Origin: Candidatus Nitrotoga sp. SPKER
GTDB taxonomy: Bacteria > Pseudomonadota > Gammaproteobacteria > Burkholderiales > Gallionellaceae
DNA: 64,000 nt
Direction of reading: 5' to 3'
NCBI GenBank assembly: GCA_003402285.1
Contig: QFXG01000024.1
Coordinates: forward strand, 124,001 to 188,000
Part shown: positions 1 to 64,000 of the stretch, piece after piece
How positions within the stretch are numbered: the first letter of the stretch is position 1
Layout of the letters: each line of letters starts with the position of its first letter
Notes under the pieces: model-generated
The model's input: only the letters and a program-made list of their open reading frames with translations
Databases searched by the model: none
What the model was told of the DNA's origin: nothing
Program-made: the position numbers and the translations under genes

Positions 1-309
1 CATCCACCGATGACATCAAATAGGCCTAAGATTTAACTCCACTAGGTGCTACGCCAAAGGCGGCACAACACCAATGTATTCTCAAACATAAAGCAGCAGT
101 ACTGTTAATTTCCAGTACCCATACATGAGCAATTCCCGTCTTGCCAAACTTTCAACCATGGTTTTAAGAAAGTTAAAATTGTAACTATTGATCCAGCCCG
201 ATAAAGTACCAAGCGGTATATCGAGAGCGCTTGCCCTGAAAGTAGCCCAGAATCGTTCCATGGTAGTCGGATGTTGACAATGATGTGTACCAGATGTTAA
301 TTTTGCATA

Positions 310-404
310 CGCGCCGATTTGAGGAACAGCTTGCGGGCGCTTTATAAATACAGCTAAAGCGGGTGAAGCCCGGTTTAGCTTAAGCTATCCGGGTTTTTTA
401 TTTT
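310..404 (+). promoter_or_regulatory. SAM-II (SAM_alpha)-like riboswitch with antiterminator/terminator, leader of metZ
   Basis: GCGCCGATTTGAGGAACAGCTTGCGGGCGCTTTATAAATACAGCTAAAGCGGG aligns by eye with the SAM-II core (GCGC..GAUUU..UUGC..GCGC..AUAAAU..AGCUAAA..GGG). P1 is GCGCC 311-315 / GGCGC 336-340. Followed by CCCGG 369-373 / CCGGG 389-393 and T6. Next gene is metZ. Confidence 0.85.
369..404 (+). terminator. Rho-independent terminator in metZ leader
   Basis: CCCGGTTTAGCTTAAGCTATCCGGGTTTTTTATTTT; stem plus T-tract ending about 20 nt before the metZ ATG. Confidence 0.75.
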
Positions 405-421
405 GCACGAGGGAGTACGTT

Positions 422-1615
422 ATGCCAGAACAATCTAACCAAGCAGAAAAATTTACTCAGCTGGAAACACTCGCAGTACACGCGGGTACAAAGCGCAGCC
501 AATTTAATGAACATAGTGAGGCACTGTTTCTCACTTCCAGTTACGTATTCGATAGCGCGGCTCAAGCCGCCGCACGCTTTATCGGTGCAGAGCCGGGTAA
601 TATTTATTCGCGCTTCACCAACCCTACCGTTACTATGTTTGAGGAGCGTTTAGCCGCGCTGGAAGGTGCGGAGCAGTGTGTGGCGATGGCGTCAGGTATG
701 TCGGCAATTTTGGCGTGCTGCATGGGTTTGCTGAAAAACGGGGATCACATCGTTGCTTCGCGCAGTATATTTGGTTCGACAGTAAATTTGTTTGGCACCA
801 TCTTTAAACGTTTTGGTGTAGACACAACTTTTGTTTCTGCCACTGATGTGAACGAGTGGGAAGTTGCGATACGACCTAGCACACGGCTATTTTTTCTGGA
901 GACGCCGTCTAATCCGCTTACTGAAATATCTGACATTGCAGGCATTGCGGCAGTGGCGAAGCAGCATGGTGTATTGCTGGCAGTAGACAATTGTTTTTGT
1001 ACCCCCGTGCTGCAACGTCCGCTGGAATTAGGCGCGGACATCGTGATTCATTCCGCTACTAAATATCTTGATGGGCAAGGACGTGTATTGGGCGGTGCAG
1101 TGCTGGGCAGCAAGAAAGTGATGGAGCCTATCTATCAGTTTTTGCGTACGGCGGGGCCGACTATGAGCGCATTCAACGCATGGGTATTTCTGAAGGGCAT
1201 GGAGACGTTGAAGATTCGTATGGATGCCCACAGCGCTAATGCGCTGTCCGTGGCGCAATGGCTGGAGGCGCAGGATAATGTGGTGCGGGTGTATTACCCC
1301 GGTCTGCCGTCTCATCCACAACATGAACTGGCGATAAAGCAGCAAAAGGCGGGTGGCGGTATCGTATCGTTTGAAATAAAGGGTGGTAGAGAGGAAGCTT
1401 GGCGTCTTATTGATAGTACGCGCATGGTTTCGATTACCGCTAACTTGGGCGATACCAAGACCACATTAACTCACCCAGCCACCACCACGCATGCCCGTAT
1501 CACTCAGGAGGCTAGAGATGCAGCGGGTATTAGTGAGGGCTTGCTGCGCATTGCGGTCGGATTGGAAGCCGCGAGCGATATCCAGGCCGATCTGGCACGC
1601 GGGTTGTACATATAA
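422..1615 (+). CDS. metZ: O-succinylhomoserine sulfhydrylase
   Basis: Cys/Met metabolism PLP enzyme; motifs SGMSAI, HSATKYLDGQGRVLGGAV, TLTHPATTTHARI. Confidence 0.92.
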   Translation: MPEQSNQAEKFTQLETLAVHAGTKRSQFNEHSEALFLTSSYVFDSAAQAAARFIGAEPGNIYSRFTNPTVTMFEERLAALEGAEQCVAMASGMSAILACCMGLLKNGDHIVASRSIFGSTVNLFGTIFKRFGVDTTFVSATDVNEWEVAIRPSTRLFFLETPSNPLTEISDIAGIAAVAKQHGVLLAVDNCFCTPVLQRPLELGADIVIHSATKYLDGQGRVLGGAVLGSKKVMEPIYQFLRTAGPTMSAFNAWVFLKGMETLKIRMDAHSANALSVAQWLEAQDNVVRVYYPGLPSHPQHELAIKQQKAGGGIVSFEIKGGREEAWRLIDSTRMVSITANLGDTKTTLTHPATTTHARITQEARDAAGISEGLLRIAVGLEAASDIQADLARGLYI

Positions 1616-1702
1616 AAAGCTGCCATCTTTGGGTAGCTTGATTTAAATGATGACATAAATTTTCGTGCGAGTAGTTCAAGCGTGAAATGACCAGCCAATG
1701 AA

Positions 1703-2215
1703 ATGATGCTTGTGAATCGTGATATTGAAAATTTGGCAATACAAATCGGCAGTGCGCTAAAGTCACATGGTCTTGTGTTGACCACAGCCGAGTCATGCAC
1801 GGGCGGTGCGGTGGCCAGTGCCATTACTGATATTGCGGGCAGTTCCGAATGGTTTGAGCGTGGCTTTATTACTTATTCAAATGAGGCTAAACGCGAGATG
1901 CTGGGCGTTGCTCAAGATACTCTGATGCGTTACGGAGCAGTAAGCGAGGCCGTCGTGCGTGAAATGATAGCGGGCGCGTTGCACCATAGCCATGCACAGG
2001 TGGTATTGGCAGTCAGTGGTATTGCCGGGCCAGCGGGCGGGACGCCGGACAAGCCTGTTGGTACAGTGTGGTTTGCTTGGGAGATTAAGGGTGGGCAGTG
2101 TATTGCGTGCCTGCATCATTTTTCTGGTAACCGTGCAGAAATTCGCACGCAGTCTGTAGGTGTAGCTTTGCAGGGAGTGTTGCAACTGCTGCATCAGGTA
2201 ACGGAAGTAGCTTAA
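1703..2215 (+). CDS. pncC: CinA C-terminal domain family / nicotinamide-nucleotide amidohydrolase
   Basis: TTAESCTGG, ITDIAGSSEWFERGFITYSNEAK, VSGIAGPAGGTPDKPVGTVW. Confidence 0.92.
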   Translation: MMLVNRDIENLAIQIGSALKSHGLVLTTAESCTGGAVASAITDIAGSSEWFERGFITYSNEAKREMLGVAQDTLMRYGAVSEAVVREMIAGALHHSHAQVVLAVSGIAGPAGGTPDKPVGTVWFAWEIKGGQCIACLHHFSGNRAEIRTQSVGVALQGVLQLLHQVTEVA

Positions 2216-2345
2216 GATCGTGTCGGCTATGGTCATCCTGTTTTTAAAAATCAGGAAATTTTAAATTGATCTAATCCGAGTCTTTCTAGTTCGGACCCGG
2301 ATGGCTTATGCCATAATCATGTATCATTTTTGAAGGGAAAATTGC

Positions 2346-3377
2346 ATGGATGATAATAAAAGCAAGGCACTTGCGGCGGCTCTGAGTCAGATTGAAAAGC
2401 AGTTTGGCAAGGGTTCTATAATGCGTTTGGGCGAGCATGATATTGCGCGTGATATTCATGTGGTTTCGACTGGATCATTAGGGTTGGATATCGCGCTGGG
2501 CGTGGGTGGCCTGCCGCGTGGTCGTGTAATCGAAATCTACGGACCGGAATCGTCTGGCAAGACTACACTCACATTGCAAGTGATCGCTGAAATGCAAAAA
2601 TTAGGTGGCACCGCTGCATTTATAGATGCAGAACATGCGCTTGATCCGCAATATGCTCAAAAACTGGGCGTGAATGTTAGTGAGCTGCTTATTTCTCAAC
2701 CGGATAACGGTGAGCAAGCATTGGAAATCGCGGATATGTTGGTGCGTTCGGCTGCTGTGGATGTGGTGGTGGTTGATTCTGTGGCAGCGCTCACTCCTAA
2801 GGCAGAAATTGAAGGAGAAATGGGTGAGCCGCAAATGGGCTTGCAGGCACGTTTGATGTCGCAGGCATTACGCAAGTTGACCGCTAACATCAAGCGTTCT
2901 AATACTACGGTGATTTTTATTAATCAGATACGTATGAAAATCGGTGTGATGTTTGGTAGCCCGGAAACTACCACCGGAGGTAATGCTCTAAAATTCTATG
3001 CTTCAGTTCGGCTGGATATTCGTCGTGTCGGTGCGATCAAGAAGGGCGATGAGATAATCGGTTCAGAAACCCGTGTGAAGGTGGTCAAGAACAAGGTGGC
3101 GCCACCGTTCAAACAGGCAGAATTCGATATCTTGTATGGTGAAGGTATTTCTCGTGAAGGCGAAATCGTCGAATTGGGAGTACTGCATAAGCTGGTCGAG
3201 AAAGCGGGTGCTTGGTATAGCTACAAAGGCGAGAAAATTGGTCAGGGCAAAGATAATGCGCGCGAATATCTTAAAGAGCATTCTGAAATAGCAATTGAAA
3301 TTGAGAACAAAATCCGCGCTGTGGCTGGTGTAATTGCGCTCAATGATGGAACAGAAAGTGGTGTCAAAGAAGCCTGA
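2346..3377 (+). CDS. recA: Recombinase RecA
   Basis: [13 protein letters not shown], full-length RecA sequence. Confidence 0.99.
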
Positions 3378-3816
3378 GTTAAATCTGCACACCCGCGCCA
3401 TGAAATATTTGGTGCGACGTGAATACAGCCGTGCCGAACTTCACGCGAAGCTTTTGCTTCAAGCTACGCCAGACGACAATGTGGATAGGGTTTTGGATGA
3501 ATTAGCGGCGTGCGGTTGGCTATCTGATTTTCGTGCAGCTGAGCAGTTGGTGCGCATGCGCCGCAATCGTTTCGGCATGCAGCGCATTACATATGAACTT
3601 CGCCAGAAAGGTATAGGCGAAGATTTGATTAGCGATGCGTTACCGCAAATGAGAGATACCGAACTGGAAGTAGCACGCAGCATCTGGCAAAAAAAGTTCG
3701 GCATTACCCCTGGCAATGCGAAGGAAAAAGCCAAGCAGATACGCTTTATGCAATCACGCGGCTTTACGCCGGATGTGATTTTTAAGATATTACGGGGTAC
3801 AGACGATGGGGGGTAG
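3334..3816 (+). CDS. recX: Regulatory protein RecX (real start probably ATG 3343/3346 or GTG 3358/3361, inside the 3' end of recA)
   Basis: Downstream of and overlapping rec[39 protein letters not shown]. Confidence 0.9.
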
Positions 3817-3857
3817 GTCGTTTGTTCATCAGTCGGTATGTAATCGCAGTAGGCAGA

Positions 3858-4469
3858 TTAGAGAGATTTTAGAATCCGGGTTAATGATCCCGTCTGTAGT
3901 AGTAACCTTATATCCTGCACTAATAATTCGGTGCGCTGGTTATAGGGGGAAAGCAATATGGGTTTACCGCCTGTGCCAATTAGGTAAGTGCCATCGGAAT
4001 GATCCAGTGTATAGCTTCCTTTTTCGACCCGTTTTTCATAATTGACGCCAAATGTCTTGGCTACCTGTGCAGTAGTTTGGGCATCGCCGTACAAACCCAG
4101 GAAAGACGGGTGAAAAAAAGGGACATATTCAGCCAATAGTTTTGGCGTATCGCGTTCTGGATCCAGTGTGATAAATAGCACTTGCACTTTTTCTGCATCC
4201 TTACCAAGTAGGCGCATCACCTGTGCTAGGTCAGCCAGCGTCGTCGGACAAATTTCGGGACAGTGGGTATAACCAAAAAACAATACCACTACCTTGTCTT
4301 TGAAATCGGATAATTTGCGTATTTTGCCGTTGGGGTCGGTGAGATGGAAATCCACAGGTTTTTCAGCATACCGCCAACTAACGTCAATGGCTTGGAATGG
4401 TGTAGGTAGATTGGATTTTTCGCAACCGACTAGCAGCGTCATAAATAACAGTAAAAACAGGTTACGCAC
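3858..4469 (-). CDS. SCO1/SenC family copper chaperone lipoprotein
   Basis: Lipobox LLVGCE; FFGYTHCPEICPTTLADL, LFITLDPERDTP. Confidence 0.9.
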   Translation of the reverse strand: MRNLFLLLFMTLLVGCEKSNLPTPFQAIDVSWRYAEKPVDFHLTDPNGKIRKLSDFKDKVVVLFFGYTHCPEICPTTLADLAQVMRLLGKDAEKVQVLFITLDPERDTPKLLAEYVPFFHPSFLGLYGDAQTTAQVAKTFGVNYEKRVEKGSYTLDHSDGTYLIGTGGKPILLSPYNQRTELLVQDIRLLLQTGSLTRILKSL

Positions 4470-4674
4470 TTATTCTCCTTACAACCATCAGTAATTGCAC
4501 GGATGGATAATTATAAAATTACGAAAACGATATCAGTTTAAGCTGATGCAAAAGATGAGGGGTGCACAACAACCAATCAGTTGTGGCAGGCTTCCACTAT
4601 TGTGATGTGAGTGGTTATAGGGAAAATTATATGATTCATGTTTAGATTGAACATCAGCACAGAGGGCGCCAATG

Positions 4675-5403
4675 TTAGCGTCCCCGTTTTCCTATACAGG
4701 CTTGTAGCCCGGGCAGGCAAAGTATTTCCAGTGATCTATTGCGTACATTAATCAGTTTACTTTCCTGTAGATGCGACAGTGCGCGGCTGACGGTTTCCAG
4801 TTTCAATCCAAGATAGCTGCCGATTTCTTGACGCGTCATGCGTAATTGGAATGATGTGGGGGAATAACCGCGCACCGCAAAACGCTGCGATAAATTGAGT
4901 AGGAAAGCAGCTAAGCGTTCCTCAGCACGCATTGATCCAAGCAGCAGCATAATGTTTTGATCGCGAACGATTTCTCGGCTAAGGATGCGGTGCAGATGTC
5001 TCTGTAGGGGAGGGAGTTCTCGACCGAGATCCTCCAGTCGATTAAAGGGAATTTCACATATTTCACAGTCTTCAAGTGCTACGGCATCGCAAGTGTGCGT
5101 ATCACTACTAATACCATCCATGCCGATAATTTCTCCAGCCATCTGAAAGCCGGTCACTTGTTCGCGTCCGTCTTCATTGAGGATCTGGGTTTTGAAAAAA
5201 CCAGTACGAATTGCATATAGCGCCTGAAATTTATCTCCGCTCCGATATAAGATGCTGCCATGACGATAAACACCCTTGCGGGTAATTAAATCATCCAAGC
5301 GTGCCATTTCGATATTACTCAGGTTAACGGGCAGGCACAGTTTGCGTAGATTACAAGTCGAGCATGCAGTTTTCAGCGAATTGTTGGGAACAGATTTGTG
5401 CAT
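4675..5403 (-). CDS. FNR-type Crp/Fnr family transcriptional regulator
   Basis: N-terminal CSTCNLRKLC Fe-S-type cysteines, cNMP-binding fold, C-terminal HTH (TRQEIGSYLGLKLETVSRALSHLQ). Confidence 0.9.
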   Translation of the reverse strand: MHKSVPNNSLKTACSTCNLRKLCLPVNLSNIEMARLDDLITRKGVYRHGSILYRSGDKFQALYAIRTGFFKTQILNEDGREQVTGFQMAGEIIGMDGISSDTHTCDAVALEDCEICEIPFNRLEDLGRELPPLQRHLHRILSREIVRDQNIMLLLGSMRAEERLAAFLLNLSQRFAVRGYSPTSFQLRMTRQEIGSYLGLKLETVSRALSHLQESKLINVRNRSLEILCLPGLQACIGKRGR

Positions 5404-5495
5404 GGTATGGATTTTTATAAGGTATTTTGATACGTGGCATTTTGATTTTAATTAGGGCAAAAAATTAATATATAGGGAAAAATTATATGTTAATT

Positions 5496-5509
5496 TTGAC
5501 ATATATCAA
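5496..5509. promoter_or_regulatory. Candidate FNR box
   Basis: TTGAC-ATAT-ATCAA vs TTGAT-N4-ATCAA (9/10), about 93 bp upstream of the fnr-like start. Confidence 0.55.
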
Positions 5510-5617
5510 GCCGTAAGTGAAAAATTTCCAATGTATAATTATATTTGTGATGGGACGACTGTTAATTAATGCAGTCCTAGTGTGATTTACGGTGGGTAAT
5601 TTTTCGACTAAGTGTGA

Positions 5618-5634
5618 TGTCGAAAATTCTTACA
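5618..5634. promoter_or_regulatory. Candidate upstream activator element, copy 1
   Basis: TGTCGAAAATTCTTACA; similar element upstream of the other two sigma-54 sites. Confidence 0.4.
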
Positions 5635-5730
5635 TCTTATGATAATAATAGCCAGAAAAACTAAAAGCTGATCAAGCATCCGAAAAGTATAGTTTTGTTT
5701 ATTAGACAATTATATTTTGTATGTATTATA

Positions 5731-5746
5731 TGGCATGTATTTTGCT
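5731..5746 (+). promoter_or_regulatory. Sigma-54 -24/-12 promoter
   Basis: TGGCATGTATTTTGCT vs TGGCAYGNNNNTTGCW, correct GG-GC spacing. Confidence 0.8.
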
Positions 5747-5850
5747 TAAGTTGTTAGGTGTGTTCTACCGTCTCCTTATTATTTACTTGTGCTAAAAATT
5801 AAGTTGAAGCAGTGCATGTAATGCAGGGTGCAACTTTAAAAGGATAATTA

Positions 5851-6612
5851 TTGATGACTATCAATTTGGATCAAAATGATGAGCTGGAAAAACAACAATT
5901 ATCTCAGGGTACGGATGATCAAATAAAATTTTCAGGTGAATCTCGCAGACGATTTGCGACGTCTGGTTTGGCTGTATCAGGGATAATTCTGACTCTTTCG
6001 AGTCGACCTGTATTGGGCGATACGTTTTGCATGTCACCATCTGGATTTATATCTGGTAACACCAGTCAGCATGGCGCTTGTCCTCCAGTGTCCACGGTTA
6101 CCACTAAACTGGTTACCAATCCGGACGAAACATTTTTAGCCGCATTTCCAAAGTCAAGTCAATCAAATACGTCATATAATGATAAACGCTTGTCAGATAT
6201 GCTGACAATTCCTTGGCCAGAGCCAAAACCTGCCACAGTAACCGCTCCAGTACAGGTAGAGAAGAATAAATTGGGAGCGGCGAGCTATATGACGACCTTT
6301 AGCGGTTCATCAGGCTCGAGTTCTTTGGGGCAAAAGGGCAAGGGGTCAAAGAATACTACAGTACCAACTTCAACTACCTCAACTTCTGTCATTGCACCTC
6401 CCAACCCTCCTTTTCAAACACAAGAATTATTACAGCATCTTGTAAAAGCATTACAAAATGCGAGAAGTGGCGCTACCCCTTATTTGACTGTAGGTACAAT
6501 TCAATCGATGTTCTATGAGTGGCAGGATCATGGCACTTTTTCTCCAACTGCCAATGTAAATTGGAATGCTTCGGAAATTATTTATTATTTAAAGCTAACT
6601 CAAAGTAATTGA
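5851..6612 (+). CDS. Hypothetical exported protein with Tat-like SRRRF motif; candidate substrate of the downstream HPr-rel-A cassette
   Basis: ESRRRFATSGLAVSGIILTLSSRPVLG; low-complexity Ser/Thr/Gly linker; immediately upstream of the PqqD-like gene. Confidence 0.7.
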   Translation: MMTINLDQNDELEKQQLSQGTDDQIKFSGESRRRFATSGLAVSGIILTLSSRPVLGDTFCMSPSGFISGNTSQHGACPPVSTVTTKLVTNPDETFLAAFPKSSQSNTSYNDKRLSDMLTIPWPEPKPATVTAPVQVEKNKLGAASYMTTFSGSSGSSSLGQKGKGSKNTTVPTSTTSTSVIAPPNPPFQTQELLQHLVKALQNARSGATPYLTVGTIQSMFYEWQDHGTFSPTANVNWNASEIIYYLKLTQSN

Positions 6613-6667
6613 ATTAGCTTCATATTGGATTTTCGCCTTATTTTCCTTTCACACATTGTGATTAAAC

Positions 6668-6946
6668 ATGAAATGGCAAGTAATTCCTGATCAGATAGTA
6701 AACTGTTGCTCATGGAATGATGAATTAGTGTTTTATAACAAACTTTCCGGAGATACGCATCTGCTTGGTTCAATGGCAACTCAAGTATTGCTGGAATTAC
6801 AGCAGTCGCCATTAGATATGCTATTGTTGACAGAAGCACTTGCTCCACGTTTACAAGCCAAAACGGTAACGTATGAGGAATTTTCATTCCAAACTGAACA
6901 CCTTCTCAATGAGCTTAATACGCTTGGATTGATAGAATGTAGCTGA
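6668..6946 (+). CDS. PqqD family protein, HPr-rel-A system
   Basis: 92 aa PqqD-like pattern (LVFYNKLSGDTHLLGSMATQVLLEL...), adjacent to the HprK-like gene. Confidence 0.8.
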   Translation: MKWQVIPDQIVNCCSWNDELVFYNKLSGDTHLLGSMATQVLLELQQSPLDMLLLTEALAPRLQAKTVTYEEFSFQTEHLLNELNTLGLIECS

Positions 6947-6947
6947 T

Positions 6948-7859
6948 TTGAATGTTTCTGCATTAACTCCATCAGAACTCAAACGCCGTCTTAGAAAGAC
7001 GGGGATCTTTCTGCAAACCGGTTCTTTTACCACGTACCTCAAAACTTCGATTTCCTGTGTGGTTGAGGGTATTGGTCTGCTTTACGCTGATTATCCCTTG
7101 GTCGAACAAGATGGTTTCGCAGATTTTCACATTACTCTGGTGCGCCCACGTAATCTGAGGCGATGGTTCAAGCCACAGGCGCTGTTTTTATTTGATGGAA
7201 ATACTATATTTAAACCTCTACCGCTCGATCAGGCATTTCCCATGTTGGAGTGGGGGCTTAATTGGTGCGTATCAAATCATGTTAACCACTGTTTAGTTAT
7301 TCATGCGGCGGTGGTTGAAAAAAATGGGTATGCTGTAATTATGCCCGCTCCTCCTGGTTCGGGTAAAAGCACTTTGTGTGCAGCTTTGATAAACCGTGGG
7401 TGGAGATTGCTGTCTGATGAGCTTGCTTTAGTTCGTGTTGGTGATGGGAAACTCATTCCACTCCCGCGCCCTGTTAGTTTAAAAAATGAATCTATCGAGA
7501 TCATCAGACATTATGAGCCAAAAGCGATTTTCAGCCGCAAGGTGGCAGATACGATTAAGGGTACGGTTGCTCATATGAAAGCACCGTCTGATAGTTTAGT
7601 TCGAGCTACAGAGGTCGTTCAGGTTGCGTGGATTATTTTTCCCAAGTATCAGGCTGGCGCTAAGGCGTGTTTGGAGGTATTGCCCCAATCCCGTGCTTTC
7701 ATGCGGGTTGCGGATAATTCGTTTAATTACAGTCTTCTGGGTCTTAGTGGCTTTAAAACCATGACGAATTTGATTGATGCGTCTCTGTGTTATGACTTTA
7801 AGTACAGTAAGTTGGATGATGCCATTGAAATGTTTGGTGCATTAAAGCCGAAAGTTTGA
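6948..7859 (+). CDS. HprK-related kinase A
   Basis: Walker A PAPPGSGKSTLCAALINRGWRLLSDELALV; TTG start 1 nt after PqqD stop. Confidence 0.85.
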   Translation: MNVSALTPSELKRRLRKTGIFLQTGSFTTYLKTSISCVVEGIGLLYADYPLVEQDGFADFHITLVRPRNLRRWFKPQALFLFDGNTIFKPLPLDQAFPMLEWGLNWCVSNHVNHCLVIHAAVVEKNGYAVIMPAPPGSGKSTLCAALINRGWRLLSDELALVRVGDGKLIPLPRPVSLKNESIEIIRHYEPKAIFSRKVADTIKGTVAHMKAPSDSLVRATEVVQVAWIIFPKYQAGAKACLEVLPQSRAFMRVADNSFNYSLLGLSGFKTMTNLIDASLCYDFKYSKLDDAIEMFGALKPKV

Positions 7860-8046
7860 GAAGGTAGTATCTGTATTTTAAATAGCAGTTATTTATGATC
7901 AAGTTATTCTTAGGCTTCCTTTATGTAAAGAGGCGAATCAAATTGTTAGAGTGGATGGATTTTTGTTTTTGCAAGAGCTTGAGAGTTTATTATTTATACT
8001 ATTGTACATAGAGCACATCAATTATTTTTGATAGGCATTATCAAAT

Positions 8047-9123
8047 GTGATCCAAAATTATCTAATATTGCAAGCTCTTCGAGAGCCAGAAGCATTAATT
8101 TCTTTGAGTTTACCTGATTGGGATTTACTCATACGCCAAGCACGCCGTGCCAATTTGTTGGCACGCATTTGCATTTTACTAGACGAACGTGGCTTACTTG
8201 AACGGGTGCCGTCAAAACCTCGCAAACATCTGAAATGGTCACGCGTAACCTCTGAAAAACAGATACAAGCTGTCCATTGGGAAATTACCCAAATTCGAAA
8301 TGCTTTGGCGAAAATAGGGATGCCAGTCATCCTCCTTAAGGGCGCTGCTTATGTAATGGCAAAATTGCCGTCCGCTAAGGGGAGATTATTTTCCGATATA
8401 GACATCATAGTACCTAAAGATAGTCTCAATGCTGTAGAGGCCGCTTTGATGCTTCATGGTTGGGCTGCGACGCATCACGATGCCTATGACCAGCGCTACT
8501 ATCGCACATGGATGCATGAACTACCTCCTATGCAGCATATTAAACGGATGACCGTCATCGACGTGCATCATGCGATTTTGCCGGAAACGGCCGCTCTTCA
8601 CCCTGATTCGGCAAAGCTTTTGGCTGCGGCGCAATTACTTGATGGTTACGACGATTTAAAGGTATTTGCACCGATCGACATGGTGCTCCATAGTGCAGTT
8701 CACCTATTTTATAATGATCAACTGGATCAAGGTCTGCGGGATTTGGTTGATATTGATAGCTTGTTACGTCATTTCAATAGTTTGCCAGCATTCTGGCCTA
8801 GCCTAGCTGTGCGAGCGCGGGAACTTGAATTAAGTCGCCCACTTTTTTACGCCTTGCGCTATGCTGTCCATTTTTTGAAGACTCCCATCCCTTTAGATAT
8901 GATAATAGCAGCACAAATTGGTCGCCCCAACTCATTAACCTTGATGTTGATAGATCAGCTTTTTGAACGTGCGCTCATGCCAGCCCACAAAAGCTGTTCT
9001 GATTGGTTAACTGGTGCAGCGCGGCAGATACTTTATGTACGTGCAACTTGGTTACGTATGCCCTCTCTTCTGCTTGTACGTCATTTGTTTCATAAGGCTT
9101 TCATTTCACCTAAGGTTGAATGA
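8047..9123 (+). CDS. Nucleotidyltransferase family protein (uncharacterised NTase type)
   Basis: VILLKGAAYVMAKLPSAKGRLFSDIDIIVP; co-directional with cassette. Confidence 0.8.
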   Translation: MIQNYLILQALREPEALISLSLPDWDLLIRQARRANLLARICILLDERGLLERVPSKPRKHLKWSRVTSEKQIQAVHWEITQIRNALAKIGMPVILLKGAAYVMAKLPSAKGRLFSDIDIIVPKDSLNAVEAALMLHGWAATHHDAYDQRYYRTWMHELPPMQHIKRMTVIDVHHAILPETAALHPDSAKLLAAAQLLDGYDDLKVFAPIDMVLHSAVHLFYNDQLDQGLRDLVDIDSLLRHFNSLPAFWPSLAVRARELELSRPLFYALRYAVHFLKTPIPLDMIIAAQIGRPNSLTLMLIDQLFERALMPAHKSCSDWLTGAARQILYVRATWLRMPSLLLVRHLFHKAFISPKVE

Positions 9124-9242
9124 TGGTGTTTCGGATACGGTTGAATTGCGCTGTATTAAATTGTTCGTTGTTTCTGTCTTTGGATCAGTAGAAATTGGGT
9201 TATTAAACTACTTAATACAGTAAAGATAAGGATAATCTCATC

Positions 9243-10052
9243 ATGAGCGATGTGGAGACATCATTGATCAAGCTTCAGGATTTGTCTAATTTTTTAGAAA
9301 AAGGGAATCTCCATAACAATCTTGCACAGCTAGCTGAAATGACGGCAAAAATATTGAGCGCCATTAATTGCTCAATCATGCTGCTAAATGATAATAAATC
9401 CGATAATTTCCTTATGAGTGTGTGTGCTAGCTACGGCCCGCTACCGGCTGCAGCGTATAAAGAGTTGATAGGGAAGGGCGACGGGATCGCCGGCTATGTG
9501 ATTGCTACCGGACAATCATTGTTGATCGAAGATATTAATCGTTCTGAGTTCGCTAAGTTGGCTCGACGTGCAAATGAACCTGGTAAAAGTTTGATTTCTT
9601 CGCCTATCACTATTGGTGGGCACATTATAGGTGTAGTTAATATAAGTGGCCACATGCGCAATTGCGCATTCAATCTGGTTGACTTAAATCTTCTTAATGT
9701 GGTTGCTTTATTTATCGGTAAATCGATCCAGTCAATCCAATTGCAGAGCATTCTGAATTCGCGCTTTGCCCAACTGGCGCTAGCTCAAGAAGCCCAGAAT
9801 AATGTGGGTGCATCTTTAGATAGCGTTTTTCACAATCCTGATCAAGTAGCGAAAATATTTGCAAAATCTTTCTACAAAGAAATGGCTCGAGGAGGATTCA
9901 ATTCAAATCAAATTATTAGTGCAGCTTCGGAAATTATTAGCCAGTTGAGTGAGAATTTGCAACATCATAGTCAGCGTATGGAAAGGAATATGGCTAAATC
10001 ATCAGGTGATATACCGTCATCACAGAAAGCTGCTCCATCAGGTGAGCTTTAA
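9243..10052 (+). CDS. GAF domain-containing protein
   Basis: GDGIAGYVIATGQSLLIEDINRSEF.., SPITIGGHIIGVVNISG. Confidence 0.8.
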   Translation: MSDVETSLIKLQDLSNFLEKGNLHNNLAQLAEMTAKILSAINCSIMLLNDNKSDNFLMSVCASYGPLPAAAYKELIGKGDGIAGYVIATGQSLLIEDINRSEFAKLARRANEPGKSLISSPITIGGHIIGVVNISGHMRNCAFNLVDLNLLNVVALFIGKSIQSIQLQSILNSRFAQLALAQEAQNNVGASLDSVFHNPDQVAKIFAKSFYKEMARGGFNSNQIISAASEIISQLSENLQHHSQRMERNMAKSSGDIPSSQKAAPSGEL

Positions 10053-10074
10053 GATTCGTATGTCCGCTGTTTAA

Positions 10075-11733
10075 TCAGAAGCCGTATTTCATTTCTGCAA
10101 ATAACAATGAGTTATCTCGCAGTCTACCGAAGAACGTGTTACTGTCTCCTCGATAAATATCCACGCCAAGTGATCCTTTCACGTTGTCACTAAAGGCATA
10201 GACTAGTTTAGGCCTTATGAAATAATTGTTCTGTCCAAAAGAGCCGACAGCAGCGATCTCACCTTCCAGTGTTTCATTAAGCCATTTGTTGCTGACCCGG
10301 ATACTTACGCCATGCTGGGAACGGCTGAATTGATTCCATAGTGCAGCTGTTTGAATTGCGACTGGACGCAGAAGAGGGTCTGTTATCGCTTGTGGGTCGG
10401 AATAATTTGTAACATAACGAAGATAATATTGAATATTGATATTAAGGTAATCGAAAAAAGTTCTGTCACCGCCCATCACCATGTAAAGAAATGGTTTTTT
10501 TACAAGGAAGTCGTTTTCTCCGGTGTTTGCTGTCCAAGTATATGCAGCTTCAGCACGCAATCCATAACGTCCAATCACTGTTGCGCCGTCCATTCCTAAT
10601 ACACGGATGCGATTATGATTAAATATTAAATTTGTTCCGGACGGGATTGTCGCTCCAATCGCGATATCGGGAGTCAGATCTAACCCACTATAGTAAGAGG
10701 TTGACCAATCCACATTGCCCCCGCTGTGATCAAATTTGAGTGCAACCCGGTTGGTATGGGGGATATGTTGAGTAAAAAAAATGCCTGGTGTAGCAGCGAC
10801 AGGGAAAATATGGGGATCCATACCGGGGAGCCATATACCGGTCAGTGAGTTTTCGTGTGAGTGATAAGTTACTTTTGCTGCCAACGATCCTAATCTTTGA
10901 TCATCTTCCTCAGGTGTTAGCAGTGTGAAGTTTCGGGGCGTCAGATTATCGGTTGGATTCAAGCGATCTGCCCGTCCCCATGCTATGATCTGCCTGCCGA
11001 TCCGATAATCCATATTCCCAGCACTGAATTTTACGTATCCTTCTTGTAATTTTTTTGAATCCGCGTCTGCTCTGAAAGTTTGGTCGTTACGAACCCAACC
11101 TTGAGCAACCACGGAAATGTCTTCCCCGATATTTTGCGTAGCTTTAAGCCATATTGAGCCGGTACCCAAATCGTTTTTCCCATCCAGCTTGCGTGATGAA
11201 CTAAAGTATCCCGCTCGAATCGAACCATTTAGCTCCGGTTTCTGAAAAATATTTACGTCTATTTTTTCTGTTGGTGCTGAGAAACTCCCTGTCTGCGTTA
11301 ATAAAGTATTGTGCGCTGGTTTCAGTTCGAGGTTAAATTCGCGGATAACGAGACCATATGGGATACCACAGTGCGCTTTTAGCGGGAGCGTTAGCAAGCG
11401 CGCATTGATTGGAGTTGATGTGGAAATTTTGATTCGTTGGCCAGTGCCATTGTTTCCTTCCAACTCCAGGCTTGCAGCAGACAAATTTGACTCTTCTTGC
11501 TCAGGAATGATCCTTGACTTAACCAAAGAAAAGCAGTCGATAGTTATTTTTTCGTCGGGACTTGAAGGGGATATCTGAACATACGCGAGTAGTGGTTCTC
11601 CTTCCCTGCTGATAATTTCAATTTCACCTATGACCAATGCATGAGCTAACTGTGTGCTGAGCGATGCAAAGATAAGTGCCAATGATAAAACGCGTCTTAT
11701 GTAGCAGGAAATACTAATGCCTATTTGCAGCAT
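10075..11733 (-). CDS. Outer-membrane beta-barrel protein (DUF1302-like) with FimV-like N-terminal domain
   Basis: N-term ALVIGEIEIISREGEPLLAYVQI..; C-term barrel-type repeats (YRIGRQIIAWGRADRLNPTDNLTPRNFTLL) ending in F. Confidence 0.7.
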   Translation of the reverse strand: MLQIGISISCYIRRVLSLALIFASLSTQLAHALVIGEIEIISREGEPLLAYVQISPSSPDEKITIDCFSLVKSRIIPEQEESNLSAASLELEGNNGTGQRIKISTSTPINARLLTLPLKAHCGIPYGLVIREFNLELKPAHNTLLTQTGSFSAPTEKIDVNIFQKPELNGSIRAGYFSSSRKLDGKNDLGTGSIWLKATQNIGEDISVVAQGWVRNDQTFRADADSKKLQEGYVKFSAGNMDYRIGRQIIAWGRADRLNPTDNLTPRNFTLLTPEEDDQRLGSLAAKVTYHSHENSLTGIWLPGMDPHIFPVAATPGIFFTQHIPHTNRVALKFDHSGGNVDWSTSYYSGLDLTPDIAIGATIPSGTNLIFNHNRIRVLGMDGATVIGRYGLRAEAAYTWTANTGENDFLVKKPFLYMVMGGDRTFFDYLNINIQYYLRYVTNYSDPQAITDPLLRPVAIQTAALWNQFSRSQHGVSIRVSNKWLNETLEGEIAAVGSFGQNNYFIRPKLVYAFSDNVKGSLGVDIYRGDSNTFFGRLRDNSLLFAEMKYGF

Positions 11734-14700
11734 TATTCTTTTTCCATGTACCGTGTAGTAAAGAATTCATCCTTTACATGCTGGTTTGCCTTGAAGTTAT
11801 CAAATTTGATCACCGTGCGGTGGCCGGTCTGGACATTGCTTGCCTCAAGGCGCATTGCCTGCCATTTGCCACGCGTTTTGTCTACTAGTTGGATGTCGGT
11901 ATATGTTGAGTTTTTCAACAACTGCCCTGTTTCATCCCAAAAATCCATTTTTACGGTCATTAAATTATCCTTGCGTAGCCAGCCAATACGCTTCGAGTAG
12001 CCATTACTGGTTTTAATAGCGTCAGATTTTGGTAATGCTTCGATAACGTAACAGGGTTGTCCCTCTACCAGCTCTTCTTTCAGCAGCTTGTAATTCCATT
12101 CACCTACCTTATAACCAATTACGTCGGCATAAGAGAAATCCGTGCCTACAAAACTATCTTTTTTATTGTTGGAAACAAGTCGTCGCACTTTTTTTAGTGC
12201 AGGTAAATATATCCAAATGTCGTCATCTTTCTCGGCATGTTCGATTAGCAGCGATACCGTTCCTTTGACATCTGGTGGTGACAGGAACCGTGTCATACGC
12301 ATGTTATCGATGCCATTTTCCTCAAGTTTGGTCGTGCCGAAAGTTTTACGCACTCTTTCTTGTCCGGTCTTGTTGATGAGGGTAAACGTAGCATCAGCCA
12401 CCGAATCATAAACTTTGGAAACGACGAAATTCTTTTGCATGATCTGGGTTAGATCAGCTTCTGCTGCCCATGTATTTTGGGGCTGCATTGATAGGCCAAA
12501 AACAAGTGCCAATACGACGATAGACATGGGCAATGGATTATGTTTCACGGCAGTTCTCCTGAAAATAAAATCGGGACGGAATGTAAGAATAAGTGCGGGA
12601 ATAAGTAATAGCGCAGATAGCGAACTCATGATCATGGCCTCGGCAATCAGAATAGCCAGCCACTTGTGGATATTATACCCAAATGACAGTAACAGCACCC
12701 CGTAACCAGCTGATACCGAGATTGCAACAAATAGAATAGCTTGGCCAGCCGTTCCAATGACATTTCGGACGGCTGTCATTTCGTCGGTTCCCTTGGCAAG
12801 TTCTTCGCGTAATCGGTAGATTAGATAGATTGCATAATCCGCTCCTATTCCAACGGCCATCGCTGAGATCAGTGAAGTTGAAATATTTAGCGGGATTCCA
12901 CTCCATCCCATCAGACCGAAGTTAGCCAGAACAGCAACCAGAAGAGGAAGGAGAACGAGCATCCCTGCTATTAATGAACGGAAAATCAGGCTTGAAATAA
13001 TGAAAACGACAACAGTAATTTGCAGAATATTGAGTATTTTTCCGTAAACCATGACCTCATTGAGCGCAGCACCTTGAGGGACGCTGCCGCCGATCCCAAT
13101 ATGCACATTTTGATCGAAGTGCAGTGCGGTAAATACATGAATTTTTTCTACCAGTTTTTCTATATAGGCGCTGCTATCTGTCTTCAGAAATACCGTCAGA
13201 TTGGCGGCGCGGTAACCATAATCGACATAGGAATCAAAATCGCCTGGTTCGCCGGACATTGAGTAGAGCAGTAAGTATTGCGAAATCAATTCCTGACTGT
13301 CCGGAATTTTATAATAAGCTGGATCATCTCCATGCATAGCCTGATTCATACGCATGATAAAATCGGCTAACGAAACAGTCTTGCCGACATGGGGCTGACT
13401 TTCAAGAAAACGTTGCAACTCTCCTATGGCTTGGAGTGTTTGGGGATTCTTGATGGCATCGTCGTTTGCGCCTTCAACCAGTAAATACATCGTATTAGTA
13501 CCACCAAGGCGCCCATTTAGTGCTTTATCGTCTTTTTCGAAAATCAGTTCGGGAGAAAAAAAACTCTTGGTAGAGTTATCTACCGTGACCCTGCTTACAC
13601 CGATCAAGGTAATTATTACGAAAAGCAAAACACCCCCATACACTCTGCGCCGATTCTGGCCAGTCACCCAATTCGCTATCGCATTGGTCGTTTTGTCCCA
13701 AATACTCATTTTTTTTTCGCGTTTACGTTGAAGCGTATTTGGTGGGGCGAGTATTGAACGCAAAGCGGGGATAAAAGTCATTTCGAGAGTCAATGCCGCA
13801 AGGATCCCAATGCCGGTAAAAATTCCGAAAGTGCGCACTGTACTGATCTTAAATATCACCAAGGAAAAGAATCCCAATGAGGCAACCACTCCAGCGGCTA
13901 TCATGACCGGCCCAACATGGATAAGAGAGGAAATGACTGCTTGATTATTTGCAGCTTTAGGGGAAAGATCAGTTGTGTCACGTAAACGAAAATATTCTTC
14001 GTAATAGCGTTTGAGCAACTGTACAGCATGACCTGTTGCCACCGCTAAAATCAAAATGGGGGTCGCGGAGTTAAATACATCCATTGGAATGCCCGAAGCG
14101 CCCATCACACCTATACCCCAAGCGACAGCCAGACCTGCAGTAAGAAGTGGCAAGATGAGCCCTTGCTTTGTCCGAAAGGCTTCAAAAAGTACCAGGCTTA
14201 AAACCAAGATAGCAATTGGGAAGAGAAATCCAATACGCTCTGAGTAAATTTCAATGCGGGCAAGAAAACTTGGAATTCCCCCTATGTTGATTTCAACTCG
14301 AGAATCTCGCTCATGTTCAACGACAGCATCTACTTTATCCATGATTGCCCGGAACCCACCCGGCCCGTCTTTGAATTCCACGAGCAGGGCTGTCGTTTTT
14401 GCATCCGTCGAAACGATAGAATTTAAATAAACAGTGTTCTTCTCAATTGCGTCTTTTAGCTCAGAAATTTGTGCGGCTGTAGTGGGAACAGTCGACATTA
14501 ACGGCTTGACTTCCAAACCTTCTGCCATACCAGCAATATTCTTGGCTCGTTTTGAAGAAAGGCTCAGCAGATTTTCTTTAACTACGCCCGGTGTCTGAAG
14601 AAAAGCCGCTGTCATGCGCTGAACTTTTTCCAATACGACAGGCTGATAAATATCACCTTCTTTTGGAGTGATCCCTATCATCACAACATACTTCGACCCA

Positions 14701-14879
14701 AATACGTTTTCGACCTTGTTGCTCGTCGTCACATAGGGATGAGACTGGGGAAGCATGGTATTAGGATCGATAATGATATTCAGCTTTTTGGCCTGAATGA
14801 CCGCCGCAATTGTGATGAGTAATGTCAAGGTAATGACTACGAAGCGGTAGCGAATAATCCATTCTATGTAGCGTTGCAT
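11733..14879 (-). CDS. MMPL/RND-family transporter fused to outer membrane lipoprotein-sorting (LolA-like) domain
   Basis: Two RND/SSD halves (GIGADYAIYLIYRLREEL) followed by signal-like MSIVVLALVFGLSMQPQNTWAA and DDIWIYLPALKKVRRLVSNNKKDSFVGTDFSYAD; TAATG coupling to the next gene. Confidence 0.85.
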   Translation of the reverse strand: MQRYIEWIIRYRFVVITLTLLITIAAVIQAKKLNIIIDPNTMLPQSHPYVTTSNKVENVFGSKYVVMIGITPKEGDIYQPVVLEKVQRMTAAFLQTPGVVKENLLSLSSKRAKNIAGMAEGLEVKPLMSTVPTTAAQISELKDAIEKNTVYLNSIVSTDAKTTALLVEFKDGPGGFRAIMDKVDAVVEHERDSRVEINIGGIPSFLARIEIYSERIGFLFPIAILVLSLVLFEAFRTKQGLILPLLTAGLAVAWGIGVMGASGIPMDVFNSATPILILAVATGHAVQLLKRYYEEYFRLRDTTDLSPKAANNQAVISSLIHVGPVMIAAGVVASLGFFSLVIFKISTVRTFGIFTGIGILAALTLEMTFIPALRSILAPPNTLQRKREKKMSIWDKTTNAIANWVTGQNRRRVYGGVLLFVIITLIGVSRVTVDNSTKSFFSPELIFEKDDKALNGRLGGTNTMYLLVEGANDDAIKNPQTLQAIGELQRFLESQPHVGKTVSLADFIMRMNQAMHGDDPAYYKIPDSQELISQYLLLYSMSGEPGDFDSYVDYGYRAANLTVFLKTDSSAYIEKLVEKIHVFTALHFDQNVHIGIGGSVPQGAALNEVMVYGKILNILQITVVVFIISSLIFRSLIAGMLVLLPLLVAVLANFGLMGWSGIPLNISTSLISAMAVGIGADYAIYLIYRLREELAKGTDEMTAVRNVIGTAGQAILFVAISVSAGYGVLLLSFGYNIHKWLAILIAEAMIMSSLSALLLIPALILTFRPDFIFRRTAVKHNPLPMSIVVLALVFGLSMQPQNTWAAEADLTQIMQKNFVVSKVYDSVADATFTLINKTGQERVRKTFGTTKLEENGIDNMRMTRFLSPPDVKGTVSLLIEHAEKDDDIWIYLPALKKVRRLVSNNKKDSFVGTDFSYADVIGYKVGEWNYKLLKEELVEGQPCYVIEALPKSDAIKTSNGYSKRIGWLRKDNLMTVKMDFWDETGQLLKNSTYTDIQLVDKTRGKWQAMRLEASNVQTGHRTVIKFDNFKANQHVKDEFFTTRYMEKE

Positions 14880-15096
14880 GCTTACCTCTTTACTAATCGA
14901 TATCCGGAATTAATCAAAAATTGGTAGAGTTAAACCAGCATGCCTCAATTTCATGCTGGTAAGAGGCATGATTATCGCCTCGGCAATTTAATTTATTAGT
15001 GGGTAGTTATTTATATTCGGAACATATGGATGAATCTTTAACTCAGGCAGCTCAACTAGCTTTTAGTTTAATACTTGCCTTGTAAAGCTACTACGT

Positions 15097-15972
15097 TTAT
15101 TTACCGGCGTTATCTAGTCGTTTCTTTGCTACGAAGCTTTTCAGTCGTTGCAGCGGATTACGGTTGCCTAGCCATAGACGGCGGTGATGAAAGCGGTTGA
15201 GGCGGGCATCCAGGTAAGTGTACCAAGGGGCCAGGTGCAATTCCTGCGGATGTAACAAGGCCAGCAATGCTTGGGTGGTGATGAAGCCTGCGCACAGCTT
15301 GCAGCCAGCAATTGAGCTGGGTCCTTTGCGTGCCTTCAGATTAATTGATTGCGGATCCAGATATTTCAGATGATACATCTCGGGGGCGAAGCCCAGAGCA
15401 AACTGAATGATTTTTTCCTCCTCGCTCATGTCCGGGGAGATGGCAAAGTAGTTTTCATAAGACATACCTCCCGGCCCAAATGCCAGCACGCCCGCTCCTA
15501 GTCCCAATGGCACCGCTGCCACAGTGATAAGCTCCCGTGCCGTGGCTGAGTTGATCAGCAATGGATGCATGTCGACCGCGAATATATCCATGCCGTTAAC
15601 GGCTAGGTTCACGCCTGAAAGAAATGCGTCAATATTGCTTGCATCAAGACCCTTGTCGAAAATTTTTACACGTAGTTCTGGATTGATTTCTAAGGCGTAT
15701 TCCAGCATAACTTCAATCTTGCGACGACCTAAGGTGTGAGTGTTGGCTCCGTACTGTCGGTTGAAGTTGGCTAACTCAAACTCATCGAATTCGGCAATAT
15801 GAAATCCGCCCACTCCGGCGCGTGCGAGGCTGATGAGATAATCCCCTCCCACTCCACCCATGCCAGCAATGGCCACGGTGGATAGGCGCAGATGTTCATG
15901 TTCATCCGAACTGACAACGCCCAAGTTGCGGCTGAAGGCGCTGTTATAATCAAATTTAGTCTCTGGGGACAT
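15097..15972 (-). CDS. ThiF/MoeB/HesA-family E1-like adenylyltransferase
   Basis: VAIAGMGGVGGDYLISLARAGVGGFHIAEFDEFELANFNRQYGA; C-terminal CKLC. Confidence 0.88.
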   Translation of the reverse strand: MSPETKFDYNSAFSRNLGVVSSDEHEHLRLSTVAIAGMGGVGGDYLISLARAGVGGFHIAEFDEFELANFNRQYGANTHTLGRRKIEVMLEYALEINPELRVKIFDKGLDASNIDAFLSGVNLAVNGMDIFAVDMHPLLINSATARELITVAAVPLGLGAGVLAFGPGGMSYENYFAISPDMSEEEKIIQFALGFAPEMYHLKYLDPQSINLKARKGPSSIAGCKLCAGFITTQALLALLHPQELHLAPWYTYLDARLNRFHHRRLWLGNRNPLQRLKSFVAKKRLDNAGK

Positions 15973-16098
15973 ATTTTATAGAATGGGTGTAAGTAGGTGA
16001 TGCGCATACTTACGCAGTAAATTAGAAATTGCAAGAGTCTTGACTGCAATGCAGATCGTAAATAAAAGCCAGTCTTACATTTGAAATATAGAGCTGAT

Positions 16099-16115
16099 TG
16101 TCGGGAAATTTTACA
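16099..16115. promoter_or_regulatory. Candidate upstream activator element, copy 2
   Basis: TGTCGGGAAATTTTACA. Confidence 0.4.
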
Positions 16116-16177
16116 ATTTGCAATTTAAAATTCATCTAACACGTAAATAAGCCTTATTAATTAACAATATAAATTTA

Positions 16178-16193
16178 TGGCACGAAATGTGCT
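16178..16193 (+). promoter_or_regulatory. Sigma-54 -24/-12 promoter of PEP-CTERM gene
   Basis: TGGCACGAAATGTGCT, correct spacing, about 83 bp upstream of start. Confidence 0.8.
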
Positions 16194-16275
16194 TTAATAA
16201 GCGTAAGGTAAACAGCCTTGAATATCTAGGTTATAAAAAGTGTTAGAAATTACGATAATTAATAAGGAGAATGAA

Positions 16276-17076
16276 ATGAAATTTAATAAAATTGCAGCTA
16301 CGATGATTTTAGCATCGGTTGGATTGACCAGCCTTAATGCCCAAGCAATTACAGTTGATGGCATTACTTGGGATCCTAGTAGCTTTTTCGATTTTAGTTC
16401 TACTACCAATCTTTTTGAGGTTACAAGTGGAACAGCAGGGGCCGAGGTTAGTGGTTACGGCAAAATAACATCTGTTAATGCGGATGGAAACTTTGCTGCC
16501 GCAGGATATGAATTGACTTATCAATTTGGTGGTTTTATTTTAAACAACTCCGGTGTTCCAGGAGTAGCTGGTGATCCTTTCTTTGGTGCTGGCTCTGGTA
16601 TAAACGCACTGAATGGCACCTTTACATTCACTGGAGGTTGGCTCAAAGTATTTTCCGATGCATCAGCAGATTTTAATGCCCTTAATAAAAGTACTACCGG
16701 AGATGGCACACTTTGGCTTGACATGGTGGCGAATAGTACAGTTGCTGCACCTAACACTTTGACTGGTTCAATCACAGGATTCAGTAGTCTAGGCCTAACA
16801 GGTCAGGGTACTGGTTATTTTGATATTATCGGTGGCTCTGCTGGTGCTTATTTGAACTCCAATAGTCAACCAGGATTATCTGATTTTACATATACATCTT
16901 CGTTCCAACCTCTTAATGGCAATATTGTTAATGGTGGGGTTGTAGTGGCTAATGCTTTTGGAACAAATGAAATTTTTGGTAAGTCAGTTACTGTTCCTGA
17001 GCCGACCAGTATTGCTTTGCTGGGTTTGGGACTGTTAGGTTTAGGTTTCAGTCGTCGCGCTAAAAAAGCTGCATAA
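16276..17076 (+). CDS. PEP-CTERM sorting domain-containing protein (ORF track start 16240; ATG 16276 has an RBS and signal peptide)
   Basis: Signal peptide MKFNKIAATMILASVGLTSLNAQA; C-term VPEPTSIALLGLGLLGLGFSRRAKKAA; AAGGAG upstream. Confidence 0.93.
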   Translation: MKFNKIAATMILASVGLTSLNAQAITVDGITWDPSSFFDFSSTTNLFEVTSGTAGAEVSGYGKITSVNADGNFAAAGYELTYQFGGFILNNSGVPGVAGDPFFGAGSGINALNGTFTFTGGWLKVFSDASADFNALNKSTTGDGTLWLDMVANSTVAAPNTLTGSITGFSSLGLTGQGTGYFDIIGGSAGAYLNSNSQPGLSDFTYTSSFQPLNGNIVNGGVVVANAFGTNEIFGKSVTVPEPTSIALLGLGLLGLGFSRRAKKAA

Positions 17077-17093
17077 TTTTTGAGTTAGTTTTG

Positions 17094-17127
17094 AATAAAG
17101 CCGCGCAGATATCTGCGCGGCTTTATT
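17094..17127. terminator. Perfect 34-bp palindrome, likely bidirectional terminator
   Basis: AATAAAGCCGCGCAGATATCTGCGCGGCTTTATT followed by T-rich sequence. Confidence 0.85.
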
Positions 17128-17236
17128 TTTTAATTCGATTGTATTACGCTGAGGCTATACTTACTGTTAAGTATAATCAGGCAAGTAAATACGTGTTTTA
17201 GATGGAGTATTAGCGTGCGTAAGTTTCAATTGTTGG

Positions 17237-17959
17237 TCATTGACAAGCAAGCACAGATTCATTTCGAGAAACCCTGGGTCTGAAATGTGACGGATAGGTA
17301 TCACGGTTCGCCAAGACTGATTTAACAACATGAGCCTCTAAAAAATAGGGCTGGCGCGGGGGTTGAACAGCATGATTGAGAGGGCCTGCGATTTGGAATG
17401 GGAAGCCAATTCGTGTGAGTAATCGCGCTAAAGATGGCTCCATGGCAGCATAGCAATGAGTAATCCCATGTTTATTTGCGAGTTTGAAAATTTCGTTGTA
17501 CAGCCCCATAGCTACATAGGGTCCGTCTTGTTTTTCAGTCGCGCTTGCAGGGTGTGGTCGTTGTGATGGTCTCTGATGCAGCCCGGCACTTGAAAGTTCA
17601 CCCCGGTTCCTTCGCAATTCTTTAGAAATGGCCAAACGACCTATTTCCCCAATTTGACTGGATGAGACGGTTATCTGATGAGACATCGGGTAACGGGAGG
17701 TGATGCTCAAGCCTTTGTTATTTGGAAGGATAAGTCGAGAACAGCCTACGGCCGCTCCTGTTTCCAGCGAGCGGCAAAGCACATGCACACTGTGTGCATC
17801 GTAAGCATCGCACTCTAATGGAACATCACTGAAAAACCTGTTTATACTAGGTATACGCTTTAATTCTTCACAGAAGACTGTGTGTCGCAGAGACAAATAA
17901 TCACTATATGCTCTGGTGCCTGGTGTCACAATTGAATACACGAATTTTTTCTCTACCAC
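17237..17959 (-). CDS. PEP-CTERM/exosortase system-associated acyltransferase (N-acyl amino acid synthase-like), copy 1
   Basis: YLSLRHTVFCEELKRI, DAYDAHSVHVLCRSLETGAAVGCSRLILPN, IGEIGRLAISKELRR. Confidence 0.85.
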   Translation of the reverse strand: MVEKKFVYSIVTPGTRAYSDYLSLRHTVFCEELKRIPSINRFFSDVPLECDAYDAHSVHVLCRSLETGAAVGCSRLILPNNKGLSITSRYPMSHQITVSSSQIGEIGRLAISKELRRNRGELSSAGLHQRPSQRPHPASATEKQDGPYVAMGLYNEIFKLANKHGITHCYAAMEPSLARLLTRIGFPFQIAGPLNHAVQPPRQPYFLEAHVVKSVLANRDTYPSHFRPRVSRNESVLACQ

Positions 17960-18004
17960 TACAATGATCCTTTATCTATACAGCAAGACATTTAACAGGG
18001 ATAA

Positions 18005-18020
18005 AGCATTATTCATGCCA
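18005..18020 (-). promoter_or_regulatory. Sigma-54 -24/-12 promoter of acyltransferase copy 1
   Basis: Minus strand TGGCATGAATAATGCT, correct spacing, about 46 bp upstream of start. Confidence 0.75.
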
Positions 18021-18146
18021 TTTTTTATTATTTAAAGTAAACAGGTAGTTAAAATATGTGTAGTTATTTTTTTTACTAGGTATGTCGTTATATAGCAACG
18101 TTAAACGAGAATACTGATTAAGTACATGAAATATATTAAATATTTT

Positions 18147-18164
18147 TGTCGTTAAAAAGAGACA
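18147..18164. promoter_or_regulatory. Candidate upstream activator element, copy 3
   Basis: TGTCGTTAAAAAGAGACA, about 127 bp upstream of the sigma-54 site. Confidence 0.35.
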
Positions 18165-18241
18165 AATCTTAGTTATATAAGATGTGCTGAATCAAAAATT
18201 GATTTTATAGATAAACCGATGCGCTCAATAATTAACTGCGA

Positions 18242-18264
18242 CGTTTTATCATACTGATAAAACG
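18242..18264. repeat. Inverted repeat, 10-bp arms with 3-nt spacer
   Basis: CGTTTTATCA-TAC-TGATAAAACG. Confidence 0.7.
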
Positions 18265-18583
18265 AGAAAGAAATGGATTGAGGGAATTGAACGGCTCTTG
18301 CAACCTTTTCTGAGCACTATTTCAAACGAGATTGTATGGGATTGGGAGTTCGTTGTTTTGAAGTAAGACCACCTGAAAAATTACAGACATACTTAATAAC
18401 ATGTACCAAATCAGCTCTCACAATGTGTGAATCACGAAATGATTTACCGCACGTTTACGCCAAAAGCATCTATTTAGTCCGCCGGAAGTAGCGGATCGTT
18501 TGATATCGGGACACTAGAGAAGGGGCGGCATGATCAAAGACGTGACAAACCATGTTGAGCGATTGCTTTTATCGGCCTTAGTG

Positions 18584-19339
18584 TTACTCGGGATGAAGGG
18601 GGGCATCTTGCGCTTTCAGGAAACTGAGGGTATTGGTCTCTCGTTGGCTCAGGCTACGTTCCATTTCAACTGCGCTGATGAGATAGACTCGTCTTGGAGG
18701 TTGGATATTTTCATTGATGGGTCCGATCGGGACACATGGGAACCCCAATGTATTAAGGAGTCGACTGAAGCGATTATCCATGGCTGCCATGCAGTATTTA
18801 ATGCCAACTTGTTGGCAGAGTAGATAGATTTCCCGGTATATGCCCAAGACTAATTCTGGTTGGCGGCGACGATTTTTTTCAGGCTGACCGCTCATTTCTG
18901 ATTCAGGATCACCCTGAAATGGCTTGTCTTTGTCCTCTTGACGCCGACGAAACTTTTGTGCTATGGCCATCCGGGAAATTTCACCCGTATTATCATCGGT
19001 CGCATCTGGGTAGGGTAGGGGGCGCTCAATGATATATCTAGGAGTCACATTTAGTCCATTGGGATTAGGGAGAATGACTCGGGCTGATGCTGCAAGGCTG
19101 CCGGTAGATTTGTGATAGGCCATGAAATGGCGACTGTATTGGTCATATTGGTCAGTTTCCATGGGTCGACCATTGCTGGATAGCAAATGTGGGGACGGGG
19201 TAATGCGTTGGAGTTCTGTGCAAAATATTTCATAACGGAATTCGAGATAAAATTCATAGGCAGGGGTTCCTAGCATAACCTCCTCGAAGCGGAAATAGAC
19301 GGTTTCCATACTAGACCCCTTAGTCTGGTTAATACTCAA
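18584..19339 (-). CDS. PEP-CTERM/exosortase system-associated acyltransferase, copy 2
   Basis: YLEFRYEIFCTELQRI, DQYDQYSRHFMAYHKSTGSLAASARVILPNPNG, GEISRMAIAQKFRRR. Confidence 0.85.
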   Translation of the reverse strand: MSINQTKGSSMETVYFRFEEVMLGTPAYEFYLEFRYEIFCTELQRITPSPHLLSSNGRPMETDQYDQYSRHFMAYHKSTGSLAASARVILPNPNGLNVTPRYIIERPLPYPDATDDNTGEISRMAIAQKFRRRQEDKDKPFQGDPESEMSGQPEKNRRRQPELVLGIYREIYLLCQQVGIKYCMAAMDNRFSRLLNTLGFPCVPIGPINENIQPPRRVYLISAVEMERSLSQRETNTLSFLKAQDAPLHPE

Positions 19340-20130
19340 GCTTTTTCTCCGGTGACGATGAACACACCCCCGGCGATTAATTGCTGCCCATCTGCCACTT
19401 TTCGTGACAGATCATCGAACAATTGTTTGGTGTCGACTGCATCGCCCAGCATGGAGGCTTTGTAACCCAGAAGAATGTTAAACAGAGCCTCAAAGGGTAG
19501 TTCGCTGCTGGTGAGGGCGAGAATGCGACTTTTGACATTAATAAATCCTTCTTGAGCCATCATATGCTGTAATTTTCGGCCAATGAAGCGATCCCCACCC
19601 TTTTCTGCTTGGGTTGTCTGGGCTGTGTGCAGAATTTGACTAACGCGGGGATCCTCAGGGTGAAAAATAACTAGGCCATCGTCGGAATCGACGGTGCAGA
19701 AATGACCATTTGGCCGCATGATCCGGTGGATTTCTGTAATTACGGTTTCGGGTTGAGGAATGTGCTGAAGAACAAAGCGAGCGTAGGAGAAATCGATGCT
19801 GCTGTCCGGGATGGGCAGGTGATCTCCATAGGCCTGAATTGGGAATAAGCCCCGAAAAGGCTTGTTGCGAACATTGCCCTCCACCTGCGCCAGCAGAGTG
19901 GGGCTTGGCTCTACGGCATAGAGGCTACCCTGTGGTGCCAATTCGGCTAGCAGGTCGGAAATAAAGCCAGGGCCGCAGCCCAATTCAAGCACATCGTGCC
20001 CGGATTGAATACCTGCCGAACGTAATATATTGGCCTCTATATTACGTATTGCTTGTGCTTGCTGGAGCAGCCGTGCTGCTTGGAAAGCAGTGTCATTTAG
20101 CGTTTCGAAGTTGTAGGAACCCGTGCTCAT
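19336..20130 (-). CDS. Class I SAM-dependent methyltransferase
   Basis: VLELGCGPGFISDLLAE, FSYARFVLQHIPQPETVITEIHRIMRPNGHF; 4-bp overlap with the acyltransferase. Confidence 0.88.
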   Translation of the reverse strand: MSTGSYNFETLNDTAFQAARLLQQAQAIRNIEANILRSAGIQSGHDVLELGCGPGFISDLLAELAPQGSLYAVEPSPTLLAQVEGNVRNKPFRGLFPIQAYGDHLPIPDSSIDFSYARFVLQHIPQPETVITEIHRIMRPNGHFCTVDSDDGLVIFHPEDPRVSQILHTAQTTQAEKGGDRFIGRKLQHMMAQEGFINVKSRILALTSSELPFEALFNILLGYKASMLGDAVDTKQLFDDLSRKVADGQQLIAGGVFIVTGEKA

Positions 20131-20478
20131 AGTGTGTCCATATTGGATACAAGCCTAATAAACAACCAATATATGGTTTTTGTCAGAATGTAGTCCGTTA
20201 GTTGCTAATAATTGTCATATCGGCAACAACACAGAATAACTTGATGCATGAACGGTAAATTTATTTATACTTGAAGACACTGTTTAGTATTGCATGCAAA
20301 AGAAATAGCGGAGCCAGCAGTTTTAGGACATTACGAATTCAGTATGGTATTGGTGGTTTCAATTTGTTCATACCATAGTTATATCGCCACTCGCCCCCTT
20401 TTTTAATAAACCTCTAAGTCTCGGTATCCATATTTAGTGTAACGGGTACAGTGTACGGTGGCGATATATCGTGGTTTA

Positions 20479-23283
20479 TTATAATTTTTTCAGCAAAGCT
20501 TTTGCTTCCTCAAGCTGTGGGAATATTTTTCCAGTGGCCAGAATCTGCTCCAGCTCCTTACGTGCCTTGGCTTTGTCTCCAGATTTAACCAATCCCTGCA
20601 CGAGATGATAACGAATATCTACTGCTTCAGGCGCTACGCTGACAGCTTTTTGCAGTAGAGGCAGGCCACGCGTTGCATTGCCTTGCTCTATCAGCATCCA
20701 ACCCAAGGTGTCTAGTATCGCAGGATTGTCGGGCGCAAGTTGGTTGGCTTTTTCGGCATACTCTAAAGCACGGGGGTCTTTTTCTTGTTGATAGAGCCAG
20801 GCAAGATTGTTTAGCGCCGGAATATTTTTTGAATTCTGCTTCAACACAGCTTGATATTGTTCGATAGCAGCTTTGTTTTGCTTGTTTGCGAGATAAATTC
20901 CTGCCTGATATAAGTGGGTAGGTATGTCGGTAGGGTGTTCTTGTAGCCATTGAGCCAAGCGATTGTCCGCTGTTTTGCCTTTACCAGCTTGTTTTAGAGA
21001 AGTATGCAATTTCACCATGAGTAGACCATTTTTATCCATAGAAAATGCCTGTTCATAGGCTTTCACCGCAAGATCAGGTTTTTTTTGCGCCATCAGCACA
21101 TCACCTTCTAAAACATAGCCTATGGGTGATTTCCCATTTTTTTTCTGAATTTGGTGGGCAATTGTGAGAGCTTGCTCATGATTTCCGTTGCTGGCTTCCA
21201 GAGAAGCCAGAGCCAATTGTGCTTCCAGATAATCTGGTTGTAATGAGAGTGCTTTCTTGAGAGCGTCTGATCCTGCCGATTGGTTTTGCATTGCCATGTG
21301 AACGACGGCAATAAGGAATTGGGCGGGGGCAGAATCTGGTTTTATGGCAGCAAGTCTGGTATAGGTTGCTAAAGCGGCTGATTTGTCGCCGTTGGCGAAT
21401 TGCGCTTGCCCCAGAATATCCAAAACTTCTGGGTTGCTGGAGTTGGAACCTTGAAGTTTTTGAGCGAGGGTGAGAGCCTTCTGTTTTTCACCTATGCGTA
21501 GATAATGAGCTCCAAGCAGGAGGGTTGGTTGCAATATGTCCGGATTGTCTTTGCTGGCGTTCTCCAGCCAGGTGGTAGCTTCCTTGATTTGTCCTTGAGA
21601 GAGCGCAAGATTGGCCAATGCGGTCATGATTTGAGAATTTTTCTTGTCTTTCTCGAGGACAGCCTCAAGGCGTTTTTTCGCTACTTCAGGCTTTTTGTCC
21701 TGTAGGTCAAGTTGTACAAGGCTCGTTACAGCAGGGAAATTGGTGGGTTGAAGGGAAAGAGTTTTTTCAAAGCTTGCACGTGCGGCAGTGCTATCTTTTT
21801 TGCCTAGGTAGGCAGCACCTTTGAGGTTGTGAGCTAAGGGGTTGTCAGGCTGCTCTTTCTCAAAGGCTTTTGCTGTTGCGAGAGCTTTATCGTATTCTTT
21901 AAGGCGAAGGTGAGTCATCACCAGCAAGATGTCTGCTTTGGGGGATTTTGTGTCTAATGCGGCCGCTGTTTCCATTTCCGCTACCGCACGATCATTCTCG
22001 CCTAACGCAAGCTTACTTAAGCCAAGAGCGGTGTGGAGTTCTGCTGCTTGTGGAGCAAGTGCGCTGGCCTTTGTAAAATATTCAGTTGCTTTTGCGTAGT
22101 CTCCAGCCTGCATATATGATTCGCCAGCGATGGCAAACAGTTGGGTATCATCTTGTTGTGCAACTTTAAGCGCTGGCGCTAATACATCAATTGCATTTTG
22201 TGTACGGCCACTTTTCAATAACGTGGACACCATCAATTTACGAGCGAAGAGATTATCTGGATTCTTCTCCAGATATTTTTTCAAGTGTTGCTCAGCTTGC
22301 GGCAGTGATCCAAGCGCGAATTGTACGGCTCCTGCCAGTAAAACACTCGGCATGTGCTCTGGGGCTACTTGGAGAACTTTTTGCAAAGATTCTAATGCGG
22401 CAGCATGTTTTCCTTGGCGAAAATCGAGCAGTGCTTGTGCATAGAAGATGGTTAGATTGTTAGGTGTTGTTTTACGTGCTGCGTCAATATCTGCTTTGGC
22501 TGCATCGAACTTTCCTACATCAAGCTCTAGGAACGCCTTGTTTAGATGAGCAGAGTTATTGTCCGGTTGTAATTTTAAAACTTGGTCATAGACGGCAAGA
22601 GCGGACTCGGTTTTTCCTTGGGCGCGCAGAAGATCACCTTTAAAGAGCAATACTTCGGTGTTTTGTGGATTTTGGGTTACAGCTTGTTCAGAGAAACGTG
22701 TTGCGGCATCAATGTTTTTCTCTTTAATCGAGAGTTTGGCTAGCCCAATGAGTGCGTCTGGAAAATCGGGCTTATCCTTTAAGGCTTGTTCAAACGATTC
22801 CTTTGCTTCTTGGCCTTTGTCTAGGGCCAAGTAGGCATTACCGCGCGCGACTGATATTTCAGCAGATTCTTTTTCGCCTGGGACCTGCTTTATTTCATCC
22901 AGAACGATTTGAAACTTCCCTTGCATGAGTAAGGCTTTACTCAAGTCAGGAAATACCTTGGTGGAACTCATGCCTAAACTCAATGCTTTACGGAGTTCTT
23001 TCTCGGCTGATGGGGAGTCTCCTGTTGTATTGTAAATGGTACCCAAAAGATAACGGGCTTCAACAATATCCGGATTCTTTTGTAATGCGTTTTTTAATTG
23101 AATAATGGCTGCTTTGTTATCACCCTTTTGTTGATATTGCTTGGCTTCAGTAATCAGTGTTTCAGAGGTTTCGGTTTTGCTGCAGGCAGTAACGCCACCT
23201 ATAAACAGGATCGTTCCAAAAATGATAATAACGGTGGTTTTTTTCCTGCTTATATTTGGCATAACTTCTTTCCTTTTAATCAT
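20479..23283 (-). CDS. prsT: PrsT: PEP-CTERM system TPR-repeat lipoprotein
   Basis: Lipoprotein-like N-terminus, about 930 aa of TPRs, adjacency to PrsK/PrsR. Confidence 0.88.
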   Translation of the reverse strand: MIKRKEVMPNISRKKTTVIIIFGTILFIGGVTACSKTETSETLITEAKQYQQKGDNKAAIIQLKNALQKNPDIVEARYLLGTIYNTTGDSPSAEKELRKALSLGMSSTKVFPDLSKALLMQGKFQIVLDEIKQVPGEKESAEISVARGNAYLALDKGQEAKESFEQALKDKPDFPDALIGLAKLSIKEKNIDAATRFSEQAVTQNPQNTEVLLFKGDLLRAQGKTESALAVYDQVLKLQPDNNSAHLNKAFLELDVGKFDAAKADIDAARKTTPNNLTIFYAQALLDFRQGKHAAALESLQKVLQVAPEHMPSVLLAGAVQFALGSLPQAEQHLKKYLEKNPDNLFARKLMVSTLLKSGRTQNAIDVLAPALKVAQQDDTQLFAIAGESYMQAGDYAKATEYFTKASALAPQAAELHTALGLSKLALGENDRAVAEMETAAALDTKSPKADILLVMTHLRLKEYDKALATAKAFEKEQPDNPLAHNLKGAAYLGKKDSTAARASFEKTLSLQPTNFPAVTSLVQLDLQDKKPEVAKKRLEAVLEKDKKNSQIMTALANLALSQGQIKEATTWLENASKDNPDILQPTLLLGAHYLRIGEKQKALTLAQKLQGSNSSNPEVLDILGQAQFANGDKSAALATYTRLAAIKPDSAPAQFLIAVVHMAMQNQSAGSDALKKALSLQPDYLEAQLALASLEASNGNHEQALTIAHQIQKKNGKSPIGYVLEGDVLMAQKKPDLAVKAYEQAFSMDKNGLLMVKLHTSLKQAGKGKTADNRLAQWLQEHPTDIPTHLYQAGIYLANKQNKAAIEQYQAVLKQNSKNIPALNNLAWLYQQEKDPRALEYAEKANQLAPDNPAILDTLGWMLIEQGNATRGLPLLQKAVSVAPEAVDIRYHLVQGLVKSGDKAKARKELEQILATGKIFPQLEEAKALLKKL

Positions 23284-23489
23284 ATTTTGGCTTAAATTAA
23301 TAAATCAACAGCGCGATATAATGTATTAGCAACGTGTATCATACTTTTTTGGGGCGTTATATTTTATTGGCTCGAATCAATGCTCAATATTTTGCAGAAT
23401 AAAAAATCTGTTTGTCGCAGCATGAGCGGATTTTTAATTGCATCTATCGAAGTATTACCACTACGAAGCAGATAGAGATACATTGTTTT

Positions 23490-24770
23490 TTAGAGTCTCC
23501 AGACGCTAATACCAGCTGCACGTAACGCGGCTTGATCAAAATGAGATTTCACATCTATAAAACAGCCATTTGAAACAAGTTTTTCTTGGAAATCGGCAAG
23601 AGGTCTGGCAAGAAATTCACGGTGTGAAACTGCGGCAATGAGTGCATCTGCACGTGGTAGGTTTTCCCAAGTTTTAAGTTCCAAACCATATTCATGAAGA
23701 GCGTCATTGACGGTTGCTACAGGATCATGAATATGCACTTCTACACCGTATGATCGGAGTTCGTGAATGATGTCCATGACTTTCGAATTTCTTAGATCGG
23801 GACAATTTTCCTTGAAGGTCAATCCGAGTATATTTACTTTTGAGTCTTTTACATTGAGGCCAGCTCGAATCATTTCTTTCACGGTTTTTTCCGCAATAAA
23901 TTTGGCCATCCCATCATTGATTCGGCGTCCAGCCAGTATCACTTGGGGATGATAGCCAATCATATCTGCTTTGTGGGTAAGATAGTAAGGGTCCACGCCA
24001 ATGCAGTGTCCACCGACTAGACCAGGACGGAATGGAAGAAAATTCCATTTAGTGCCGGCAGCTTGTAATACTTGTAGTGTGTCAATTTCAAGTTTATCAA
24101 AAATGATGGCCAATTCATTGATTAATGCAATATTCAGGTCACGTTGAGTATTTTCAATCACTTTTGCTGCTTCTGCGACCTTTATGCTGGATGCTCTGTG
24201 TACACCAGCACTAATGATGGTCTCGTAAAGCTTTGCTACGTTCTCCAAAGTGTTTTTATCATCTCCTGATACTATTTTCACAATAGAAGTGAGAGCACGC
24301 TCTTTATCGCCAGGATTGATTCTTTCCGGAGAATACCCAATGTGAAAATCTTTTTTCCATACCAAACCAGAGTTTTTTTCCAGAACAGGAATGCATATTT
24401 CCTCAGTAGCTCCAGGGTAAACTGTGGATTCATAGATAACGATTGCACCGCGCTTCATGTTCTTTCCAACTGTTTCGCTGGCGCCAACAAGAGGGGAAAA
24501 ATCGGGTTGATGGGCACTATCTACGGGCGTTGGAACTGCGATTACAATGTAGTCGGCAAGAGATAAATCGGTCGGGTCGGAGCTGACGGTAAGGTGTGTG
24601 GCCGCTCGCAGGTCTTCGGTTGATAACTCCCCAGTGGGATCAATATGCTGTTTGTAGCTCTCAATTTTGGTGATGGAGAGATCAAATCCGATAGTTCGTT
24701 GCTTTTTTCCAAACTCTACAGCCAGAGGTAAACCCACATAACCAAGCCCAACTACGGCAACAATGTCCAT
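23490..24770 (-). CDS. Nucleotide sugar dehydrogenase (UDP-GlcNAc/GalNAc dehydrogenase, TviB/WbpA-like)
   Basis: VAVVGLGYVGLPLAVEFGKK, PGLVGGHCIGVDPYYLTHKA, ILGLTFKENCPDLRNSKV. Confidence 0.9.
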   Translation of the reverse strand: MDIVAVVGLGYVGLPLAVEFGKKQRTIGFDLSITKIESYKQHIDPTGELSTEDLRAATHLTVSSDPTDLSLADYIVIAVPTPVDSAHQPDFSPLVGASETVGKNMKRGAIVIYESTVYPGATEEICIPVLEKNSGLVWKKDFHIGYSPERINPGDKERALTSIVKIVSGDDKNTLENVAKLYETIISAGVHRASSIKVAEAAKVIENTQRDLNIALINELAIIFDKLEIDTLQVLQAAGTKWNFLPFRPGLVGGHCIGVDPYYLTHKADMIGYHPQVILAGRRINDGMAKFIAEKTVKEMIRAGLNVKDSKVNILGLTFKENCPDLRNSKVMDIIHELRSYGVEVHIHDPVATVNDALHEYGLELKTWENLPRADALIAAVSHREFLARPLADFQEKLVSNGCFIDVKSHFDQAALRAAGISVWRL

Positions 24771-24942
24771 ATTAACCCCACTTTGCTATTATCATAATTT
24801 TTTGAATCTAGCAGATATGCCGGAAAGCTTCAATCTTATTCTCACAATTATCGGTTTATTTACATCCCTAATGTTCTTGTTATAAAAGTCGATATGATGT
24901 GAGCGTGGCTTAAAATATCGGTAAATTTTTGGAGTAAATTTA

Positions 24943-26343
24943 ATGTTGTTTAGAATTTCCAATCACTATGTCTCCAAGATAGTGTCCGTTCTGCTTTTTG
25001 TTGAAACTCTTGTTTTCATGGCCTCAGTTTATCTTGGGGCAACTATTCGGTTTATTGATAGCAACTTCCCATATTTCGTTAGGATGGAGAATTTTTTCCT
25101 GACGGCATGTGCATTTGCACTAGTGATGGTTTTCAGCATGAGTGCTTTTGGCATGTATAAACATAATTACAGAGAGGATATGAGAAATACCTTTCTTCGG
25201 CTTATGCCCTCTTTTGCATTGGGATTCGGCATCATAACTTTGGCATTTTATATAGTGCCAGATATTTATATTGGCCGCGGCATTTTAGGTATCGTAATTG
25301 TTATTGCTGTTTTTTTGATTTTATTGGTGAGGACTGTTTTCTATCAATTATTCAAATTGAAATATTTGGAGTCACGAATTATTTTTATAGGGTGCGGTAC
25401 GTTGGCAAAGGAATGCAGTGATTTGGCTATGCATAATATTAGCTATCATAAATATAATATTGTTGGCTTTGTTCAGTTGCCAGGCGAAACAAGCTGTATG
25501 TTACCGTCTACGATCCTACCGGCTGGAAATTCACTAATAAGTTTGACAAACAAATATAACGCGAATGAGGTGGTTGTCGCGGTAAATAATCGGCGAGGTG
25601 AAAGTTTCCCCATACAAGAGTTATTGGTATGTAAATTAAATGGAATTAAAGTGACGGATGCAGCATCTTTCTTTGAGCGTGAAGCATGCCAGATCAGGGT
25701 CGATTCTCTTCAACCAAGTTGGTTGGTTTTCGGCGGCGGGTTTGATCAGAGCTTCCTGCGATCATTTATTAAAAGAATTTTCGATTTATTCGCCAGTACT
25801 GTTATTTTGATGATCACGTTTCCGGTGATGCTGATGACAGCGCTGTGTATTTATTTTGAAGACCGAACCCCAATCTTTTATCAACAAGAACGAGTTGGCA
25901 TGGATGGCCATACTTTTATGGTGCTGAAGTTTCGTAGTATGCGAAATGATGCTGAAAAAGGGATGAAGCCACAATGGGCGGCGGCAAATGATACACGTAC
26001 GACAAAAGTAGGACGGATTATTCGCAAACTGAGAATCGATGAACTCCCCCAAATTTTAAACGTTTTTAAAGGGGAAATGAGTTTTGTTGGACCACGCCCG
26101 GAAAGACCTTTTTTTGTAAAGCAGCTTTGCGAAGAAGTTCCTTATTATAACGTGAGGCATAGTATTAAACCGGGAATAACTGGCCTAGCTCAAGTACGTT
26201 ACCAGTATGGCGCTTCAGTTGAGGATTCTATTCAGAAACTCCAATATGATTTGTACTATGTGAAGAACAATAGCTTATTTCTGGATGTGCTCATATTAAT
26301 CGATACTTTCCAGGTCGTTATATTGGGTAAAGGTAGTAGATAG
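24943..26343 (+). CDS. PEP-CTERM/XrtA-associated sugar transferase (EpsB-type)
   Basis: C-terminal bacterial sugar transferase domain (RIFDLFASTVILMITFPVM, GMDGHTFMVLKFRSMRNDAEK, ITGLAQVRYQYGAS) upstream of PrsK. Confidence 0.88.
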   Translation: MLFRISNHYVSKIVSVLLFVETLVFMASVYLGATIRFIDSNFPYFVRMENFFLTACAFALVMVFSMSAFGMYKHNYREDMRNTFLRLMPSFALGFGIITLAFYIVPDIYIGRGILGIVIVIAVFLILLVRTVFYQLFKLKYLESRIIFIGCGTLAKECSDLAMHNISYHKYNIVGFVQLPGETSCMLPSTILPAGNSLISLTNKYNANEVVVAVNNRRGESFPIQELLVCKLNGIKVTDAASFFEREACQIRVDSLQPSWLVFGGGFDQSFLRSFIKRIFDLFASTVILMITFPVMLMTALCIYFEDRTPIFYQQERVGMDGHTFMVLKFRSMRNDAEKGMKPQWAAANDTRTTKVGRIIRKLRIDELPQILNVFKGEMSFVGPRPERPFFVKQLCEEVPYYNVRHSIKPGITGLAQVRYQYGASVEDSIQKLQYDLYYVKNNSLFLDVLILIDTFQVVILGKGSR

Positions 26344-26361
26344 CCCAATGGAACAGCTTTA

Positions 26362-28446
26362 ATGTTGACAAGCATTACTGCATATAGCTATGGAATAGCT
26401 GCTATAGCTTTTCTTATACTAACCCTTCTATTGTTGACCAGTTGGCGTGCCCGTATTTTCGGGACAGTGCTGACCGTTGCTTGCATGCTGACCACGTTTT
26501 GGGCTGCATCGATTACTTACCAGTCAGTCAGAGGAATTTCCTTACCGTTACTAACGGATATTTTGGAAACTCTACGAAATGTAGGGTGGTCTGTCTTCCT
26601 GCTAATGTTACTGGGGCCTTTCCAACAAACAAATTCCTTACCTCCTTTTAAATTTAAATTAAAACCCTATGTGGTTGGTATCGTAGTGTTTTATTGTTTA
26701 CTCTTACTTGTGAACATTTATACGTATTGGAAACTTGAACCTCCTCAAGGAGAGACAGGTTTTATGACGGACATCGTTGGACGTGTAGTAATTGCGGTTA
26801 TGGGCATGCTTTTGGTAGAGCAGCTTTACCGAAATACTCCCGCTAAAGGACGGTGGGGAATAAAGTTTGCCTGTTTGGGAATCGGAGGGATGTTCGCCTA
26901 TGATTTTTATTTATATAGCGATGCTATGTTGTTCAGGCAAATTAATATGGAAATTTGGACCGCCAGAGGAGCAGTCAATGCCCTGATTGTTCCTCTAGTT
27001 GCCGTGTCGGCAGCACGTAATCCTCGATGGTCATTGGGCATCTCAGTATCACGTCGTATTTTGTTTCATTCTGCAACACTGTTAGGCACAGCTCTGTATT
27101 TATTGGCTATGTCAGCCGCTGGCTATTACCTGCGTTTTGTCGGAGGGAGCTGGGGAGCTGTCATGCAAGTGACTTTTCTGTTCGGCGCTGTGGCATTGCT
27201 CGTTGGCATACTATTCTCGGGATTTTTTCGTTCATGGCTTAAGGTGTTCATCAGTAAGCATTTTTATAATTATAATTACGATTATCGTGAGGAATGGTTA
27301 GGCTTTACACGTACGCTTTCCGAGCACGGTCATGGACTGGGCGAGCGTACCATCCAAGCGATAGCCACACTCGTGGAAAGTCCAGGAGGTGTATTGTTTA
27401 TTAGCCGGGAATCAGGCAATTGCGAACCTGTGGCTCACTGGAATATAAGTTTGCCCACTGAATCTGAATCTGCAAGTAGTACTCTTTGTCAGTTTCTGGA
27501 AAACAAGCAGTGGATGATAGATCTACAGGAGTATGACGCAAACCCTGAAAAATATGGCGCAATTTTTATTCCTCAATGGCTACGAAATTTTCCTAAAGGT
27601 TGGCTAATAGTTCCGCTAATTCTGCTGGGAAAGTTGTTTGGTTTTATGATATTGACGCAGCCTAGAAGTAGGGTTAAGTTAAATTGGGAGGTAATTGATT
27701 TGCTCAAAATTGCTGGTAGTCAAGCTGCAAGTTATCTTGCCCAACAGGAATCGACCAATGCTCTCATGATTGCACGTCAATTTGAATCGTTCAATCGCAT
27801 GTCTACTTTTATAGTACATGATCTAAAAAATTTGGTTTCCCAGTTATCGCTATTACTTTCTAATACCGAAAAGCACAAGAATAATCCTGAATTTCAGAAA
27901 GATATGCTTGATACGCTAGATTATTCTGTTCAAAAAATGAAGCTGCTTCTAAATAAATTGAGTAGAAGTTCTTCCATTGAGCATTCTGCCCCGCTTTTTA
28001 TTGACAAATTATTACAGCAAACATTGGCGTTAAAATCTGTTTTTGAGCCTAAACCTGAGCTTGAGATACTCGACCATGAGCTGATGGTGGTGGCTAATTG
28101 GGATCGTCTTGAGAGAGTGATTGGTCACATTATTCAGAATGCGGTTGAAGCCACACCTAAGGATGGCAAAGTAACAATTCGTATTTCGAAGCAGGAGGCT
28201 TTTGTAGTCGTTGAAATCAAAGATACCGGCCAAGGTATGAGCGAAGAGTTCATTCGTGAGCGGCTATTCAAGCCTTTTGAGTCTACAAAATCGGCAGGTA
28301 TGGGAATTGGTATGTTTGAGAGTCGTGAATATATTCACGAACTGGGTGGGCAAATTGAAGTCTCTAGTCGTCAAACTATCGGCACAACTTTTCGAGTGAT
28401 TTTGCCATTTCATCGGCATGTTGATTATGTCCAGGACGCCGCGTAA
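26362..28446 (+). CDS. prsK: PrsK: PEP-CTERM system histidine kinase
   Basis: N-terminal multi-TM, GAF, FIVHDLKNLVSQLSLLLSN, HATPase; followed by PrsR. Confidence 0.92.
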   Translation: MLTSITAYSYGIAAIAFLILTLLLLTSWRARIFGTVLTVACMLTTFWAASITYQSVRGISLPLLTDILETLRNVGWSVFLLMLLGPFQQTNSLPPFKFKLKPYVVGIVVFYCLLLLVNIYTYWKLEPPQGETGFMTDIVGRVVIAVMGMLLVEQLYRNTPAKGRWGIKFACLGIGGMFAYDFYLYSDAMLFRQINMEIWTARGAVNALIVPLVAVSAARNPRWSLGISVSRRILFHSATLLGTALYLLAMSAAGYYLRFVGGSWGAVMQVTFLFGAVALLVGILFSGFFRSWLKVFISKHFYNYNYDYREEWLGFTRTLSEHGHGLGERTIQAIATLVESPGGVLFISRESGNCEPVAHWNISLPTESESASSTLCQFLENKQWMIDLQEYDANPEKYGAIFIPQWLRNFPKGWLIVPLILLGKLFGFMILTQPRSRVKLNWEVIDLLKIAGSQAASYLAQQESTNALMIARQFESFNRMSTFIVHDLKNLVSQLSLLLSNTEKHKNNPEFQKDMLDTLDYSVQKMKLLLNKLSRSSSIEHSAPLFIDKLLQQTLALKSVFEPKPELEILDHELMVVANWDRLERVIGHIIQNAVEATPKDGKVTIRISKQEAFVVVEIKDTGQGMSEEFIRERLFKPFESTKSAGMGIGMFESREYIHELGGQIEVSSRQTIGTTFRVILPFHRHVDYVQDAA

Positions 28447-29824
28447 CGGCAGGAAGAATGTCATGAATCAAGATAAAAAAAAGCTACTTGTTATTGAAGA
28501 TGATCTTGGACTGCAAAAACAATTGCGTTGGAATTTTGATGCTTATGACGTACTGTTGGCAGGAGATCGTGAAAGTGCGCTGGCGCAGGTTAGGCGGCAT
28601 GAGCCTGCAGTGGTCACCATGGATCTTGGACTCCCCCCCGATCCCGATGGTGCGTCGGAAGGATTGGCAATATTGCAACAGATTCTTGCGCTTGCCCCGG
28701 ATACCAAACTGATTGTGCTTTCAGGGAATCAGGATCATGCCAATGCGGTGAAAGCGATTGGTATGGGCGCTTATGATTTTCATCAAAAACCGTTTGATCC
28801 AGAGATACTCGGGTTGGTGGTTGAGCGTGCCTTTTACCTATACGCTCTGCAACAGGAGAATCGTCGAATTTTGCAGATTCAGGCGGACTCTCCCTTGTCT
28901 AGTATTATTAGCCGTGATCCTGGCATGTTAAAAGTGTGCCGTAGTATCGAGAAAGTAGCACCATCCTCTGCTTCGGTAATGTTGTTAGGTGATAGCGGAA
29001 CAGGCAAAGAGTTGTTGGCAAAAGCACTGCATCAGATGAGTCCACGGCAGGATAAGCGTTTCATGGCAATCAATTGCGCGGCAATCCCAGAAAACCTTCT
29101 GGAGAGTGAGTTGTTTGGGTACGAAAAGGGAGCGTTTACTGGAGCCGCTAAACAGACGTTAGGCAAAATTGAACTGGCTGATGGCGGCACTTTTTTCCTT
29201 GATGAAGTAGGGGATATGCCCATGCTTTTACAAGCGAAACTTCTCCGATTTTTACAAGAAAGAGTAATCGAAAGAGTAGGAGGACGTCAGGAGATTCCTG
29301 TTGATGTTCGGATTGTTTGCGCAACACATCGTAATCTAAAGGAATTGAGTGATGCAGGACGCTTCCGTGAAGATCTTTATTACCGTTTAAGCGAGATTGC
29401 AGTTATTATTCCTCCACTGCGGGAGCGAATAGGCGATGCCGCATTGTTGGCACATCATTTTAAAAACAAATTCAGCGTCAAAGAAGGACGTTCTTCACTG
29501 AATTTCAGTCAAGAAGCTCTGGCCATGATAGAAGGATACTCTTGGCCAGGTAATGTGCGCGAAATGGAAAATTGCATCAAGCGTGCTGTCATTATGGCTG
29601 AAGGCTCCCAAATAAGCACTGAGGATATTGGCCTGTTAACGTCACCTAAAATGATAGAGTCTATTAATTTGCGCCAGGTACGGGATGATGCTGAATATAA
29701 TGCCGTGGTCAAAGCGCTGGCGAGAGTAGATGGTAATATTGCCAAGGCGGCCGAATTGCTTGGTATCAGCCGCCCAACACTATACGATTTAATAAGCCGT
29801 CATGGTATTGTAAGCAAAGCTTAA
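28418..29824 (+). CDS. prsR: PrsR: PEP-CTERM-box sigma-54-dependent response regulator (real start near 28463)
   Basis: REC domain; GDSGTGKELLAKALH; GAFTGA; C-terminal Fis-type HTH. Confidence 0.94.
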   Translation: MLIMSRTPRNGRKNVMNQDKKKLLVIEDDLGLQKQLRWNFDAYDVLLAGDRESALAQVRRHEPAVVTMDLGLPPDPDGASEGLAILQQILALAPDTKLIVLSGNQDHANAVKAIGMGAYDFHQKPFDPEILGLVVERAFYLYALQQENRRILQIQADSPLSSIISRDPGMLKVCRSIEKVAPSSASVMLLGDSGTGKELLAKALHQMSPRQDKRFMAINCAAIPENLLESELFGYEKGAFTGAAKQTLGKIELADGGTFFLDEVGDMPMLLQAKLLRFLQERVIERVGGRQEIPVDVRIVCATHRNLKELSDAGRFREDLYYRLSEIAVIIPPLRERIGDAALLAHHFKNKFSVKEGRSSLNFSQEALAMIEGYSWPGNVREMENCIKRAVIMAEGSQISTEDIGLLTSPKMIESINLRQVRDDAEYNAVVKALARVDGNIAKAAELLGISRPTLYDLISRHGIVSKA

Positions 29825-30219
29825 GAAGATTTGTGGATATAGCTACATTTAATTTGTGTTTCGACGCTAAATCAATGTTCTGGAAAAAATAAAAATTTCA
29901 GGGAGTATTTTAAACAAGTAAGTTTCAATAAAATATTTTGCCGTAACTTTAATTTATACCTTCTTTAATTTAATTGTTTGGCCATTTATCAATTAGGTAA
30001 GATTTATTTTGTATTAGAAGCCAGTTAGCCCGCTCTATCTCCCCGCTATATGGAACATGAAATTGACGCCCAGGTATAATTTATAAAAAATTAGATCTCT
30101 GGCTCATTAGTTGTACTTGCGAATAAAAAGCAATCAACTGGTATTTTAAGACATGGATGTTCTCCCATAAATTTGATGAATGAAGTTTGATATTGACCAG
30201 CGACATATTTGGAACATTA

Positions 30220-30309
30220 ATGAAAATTGATCAATTGTTAGAAGTCGTTAGTATTTTTTCTTTGACTAGTATTTTGCTATTACTTTTGTCACGAAAATTG
30301 GTGCATTAA
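30220..30309 (+). CDS. Possible 29-aa membrane peptide overlapping arnT start
   Basis: MKIDQLLEVVSIFSLTSILLLLLSRKLVH; TAATG overlap with the next gene. Confidence 0.45.
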   Translation: MKIDQLLEVVSIFSLTSILLLLLSRKLVH

Positions 30310-31955
30310 TGGCAAAAATGGAGATTAAACGCTGGTGGTGGCTATTGTTAATGGTCATCGTGATTTGGTTTGGTACGTTGGAATATCGTAAGCTGATAAA
30401 GCCAGACGAAGGCCGTTACGCTGAAATTCCGCGCGAAATGGTAGTGAGCGGTGACTGGGTTACACCGCGTCTGAACAATCTGAAATATTTCGAGAAACCC
30501 CCGCTGCAATATTGGGCGACCGCGACTGCCTATACCCTGTTTGGTGAGCATCATTGGACGTCACGTTTGTGGCCGGCATTGACCGGTTTTGCCGGTTTGT
30601 TATTGGTATGGTTTGCCGGTGTACGTTTATTCGGGCGCGAAGCTGGACAGTATGCAGCTTTGATTCTTGGTAGCAGTTTATTGTATGCGGTGATCGGGCA
30701 TATCAATACGCTTGATATGGGTGTCACGTTTTTTTTAACCCTTGGAATTGTCGGTCTGTTACTTGGTCAGCAGACCCAAACAGATCCGCGTACCCGGCGT
30801 AATTGGCTCTATTGCGCATGGACGGCATTGGGTTTGGCAGTATTGAGCAAGGGGTTGATAGGGCTGGTACTGCCGGCTGCTACGTTAGTGATTTACTCTG
30901 TGTTGCAGCGCGATTTAGCACCATGGAAGCGCCTCAATCTAGTGACCGGGCTATTATTGTTTTTATTTGTCACTGCGCCATGGTTTATTCTGGTGATGAA
31001 AGCTAATCCCGAATTCTTCGAGCGTTTCTTTATTTACGAGCACTACACGCGATTTTCTACCAAGGATTTGGGGCGTTACCAACCTTGGTACTATTTTATT
31101 CCCATCCTGCTGGCAGGTATGTTGCCTTGGACTATGTTAATGTTTGATACCGTGTTACGTACTTGGAAAAGTACCATGTATATCGGAACGGCATTTAACC
31201 CGGAACGCTTTCTACTGATATGGGTAGTCTTCATTTATGTCTTTTTTTCGGTGTCCGGATCAAAACTACCGTCCTATTTGTTGCCGATGTTTCCGGCTCT
31301 GGCATTGTTAATGGGCAAACGTCTGGCCGAGATACGGGAACGGGTATTGCTGTGGCAACTTGCCCCAGTTTTGCTGGTTCCGGTGGTAACGTTGGGGTTT
31401 GCACCGTTTACAGCGCAGTTGGCAGAAACCCCGCTAAAAATGGAAATGTATAGTGATTATGCAGTTTGGGCCGTGGTGGCAGCACTGGTTTATTTGTTTG
31501 GATTGATTTGTAGCATGGTGTTGTTGGCACGCAGAAAAAAATCTCTGGCGGTACTGGTGGTGGCATTAAGCACTTTGATTGGGGCACAAATTGTTTTATG
31601 TGGGCATAATACTGTGGCCATATGGCGTTCTGCGTACCACATTGCCGAATTGATCCGTCCCTATGTCAAACCCGATACCTCTTTGTATTCGGTAGGTACC
31701 TACGAGCAGACTCTACCGTTTTATCTGAAGCGCACCTTCACCTTGGTTGACTATCAGAATGAAATGGCATTCGGTATTATGCAGGAGCCGCAGCGTTGGA
31801 TACCAGACATCGCCAGCTTCGTGAAAATATGGGGTAAGCAACCAGCAGCATTGGCGATTATGCCGGTTCAGTTATACCCGCAACTTAAACAGCAAGGCTT
31901 GGCAATGAAGATTATTTTTGAGGACACCCAATACATTGTTGTGAACAAACCATGA
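30309..31955 (+). CDS. arnT: ArnT-like lipid A 4-amino-4-deoxy-L-arabinose transferase / PMT family glycosyltransferase
   Basis: KPDEGRYAEIPREMVVSGDWVTPRLNNLKYFEKPPLQYW; downstream arn genes. Confidence 0.85.
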   Translation: MAKMEIKRWWWLLLMVIVIWFGTLEYRKLIKPDEGRYAEIPREMVVSGDWVTPRLNNLKYFEKPPLQYWATATAYTLFGEHHWTSRLWPALTGFAGLLLVWFAGVRLFGREAGQYAALILGSSLLYAVIGHINTLDMGVTFFLTLGIVGLLLGQQTQTDPRTRRNWLYCAWTALGLAVLSKGLIGLVLPAATLVIYSVLQRDLAPWKRLNLVTGLLLFLFVTAPWFILVMKANPEFFERFFIYEHYTRFSTKDLGRYQPWYYFIPILLAGMLPWTMLMFDTVLRTWKSTMYIGTAFNPERFLLIWVVFIYVFFSVSGSKLPSYLLPMFPALALLMGKRLAEIRERVLLWQLAPVLLVPVVTLGFAPFTAQLAETPLKMEMYSDYAVWAVVAALVYLFGLICSMVLLARRKKSLAVLVVALSTLIGAQIVLCGHNTVAIWRSAYHIAELIRPYVKPDTSLYSVGTYEQTLPFYLKRTFTLVDYQNEMAFGIMQEPQRWIPDIASFVKIWGKQPAALAIMPVQLYPQLKQQGLAMKIIFEDTQYIVVNKP

Positions 31956-32323
31956 ACTTGATCAGCTTTAGTTTGATTTTTGCTGGTGTGATGCTTAATG
32001 TTGCTGCGCAGCTTCTGATCAAGGCCGGTACCAACAGCATTGGCTATTTTGAATTTAGTCGTAGTAATGTTCTGCCAATCGGTATACGGCTTGCTACCGA
32101 GCCGCACATCATTGGGGCAATGGTTTGTTATGTACTTAGCGTGGTGATTTGGATATTGGCGCTATCACGCGTACAGGTCAGCATTGCTTATCCGCTGCTG
32201 TCCATGGGATACATAGTCAATTTGGTGGCAGCGTGGTGGTTTTTTAATGAATCAATCAACCCGGCTAAAGTGGCTGGCATTAGCGTTATTATTTTGGGTG
32301 TCATCATTATTTCTCGAGCATGA
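31952..32323 (+). CDS. EamA/SMR-type transporter, ArnE/ArnF-like flippase subunit
   Basis: 123 aa, four hydrophobic segments; ATGA overlaps with both neighbours. Confidence 0.78.
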   Translation: MNLISFSLIFAGVMLNVAAQLLIKAGTNSIGYFEFSRSNVLPIGIRLATEPHIIGAMVCYVLSVVIWILALSRVQVSIAYPLLSMGYIVNLVAAWWFFNESINPAKVAGISVIILGVIIISRA

Positions 32324-33441
32324 ACGAATTTCTTCCATTTTCTCGCCCATCCATTGATGAGGCTACTATTGCTGCCGTAGCGGAAACCTTGCGTTCCGGT
32401 TGGATTACCAGTGGCCCCAAGGTACAGGAATTCGAGAGGCAACTTTCTGAGTATTTCGGTGGGCGTCCAGTGCGCACCTTCAACTCCGGCACCTGCACCA
32501 TGGAAATTGCTCTGCGTATTGCAGGTATAGGCCGTGGTGACGAAGTCATCACCACGCCGATTTCCTGGGTAGCCACCGCCAATGTCATACTTCAAGTTGG
32601 TGCAACTCCGGTGTTCGCTGATGTTGATCCGGTTACACGTAACATTGATCTGGACAAGGTTGAGGCGGCAATCACGCCACGCACCAAGGCAATCATCCCG
32701 GTTTATCTGGCGGGCAAACCGGTGGATATGGATCGTCTCTATCAGATAGCTGTTAGACACAAATTGCGCGTAATCGAAGACGCTGCGCAAGCAATCGGTT
32801 CAACATGGCAAGGCAAACCCATCGGCTCGTTTGGCGATTTCGTTTCATTCAGCTTCCAGGCCAACAAAAATATCACCACCTCGGAAGGTGGCTGTTTGGT
32901 GCTCAATAACGCAGAGGAAGCCGCTCTCGCTGAAAAATATCGATTGCAAGGTGTCACGCGGAGCGGTTACGACGGCATCGAAGTGGACGTGCTGGGCGGC
33001 AAATTCAATATGACCGACATCGCCGCCGCCATTGGCTTGGGGCAGTTCGCGCAATTAAATGTTATCACCGCACAACGACGCAAATTAGCGCGGCATTATT
33101 TCGCGACACTCGGTAAAAATTTCGAAGCGCAAACTGGCGCGCAATTACCTCTCGCTGATTTTGAAAATACTAACTGGCATTTGTTTCAGATAGTGCTGCC
33201 GGAGCGCATCACCCGTGCCGATTTCATGGCGCGTATGAAAGACAAGAACATCGGTATCGGTTATCACTATGCGCCTATTCACCTGTTTAAGCTGTATCGA
33301 TCACTGGGTTTTACGGCAGGTATGTTTCCAATTGCAGAGCATGTTGGGCGTCAGATTGTTTCCTTGCCAATCTTCGCGGCGATGAGTGAAAGCGATGTCG
33401 AACGCACGTGCGTTGCGATGTGTGAAGTATTGAAAAATTAG
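32320..33441 (+). CDS. arnB: DegT/DnrJ/EryC1/StrS aminotransferase, ArnB-like
   Basis: NSGTCTMEIALRIAGIGRGDEVITTPISWVATANVI, IEDAAQAIGSTWQGKPIGSFGDFVSFSFQANKNITTSEGG. Confidence 0.85.
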   Translation: MNEFLPFSRPSIDEATIAAVAETLRSGWITSGPKVQEFERQLSEYFGGRPVRTFNSGTCTMEIALRIAGIGRGDEVITTPISWVATANVILQVGATPVFADVDPVTRNIDLDKVEAAITPRTKAIIPVYLAGKPVDMDRLYQIAVRHKLRVIEDAAQAIGSTWQGKPIGSFGDFVSFSFQANKNITTSEGGCLVLNNAEEAALAEKYRLQGVTRSGYDGIEVDVLGGKFNMTDIAAAIGLGQFAQLNVITAQRRKLARHYFATLGKNFEAQTGAQLPLADFENTNWHLFQIVLPERITRADFMARMKDKNIGIGYHYAPIHLFKLYRSLGFTAGMFPIAEHVGRQIVSLPIFAAMSESDVERTCVAMCEVLKN

Positions 33442-33541
33442 CGTGCACAGAGCGCGTCCTATGCTGTTGGCCTTATCTTAATTTTGCTTATATCGATTCC
33501 TAATTTCGCTAACCTCACCCTCTGAGGTAAAATCCTGCGCC

Positions 33542-34480
33542 ATGAGTACCCTCCAACTTTCCGTCATCATTCCTGTTTACAACGAAGAAGAAGGGCTACA
33601 GACCTTATTTGATCGTTTATACCCGACACTGGACAATCTCGGTATAAGTTACGAAATTGTGTTTATCAATGATGGTAGCCGTGACCGTTCGGCAGCTATT
33701 TTGCGTGAGCAATTCCAGCGCCGTCCCGAAGTAACACGGGTGATTTTGTTCAATGGCAATTTTGGTCAGCATATGGCGATCACTGCGGGCTTTGAGCATG
33801 CGCGCGGCGCGCGCGTGGTGACGTTGGACGCCGACCTGCAAAATCCGCCGGAAGAGATAGCCAAGCTGCTCGCCAAAATGGATGAGGGTTACGATTACAT
33901 TGGTTCAATTCGTAAGCAACGTAACGATAGCTGGTGGCGGCATATGGGTTCACGTACTATGAATCGCCTGCGTGAACGAATTACGAATATCAAAATGACT
34001 GATCAAGGCTGTATGTTGCGCGCCTATGATCGTCCTCTCATTGATGCGATCAATAGTTGTAAGGAGGTAAATACTTTTGTCCCGGCGCTGGCCTATACTT
34101 TTGCGCGCAATCCTGCCGAGGTGATGGTAGAACATGAAGAGCGTGCGCTGGGTGAATCAAAATACTCGTTGTACAGTTTGATTCGTCTGAATTTTGACCT
34201 GATGACCGGATTTTCTGTCGTACCCCTGCAATGGTTCTCCATGGCTGGAATTGCAATTTCATTGATGTCTGCATTTTTCGTGGTCTTTCTACTGGTGCGT
34301 CGACTGTTTGTCGGCCCTGAAGCGGAAGGCTTATTTACTTTGTTCGCAGTCGCTTTTTTCCTGATTGGCCTCACTCTGTTCGGTATCGGTTTGCTGGGGG
34401 AATACATCGGCCGCATTTATCTACAAGTGCGCCATCGTCCACGCTATTTGATACAAGCCGTATTGGATAAAATTGAATGA
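33542..34480 (+). CDS. arnC: Glycosyltransferase family 2, ArnC-like
   Basis: VIIPVYNEEEGLQTLFDRL, VTLDADLQNPPEEI; C-terminal TM segments. Confidence 0.88.
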   Translation: MSTLQLSVIIPVYNEEEGLQTLFDRLYPTLDNLGISYEIVFINDGSRDRSAAILREQFQRRPEVTRVILFNGNFGQHMAITAGFEHARGARVVTLDADLQNPPEEIAKLLAKMDEGYDYIGSIRKQRNDSWWRHMGSRTMNRLRERITNIKMTDQGCMLRAYDRPLIDAINSCKEVNTFVPALAYTFARNPAEVMVEHEERALGESKYSLYSLIRLNFDLMTGFSVVPLQWFSMAGIAISLMSAFFVVFLLVRRLFVGPEAEGLFTLFAVAFFLIGLTLFGIGLLGEYIGRIYLQVRHRPRYLIQAVLDKIE

Positions 34481-35403
34481 CGCGCGTGGTTGTTTTTGCT
34501 TACCATAACGTGGGTGTTCGTTGCCTGTCTGTATTGCTGACGCACGGCATACAAGTGGCACTGGTGGTTACTCATCGCGACAACCCTAAAGAAAATATCT
34601 GGTTTGCTAGCGTGGCCGAGTTGGCTATGCTACATGGCATTCCGGTCATTACACCGGATAATCCGAATACAGTAGAAGTGCTTGAGCAGATTCGAGCGCT
34701 GCAACCAGACTTTCTGTTTTCCTTCTATTATCGCGAAATGTTTAAGCGTGAGTTGCTAAAAATTCCTAAACAGGGTGCGCTCAACATGCATGGTTCGCTG
34801 CTACCGAAATATCGAGGCCGGGTGCCGGTAAACTGGGCAATAATTAAAGGTGAAATAGAAACGGGCGCGACCTTGCATTACATGACCGAGAAACCTGACA
34901 ACGGTGCGGTGGTAGCGCAACAGGCCGTACCCATTTTATCTGATGACACTGCATTCGAAGTATTCCAAAAAGTCACTGTGGCCGCTGAAATTGCACTGAA
35001 TGCTTGCTTGCCCGCTTTACTTGCAGGTACAGCAAAATCAGTGGAACAGGATTTGAGTCAAGGTGAATATTTCGGTGGGCGCAAACCGGAGGATGGCATT
35101 ATTGACTGGTCGCAAGACGCGCGCAGCATTCACAATCTGGTGCGTGCTGTGGCACCGCCTTATCCGGGTGCGATTACACAGCTTCTGGGCAAATCCATGC
35201 GTATTTTGCAAACGCTGATTATAACTTGTGCAACAACAAATGAGATACCAGCCTTCTATGTCGAGGAAGGCAAGGCATACGTTATTTGCAGGCAAGGAAA
35301 ATTGCGCGTCGTACGTTTTGAGCTGGATAGCGTAGAGATGAGCGCCACAGATTTTGCTGCACAGTACGGAGTGGCAAGATTTCAATTTAATGCGTCTTTA
35401 TAA
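34477..35403 (+). CDS. Formyltransferase, ArnA N-terminal domain-like
   Basis: LNMHGSLLPKYRGRVPVNWAIIKGEIETGATLHYM; ATGA overlap with arnC. Confidence 0.88.
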   Translation: MTRVVVFAYHNVGVRCLSVLLTHGIQVALVVTHRDNPKENIWFASVAELAMLHGIPVITPDNPNTVEVLEQIRALQPDFLFSFYYREMFKRELLKIPKQGALNMHGSLLPKYRGRVPVNWAIIKGEIETGATLHYMTEKPDNGAVVAQQAVPILSDDTAFEVFQKVTVAAEIALNACLPALLAGTAKSVEQDLSQGEYFGGRKPEDGIIDWSQDARSIHNLVRAVAPPYPGAITQLLGKSMRILQTLIITCATTNEIPAFYVEEGKAYVICRQGKLRVVRFELDSVEMSATDFAAQYGVARFQFNASL

Positions 35404-35432
35404 TTGTTAAAGAATCCGGGAATACAATTTTC

Positions 35433-36329
35433 ATGCCCCAGTTAGCGCTTAAAATTGACGTTGATACTTATCGCGGTACGCGCGAGGGGGTTCCGCGTTT
35501 ATTAGAAATGCTGAAGCGACATGATATACAAGCCACATTTTTCTTTACTCTTGGTACTGACCACACAGGGCGTGCTATTCGGCGTGTATTTCGTCCCGGG
35601 TTTTTAGGCAAGGTATCACGCACCTCAGTGCTGGAACACTATGGCATCAAGACGTTGCTGTATGGCACTTTATTACCTGGGCCGGATATTGGACGCAACT
35701 GTGCGCAGATTTTACGCTCAGTACGCGATGCAGGTTTTGAAGTCGGTATTCATTGCTATGATCATATTCGCTGGCAAGATTATGTTGCGGGTAAAGATGC
35801 CGAGTGGACAAGGCGCGAGATGCAGCGCGCGGTGGATAGATTCATCGAGATTTTTGGCGTAGCGCCCAAGGCGCATGCTGCCGCCGGTTGGCAGATGAAT
35901 CGGCATGCTTTACGCCTGATGCAACTACTCAGGTTTGATTACAGTTCCGACACACGCGGCACACATCCTTTTATCCCCACTTGGAATGCAGAGATTATTG
36001 CCTGCCCGCAATTGCCTACCACCTTGCCTACGTTGGATGAAATCATCAATCGCGAGGGCGTCACCGTGGAAAATGTGGCGCAGCACTTGCTGGGGTTGAC
36101 TGCAAATCCCCCAGATATGGGTCACGTATTTACACTGCATGCCGAGTTGGAAGGTGGCAAGTGGATGCCAGTATTCGAACAGCTCATCATAGGCTGGAAA
36201 GAACAGAACTACGAGCTGGTTTCATTGCGCCAATATTTGGAAAATCTTAAAGGTACACTGCCACGGAATGAGCTGGTAATAGGGGCAGTGGATGGACGTA
36301 GTGGGACACTGGCCATGCAGGGCAAATAG
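35433..36329 (+). CDS. arnD: Polysaccharide deacetylase, ArnD-like
   Basis: LKIDVDTYRGTREGVPRLLEMLKRHDIQATFFFTLGTDHTGRAIRR. Confidence 0.9.
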   Translation: MPQLALKIDVDTYRGTREGVPRLLEMLKRHDIQATFFFTLGTDHTGRAIRRVFRPGFLGKVSRTSVLEHYGIKTLLYGTLLPGPDIGRNCAQILRSVRDAGFEVGIHCYDHIRWQDYVAGKDAEWTRREMQRAVDRFIEIFGVAPKAHAAAGWQMNRHALRLMQLLRFDYSSDTRGTHPFIPTWNAEIIACPQLPTTLPTLDEIINREGVTVENVAQHLLGLTANPPDMGHVFTLHAELEGGKWMPVFEQLIIGWKEQNYELVSLRQYLENLKGTLPRNELVIGAVDGRSGTLAMQGK

Positions 36330-36435
36330 GTGCGGTGGACTTCAGATTTTTAGTTTGATTGGAGTAGCTGCTTACAGGTCATGGCTGGTGTGATTGCGTG
36401 TCAATACGTTATGGATTGGCCTTCTCATCATCACA

Positions 36436-37239
36436 TCAGTTACCAAATCGATATGAAGCCATAGCGACATTAAATACTTTATCTACAAAAATACGGTGCC
36501 CGGTATCATCACCCGCTGCGCCTGCTACGACCATTAATGGAATGAGGTGGTCTTCTCGTGGATGAGCCAATCGAGCTACTGGTGATGTTTCCCAATTTAT
36601 TAATTTTGTAGCGCGGTTAACCGGATTTGGGTCGGAAATTGCTTCATTTAAATATTGCTCGAATTGCTCGGACACAGGTGTGGCATCAACTTGTCCGAAT
36701 CCTCGCATGTTGTGGTAAGTAAGCCCACTTCCTATGATTAGAACTGCTTCATCTCGTAGGGACTTTAAAGCTTCACCAGCCCGAATATGTTCCAAGGGGT
36801 CATAATTTGATTTCAAAGAAAGCATGACTACTGGAATACTTGCATCTGGGTACATCAGGAACAAGGGAACAAAGGTTCCATGATCGAATCCTTGATGTGG
36901 ATCTTCCTTACTACTGATTCCCGCTTGACCGAGCAGCTCGCGAACACGGTTTGCGAGCGTAGGCGATCCTGGTGCCGGATATTTGATCCGGTAGGTATGT
37001 TCAGGAAAGCCAGAGTAGTCATACCTCATTGGAGGATTTGTTGCGGTTGATACTGTAAATTCGCTTTCCTCCCAATGACCCGTAATAACCAAAATCGCTT
37101 TGGGTTTACAGGGGAGGCTTGCCGGAAGCTGACTCAATTTCCGAGCAGTTTTTGCAAACTGCTTTTTCATGTCATCAATATATGGCCAAGGGCCACCACC
37201 ATGAGAGATGAAAAAAGTTGGAAGTTTGGTGTTGTCCAT
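36436..37239 (-). CDS. Class III extradiol ring-cleavage dioxygenase (DODA-type)
   Basis: FFISHGGGPWPY, FDHGTFVPLFLMYPDASIPVVMLSL, IIGSGLTYHNM. Confidence 0.9.
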   Translation of the reverse strand: MDNTKLPTFFISHGGGPWPYIDDMKKQFAKTARKLSQLPASLPCKPKAILVITGHWEESEFTVSTATNPPMRYDYSGFPEHTYRIKYPAPGSPTLANRVRELLGQAGISSKEDPHQGFDHGTFVPLFLMYPDASIPVVMLSLKSNYDPLEHIRAGEALKSLRDEAVLIIGSGLTYHNMRGFGQVDATPVSEQFEQYLNEAISDPNPVNRATKLINWETSPVARLAHPREDHLIPLMVVAGAAGDDTGHRIFVDKVFNVAMASYRFGN

Positions 37240-37532
37240 ATGGTTATAAACTATTTGATAATGCGTTTTAAATAAAATTTTTTAGTTACAGTAAAGTGGT
37301 TATTCATTAGGCTATTAACGTAAGTCAATACTATTGATATAGCGAGCAACGTCTATGCTGTGGTGTACTCATCAGTATTCTAGAACTCGAGGGTGTCCTT
37401 GATTAATCTATTGTTCATGCAACGAAGATATCAAGCCCTGTATTGGATCGTGGAAGCTTCGACATTTCCCGCAAGGAAAAAAATCATCAGAGCCAATTGT
37501 TACTCGAGTTTTAAACAGAATGCTACGTTAAA

Positions 37533-39176
37533 CTAAGCCGCATAGTGTGCCCGATTTCGGCCAGCGCGCTTTGCTTCATAGAGAGCACTGTCGGCGCGGG
37601 AAAACACTGCTATTGGTGTAGCGTCATCGGATTGGGTGCATTGCACGATACCGATACTCACTGTCACGGAGACTATCTGACCGTTCGCACTGTAGCGCAT
37701 GTCAGTAACCTGAGAACGAATGCGTTCCGCCGTTTTGAGCGCCATATCTGCCGTTGTTTCAACCATAATAATAATGAATTCATCGCCGCCATAGCGCGCA
37801 GCGTAATCTATGCTACGAATTGACCGGCTAAGTATCTTGGCTACAGCTGTAAGTACTTCATCACCTGCGATATGACCGTGGCTGTCATTGAGCGTCTTAA
37901 AGTAATCAATATCCATCATGAGTACTGCAAAGGGCCGTAGGTTACGCTTGAATCGAGCCATTTCATCTATCAAGATCGCATCGAGTTTACTGCGGTTATA
38001 AAGACCGGTCAGACCATCGGTAATTGAGAGCGTCTCAAGCAGCTGATTTTGTTGCTGCATAGCTTGATTGGTGGCCACTATTTCGGCATGACTATGGCGC
38101 AGCTTGTCCGCCATCTGGTTAAAGATGCGAGTGAGGTGGCCGAATTCATCATTTCGTGTCACAGGTAGCCGCACATCAAGATTCCCGTCAGCAATACTAT
38201 TGGCTGCATTGATTAAATGTTGTAGCGGTGTGACGATTGAACGCCCCATCCGAAAAGCCACCGCTGTCACTATCAGAACTATTACGCACACTAATGCCAG
38301 GTACAGATTGCGCAATTTCACCCAAGTGGCGTAGACTTGAGCACGATCTTTTTCTGCCATTATCGTGACGGGTAGCGCAGCAGGTATCTCTGCCAGTCCG
38401 ATGACTTCACGATGCAATAGCCCTTGAAAGACCATGGACGTGCCCGGTTGCGACAGTATTTGTCGCAGTGCCGCGGCATCCACTGGCATTAGCTTGGTTT
38501 TACTATTCGCACGGCTACTAAGCAGTTCCCTGCCGTTTTGATCCAGTAATGACACCTCGCCCTCTGGCGACTTCGTCGAGCTTTTTAGATAGGGCTGTGC
38601 GGTACGAAGATCAAGCACCGCCACTAATGCTCCCATCAGCGCATTGTCGTACGCCAATACAGGAACCGCAACACTAAGCGTCGCGGTGGCGTGCTGTTTT
38701 TCCCAATGGGGTGGTACGAGCACAACGCCTTCGGTGAGCGCATTTTCTGACCAGCTTTGCGGTAAAATGACAGCGGAGGGTGCAGCAGCACTGCTGGCCA
38801 AAATCTGTCCGGTAGCGTCTACCACGGTTAATTCCAATATTGTGTCAAGTTTTGATTGCACCGAACGTAGATAATGCGTTAAGGCCTGCGGAGTATTATT
38901 GGATTTGTCTGCAAGCGGGCGAGCGGTGGTAGACAGTCCGTCGATGACAGCATTGGATGTGGACAATGCGCGAACTGCGCGAATGTGCTTGCTGATCCAC
39001 AGTTCTAATTCACGACTGGCCTGACTTGCCAAGGCACGCAGTTCACGGGTTACATTGTCGTTGATTTGTGCTTCGTTTTGACGGAATGACAGCAGCCCCA
39101 AGCCCAACGACGGAGTAAGCGTGGCTATGATGGCGAAAATAAAAATTTTGCTTTTAATGCTTTTCAACAATACCAT
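37533..39176 (-). CDS. Diguanylate cyclase with periplasmic sensor (Cache-like), HAMP, GGDEF
   Basis: HAMP-like region; DGLTGLYNRSKLD; RYGGDEFIIIM. Confidence 0.9.
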   Translation of the reverse strand: MVLLKSIKSKIFIFAIIATLTPSLGLGLLSFRQNEAQINDNVTRELRALASQASRELELWISKHIRAVRALSTSNAVIDGLSTTARPLADKSNNTPQALTHYLRSVQSKLDTILELTVVDATGQILASSAAAPSAVILPQSWSENALTEGVVLVPPHWEKQHATATLSVAVPVLAYDNALMGALVAVLDLRTAQPYLKSSTKSPEGEVSLLDQNGRELLSSRANSKTKLMPVDAAALRQILSQPGTSMVFQGLLHREVIGLAEIPAALPVTIMAEKDRAQVYATWVKLRNLYLALVCVIVLIVTAVAFRMGRSIVTPLQHLINAANSIADGNLDVRLPVTRNDEFGHLTRIFNQMADKLRHSHAEIVATNQAMQQQNQLLETLSITDGLTGLYNRSKLDAILIDEMARFKRNLRPFAVLMMDIDYFKTLNDSHGHIAGDEVLTAVAKILSRSIRSIDYAARYGGDEFIIIMVETTADMALKTAERIRSQVTDMRYSANGQIVSVTVSIGIVQCTQSDDATPIAVFSRADSALYEAKRAGRNRAHYAA

Positions 39177-39336
39177 CTGTATGAATTTCCTCGCTCAAAA
39201 GGCCTCGCATCTCGGCGGATCGAAATACTGAATATTGCGGTAAGCCTGAGTCTCATGATTATTAAGACCGGCACCATTACTTTGGTAAGTGCGGAATTAT
39301 ATCGAATCAATATTCCTCAGTATTATTTAGTATCAA

Positions 39337-42300
39337 TCACTTATTAATAGTTTTCGAAATCTGTGCCAGCAATGTCCGCATTTGTATGACAATGTCTCGT
39401 GCTTGTTTAATATCTTCCCTGCCCTTAAGTTGCTCTAGTGCCTGACATAATTCGCCAAAGCCCATTGCACCTACAGTTCTGGCCGATGATTTAGTGCGGT
39501 GCCCTAGGGCGCTCAGTGTTGCCATGTCTTCATGTGCCAGCGCAGTTTCGATTTCAATTATTGCTTCTTGAGTTAAGTCTAAGAACATCATGACATATTT
39601 ATGGATTTTGTCCGGATGATTTCCAAATATTTTAGTTAATATTGATAAATCGATGATGTTTGGGTCGCTTGCATTTCCAATTGCTGTTATTTTTATCGGT
39701 GTAGACTCTAGGGATGAGGCCGTTGCGGGTATGGGTATCACTTGTTCGGATCGCTGTACAAGCCATTTAGCAAGTGTCGTAAGAAGTAGCTGGAACTGGA
39801 TTGGTTTAGTAATGAAATCATCCATACCGGCGTTGGAACAGAGTGTCCAATTTTCCCGTCCAGCATTGGCAGTCATCGCAATTATCCGCGTGGCTACGAG
39901 TTTAGGATTGGCTCGAATTTGACGGGTAGCTTCAAGGCCATCCATTACGGGCATCTGCATATCCATCAGAACGCAGTCAAAATGTTTTTTGATCAACAGA
40001 TCAAGGGCTTCTTTTCCGTTGTTGGCGATGACGACGGCTGCACCGGCCTCTTCCAATAGTTCTTGGGCTACTTGTTGGTTAAAGAGGTTGTCTTCAACTA
40101 GCAGGATGCATGAGCCTTTGATTATATTAAGATCAACTGATGGCATGGTTTGAATAGCCGTAACCGGTTTGACACCTTTACCCAGTCGGGCAGTAAACCA
40201 GAAAGTGCTACCTTTGCCGGGCTGGCTGTCTACACCCACTTCCCCGCCCATCATTTCGGTTAGCTGTCGACTGATGGCTAGTCCCAGTCCGGTACCGCCA
40301 TATTTACGGGTGGTTGAAGCGTCGGCTTGATGAAATGGTTGGAAAAGTTGAGCGATTTGTTCTGCGCTTATGCCGATACCGGTATCCTGCACTTCGAAAC
40401 GTATCAGGCTGTCTACTCCGGGAGTTTGATTTTCGATAATGCGGACACGGATGATTATTTCACCGGCATCAGTAAATTTGATGGCATTACTGGTGTAATT
40501 AAGCAATACTTGGTACAACCGCAATGAGTCGCCACGAAGCGGATGGGATAAGTCAGAGCCAACGTCAAACACAAGCCTCAGATATTTGCTTGCAGCGCTC
40601 TCGCCAAGTTGGCTGGAAATATTCTCCAATATTGTGCTCAGCTCAAAATCCACTATATCCAGCTCGATTTTGCCCGCTTCTATTTTGGAAAAGTCGAGCA
40701 TTTCATTGATTAGTCTCAAGAGGTGTTGTGCTGAATGATCAATTTTTGAAACATAATCAAGCTGCTTGGGATTAAGTTCGGTACGTCGCACCAATTGTGT
40801 CATGCCAATAATACTGTTCATTGGGGTACGAATTTCGTGGCTCATGTTGGAAAGAAATTCGCTCTTGGCCTGGTTAGCGGTTTCGGCTTGTCGCTTGGCT
40901 TGTTCGAGCTCGAAAGTGCGTTCTTCAACCCGAACTTCCAGGCTTGCGTTTAAATTGAGTAAGTCTTGTTCAGCACGCTTGCGTTCGGTGTGATCAATTC
41001 CGACTGACAGAATCATTGCCATCTCGCCTGATTGACCGGAAAGGCGCGAGTGATTCCAGGTGATTTGGTATTTTTCACCTGGTTTGCTTATCAAAATCGA
41101 TTCACGTTGAATGTGCTTATATTCACCTGTAGCAAGTGCTTGCAATGCTTGTTGGGTCTCTATTTCAGTTGCTTCAGGTTGAATAGTTGCCTGAATAAAA
41201 GATTTGCCTAACAACTCTTCTTCACTGCAACCTGTTAACAATTCTCCATAACGATTCAGACTGTGTATCGATCCATTGGAGGATTGCGTCAGAATGATGA
41301 CCTGTGCGGTATCGAGTAGGCTCTTATTAAAATCCCGTTCAATTAAAATACGATGTAGCATATTGCTTAATTCTTCAGCATGCGCTGCTACTTCTTGCTC
41401 CAGCGTTTCCAACCGAAAAGATAAAGCAGTCGCGGCTTCATCCAAGCTGTCGATTTCGTCATCCAAAAAACGTCGGCCCCGTGGGGCAATTTTTGCACGT
41501 GCTTCGGCAAAAGCACTTCGACCCAGTAAAGGAATTGCCCGTACTGCTCGTGTCATGCGCTGTAAGGGTGCATTCACAAGAAAAGCTAGTAATAGTAACG
41601 AGAGTAATGATGTCGCCAATTCGGCCTGTAAGCGGCTCGCCACCGATTTGCGAATTTCGGCCAAGGACTGAGTCAAATCATCGATCACTACCAGCGTGGC
41701 ACCAGAGGACACATCACTGCCATCATTCATAGTTACAAACGATAATTCAAACTGTTTGTTCTGGTAAGGTACAACTTGCCAATTTTTTTTGCTTTGCTTC
41801 GGGGGGAAAGTTTTTAGTTGAAGGAGTAGCGGAAGATTGCGTTCGGAGCCGCTCAGAGCGACTACCTGTAAGCCCAGATTGGGGAGTGAATTTTTATCCA
41901 CAATAAAGCCGTCAGGAGCCAGCACACCAAGATCAGCCCCGGATAAACGGTTAAAGGAAACGATCACTTCTGTCAGAGAACTACCCAACACAACTACCCC
42001 AGCCACCTGGCCTGCCGACAGTATCGGAGCGGCAGCAAATTGCGTGCATGTCTGCCGACAGTGCGTCCAATGCATGGCACGCTCTTGCGAAATTACGGCA
42101 CGCACCCGGTCATTTTGCTCTATATCGGAGAGTGCATCTGCATGCCAAGTGGCCAGAGGAACACCGGCTTTGGAATACACCTTCATAGAATTGATGTCTA
42201 GATCGAGTTGTAAGACAGGCCAATAATTATCGAGGCGCTCATGCAGTCGCTTAGATATCGGTTCCAGCTGGAATACACCACCTGCGCCAACCGTTGCGAG

Positions 42301-42546
42301 CATGCTAACCATCGTTTGTAAACGCAGAGCAGAATCAGTGTGCACAGCGATAGCTTCAGAAATCAGGCGCTCGCGCGAAGCGGTATGCTGCTCTTCGAAA
42401 CGAGTCTTCAAGTCATGAAAATGCAGCCAGGAAAGTGTGCCATTAACCGAAATCATCACCACACCCAGCGTCAGTAGAACTTTCCACTTCAGGCTCAAGA
42501 ATCTGAATGTACTACGGCGTGAATCAGAGGACCGGCTATCCGACAT
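39337..42546 (-). CDS. Hybrid sensor histidine kinase (periplasmic sensor, PAS, HisKA, HATPase, REC, HPt)
   Basis: [65 protein letters not shown]. Confidence 0.92.
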
Positions 42547-42554
42547 GAGAGTTA

Positions 42555-43766
42555 CTAAAACCGAAAAGACCCCAGTAGCATGAACATATCCCAGCGGCGC
42601 TCCAGAGCTCTAGGGTCAGGGTTATCCTGAACCGGCAAATAAGCTGTCCCATCAATGCGATGATATTCGGCACGCAACATTAACTCGGGGGTTAAGTCAA
42701 AGCGCACACCTGCAGTCCAGTCTTTGGAAAAGCGAGTAAAGCCCGGTCGGCGGGTGGCCGCAGCATATGCCTGGCCATCACGATCGTCTCTATCGGTATA
42801 CAAAACATCGTAACGTAGTATCGCTTCCCACTTGGGAGCCAATCGATAGCTGCCCTGAATATAATAACTTTGGCCACGAGTAGTGGCATCTGGAGAATTC
42901 GGACCAAAATTCCGGCTTGAAATGGGACGTAGGGCATATTCACTGGTTAGACTCCAGTTTTCAGCGTTATATTGGGCAGAAAATATCTGCACCATAGATT
43001 TCAGTTGTCCCGCTTGCAGTACATCCTTTACGCCAGGTTTATAGGGTGTATCAAATCGCAATACGGTATATCCCAAACGATATTTACCCCCGTCCCCTTC
43101 ATACATCACTTGGGAAATTTGCGCCACTTTGGGTTCGAACCTCCCATTAGGAACTAATCCAACTAAGGCCACTTTGCTCGCTTCACTACCAAGCTGGGGT
43201 TTGCCAAGGGCAAATGTTACAAACAGATTGCCAGCTTCATAATTACGATCAAGATAAAACTCTACTCCATCACCTGCAACAGTAAGATTGCGCGTGCGCT
43301 CGAAATAAATTGATTGCGGTAGGAGAACGCTGGGACGAGTAAAAGCAACATCACGTGTTTTATTATAGAGTCCATAAGAATTCTTTACGCGCCCCAGGCG
43401 AATTCCACTACGGCCTTGTTCGTTTGATGATACTGTCCAGTCGACTAGTCCATAATCCAGTCTCACCTCGCCGTTATCGGTTCCTCCGGCTTTATGTGAA
43501 AGCAACCCGGCAGACAGCTGCAAATCTGACGTCGGCCTCAGGGACGCATTGAGTCCTATTTCTCTAAAATCTGTACTCGCTTTTTTATTACTCTGACCGA
43601 GGAAGTTATTATCGCTGGTAGTCACCAATCCCTGTGTGAGAAACCCATGTAGCTGCAATTCACTACCCATCAGATTGATGGCATGCGCAAAAGTAGTCCA
43701 AAGCAATAAAGCACACGGGACAAATCTTTCAACTACAGTTTTAGCGAATTTGAAGGGTGCGTACAT
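42555..43766 (-). CDS. Porin-like outer membrane protein
   Basis: Signal peptide, repeated amphipathic beta strands, C-terminal FRF. Confidence 0.75.
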
Positions 43767-44211
43767 TATTAGTGACCTCGCTTGTTTTTATATAGCCAAT
43801 CGCCCCTGGGGTTGATGCTATTTTAGATAGCATTTCTTGCAAAGAGACAACTTGCTCTGGATATTGACCTTGTCCGGAAAATACCTGCCGATCCCACGCT
43901 AATCGCAATTGATGGGGGAATACTTGCAGAATATTTTTGCTGAATGCGCCATGCTCCGGCGTATCATCTTTCATCACGAATACCTTGACCGGTGTATCTG
44001 CTGGCCATTTGTTGAGGCGCATGCCAAAGATAGCGCGTAACGAGCTTCGGGAAATTGTGTTTTCGCTGGTTGAAGGGAATGCAATGACAACAATAGTGGG
44101 TTCTTGATTATCGGCATAAGAATTTGTAGTAACCAGAAATGCCCCTAGTATGTAAAGCGAACAGACTCGCCAAAACAACGCAAAAGTATTGATACTGAGA
44201 AGATTTTTCAT
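43741..44211 (-). CDS. PstS-like phosphate/anion-binding periplasmic protein (short form)
   Basis: ISRSSLRAIFGMRLNKWPADTPVKVFVMKDDTPEHGAFSKNIL, PGAIGYIKTSEV. Confidence 0.7.
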   Translation of the reverse strand: MKNLLSINTFALFWRVCSLYILGAFLVTTNSYADNQEPTIVVIAFPSTSENTISRSSLRAIFGMRLNKWPADTPVKVFVMKDDTPEHGAFSKNILQVFPHQLRLAWDRQVFSGQGQYPEQVVSLQEMLSKIASTPGAIGYIKTSEVTNNVRTLQIR

Positions 44212-44417
44212 CGCTGAAATGGGATACAGTCGAATAAATTTGAATAAAGGTTGATAAAAGTCGGATTCAGTACGTTGTTTTTCACATCAAGCTTTGCGCC
44301 TGTCGGATTTTTGACATAAAAATCATGCATTGGTAGAGAAGTCATATGATCAGCACTGGCATCTGCATCATAACGATTGAAGGTGTGTCCAGGAGAATTC
44401 CACTGCACGTATTGCAT
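44208..44417 (-). CDS. Hypothetical 69-aa ORF, possibly a gene remnant
   Basis: ATGA overlap with the PstS-like start; no RBS seen. Confidence 0.3.
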   Translation of the reverse strand: MQYVQWNSPGHTFNRYDADASADHMTSLPMHDFYVKNPTGAKLDVKNNVLNPTFINLYSNLFDCIPFQR

Positions 44418-44707
44418 GATTTGTGAAAGCAGTATCTTATCAATGTATCCCCCCTGAATTTATTAAACCCATAACTAGTATAAATATTTAATTTTAAATT
44501 ACGGACACTCATGAATCATTCAGAAAATATTGCCCATATATGGATTGGTAAGGTGTTTGTTTCGGATAAAGCAAACATTAATTTGTCCGACGATAAGCTT
44601 AAGACGAACAGATTTATAGCTACTTAATTTCTGGTTTCTCACTTTGCACTTATCGAATGATTATGGTTATGAATCACATACAGCTTTAACAATGTTGCTC
44701 ATAACGG

Positions 44708-45148
44708 TTATTTACCTTGGCAAAATCGGGTAATAACGGCTGCCAGTTCATCCCGTGCAATTGGTTTTATCAGCGTTCCTAAAGAAACCAAGCCAAGCTT
44801 GCTGGAATACATATCCATTCCGGACAATAGATGTTGTTGGGCTCCTGAAATCAGAATGACGTCACCAACGTAACCCTGCATACCCAGATGCATCAGGAAA
44901 CCAACACCGTCCATTCCAGGCATGCTGAGGTCGCATATCAATATATCCGGCTGTGATGATAACCCGGCTAACATGGTTAGTCCCTGCTCACCATTTTCCG
45001 CTCTAAGAACTTCGGCAACGCCTAATTCGAGCAGCATATCGCCAACAAATTCGAGTGTGAATTTGTCATCGTCCAGCAACATTACACGTAGATTTTTTGC
45101 TGCGATCATTTGTGCGGTGCTGTTCTTATTCGTGTCAACTCCAACCAT
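44708..45148 (-). CDS. Single-domain response regulator
   Basis: VMLLDDDKFTLEFVGDML, ILICDLSMPGMDGVGFL. Confidence 0.88.
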   Translation of the reverse strand: MVGVDTNKNSTAQMIAAKNLRVMLLDDDKFTLEFVGDMLLELGVAEVLRAENGEQGLTMLAGLSSQPDILICDLSMPGMDGVGFLMHLGMQGYVGDVILISGAQQHLLSGMDMYSSKLGLVSLGTLIKPIARDELAAVITRFCQGK

Positions 45149-45663
45149 ATAAACTCCTCATTAATATTTTATCTGGCTCCACGAAAAATAGAGTTTGTAA
45201 TTAATTTTCAATTATTTACAAAATAAATCAATCTGTTCGTCCTGCATTTGTTGAAGGATGAGCAGATGTGTTTTTTGCCAAGCGATAAAAATTCGTTCAG
45301 TTGCCGTGCATCATGATGTCTTTACTTCTGCCCAATTCTGATTAATTTTATTTGCTAGTTTGTACAGTGCATGTGGCTAATTCAGTTCTGGTCTAGTCTC
45401 AGTGAAAACAGGTTTTCTTGAGGCATTTGCTTTAATTTACGAGGTTAAATTTATAAATAAACCTGTAACCAACAGATTGAATGTTTGAAAATTCAGTGTA
45501 GCTTCAATATTCCTGAAATAAATAAATGTACTATTTTTGCAGTGTCGTACAGGTAAGCCTAATCTCGGCTGTGCAACGGAAAGCTTTAGGAAACACCTGT
45601 AAAATTTATAATAATTTAAACATAAAGTCCACCAATCGGTGATATGTTGAGGTAAGCAGCAAC

Positions 45664-45990
45664 TTAGCAGCAACGCTGAATGCCGCGCCATTTTTGTTGT
45701 TGCTGGCAAAGGAAAAAGTCTTTGCGCGTTAGCGGCGGAGTATCAGGATAATTGGTGGTATGTTGTGTAATGTAGCGTTCGTAAGCATCATCCCCACTTA
45801 ATTCGCGAATAGTGCGCCATACATATATCAATAATGGGAGTGGGTCGATATGGATGGTGTTTGTATTGAGTGTAATACTTTGTGCAATGTGCCTGCTTAC
45901 ATCCTGGGCAGTTTCAAATACAGGCAAACTAGAATCACTTACTGCGGGTAATAATTCATTCGCACTTTTTGTGATCAATCTCGTCTCCAT
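45664..45990 (-). CDS. YbdD/YjiX family protein
   Basis: GDDAYERYITQHTTNYPDTPPLTRKDFFLCQQQQKWRGIQRCC; downstream of cstA. Confidence 0.8.
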   Translation of the reverse strand: METRLITKSANELLPAVSDSSLPVFETAQDVSRHIAQSITLNTNTIHIDPLPLLIYVWRTIRELSGDDAYERYITQHTTNYPDTPPLTRKDFFLCQQQQKWRGIQRCC

Positions 45991-48095
45991 GCTTTCTCCA
46001 TTCCAGCCAAATGATGTGACACCTCAGACAGCGGAGGTACCGGTTTGCCTTTCAGGTAACGGACACAAACACGCAGCATGTCGAACACGATTAACCATAG
46101 CATGCAGACAAAAAACAGGGTCAGTACCGCATCAAGACGCTGATTAAAGATGAGCTGTGGTGCGATGGCTGCTTTTTCTGGAGAAAGAAGGCCTGATGCG
46201 AGTTTTGTGGCGAGGTCATTGGCAGCTGCGAGGAAGCCGATACGCACATCTGTGCTGGTGATTTTTTCCCACGCTGCACTGCTGGTAATTATGATTAACC
46301 AGGTAAGTGGCAAAGCTGTGATCCAAGCATATCTTAGTTTGTCGGACTTAATCAGGATACCAGTTGCGACACATAGCGCGATGGCTGCTAGGATTTGATT
46401 TGAGATGCCAAACAGCGGCCACAGAATATTAACACCGCCATTGGGATCGATCACGCCAATATATAAAAAATAGCCCCACGCAGCCACAATGATGCCGCTA
46501 CTCAGCAATACCGAGGGATACCATGAGGTGCGTCCCAGTGGTTTCCAGACATTGCCCAGCATATCTTGTAGCATGAAACGGCCAACACGCGTACCCGCAT
46601 CCAGCGTTGTGAGAATGAAGATGGCCTCGAACATGATGGCAAAGTGATACCACATAGCAAGCATGCCTTGACCAAATGCACTACCAAAAATACTAGCCAT
46701 GCCGACTGCCAGTGAGGGCGCACCACCCGTGCGCGCGAACAGAGTCGCTTCACCCATCTGCTGTGCCAGCAGATTCATTTGCGCCACTGTAACCGGAAAG
46801 CCCCAACTGGAAATTTTTGCCACCGCATCTGCCGCCTCCTTGCCGACTACGCCAGCAGGAGAATTAATGGCGAAGAACACACCGGGGTCTAACACCGTAG
46901 CTGCGATGATTGCCATTATTGCAACGAAAGATTCCAGCGCCATGCCACCAAAGCCGATCATGCGGATGTCGCGCTCATTGCTAAGGAGCTTAGGTGTCGT
47001 ACCGGAGGCGATCAGAGCATGAAAGCCAGAGATTGCACCACAGGCGATGGTGATAAATACGAAAGGGAATAACTTACCTCCAAAAATAGGGCCCGTCCCG
47101 TCGATGAATTGGGTAAGTGCCGGCATTTTTATGTTCGGTTGCATCCATACAATGGCTAGCATCAACAGTATGATGGTACCGAGTTTTATGTAGGTAGATA
47201 GGTAATCGCGAGGCGCGAGCAACAGCCATACGGGTAGAATTGCTGCTGCAAAACCGTAAGCAATGACCATCCAGGCTAATGGCAGACCGGGATAATCAAA
47301 AAACGCGCGTAGGTTCTGTTGGTGTTCAATCCATCCACCGCCTGCCACAGATAATAGTAATAAGATGACCCCAAGTAATGAACCTTCAAGCACACGGCCC
47401 GGGCGGATGGTACGCATGTATAGACCCACCAACATAGCGATGGGGATCGTGGCAGCTACGGTAGAAGTAGCCCAGGGACTGTGTTTCATGGCATTGACCA
47501 CTACCAAGCCCAGCACCGCGATAAGGATAATCATGATAAACAGTGTGGTGATTAGTGCGGCAAGGCCACCGATGGCACCCAGTTCGTCTCGCGCCATTTG
47601 ACCCAAGCTACGGCCATTACGACGGGTGGAATAGAATAATGTGACCATGTCCTGCACACAGCCACCGAGTACTGCGCCGAATAATATCCACAGCGTACCT
47701 GGCAAGTAACCAAACTGGGCAGCTAGAGTCGGCCCGACCAGAGGTCCTGGTCCCGCAATGGCGGCAAAATGGTGGCCAAATACGATCCAGCGATTGGTTG
47801 GAATATAATCTCGGCCGTTATTGAGTCGTTCTGCGGGTGTAGCACGAGTCGGGTCAATGAGCAGGACTTTGGTGGCAATCCATGTTGCATAGAAACGGTA
47901 GGCAATCGCATATACGCACAGCGCGGCTGTGACAAACCACAGTGCATTGATCGACTCGCCACGATTCAGTGCTATACCACCCAATGCGGCGGATCCAAGC
48001 AAAACAACGGCAATCCAGATAAGGACTGATACCAATGGATTTTTCATAGTAAATTTTTTTTCATGAGGGGGCTCTGGCAAGTAATTTTTAGGCAA
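45975..48095 (-). CDS. cstA: Carbon starvation protein CstA
   Basis: HHFAAIAGPGPLVGPTLAAQFGYLPGTLWILFGAVLGGCVQDM. Confidence 0.95.
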   Translation of the reverse strand: MPKNYLPEPPHEKKFTMKNPLVSVLIWIAVVLLGSAALGGIALNRGESINALWFVTAALCVYAIAYRFYATWIATKVLLIDPTRATPAERLNNGRDYIPTNRWIVFGHHFAAIAGPGPLVGPTLAAQFGYLPGTLWILFGAVLGGCVQDMVTLFYSTRRNGRSLGQMARDELGAIGGLAALITTLFIMIILIAVLGLVVVNAMKHSPWATSTVAATIPIAMLVGLYMRTIRPGRVLEGSLLGVILLLLSVAGGGWIEHQQNLRAFFDYPGLPLAWMVIAYGFAAAILPVWLLLAPRDYLSTYIKLGTIILLMLAIVWMQPNIKMPALTQFIDGTGPIFGGKLFPFVFITIACGAISGFHALIASGTTPKLLSNERDIRMIGFGGMALESFVAIMAIIAATVLDPGVFFAINSPAGVVGKEAADAVAKISSWGFPVTVAQMNLLAQQMGEATLFARTGGAPSLAVGMASIFGSAFGQGMLAMWYHFAIMFEAIFILTTLDAGTRVGRFMLQDMLGNVWKPLGRTSWYPSVLLSSGIIVAAWGYFLYIGVIDPNGGVNILWPLFGISNQILAAIALCVATGILIKSDKLRYAWITALPLTWLIIITSSAAWEKITSTDVRIGFLAAANDLATKLASGLLSPEKAAIAPQLIFNQRLDAVLTLFFVCMLWLIVFDMLRVCVRYLKGKPVPPLSEVSHHLAGMEKAWRRD

Positions 48096-48390
48096 GAATA
48101 TAATTATAAATTATGACATGCCCCGCACCTATTTACTGTCTTCCCTGATCTTAAGTCATGCAACGATCTATCTTAAACTTGTACAGTAGGCATTATTAAA
48201 AATGACAAGCCTTGTTAAGATAGTGTTGTCGAAGGTTATGATTTATAATTTCTATATCAATTCAATTTGATAACAACGTCTTTGGTTTGTATTTGAGCCG
48301 GTACTAAGATTGCGTTTAAACTAAACTCTTGAACCCTCATTGACAAACACTGTCAAAATGTTTGCATAATTTATCGTGTAGGAGATTGCT

Positions 48391-49374
48391 ATGAAAGCAC
48401 CTATTCGCATCGCTATCACTGGTGCTGCTGGTCAGATCAGTTACAGTCTTTTGTTTCGCATCGCCAATGGTGATATGTTGGAACTCGAACAGCCCATCAT
48501 CTTGCAACTGTTGGATATACCACAAGCACAGCAAACGTTGCGCGGAATAGCGATGGAATTGGAAGATTGTGTGTTTCCCATGTTGCAGCAGGTTGTTATT
48601 ACCGATGACCCCAAGGTTGCTTTCCGAGATGCAGAAATTGTTCTGATGGTTGGCGCGCGTCCGCGTAGCAAGGGCATGGAACGCAATGAACTAATCGAGA
48701 TTAACGCTGGTATTTTCGCCGAACACGGCAAGATTCTCAATGCATTCGCGGCACCTCATGTCAAAATTTTAGTGGTAGGCAATCCGGCTAATACCAATGC
48801 ACTAATTATCATCCATAACACTCCTGATCTTAACCCAAAAAATATCAGCTCTATGATGCGGCTTGATCACAACCGCGCCATCGCGCAGGTAGCGCGTAAG
48901 CTTTCCGAACCTATTGGTAGCATCAAAAAAATGGTGGTATGGGGCAATCATTCCGGTACGCAATACCCCGATCTGTCCCATGCTGAGTTACGAGGGCGCA
49001 ACATCCAGGATATTCTGCACGATCATAATTGGATTGAAAGCGAATTTATCCCCACTGTGCAAAAGCGTGGTACGGTGGTGATCGAAGCGCGCGGTTTGAG
49101 TAGCGCTGCCAGCGCTGCCAACGCCGCTATTAGTCATATGCATGATTGGATACTTGGTTCACACCACGGTGATTGGGTCACCATGAGCGTATTATCGGAT
49201 GGAAGCTATGACATACCAGCAGGCGTGGTGTATGGTTTTCCGGTTATTTGTCATAATGGCGATTACCAAATTGTGCAGAATCTGCCGATAAATGAACTTG
49301 GACATCGACATATGCTGGAAAATTATCGTGAATTATTGAAAGAAAGAGAGCAAATAAAATATTTGCTAGGTTAA
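48391..49374 (+). CDS. mdh: Malate dehydrogenase
   Basis: [38 protein letters not shown]. Confidence 0.95.
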
Positions 49375-49512
49375 ATACCATAAATAATTCATGTGGTTGC
49401 TTTATTTAACTTCAGCATCTGGATATGTAAAAGTCAAAACCTAGCGCAGTTAGGTGACCTTACTCGGTAACAGTAAATTAAATTGTCTATTACACAATAA
49501 CTTAGATGCTAA

Positions 49513-50139
49513 ATGAAGTTAAATCTACAAGACTTAGAAGAAATATCTACGTTCACTTTAAAGTACTACAACCAGCATGCCGAAGATTTTTTTGTAGGTA
49601 CACGTAATCATGACGTTAGTCAGAACATTATGTCGTTGCTGCGCTACATCGAGGTTGAGCCGCCTTTTAAAATATTGGATTTTGGCTGTGGGCCGGGGCG
49701 AGACCTTAAGATGTTTGTACAAATGGGGCACATTGCAACGGGTTTGGATGGTTGCAAGCGTTTCGTTGCAATGGCGCGCGATTATAGCTGCTGTGAAGTG
49801 TGGCAGCAGGATTTCCTCAAGCTTGATCTTCCGATTAAATATTTTGATGGGGTATTCGCTAATGCCTCACTTTTTCATGCGCCCAGCCAAATGTTGCCAC
49901 GCATATTACGTGAGTTGCATGCAACGTTGAAACCGGGCGCTGTTCTGTTTAGTTCCAATCCCCACGGGCATAATGAAGAAGGATGGAACCACGGGCGCTA
50001 CGGCGTATATTACGATTTTGATACTTGGCGGCATCTCATGTCAGATGCTAAATTTATTGAGCTTATTCACTATTACCGCCCAGAGAACCTGCCGCGAGAA
50101 CAGCAACCTTGGCTGGCAAGTGTTTGGCGGCGAACGTGA
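49513..50139 (+). CDS. Class I SAM-dependent methyltransferase
   Basis: FKILDFGCGPGRDLKMFVQMGH, FDGVFANASLFHAP. Confidence 0.88.
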   Translation: MKLNLQDLEEISTFTLKYYNQHAEDFFVGTRNHDVSQNIMSLLRYIEVEPPFKILDFGCGPGRDLKMFVQMGHIATGLDGCKRFVAMARDYSCCEVWQQDFLKLDLPIKYFDGVFANASLFHAPSQMLPRILRELHATLKPGAVLFSSNPHGHNEEGWNHGRYGVYYDFDTWRHLMSDAKFIELIHYYRPENLPREQQPWLASVWRRT

Positions 50140-50581
50140 AAACCTTATAAAAAATAATATTTTTTTGTTTTTATTACGCCATAATGAAAGAAATTGCTAA
50201 AATTAATAAAGCGTTAAACGAATTTATATTTGTGATCTTATTCGTTTGAATCTCTTCGAGTTTTATTCTGTGTCCTTTGGTAAGTAGGCTGGCAAACAGC
50301 CAGCAGCTGGTAGAGCGCAGTTAATAGCCCGTAGTTTGCTGCAGGGTCTTTATTGGCTTGTTAGTTAGTATTATTATCCTTCTAGTTGTTCTTATGAATT
50401 CAGTAACGAGAATAATTTTAGTATGAGTGGTGCCCTAAATAGCCTTAGGCTTGATAGCACGTTGTTGGCAGGTTGTAGGTTTACTGGTATTGAGTATCAG
50501 TGGCTGGCAATCAAGGAGGGCAGCTATTGCGAGCCTGACTGAATTTGCTCTGGACGATGTGCTCCCACAAGAGAGTTAAAG

Positions 50582-50710
50582 ATGAAAAATATGAATAGTA
50601 TATGGCGTAGCATCTGGGCTTTTATTGTGTTGATTCTTGTAATCGTCGCGATTATTGTGTTTATCTTTGTGCTCACCCTTATTGTTTTTCCGTCACATTG
50701 GCTTTCTTGA
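50582..50710 (+). CDS. Putative 42-aa single-TM membrane protein
   Basis: MKNMNSIWRSIWAFIVLILVIVAIIVFIFVLTLIVFPSHWLS; not in ORF track because of length. Confidence 0.4.
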   Translation: MKNMNSIWRSIWAFIVLILVIVAIIVFIFVLTLIVFPSHWLS

Positions 50711-50870
50711 TATATTTATTAAATTGTTGATGTGAGAAATCATCACTATTGAACCCAGCTATTACGAATCGCCGATATTGATACCGTGGCGTGCATTGAT
50801 GACTAGTCAGTTTGTACCGTAGCTTTTGATGGACAATGCCCCCACAAAATAGCGCAAAGTATATTCAATC

Positions 50871-53800
50871 TTAATTCAGCAATGGATTGCTATTGATAAA
50901 TATTGCAAATTTTTCAGCTGGCAGAGGACGACTATAGTAGTAACCTTGAATCTCATCGCAGCCTCGAGCACGCAAGAAATCCAGTTGTTCCAATGTTTCT
51001 ACGCCTTCCGCGATAACCTGTAATTTAAACTGGTGACCCAGACTAATGATGGAACGCACGATAGCTGCATCATTTTCATCAGTAGCGGCGTCACGTACGA
51101 AGGATTGATCCACTTTGAGTCGATCGAGAGGCATTTTCTTCAAATAACTAAGGCTAGAGTAACCAGTGCCGAAATCATCTATGGCCAATTGCACCCCCAG
51201 CTCATGCATTTGGGCCAGGAAAGCCATTGATGCTTGAGCCTCGTTCATCATGACGCCTTCGGTAATTTCCAACTCCAAATCTTTTGGGTGCAGTCCCGTT
51301 TCTTCTAATATAGCGATAATCATTTGCGCCAGTTGTGGCTGCCGTAGTTGACTGATAGATAAGTTTATAGATATCGGGAATATGGACATTCCTTGTCGTC
51401 TCCATTCAGCTAGTTGCGCGCAAGCTGTGCGCAGCACCCATTCACCTATAGGTATAATCTGCCCGGTCTCTTCGGCCACAGGAATAAATTCTGTTGGCGT
51501 AACAAAGCCTTTTTCGGGATGTTTCCAGCGTAGTAATGCCTCTGCACCGCATACTATTCCGCTGATCAAATTTGCCTGAGGTTGATAATGTAATATAAAT
51601 TCATTGCGTTCTAACGCCAAGCGCATATCATTTTCCATAGAAAATAGTTGATTGGCGCGGAAATTCATTTCCGGTGCAAAAAATAGAAAGTTGCTGCGGC
51701 CTTCAGCTTTGACACGATACATCGCTACGTCAGCATGCTTAATCAATGTATTGATTTCGTCTTCACTATCCGCATTATCAGGATAGATACTGATGCCGAT
51801 GCTGGCATGGGTGGCGATTTGTAAAGTACCGACATCACAAGGAATCGTCAGCGTTTGGAGTATTTTGCCAGCCACGCGCGCCGCACCTTTTGCATCTGTT
51901 TCACGCAGTAGTACGATAAATTCGTCGCCACTGATACGTGATACGGTATCTACCTCACGCACACATTCTCGTACGCGCAGTGCCACTACCTGCAATAATT
52001 TGTCGCCAACCGCATGTCCCATTGAATCGTTTACATATTTAAAGCGATCAAGATCGATGAATAGCAGTGCAAATTTTTGTTGGTCGCGATGTGATTCAGC
52101 AATTAATTGTCCAAGACGATCATGTAGCAAGGTACGGTTGGGTAGACCAGTCAACACATCGTAGTAGGCAAGAGATTGAATATGTTGTTCAGACTCTTTG
52201 CGTTTAGTGATGTCAACCCTGACCGATATATAACGAACAATTTGCCCGTTCGCACCTTTAAGTGGCACGATAGTGCTATCTACCCAATATAGTGTACCGT
52301 TTTTTGCGCGGTTACAAATTTCACCTCGCCAGATGTCACCGCTGGCGATAGTAGCCCACATTTCAACGAAAAAAGCGCTTGGGTGCGTCTCGGAATTAAT
52401 GATACGGTGGTCATGGCCGAGTATTTCCTCCCGACTGTAGCCGCTTACTTCACAAAATTTATCATTGGCCTGAATAATGCGCCCGGAAGGATCGGCAACA
52501 GAGACAAGAGCGTGCTGGTCAATTGCCTGGATGTAGCTGATTAATTCTGCGGAACTTCGCTCGGCATCTTCTTTGGCACCCAGCAGCAAATTTTCAGTTT
52601 TCTTGCGTGCTGTGATGTCGTGGATGAAAGCGCAAAATTCATATTTACCCTTTTGTTTGACCGGAGATATTGCTAATTCGATGGCGAATTGATGACCATC
52701 GCGATGTAAACCTGTTATCTCTATACGCTTATTCAGGGCTGCTCCCTTACCGAAAGCTAAAAAATGCTTCAAGCCCTGAATATGCGCATCACGATACTGC
52801 GGCGGGATGATTAGATCGTGTAACATGTGTCCGATAGTTTCTTCCCGGGTCCAGCCAAAAATCTTTTCTGCCTGCTCATTCCAGCCGGTGAGAATGCCAT
52901 TGGAGTTCATTAACACCACGGCGTCCGGAGCTGCATCAATAATGGTGCGCAATCGTGTATCGATCTCGACCAGTTCCATTTCCTCCAGTTTTTTGGTGGT
53001 CACATCCTGAACCACGCCCAGCATTTTTAGCGGAGAGCCATCTGTATCGCGTATCACCCCCCCGCGTTGATGTAACCAGCGTACCGTGCCATCTGGCCAG
53101 ATAACTCGGTGTTCTATGTTGTATTTAGTGTTTTCTTCAACACAGCTGTACATGGAATTAATCATATGCTGACGGTCATCAGGATGTATGCTGCTGAGGA
53201 AGTCTTCATCAGTACCATTCTGTTTTCCTGCGGGACAGGCCATAAGGACAGAAATGTGGTCACACCAATATAGTTTGCTCGTGCAAATATCCCAATCCCA
53301 AGTACCGATTTCGCCATACATCAAACTAAGGCGTAGGCGTTCTTCGCTCTCGATTAATCGTTCATTAACTTTCCGTGTAGTTCGAAGAGCGCGTTCCCGA
53401 CCCTGCACCAGCAATCCTGTGAGTAGTCCCAGCAATATACTTACAGCTAAGCCAACTACAACAATGGATTGAGCCTTTTCTTTAACTAACTGTGCTTCAA
53501 AGCTGGGGAGGGAGCTAATAGCCATTGTCCAGGTGTGCCCCGCAATTTCAAGGCGCTTTGAAGCATGAAAGAGTGAATCTCTTTTGATCTCGTTTCTATT
53601 AGTGTTGTCAGTTGTATGCATTAGCGTTTTACTCGACATTTCCGCGCCATCGTAGATTTTCATGTCGATATCAGAAATGCTTGTACCGAGAATGCCACGC
53701 ATAAGATCATTCATCCGAAATAAAGCAAAGGCCCATCCCACAAGATTGGCGCGACGTTCAGCCAAGGTTGCATAGGGTGTCCCGTTTTTATAAATAGGCA

Positions 53801-54446
53801 GATACATCAGAAAACCAGCCTGCGCATTTGCGCTATTTTCCTGTATCAATTTCGTCTTGCCGGTGATAATGGCTTTATTGGTGTCACGCGCTTGTTCCAT
53901 TGCGGAACGTCGCACCGAATCGGAGTACATGTCGTAACCAAAAGTACGTCGATTACCCTCTGATGATGGCTCGATGTAGGCGATTGAGGTGGTTATGTCT
54001 TGCTGCCCATTTAAAAGTATGGGGTTTGCGGGGGAGTTTTTTTTTGAGGAGGCAGTGTGTTTATCTTGTTTGGTTGTAGGGAGGATCAGTGAAAATCCGA
54101 CACCTTGTATACCTGGAAGGTTCTCCACAATATGTTGAGCAATGATATAGGCATGGAATTCGTCGCGCTCTACGCTGATGGAAGCCGCGAATAAACCTTG
54201 TGTACCCCGCAACGCTTGTTCGTAAGATTGCATGCGTTGTTCAATGCGGTTGTTGACATCGAGTAAACGGAAATTGAAATTATATTGCAATTCCCTTACC
54301 GCTTCGTACTGTGCATTCTTCCAGAGTTGATGGGTGACAGCTAAAGAAACAATTACTACCAACCAGGGTAACAGCCGGATAGCAGGAGACCATGATAATA
54401 ACTGCTGAATAGGATTAATGCGTGATGCAGTTAATGGCTTCACCAC
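50871..54446 (-). CDS. CHASE-PAS-GGDEF-EAL bifunctional-type c-di-GMP protein
   Basis: CHASE-type N-terminus, several PAS domains, RISGDEFIVLL, CGAEALLRWKHPEKG, IDDFGTGYSSLSYLK. Confidence 0.92.
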   Translation of the reverse strand: MVKPLTASRINPIQQLLSWSPAIRLLPWLVVIVSLAVTHQLWKNAQYEAVRELQYNFNFRLLDVNNRIEQRMQSYEQALRGTQGLFAASISVERDEFHAYIIAQHIVENLPGIQGVGFSLILPTTKQDKHTASSKKNSPANPILLNGQQDITTSIAYIEPSSEGNRRTFGYDMYSDSVRRSAMEQARDTNKAIITGKTKLIQENSANAQAGFLMYLPIYKNGTPYATLAERRANLVGWAFALFRMNDLMRGILGTSISDIDMKIYDGAEMSSKTLMHTTDNTNRNEIKRDSLFHASKRLEIAGHTWTMAISSLPSFEAQLVKEKAQSIVVVGLAVSILLGLLTGLLVQGRERALRTTRKVNERLIESEERLRLSLMYGEIGTWDWDICTSKLYWCDHISVLMACPAGKQNGTDEDFLSSIHPDDRQHMINSMYSCVEENTKYNIEHRVIWPDGTVRWLHQRGGVIRDTDGSPLKMLGVVQDVTTKKLEEMELVEIDTRLRTIIDAAPDAVVLMNSNGILTGWNEQAEKIFGWTREETIGHMLHDLIIPPQYRDAHIQGLKHFLAFGKGAALNKRIEITGLHRDGHQFAIELAISPVKQKGKYEFCAFIHDITARKKTENLLLGAKEDAERSSAELISYIQAIDQHALVSVADPSGRIIQANDKFCEVSGYSREEILGHDHRIINSETHPSAFFVEMWATIASGDIWRGEICNRAKNGTLYWVDSTIVPLKGANGQIVRYISVRVDITKRKESEQHIQSLAYYDVLTGLPNRTLLHDRLGQLIAESHRDQQKFALLFIDLDRFKYVNDSMGHAVGDKLLQVVALRVRECVREVDTVSRISGDEFIVLLRETDAKGAARVAGKILQTLTIPCDVGTLQIATHASIGISIYPDNADSEDEINTLIKHADVAMYRVKAEGRSNFLFFAPEMNFRANQLFSMENDMRLALERNEFILHYQPQANLISGIVCGAEALLRWKHPEKGFVTPTEFIPVAEETGQIIPIGEWVLRTACAQLAEWRRQGMSIFPISINLSISQLRQPQLAQMIIAILEETGLHPKDLELEITEGVMMNEAQASMAFLAQMHELGVQLAIDDFGTGYSSLSYLKKMPLDRLKVDQSFVRDAATDENDAAIVRSIISLGHQFKLQVIAEGVETLEQLDFLRARGCDEIQGYYYSRPLPAEKFAIFINSNPLLN

Positions 54447-54667
54447 GTTAATAATTTAGCATCATATTTTGTATGCAAACTCCATAATTGTAGTGTGGCT
54501 GAACGCTGAGCATAGCTACTTTCCGTGATTTTTAAAAAATTGTTTTTTTGTATCTTATCAAGAGATACCTTACGACAATCTGTAGAAATACTTTAAGGCA
54601 TGCCATGATTTCCTCAGTGCATATGTAACCTGGTTTTGTGTACCATGGATTATGGGACGCAATGTAA

Positions 54668-54783
54668 TTTAGGGTATCTCTAAAATCCAGGTTCTATTTT
54701 CTTTGCTGTATTGTGTTGTTTACAATATTGACTATGTCAGAAGAGCTTTGCAAAGCTTCGCGTTATTTTAGAGAGACCTAAAA
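54668..54783. mobile_element. MITE-like element with terminal inverted repeats
   Basis: GGTATCTCTAAAAT (54673-54686) vs revcomp of ATTTTAGAGAGACC (54765-54778), 13/14 matches, plus TTTAGG extension outside. Confidence 0.45.
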
Positions 54784-54816
54784 TAAATATCCCGGTAAAC
54801 CGGGATATTTATTTTA
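54779..54816. terminator. 18-bp stem hairpin at the 3' end of pntB
   Basis: TAAAATAAATATCCCGGT-AA-ACCGGGATATTTATTTTA. Confidence 0.85.
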
Positions 54817-54837
54817 ATAATGAAATTAAGGATTAAT

Positions 54838-56217
54838 TTAGTGCTGTAACGCTTTAATTATATCCTCGACTACTTTTTTGGCATCGCCAAATACCATCAT
54901 GGTTTTGTCTAAATAGAACAAATCATTGTCTAGTCCAGCATAGCCGACAGCCATACTGCGTTTGACTACCATAATAGTGCGCGCCTTGTGCGCATCAATG
55001 ATCGGCATGCCATAAATAGGACAGTTTGGGTCGGTCTTGGCCGCAGGATTCACCACGTCGTTGGCACCGATGACCAGTACCACATCAGTATCGGCAAATT
55101 CGTTATTGATCTCGTCCATTTCAAATACTTGATCGTAAGGTACCTCAGCCTCAGCCAGCAATACGTTCATGTGACCCGGCATACGCCCGGCTACAGGGTG
55201 GATGGCATAACGTACTTTGACGCCATTCTTGATCAAATGGTCAGCCATTTCGTTGATGGCATGTTGTGCCCGTGCCACCGCCAAGCCATAGCCGGGCACG
55301 ATGATGACGCTATCCGCATTGCCCATCAGGAACGCAGCGTCATCCGCACTACCACTACGTACTGGCCGCTGCTCGACCTCTCCTGCCCCTATGGCACCCT
55401 CACCACCACCAAAGCCACCAAGAATGACATTGAAGAAGGAGCGGTTCATTGCTTTACACATAATGTAAGAAAGAATCGCACCAGAGCTGCCGACTAACGA
55501 GCCGGCAATAATCAGCATATTATTATTCAGAGTAAAGCCAATGCCCGCTGCCGCCCACCCGGAATAAGAGTTAAGCATGGATACCACGACGGGCATGTCC
55601 GCTCCGCCAATCGGCATAATCAGCAATACGCCCAGCAATAACGCCAAAGCAATCATGATCAGGAATGGCGTCCAACTTTGCGTAAAAATGAACATGATGC
55701 CGAAGGCGATCATCACAACACCTAGAAACAGGTTGAACCAGTGCTGCCCAGCAAAATGCAGTGGCTTGCTGCCGAGTTTACCGGATAGTTTTCCGAATGC
55801 GATGATGGAACCGGTGAATGTAATCGCACCCACAAACGTGCCGATGAATAATTCAATCAGGTTGCTGGCATGCAAAGGTGAGATGCCGTAAGCGACTGGA
55901 TTATAAAACGCAGACATGGCGACCAGCACCGCCGCCAGACCGACAAGCGAGTGCATTGCCGCTACCAACTCCGGCATGGCAGTCATTTGAATGCGCCGGG
56001 CGACCACCGCACCTATTGCCCCGCCCACGAGGATGGCAAATGCAATATAAATCAGGTTCTGAGTGATAGTCAGTGTGGTGAGTACCGCAATGGTCATGCC
56101 TATCATGCCAAACATATTTCCGCGCCGTGCGGAAATGGGGGAACTCAAACCTTTCAGCGCCAGAATAAACAGAACTGCGGCGATTAAATAGGCTAATGCA
56201 ACAAAATTTGCCGACAT
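54838..56217 (-). CDS. pntB: NAD(P) transhydrogenase subunit beta
   Basis: PIGGADMPVVVSMLNSYSGWAAAGIGF, VIIVPGYGLAVARAQH. Confidence 0.96.
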   Translation of the reverse strand: MSANFVALAYLIAAVLFILALKGLSSPISARRGNMFGMIGMTIAVLTTLTITQNLIYIAFAILVGGAIGAVVARRIQMTAMPELVAAMHSLVGLAAVLVAMSAFYNPVAYGISPLHASNLIELFIGTFVGAITFTGSIIAFGKLSGKLGSKPLHFAGQHWFNLFLGVVMIAFGIMFIFTQSWTPFLIMIALALLLGVLLIMPIGGADMPVVVSMLNSYSGWAAAGIGFTLNNNMLIIAGSLVGSSGAILSYIMCKAMNRSFFNVILGGFGGGEGAIGAGEVEQRPVRSGSADDAAFLMGNADSVIIVPGYGLAVARAQHAINEMADHLIKNGVKVRYAIHPVAGRMPGHMNVLLAEAEVPYDQVFEMDEINNEFADTDVVLVIGANDVVNPAAKTDPNCPIYGMPIIDAHKARTIMVVKRSMAVGYAGLDNDLFYLDKTMMVFGDAKKVVEDIIKALQH

Positions 56218-56365
56218 AAATTTTCCTTGATAATTTTTGTAACTGCTTTACCTCGCAAACCAGGTGAAGCATAGTGATGCTCAACAAAAAGCAGGGAGCC
56301 ATTTTAATGAATAGCTGATATCGCTCCGCTGTACCTTTTTGCCTCTGAGCATCGATGTTCTGGGC

Positions 56366-56662
56366 TTATTTACTTTTCTTTTTGAACATACTCAGCATGC
56401 GCTGTGTTACCAGGAAACCACCGAATACATTAATTGCCGCCAGTATAACTGCGACTAATCCCATGACCGTGCCAGCGTCTAGTTGCTCAGGTCCTGCCGC
56501 CAGCATGGCGCCGACGATGATAATGCCGCTAATTGCGTTGGTCACTGCCATGAGCGGTGTATGTAGCGCGGGCGTGACATTCCATACTACGTGATAGCCG
56601 ACTACTACGGCTAGTACGAATACGGTCAGATTGATAATGACAGGATCAATTGCACTACTCAT
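56366..56662 (-). CDS. pntAb: Proton-translocating transhydrogenase subunit (PntA C-terminal / alpha-2)
   Basis: [33 protein letters not shown]. Confidence 0.94.
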
Positions 56663-56736
56663 TTCAAACTCCTAAGTTGAGATTGTAAACCTTCATCTTT
56701 TTCAGCTCATTTTATTGAGGTAGAGGGTTAAGGTAT

Positions 56737-57861
56737 TTATTTAATAACCACTTCGCCGTCGATACACAACAGCGATCCGGAAATAATGTCGTCAGTGCGA
56801 TTGATGTTCATTTTTCCGCCATTCTTTGGATCGCACAGTAAATTGAGGAAGTTCAATAAATTGCGTGCATATAAAGCGCTGGCATCCGCAGCAACCAAGG
56901 CAGGGAGGTTGTCTTCACCCACCAACGTGATGCCATGCTTAACCACCGTTTTACCTAATTCGGACAATGGGCAATTGCCGCCTGCTTCAACAGCCATATC
57001 TACGATCACGGAACCTGACTTCATGGATTTGACCATGTCTTCAGTTACCAGTATTGGTGCGGTTCTACCGGGGATCAGTGCAGTAGTAATGACAATATCT
57101 GCTTGTGCAACACGTTTGGCAACTTCCACTTTTTGACGTTCCATCCAACTGGCGGGCATGGAGCGGGCATAGCCGCCAACGCCTTGGGCAATCTCTCGCT
57201 CCTCGTCTGTTTCATAAGATACGTCAATGAACTTGGCCCCTAAAGACTCCACTTGTTCTTTTACGGCAGGACGCACATCAGAGGCCTCAATTATCGCCCC
57301 CATGCGTTTGGCAGTTGCAATAGCTTGTAACCCAGCTACACCTACACCTAATATCACCACCCGTGCCGCCTTTACCGTTCCGGCAGCTGTCATTAGCATC
57401 GGCATAAATCGTTTATATAAATTAGCTGCCACCAGCACCGCCTTATATCCGGCAATATTAGCTTGCGAGGATAGTACATCCATAGCCTGCGCGCGTGATG
57501 TGCGCGGCAGTTTTTCCATGGCAAAAGCGGTAATGCCCTGCTTGGCGTAGGCTGCAACCAAATCCGCCTGAGAAGGTGAAAGTAAGCCGATCAGCACCGT
57601 TTTGGCGCTTAGCTTCGCTAACTCCTCTTCAGTCGGGGCTTTTACTTTAAGTATGATCTCCGCTTGAGCATAAACTTCTGTGGTGCTGACTAAGGTGGCA
57701 CCTGCTGCCTGGTAGGCTGCGTCCGAAATACTTGCTCCTGCTCCGGCACCCTGTTGCACCATGACTGTATGGCCGGCGGCCAGCATTTTTTTGACCGTTT
57801 CGGGTGTTGCCGCGACACGTGTTTCACCTGCGTGCGTTTCCGTAGGAATGCCTATACGCAT
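56737..57861 (-). CDS. pntAa: NAD(P) transhydrogenase subunit alpha part 1
   Basis: MRIGIPTETHAGETRVAATPETV, VVILGVGVAGLQAIATAKRMGA. Confidence 0.95.
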   Translation of the reverse strand: MRIGIPTETHAGETRVAATPETVKKMLAAGHTVMVQQGAGAGASISDAAYQAAGATLVSTTEVYAQAEIILKVKAPTEEELAKLSAKTVLIGLLSPSQADLVAAYAKQGITAFAMEKLPRTSRAQAMDVLSSQANIAGYKAVLVAANLYKRFMPMLMTAAGTVKAARVVILGVGVAGLQAIATAKRMGAIIEASDVRPAVKEQVESLGAKFIDVSYETDEEREIAQGVGGYARSMPASWMERQKVEVAKRVAQADIVITTALIPGRTAPILVTEDMVKSMKSGSVIVDMAVEAGGNCPLSELGKTVVKHGITLVGEDNLPALVAADASALYARNLLNFLNLLCDPKNGGKMNINRTDDIISGSLLCIDGEVVIK

Positions 57862-57884
57862 GAAACATCTCCTTTTTTAAAAAG

Positions 57885-57901
57885 GCCCGGATATACCGGG
57901 C
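57885..57901 (-). terminator. Terminator-like hairpin between the FAD oxidoreductase and pntAa
   Basis: Minus strand GCCCGG-TATAT-CCGGGC followed by CTTTTT. Confidence 0.7.
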
Positions 57902-57931
57902 ACATGAACCCATAATTAAATAATTTTAGCA

Positions 57932-60900
57932 TCAAGATGTGCCTGCCAATACGTCATCTTGTTTTAGGCAATGTGCTATCCATTGTGCGGTAAGTTTTTC
58001 CTGCACGGTATTTTGCTTGAGCCGTGCATTCAACCCAGGGAAATTTACGCAGTCTAGTCGCTGATCCTGGTTAAAACAGGAGAATACATAAGTCTTCTCC
58101 CCGGTCGAAATATCGAAGTGTTCTTGAATGCATTGGCCGCAAATCTCTTTCATCATGCATTGCATGGGTGAATTGATGGAACCAAAGGCGTGGTGATCTG
58201 GTTTCATATAAGGTTTCAGTTCGTTATGACGTGCTGCCGCAACGGCGGCCATCATTCTGTCTGAACCAATCGCAATGATGCGATCGACCTGATTCACTGC
58301 GATGTCCGGCTGCCCTAATTCGCCGCTGGCATAGGCTTTGATGGCCTGCACGATATTACCTACATAAGTTCGATCTTGGGGGCGATTCGGTACAAATCCG
58401 GGTGTTTCATCGCTGCACCAAATCACCACATCAGCGGCCATTTCGATATCGTCTACCTTGTAGCGGTCTATCATTTTTTTGTAGCCGGCAAAGTAGAGAA
58501 CTTTAGAGCCAGCGTTACGGAATGCCTTGCCGATGGAAAATAATACGGCGTTACCCAAGCCTCCACCAGCCAGCAACACTGTTTCCCCCGGAGCAATCTC
58601 AGTGGGTGTACCCGTTGGTCCCATCAGCACTATTGGTTCACCGGGCTTCAGCTTGGTACATAACTGCGACGAGCCGCCCATTTCCAGCACAATCGTAGAG
58701 AGCAAACCTTGTTCGGCATCAACCCAGGCACCGGTCAGGGCTAAACCTTCCATGACCATGCGCGTAGCATCGATTTTTGCAGCATGAGTTTCGTAATTCT
58801 GCAGGCGATAAAATTGTCCCGGTTGAAAGCTGCGCGCCGCGGCAGGAGCTTTGACGATCACTTCGACAATATTGGGGGTAAGACGAACCACTTGATGTAT
58901 GGTGGCGCGCAGATCGTTGCCCAGGCGTGCAAGAAATTCCTGATTATTTTCTTTAGCTGCAGCGGCAACCTGTGACAGTACCTTGCTTAACACCGGATAA
59001 CCCTGCTTCGCACTGCCCATGGCCTTGACTACGTTACCGGAATATGAAGGGTGCAGGTCACCGAAAAAGCTGACGAAACGACCATCATGGTATTTGTACT
59101 GAAGTACGTGCGCCTTGGCTGGCTTGGCATTGCTACGCTCTGGCCGGACTGGTTCGCCCTGTTCGTCACAGGCCTGGAAGTAACGTCCATCAAGCTTGAA
59201 CTGTTCTGGAAATTCGCGTGCCAGCACTGTGTTCGGCTGGGTGCCCGCAGCCACAAAAATGGTATGCGCTGGCAGATGTATTTGTCCGGCTTTCTGCCAG
59301 GCGCCATCGGCATCTAATACCTGGTTCATCACTACCATGGCAGTTGCATCACCATTCGCATCTACCTCTACACGCACCGGAGTTAACCCTTCGGCAAAAT
59401 AAATTCCTTCCTCCAGAGCCTTTTCCACTTCCTCATGATTCAGGGTATATGAAGGGCTGTCGATTAGGCGCTTGCGATAGGCCAAAGTGACGCCCCCCCA
59501 TGATTTGATAAGCTGAAGGATATTAGGGTGACGTCCTTCGGTCGAGGCTAGGGCTCGTTCCGCGCGGATAGCCCGAGCATGGCTCAAAAATTCGTCGCCT
59601 ATAATTGTTTCAGAAGCCGACCACATACTGCGCAATGCTGCCTCACCTTTTTCTGCTGCCAGCATTTCATAGCGGCAAAGAAATTTCTCAACTTGCACCG
59701 GGTAATAGGCAAGTGATTCCGTGGCAGTATCAATTGCGGTCAAACCCCCACCGATTACCACAACCGGTAAGCGAACTTGCATGTTGGCGATGGAGTCAGG
59801 CTTGGCGGCTCCCGTCAATTGTAACGCCATAAGAAAATCCGACGCAGTGCGAACCCCGCATGCCATACCGTTTGGTATATCGAGTAATGTCGGACGACCA
59901 GCACCAGCAGCCAGTGCAATATGATCGAAGCCCAGCTCAAAAGCACTTTCAGCAGTAATGGTTCCGCCAAAACGCACACCGCCGAACAGAGCGAATTGTG
60001 CCCGTCGCTCCAGCAGCAGGCGAATGATTTTAAGGAAATTCTTATCCCATCGAACTGTAATACCGTATTCGGCCACCCCGCCGAAACCGGCCATAACCCG
60101 ATTATCCAGCGGCTCCGTCAATATGCTTGCGTCGTATATCGGGCTAAATTTCACTCGATTGCCGTTTGCATCCATGCCAGATAAATCACCCGGTAATGGT
60201 TCGATTTTCAATCCATCGACACCGACAACGGCATGGCCGTCATTCATCAAATGATGTGCCAACGTAAAACCGGCTGGACCCATACCGACTACAAGTACAC
60301 GCTTACCGGTAGCAGCATGCGGATAGGGGCGACGAATATTGAGGGGATTCCACCGGGTGAGCAGACTATAAATCTCAAACCCCCACGGCAGCTCAAGAAC
60401 ATCCTTCAATGACCGGGTTTCAGCCTGTGGAATGTTTACTGATTCCTGCTTTTGATAAATGCAAGATTTCATGCAGTCATTACAAATACGATGCCCCGTT
60501 GCAGCACACATTGGATTATCTACCGCGATGATAGCCAACGCACTCAATGCAAAACCGGACGATTTAACTTTATGAAACTCTGAAATTTTTTCATCCACAG
60601 GGCAACCCGCCAGCGGAATGCCGAAAACGCTTTTTTTAAATGGTGGTGGTGAACCATCAGCTCCGGCTTTTTCTCGCATACCGATCGAGCATGAATCCTT
60701 GCCTTGTTCATGGCACCAAATACAGTAATTCGCTTCACCTAAGGCACCTGCCAAGTCTGTACCTTTATCTGTCAGCGCAAAACCTTCGCGATGGCGGAGA
60801 TGACTATCTGCGAGACGATGCGCAGTATAGGCAACATTTTCGACAGGAATGATAGGCACCAAGCGTTGGAAATCGAGCTTGGCAGGAACTCTGAACAATA

Positions 60901-61573
60901 CCCCCTGTCCATGACGCTTTTTACCTGCGGTGGTATGCACAGCCCAGGCCGCATACCGCATAGCTATATCGATTCGATCAATATTTTCTGCTTCGGCATC
61001 AAGCCAGCTGTTAACTTTACGGGCAAAAAGTAATTCGTCCATTTCTCTGGTGGTGCCGCCGAAAGCCTGCAACAATCCGGCTCTGAGGTCGTCGCCATCA
61101 AAAGCAGCAGCATTAGCTGCCTTATATTTTTGTACTGCCTTACGCTGGACAAAAATACGTTTGCAGTGAAATAACGGTGCTAGCTTATTGTGTCGCTCTG
61201 CTAACTCTCGAGTTGCGTTCTGAATATTAAATAGTTGACCCAGAAAATCTTCCAGATGCGGGGCCAGCTCAATAATGAGCTGTGATTCTTCCAGGTGCGT
61301 CATATGGCCTGGTGCATTACGCGCTGCCGCCAGTCTTTCCGCGAGCAATGGTTCGCCTTCAGTAAGTTCGGCCAGAAAACAAGAGTCGATGCGGGGTAAC
61401 CCATCGCAGCTGTAGAGATCTTCAAATTTCATTCCGAATCCCAGTTTTAAAACTGGAGGCGGAACGACTCCATTATCAGTATCTGTGGTACGTTGCTTAG
61501 AATTTAAGCTTTCCATGCAGTGCAAACTCCTAAATTTATTATGCGCTGTGAACTTAAAGCGGGGGGAGATCAT
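57932..61573 (-). CDS. Large FAD/Fe-S oxidoreductase (GltD-like FAD/NAD(P) core plus ferredoxin reductase/PyrK-like C-terminus); real start probably downstream of 61573
   Basis: RVLVVGMGPAGFTLAHHLMNDGHAVVGVD; VVVIGGGLTAIDTATESLAYY; C-terminal RMVMEGLALTGAWV...GPTGTPTEIAPGETVLLAGGGLGNAVL; Cys clusters. Confidence 0.8.
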   Translation of the reverse strand: MISPRFKFTAHNKFRSLHCMESLNSKQRTTDTDNGVVPPPVLKLGFGMKFEDLYSCDGLPRIDSCFLAELTEGEPLLAERLAAARNAPGHMTHLEESQLIIELAPHLEDFLGQLFNIQNATRELAERHNKLAPLFHCKRIFVQRKAVQKYKAANAAAFDGDDLRAGLLQAFGGTTREMDELLFARKVNSWLDAEAENIDRIDIAMRYAAWAVHTTAGKKRHGQGVLFRVPAKLDFQRLVPIIPVENVAYTAHRLADSHLRHREGFALTDKGTDLAGALGEANYCIWCHEQGKDSCSIGMREKAGADGSPPPFKKSVFGIPLAGCPVDEKISEFHKVKSSGFALSALAIIAVDNPMCAATGHRICNDCMKSCIYQKQESVNIPQAETRSLKDVLELPWGFEIYSLLTRWNPLNIRRPYPHAATGKRVLVVGMGPAGFTLAHHLMNDGHAVVGVDGLKIEPLPGDLSGMDANGNRVKFSPIYDASILTEPLDNRVMAGFGGVAEYGITVRWDKNFLKIIRLLLERRAQFALFGGVRFGGTITAESAFELGFDHIALAAGAGRPTLLDIPNGMACGVRTASDFLMALQLTGAAKPDSIANMQVRLPVVVIGGGLTAIDTATESLAYYPVQVEKFLCRYEMLAAEKGEAALRSMWSASETIIGDEFLSHARAIRAERALASTEGRHPNILQLIKSWGGVTLAYRKRLIDSPSYTLNHEEVEKALEEGIYFAEGLTPVRVEVDANGDATAMVVMNQVLDADGAWQKAGQIHLPAHTIFVAAGTQPNTVLAREFPEQFKLDGRYFQACDEQGEPVRPERSNAKPAKAHVLQYKYHDGRFVSFFGDLHPSYSGNVVKAMGSAKQGYPVLSKVLSQVAAAAKENNQEFLARLGNDLRATIHQVVRLTPNIVEVIVKAPAAARSFQPGQFYRLQNYETHAAKIDATRMVMEGLALTGAWVDAEQGLLSTIVLEMGGSSQLCTKLKPGEPIVLMGPTGTPTEIAPGETVLLAGGGLGNAVLFSIGKAFRNAGSKVLYFAGYKKMIDRYKVDDIEMAADVVIWCSDETPGFVPNRPQDRTYVGNIVQAIKAYASGELGQPDIAVNQVDRIIAIGSDRMMAAVAAARHNELKPYMKPDHHAFGSINSPMQCMMKEICGQCIQEHFDISTGEKTYVFSCFNQDQRLDCVNFPGLNARLKQNTVQEKLTAQWIAHCLKQDDVLAGTS

Positions 61574-61649
61574 CCATCTTGTTGTAAGCGAAATACGCTG
61601 CTTGCATACGGATAAAACGTCTGAGCTCTGGTCTCAAGCATATTAAAAA

Positions 61650-61668
61650 TGCCCGGTTATACCGGGCA
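61650..61668 (-). terminator. Terminator-like hairpin upstream of the FAD oxidoreductase
   Basis: TGCCCGGT-TAT-ACCGGGCA; on the minus strand followed by TTTTTAATA. Confidence 0.6.
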
Positions 61669-61798
61669 ATAATAATTTATATCAACTTATAATTATACGA
61701 TTTTATTCAGCATAGCATTATACGATTTTATCTTCTGCATCGCACTGCCATAGCATGAAGAAGTTATAATTCGTTGTCCGCAACCTGAATTATTTTAT

Positions 61799-63682
61799 AT
61801 GTCCGCCATCCAGTTATTGCCTGATTTGCTCATTAATCAAATTGCTGCAGGCGAAGTTATCGAACGTCCTGCTGCCGCGCTTAAGGAGATGCTGGAAAAC
61901 AGTCTGGATGCGGATGCCACTGACATTATTGTGCAGCTGGAAGGCGGTGGCGTAAAGCTGCTGCGTGTGCGCGACAATGGTAATGGTATCGCGCCAGAAG
62001 AATTACCATTCGCCCTGATGCGTCATGCGACCAGTAAGATTGCCTCATTAGCTGACTTGCAACGCGTCGCCAGTATGGGCTTCCGCGGCGAGGCTTTGGC
62101 CAGCATGGCAGCAGTGGCGCAGGTAACGCTTACCAGCCGTAAAACGGAAAGTTCACATGCCTGGCAGATTCAATCTGTGGATGGTATACAGAGCGAAGTT
62201 ATTCCTGCTGCGCACGCTCGAGGCACCAGTGTTGAAATACGTGAACTGTATTTCAACACCCCGGCGCGACGCAAATTTCTCAAGTCTGAAGCCACCGAGC
62301 TTGCTTATTGTGAGGAAACCTTCAAGCGCATTGCACTGTCGCGTCCGGATGTCGCCTTCAGCCTGCAACACAACAATCGTATGATGTGGCAATTACCCAC
62401 GTTATCACGCTCAACTGATGTACCTTTGACCTCTGCTTCACCGCTTCCTGAAGTAAATTGGGAAGAAAAAGTCGATGCCTTGTTAAAGCGTATCGAAGCG
62501 CTATTAAGCAAAGAATTTGGGCAAAGTGCGGTGCCTGTCTCACGTAAGGCAGCTGGATTGCATTTATATGGGATGGCTTCTCTGCCAGCTTATTCAAAAG
62601 CATCGCGCGATGCTCAATATTTTTTTGTGAATGGACGTTTTATCCGCGATAAGGTGGTAGCCCATGCCATCCGACAAGCCTATCAGGATATCCTTCATCA
62701 CCAGCGGCATCCCGCTTTTGTACTGTTTTTAGATATGTCACCAGAATTGGTGGACGTGAATGTACATCCGGCCAAAAGTGAAGTTCGTTTCCGTGAGAGC
62801 CAGGCCATTCATCAATTCGTATTTCATACGCTTCAACAAGTGCTGAGCACGCCTGTGGCTCTGACAGAAAATGCGTCAGACCTACCAAGTCAACTAACCC
62901 AGGTTTCATCCGTGCAACAAGCTGCGTCGGTACAACAGCCAATGCAGCAGCTTCTGCGGTTGCCCATGGCATCACAGCCGCTGGCTTTTTATGATGCTCT
63001 TTTTGGAAAGAAGGAAAGCAGGGGAGGGGAGGAGGAAAAACTCAATGACGCGCTCTTGTTGAACGCTCACGCTCAATTTTCGTTATCAGAAGCTGAAGTT
63101 CCACTGCTCGGCTTTGCACTGGCACAGCTTGCCGGCATCTACATTCTGGCGCAAAACGTACATGGGCTGGTGGTGGTGGACATGCACGCAGCACACGAGC
63201 GTATCGTATACGAAAGACTTAAAACGTCACTTGACGGGCAACAAATCCCCATGCAGCCGTTACTCATTCCAGTGAGCTTTGCTGCCGAGACACTGGATAT
63301 CGCCACAGCAGAGGAAGAGCACGCAGCCATTGCGCAACTGGGGTTTGATATAGCTCCCTTGTCGCCGACAACGCTGGCAGTGCGGGCCATGCCTGCTATG
63401 CTTAAACAAACTCATGCTGAAGCTGCCGCACGTGATGTATTGCATGAAATGCGTGAATATGGCGCCACTCGAGTATTAACCGAACGACGCAATGAATTGC
63501 TGTCTACACTGGCCTGCCATTCCGCAGTGCGGGCCAATCAAACCCTTACTGTGCCTGAGATGAATAATATTTTGCGTGAAATGGAACGTACAGAACGTTC
63601 TGGCCAGTGCAACCATGGTCGTCCGACCTGGTTTCAAATGAGCATTGCAGAATTGGATATGTTGTTTATGCGAGGAAAATGA
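61799..63682 (+). CDS. mutL: DNA mismatch repair protein MutL
   Basis: [48 protein letters not shown]. Confidence 0.97.
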
Positions 63683-64000
63683 ACACACTGCCTCCCGCTC
63701 TTTTTCTTATGGGCCCTACCGCCAGTGGAAAGACCCAGGTGGCTGTAGAACTGGCGCAGCGGCTACCAGTAGAAATTATTAGCGTTGATTCCGCGCTAGT
63801 GTATCGGGATATGAATATCGGTACTGCCAAACCCGAGGCTGCTGTCCTCGTTCATGCGCCGCACCACTTGATCAATATCATTGATCCAACCGATGCTTAT
63901 TCTGCCGCCGCTTTTCGCCATGACGCATTGCGTCTAATGAATGACATTACTCAGCGCGGACGCATTCCTTTGCTGGTGGGCGGTACCATGTTGTATTTTC
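63679..64000 (+). CDS. miaA: tRNA dimethylallyltransferase, truncated by window end
   Basis: [56 protein letters not shown] overlap with mutL. Confidence 0.95.

Follow-up and report, generated by a model that had tools for sequence, protein, structure and literature searches.

An exported-looking protein is a near-obligate fourth component of the HPr-rel-A cassette, a set of enzymes comprising a PqqD-like protein, an HprK-related kinase, and a nucleotidyltransferase. In the window (the 64,000-nucleotide stretch of Candidatus Nitrotoga DNA analyzed here), genes for the exported-looking protein, the PqqD-like protein, the HprK-related kinase A, and the NTP_transf_5 protein occupy 5854-9123, all on the + strand (Table 1). 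The favored reading, held at a probability of about 0.62 in the absence of any biochemical data, is that these genes encode a system under PrsK/PrsR-sigma-54 control that modifies a matrix protein on at least one serine before its export.

Table 1. Features of the cassette, its control region, and the neighboring PEP-CTERM genes (window coordinates).
Feature	Positions	Strand	Evidence or remark
Upstream activator box TGTCGAAAATTCTTACA, TGTCG-N7-TTACA, presumed PrsR site	5618..5634	+	'motif 1' of Haft 2006, PMC1569441
Sigma-54 -24/-12 promoter TGGCATGTATTTTGCTT	5731..5747	+	exact TGGCA-N6-TTGC
Candidate substrate, exported protein, 252 aa (253 if TTG 5851)	5854..6612	+	no Pfam, NCBIfam, or PADLOC match
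Twin-arginine-like signal, S30-R-R-R-F ... TLSSRPVLG55	5941..6018	+	R31, R32 in 61/62 homologues
Motif C59-M-S-P-S63-G-F-I-S67-G-N-T-S71	6028..6066	+	proposed modification site
C-terminal helical domain, residues 186-250	6409..6603	+	AlphaFold2; remnant of relatives' PGYWKNH...AALLNA domain
PqqD-like protein, 92 aa	6668..6946	+	TIGR04353 52.8 bits, cut-off 35
HprK-related kinase A, 303 aa	6948..7859	+	TIGR04352 403.5 bits, cut-off 200
NTP_transf_5 nucleotidyltransferase, 358 aa	8047..9123	+	PF14907 193.7 bits, cut-off 31.2
Same activator box, then sigma-54-like site at 16178	16099..16115	+	precedes PEP-CTERM gene; comparison element
PEP-CTERM protein resembling PepA	16276..17076	+	NF033554 54.6 bits, below cut-off 80
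PrsT, XrtA/PEP-CTERM TPR protein	20479..23283	-	TIGR02917 982.6 bits
PrsK, XrtA/PEP-CTERM histidine kinase	26362..28446	+	TIGR02916 866.8 bits
PrsR, PEP-CTERM-box response regulator, sigma-54 activator	28418..29824	+	TIGR02915 742.5 bits

The cassette and its exported partner

An earlier note on this DNA had described genes for a PqqD-like protein, an HprK-related kinase, and a nucleotidyltransferase in tight order, preceded by one for an exported-looking protein, and suggested a protein-modification system acting on this 253-aa upstream product. The ORFs lie on one strand at the positions given there, and the PqqD stop codon (TGA, 6944-6946) is indeed separated by 1 nt from the TTG start of the kinase gene at 6948. 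The tight order does not extend to the nucleotidyltransferase gene, which begins 187 nt past the kinase gene in the window; it abuts or overlaps the kinase gene in most non-Nitrotoga loci. The upstream ORF is present, but its start is more likely ATG 5854 (252 aa) than TTG 5851 because the ATG is preceded by AAGGA at a distance of about 8 nt.

The kinase, the adjacent PqqD-like protein, and the nearby NTP_transf_5 protein all score above their curated cut-offs and follow the characteristic order of HPr-rel-A (TIGR04352/TIGR04353) with PF14907. The kinase has its best relatives in Nitrotoga genomes, at 84-91% identity. Its H119, K140, T142, and D157 are invariant in 88/88 distinct homologues, its Walker A sequence (G137-S-G-K-S-T142) is conserved, and its alignment to crystal structures of HprK/P is weak and spans the His-G, Walker A, and Asp region. 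Classical HprK/P membership is not met (TIGR00679, 21 versus a cut-off of 240 bits), and the PF07475 score is also below its cut-off (19.4 versus 33.3 bits). In the nucleotidyltransferase, K98-G99, R113, and D117-x-D119 are invariant in 89/89 sequences; a sequence search gave no solved relative of this enzyme. Both proteins look catalytically competent because their catalytic residues are invariant across these 88 kinases and 89 nucleotidyltransferases. Only catalytic motifs were checked, and serine phosphorylation of a protein partner by the kinase remains a putative activity inferred from them.

The PqqD-like sequences of the cassettes are weakly conserved among themselves. PF05402, the classical PqqD family, matches neither the window protein nor any other in the 2.98-Mb genome of this Candidatus Nitrotoga (Gallionellaceae), and a role in PQQ synthesis was rejected on that basis. 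A defense system is likewise rejected for lack of a PADLOC match. The SynChlorMet cassette also pairs a distant HprK-like kinase (ScmC) with a PqqD-like protein (ScmD). The matches to it are weak, and the window kinase falls far under the ScmC cut-off (33.5 versus 125 bits).

Across 80 fetched loci, profile searches find the kinase and the nucleotidyltransferase in all 80, the PqqD-like protein in 78, and the upstream protein in 77, so the association of these genes is not due to chance. The upstream gene directly precedes the PqqD gene in those 77, and in 75 the upstream, PqqD, and kinase genes follow one another in that order on the same strand. Two of the three loci without it lie at contig ends (L015, L034); the third, Nitrosospira SZUA-177 (L016), lacks both the PqqD and the upstream gene and keeps the kinase and nucleotidyltransferase. 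Since these loci were picked by similarity to the window kinase, the test was repeated with an even sample of 369 genomes from the class, of which 40 encode the kinase above the cut-off. An upstream profile match sits beside the kinase in 34 of the 40 in the class search and in one more (G051) in another search. In four others (G194, G075, G151, and G363; loci L184-L187), a twin-arginine-type ORF was found immediately upstream of PqqD by direct reading; these distant cassettes keep the signal, and the full serine motif is not recognizable. In the fortieth (G319), a contig end splits the cassette and leaves the upstream gene on a separate small contig. In the other direction, 40/40 genomes with an upstream-family match encode an HprK-like kinase of at least 40 bits, once one spurious match and matches confined to the C-terminal domain are excluded; genomes with that domain only need not have such a kinase. 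The earlier proposal would have been refuted had the upstream ORF not been conserved with the cassette, and it is conserved, in 77/80 loci and in 39/40 cassette genomes. The nucleotidyltransferase is less securely placed in this pathway because its gene is 187 nt from the kinase gene in the window and is divergently oriented in some relatives.

Only the enzymes fall under the name HPr-rel-A. The exported fourth component is described by no model in NCBIfam or Pfam, and its relatives match no family in either database. In an alignment of 62 homologues, S63 and S67 are the only invariant residues (62/62), with C59 in 61 and S71 in 56. Together with R31 and R32, C59, S63, and S67 are the most conserved residues of the protein. 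RRx[FL] is found in 60/62 homologues, and T47 and S50 in the signal region are also strongly conserved. Mean pairwise identity is 52% within the module formed by residues 30-71 and 30% outside it (n = 62). The protein is probably exported by Tat, which is inferred from its RR-containing signal (SRRRFATSGLAVSGIILTL) and the presence of TatC in the genome (225 bits) without export data. A lipoprotein reading of the conserved cysteine was rejected, as a lipobox-like match occurs in just 5/62 homologues.

Only residues ~186-250 of the window protein are confidently modeled by AlphaFold2, and the Nitrotoga version retains just the last helices of its relatives' PGYWKNH...AALLNA domain. In one relative, AlphaFold2 modeled the C-terminal domain confidently (pLDDT of at least 70 at 148/215 residues of the model). 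No PDB entry matched this model with an E-value below 8, and no sequence match was found, so the fold gave no function. The same domain is also found by itself, in other surface proteins where no cassette is present (L192-L195).

A control element shared with PEP-CTERM genes

A 17-nt motif ending in TTTACA, followed by a sigma-54 motif, precedes proteobacterial PEP-CTERM genes, and the distribution of this two-part element was matched to PrsR/PrsK/PrsT (Haft et al. 2006, PMC1569441). The same element ('motif 1' plus sigma-54 'motif 2') precedes the upstream gene in the window. The box is found upstream of 57/72 distinct homologous loci versus 29/894 other genes (p about 8e-56), and a comparable sigma-54 site upstream of 36/72 loci versus 46/931 control upstream regions (4.9%; p about 1e-23). 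Under a slightly relaxed definition, both are present in 58/72 loci. The spacer between them is 61-107 nt, clustering about 77 and 95, and is longer than the mean of 62.8 in the PEP-CTERM regulon (Haft 2006, PMC1569441). The box alone is not specific, as the genome of the window holds eight exact copies versus 10 of a reversed control pattern. Five of the eight have a sigma-54 site 53-97 nt downstream; four of these complete elements precede genes with PEP-CTERM-type tails, and the fifth precedes the candidate substrate.

PrsR was found above its cut-off in 39/40 cassette genomes versus 67/329 others (p about 6e-23), the single exception being a 75%-complete genome. These p-values overstate independence because the genomes are related. 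PrsR is presumed to be the activator of the cassette, for which no binding data are available.

The window holds PrsK, PrsR, PrsT, and a PEP-CTERM gene together with the cassette. Within 25 kb lie PrsT, the XrtA glycosyltransferase EpsB2, PrsK, PrsR, the PEP-CTERM protein, and two exosortase-associated acyltransferases; XrtA/PEP-CTERM exopolysaccharide genes are also a recurrent neighborhood of the cassette in other genomes. The PepA-like PEP-CTERM protein carries the C-terminal sequence VPEPTSIALLGLGLLGLGFSRR, and its ORF also opens at GTG 16240. The candidate substrate, unlike such proteins, lacks a PEP-CTERM tail: its C-terminal end (...NASEIIYYLKLTQSN) shows no PEP motif, transmembrane helix, or basic tail, and a reading of it as a PEP-CTERM protein was rejected. 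The link to PEP-CTERM/exopolysaccharide control is absent from the earlier note.

A candidate serine modification and its rivals

The proposed scheme treats the four genes as one system. PrsK/PrsR with sigma-54 would turn on 5854-9123 alongside the PEP-CTERM genes, and the upstream protein would be synthesized with its twin-arginine-like N-terminus. This N-terminus would be bound in the cytoplasm by its presumed recognition element, the PqqD-like protein, which would act as a peptide-recognition domain and present it to the HprK-like kinase. The kinase would then phosphorylate at least one serine of C-x3-S-x3-S(-x3-S), namely S63, S67, and perhaps S71. The NTP_transf_5 enzyme may subsequently add a nucleotidyl or sugar-phosphate group to the phosphoserine, or to the serine itself. 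Finally, the modified protein would be exported, probably by Tat, and serve in the extracellular polymer or floc matrix. Tat exports folded proteins, and modification by cytoplasmic enzymes would therefore precede export.

Observed directly are the order of the genes, their near-obligate association, the intact catalytic motifs, the invariant serines, the common control element, and the association with PrsR. Phosphorylation itself, its site, the chemistry, the order of steps, the use of Tat, and the matrix function are all inferred, and the parts of the scheme are not equally secure. That the upstream protein is the substrate is an inference in which confidence is good. Placing the modification on a serine within the motif is also an inference, favored less strongly. 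The inferred sequential nucleotidyltransferase step is tentative and falls somewhat short of even odds. The invariant serines would fit an HprK-like serine kinase, judging from sequence alone, and could alternatively serve folding, cleavage, or polymer binding. The weak resemblance of the kinase to HprK/P, the weak conservation of the PqqD-like sequences, and the distant cassettes without a recognizable full serine motif also count against the scheme. The earlier suggestion of a modification system acting on the upstream product is supported to the extent that co-conservation is borne out; the modification is still an inference.

More distant relatives bear on the recognition step. Divergent HprK-like kinase/PqqD/NTP_transf_5 sets are accompanied by short peptides of about 56-150 aa that start with SRRxF-(L/I/V)K...APxxLTL...A, with Gly-Ser soon after the signal in most (L178, L179, L180, L182, L183, L208, L210, and L211; more loosely L201 and L203). 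Orphan copies occur elsewhere in some of those genomes (L177, L181, and L188). The short-peptide companions support recognition of the N-terminal module by PqqD and kinase, although the generality of the pattern is not established.

Nucleotidyltransferases and kinases are common in sugar-precursor chemistry, and in many genomes the cassette has XrtA/PEP-CTERM exopolysaccharide genes close by. Both facts would suit an arrangement in which the upstream protein is a co-transcribed, exported, exopolysaccharide-binding protein but not a substrate, and in which the three enzymes target another molecule, for example a polysaccharide precursor, a PEP-CTERM protein, or some small peptide. This is judged improbable, given that the Nitrosospira locus has lost PqqD and the upstream gene jointly while the kinase and nucleotidyltransferase stay, that the signal-plus-serine module is conserved in the upstream family while the C-terminal parts vary, and that short twin-arginine peptides stand beside the more distant enzyme sets. 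In other systems, HprK/P enzymes act as regulatory kinases/phosphorylases, and the conserved serines lie shortly after the signal (median of 31 residues from RR to S63). Reversible serine phosphorylation could thus time the release of the folded protein to Tat with no further chemistry, leaving the nucleotidyltransferase separate or regulatory. The presence of the nucleotidyltransferase with intact catalytic residues in 80/80 loci instead suggests a committed second step, and export regulation alone is considered a little less probable still.

The closest chemical precedent for the proposed serine modification comes from lasso peptides, in which a PqqD-like B1 protein binds the leader. In the tailoring of paeninodin and pseudomycoidin, HPr-kinase homologues phosphorylate a serine of the peptide, and a nucleotidyltransferase then adds hexose to the phosphate (reviewed in PMC8498205). 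The serine on which the lasso kinases act is C-terminal; those of the upstream protein are internal. The window system also differs in its larger exported candidate substrate, its sigma-54 PEP-CTERM control, and its lack of a nearby leader protease and cyclase. PqqD, an HprK-like kinase, and NTP_transf_5 do occur together in lasso clusters (PMC8498205), so the upstream protein could in principle be the precursor of a lasso-like RiPP that is cut and cyclized by genes elsewhere. This is very improbable, as the product has roughly 200 residues with a folded C-terminal domain in relatives, and no leader protease or cyclase gene is found in the 5.8-9.1 kb operon or among recurrent neighbors. As for a lasso cluster proper, the B2 leader protease and the asparagine-synthetase-like C protein are absent from the annotated adjacent ORFs and recurrent neighbors; the rest of the genome was outside the search.

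A more specific form of the favored serine modification can be entertained, but is unlikely to hold as a whole. Here, the phosphorylated serine(s) would be extended by the nucleotidyltransferase to a phosphodiester-linked sugar or nucleotide that couples the secreted protein to exopolysaccharide, and the related sets would act likewise on the short twin-arginine peptides.

Novelty and meaning

A literature search found no paper naming HPr-rel-A, the HprK-related kinase, TIGR04352/TIGR04353, or the GYWKNH motif. The enzyme trio is named in NCBIfam ("HPr-rel-A"), and no published function was found. The enzyme types are already known, and the chemistry would be known by analogy. To our knowledge, three things are new: a family of exported partners that share an invariant serine motif, the tie to PrsR/sigma-54 control, and the relation to short twin-arginine peptides. 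A named cassette without a found published function thereby gains the partner it lacked, a candidate modification site, and a control circuit, and can now be tested directly.

Should the modification be real, it would extend the kinase/nucleotidyltransferase chemistry of lasso peptides to full-size exported proteins. In Aquincola, a PEP-CTERM gene is RpoN-dependent and has a part in floc formation (PMC9850573). A real modification would add a protein-tagging route to this PEP-CTERM/exopolysaccharide system of floc formation in wastewater-type bacteria. In this nitrite-oxidizing bacterium, the steady company of the enzyme genes with one exported protein bearing the serine motif, together with a control element known from surface-polymer and floc genes, points to an undescribed chemical tagging of a secreted matrix protein.

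Spacing of the control element

Upstream of the cassette at 72 distinct homologous loci, the spacers between the activator box (TGTCG-N7-TTACA, the presumed PrsR site) and the sigma-54 site downstream of it fall into clusters of approximately 77 nt and approximately 95 nt, and a small number measure 84-86 nt. These length steps correspond to about one or two helical turns.

Gene content around the cassette

Genes downstream of the cassette are listed in the table. Homologues of the GAF-domain protein follow the cassette at 14 of the 80 loci fetched by similarity to the window kinase. In Nitrosospira SZUA-177 (L016), the upstream protein and PqqD have been lost jointly, and the kinase and NTase are retained, intact and still adjacent.

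Window genes downstream of the cassette
Feature	Window position	Strand	Remarks
GAF-domain protein	9243-10052		A short way 3' of the cassette
FimV N-terminal domain with weak DUF1302/Wzi-type outer-membrane protein similarity	10075-11733	-	Single ORF
MMPL-type transporter with C-terminal LolA-like domain	11733-14879	-	Single polypeptide

Proteins resembling the candidate substrate outside the cassette, and short twin-arginine peptides

The PGYWKNH...AALLNA C-terminal domain found in relatives of the candidate substrate also occurs in other surface proteins at loci where the cassette is absent (L192-L195). The modelled fold of one relative's protein with this domain had no match in the PDB. A Nitrotoga genome (G009, contig C37) encodes an orphan second copy of the candidate substrate (L222:3827-4477), which is equipped with an activator box and a sigma-54 site of its own, and neither PqqD nor the kinase is found near it. 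This copy is possibly a second substrate targeted in trans.

Short twin-arginine peptides adjoin divergent HprK-like kinases that occur with PqqD and/or NTP_transf_5 (L178, L179, L180, L182, L183, L201, L203, L208, L210, and L211), and most carry Gly-Ser after the signal. Some genomes encode additional orphan peptides (L177, L181, and L188). These sets may form a branch of their own among systems of the cassette's type.
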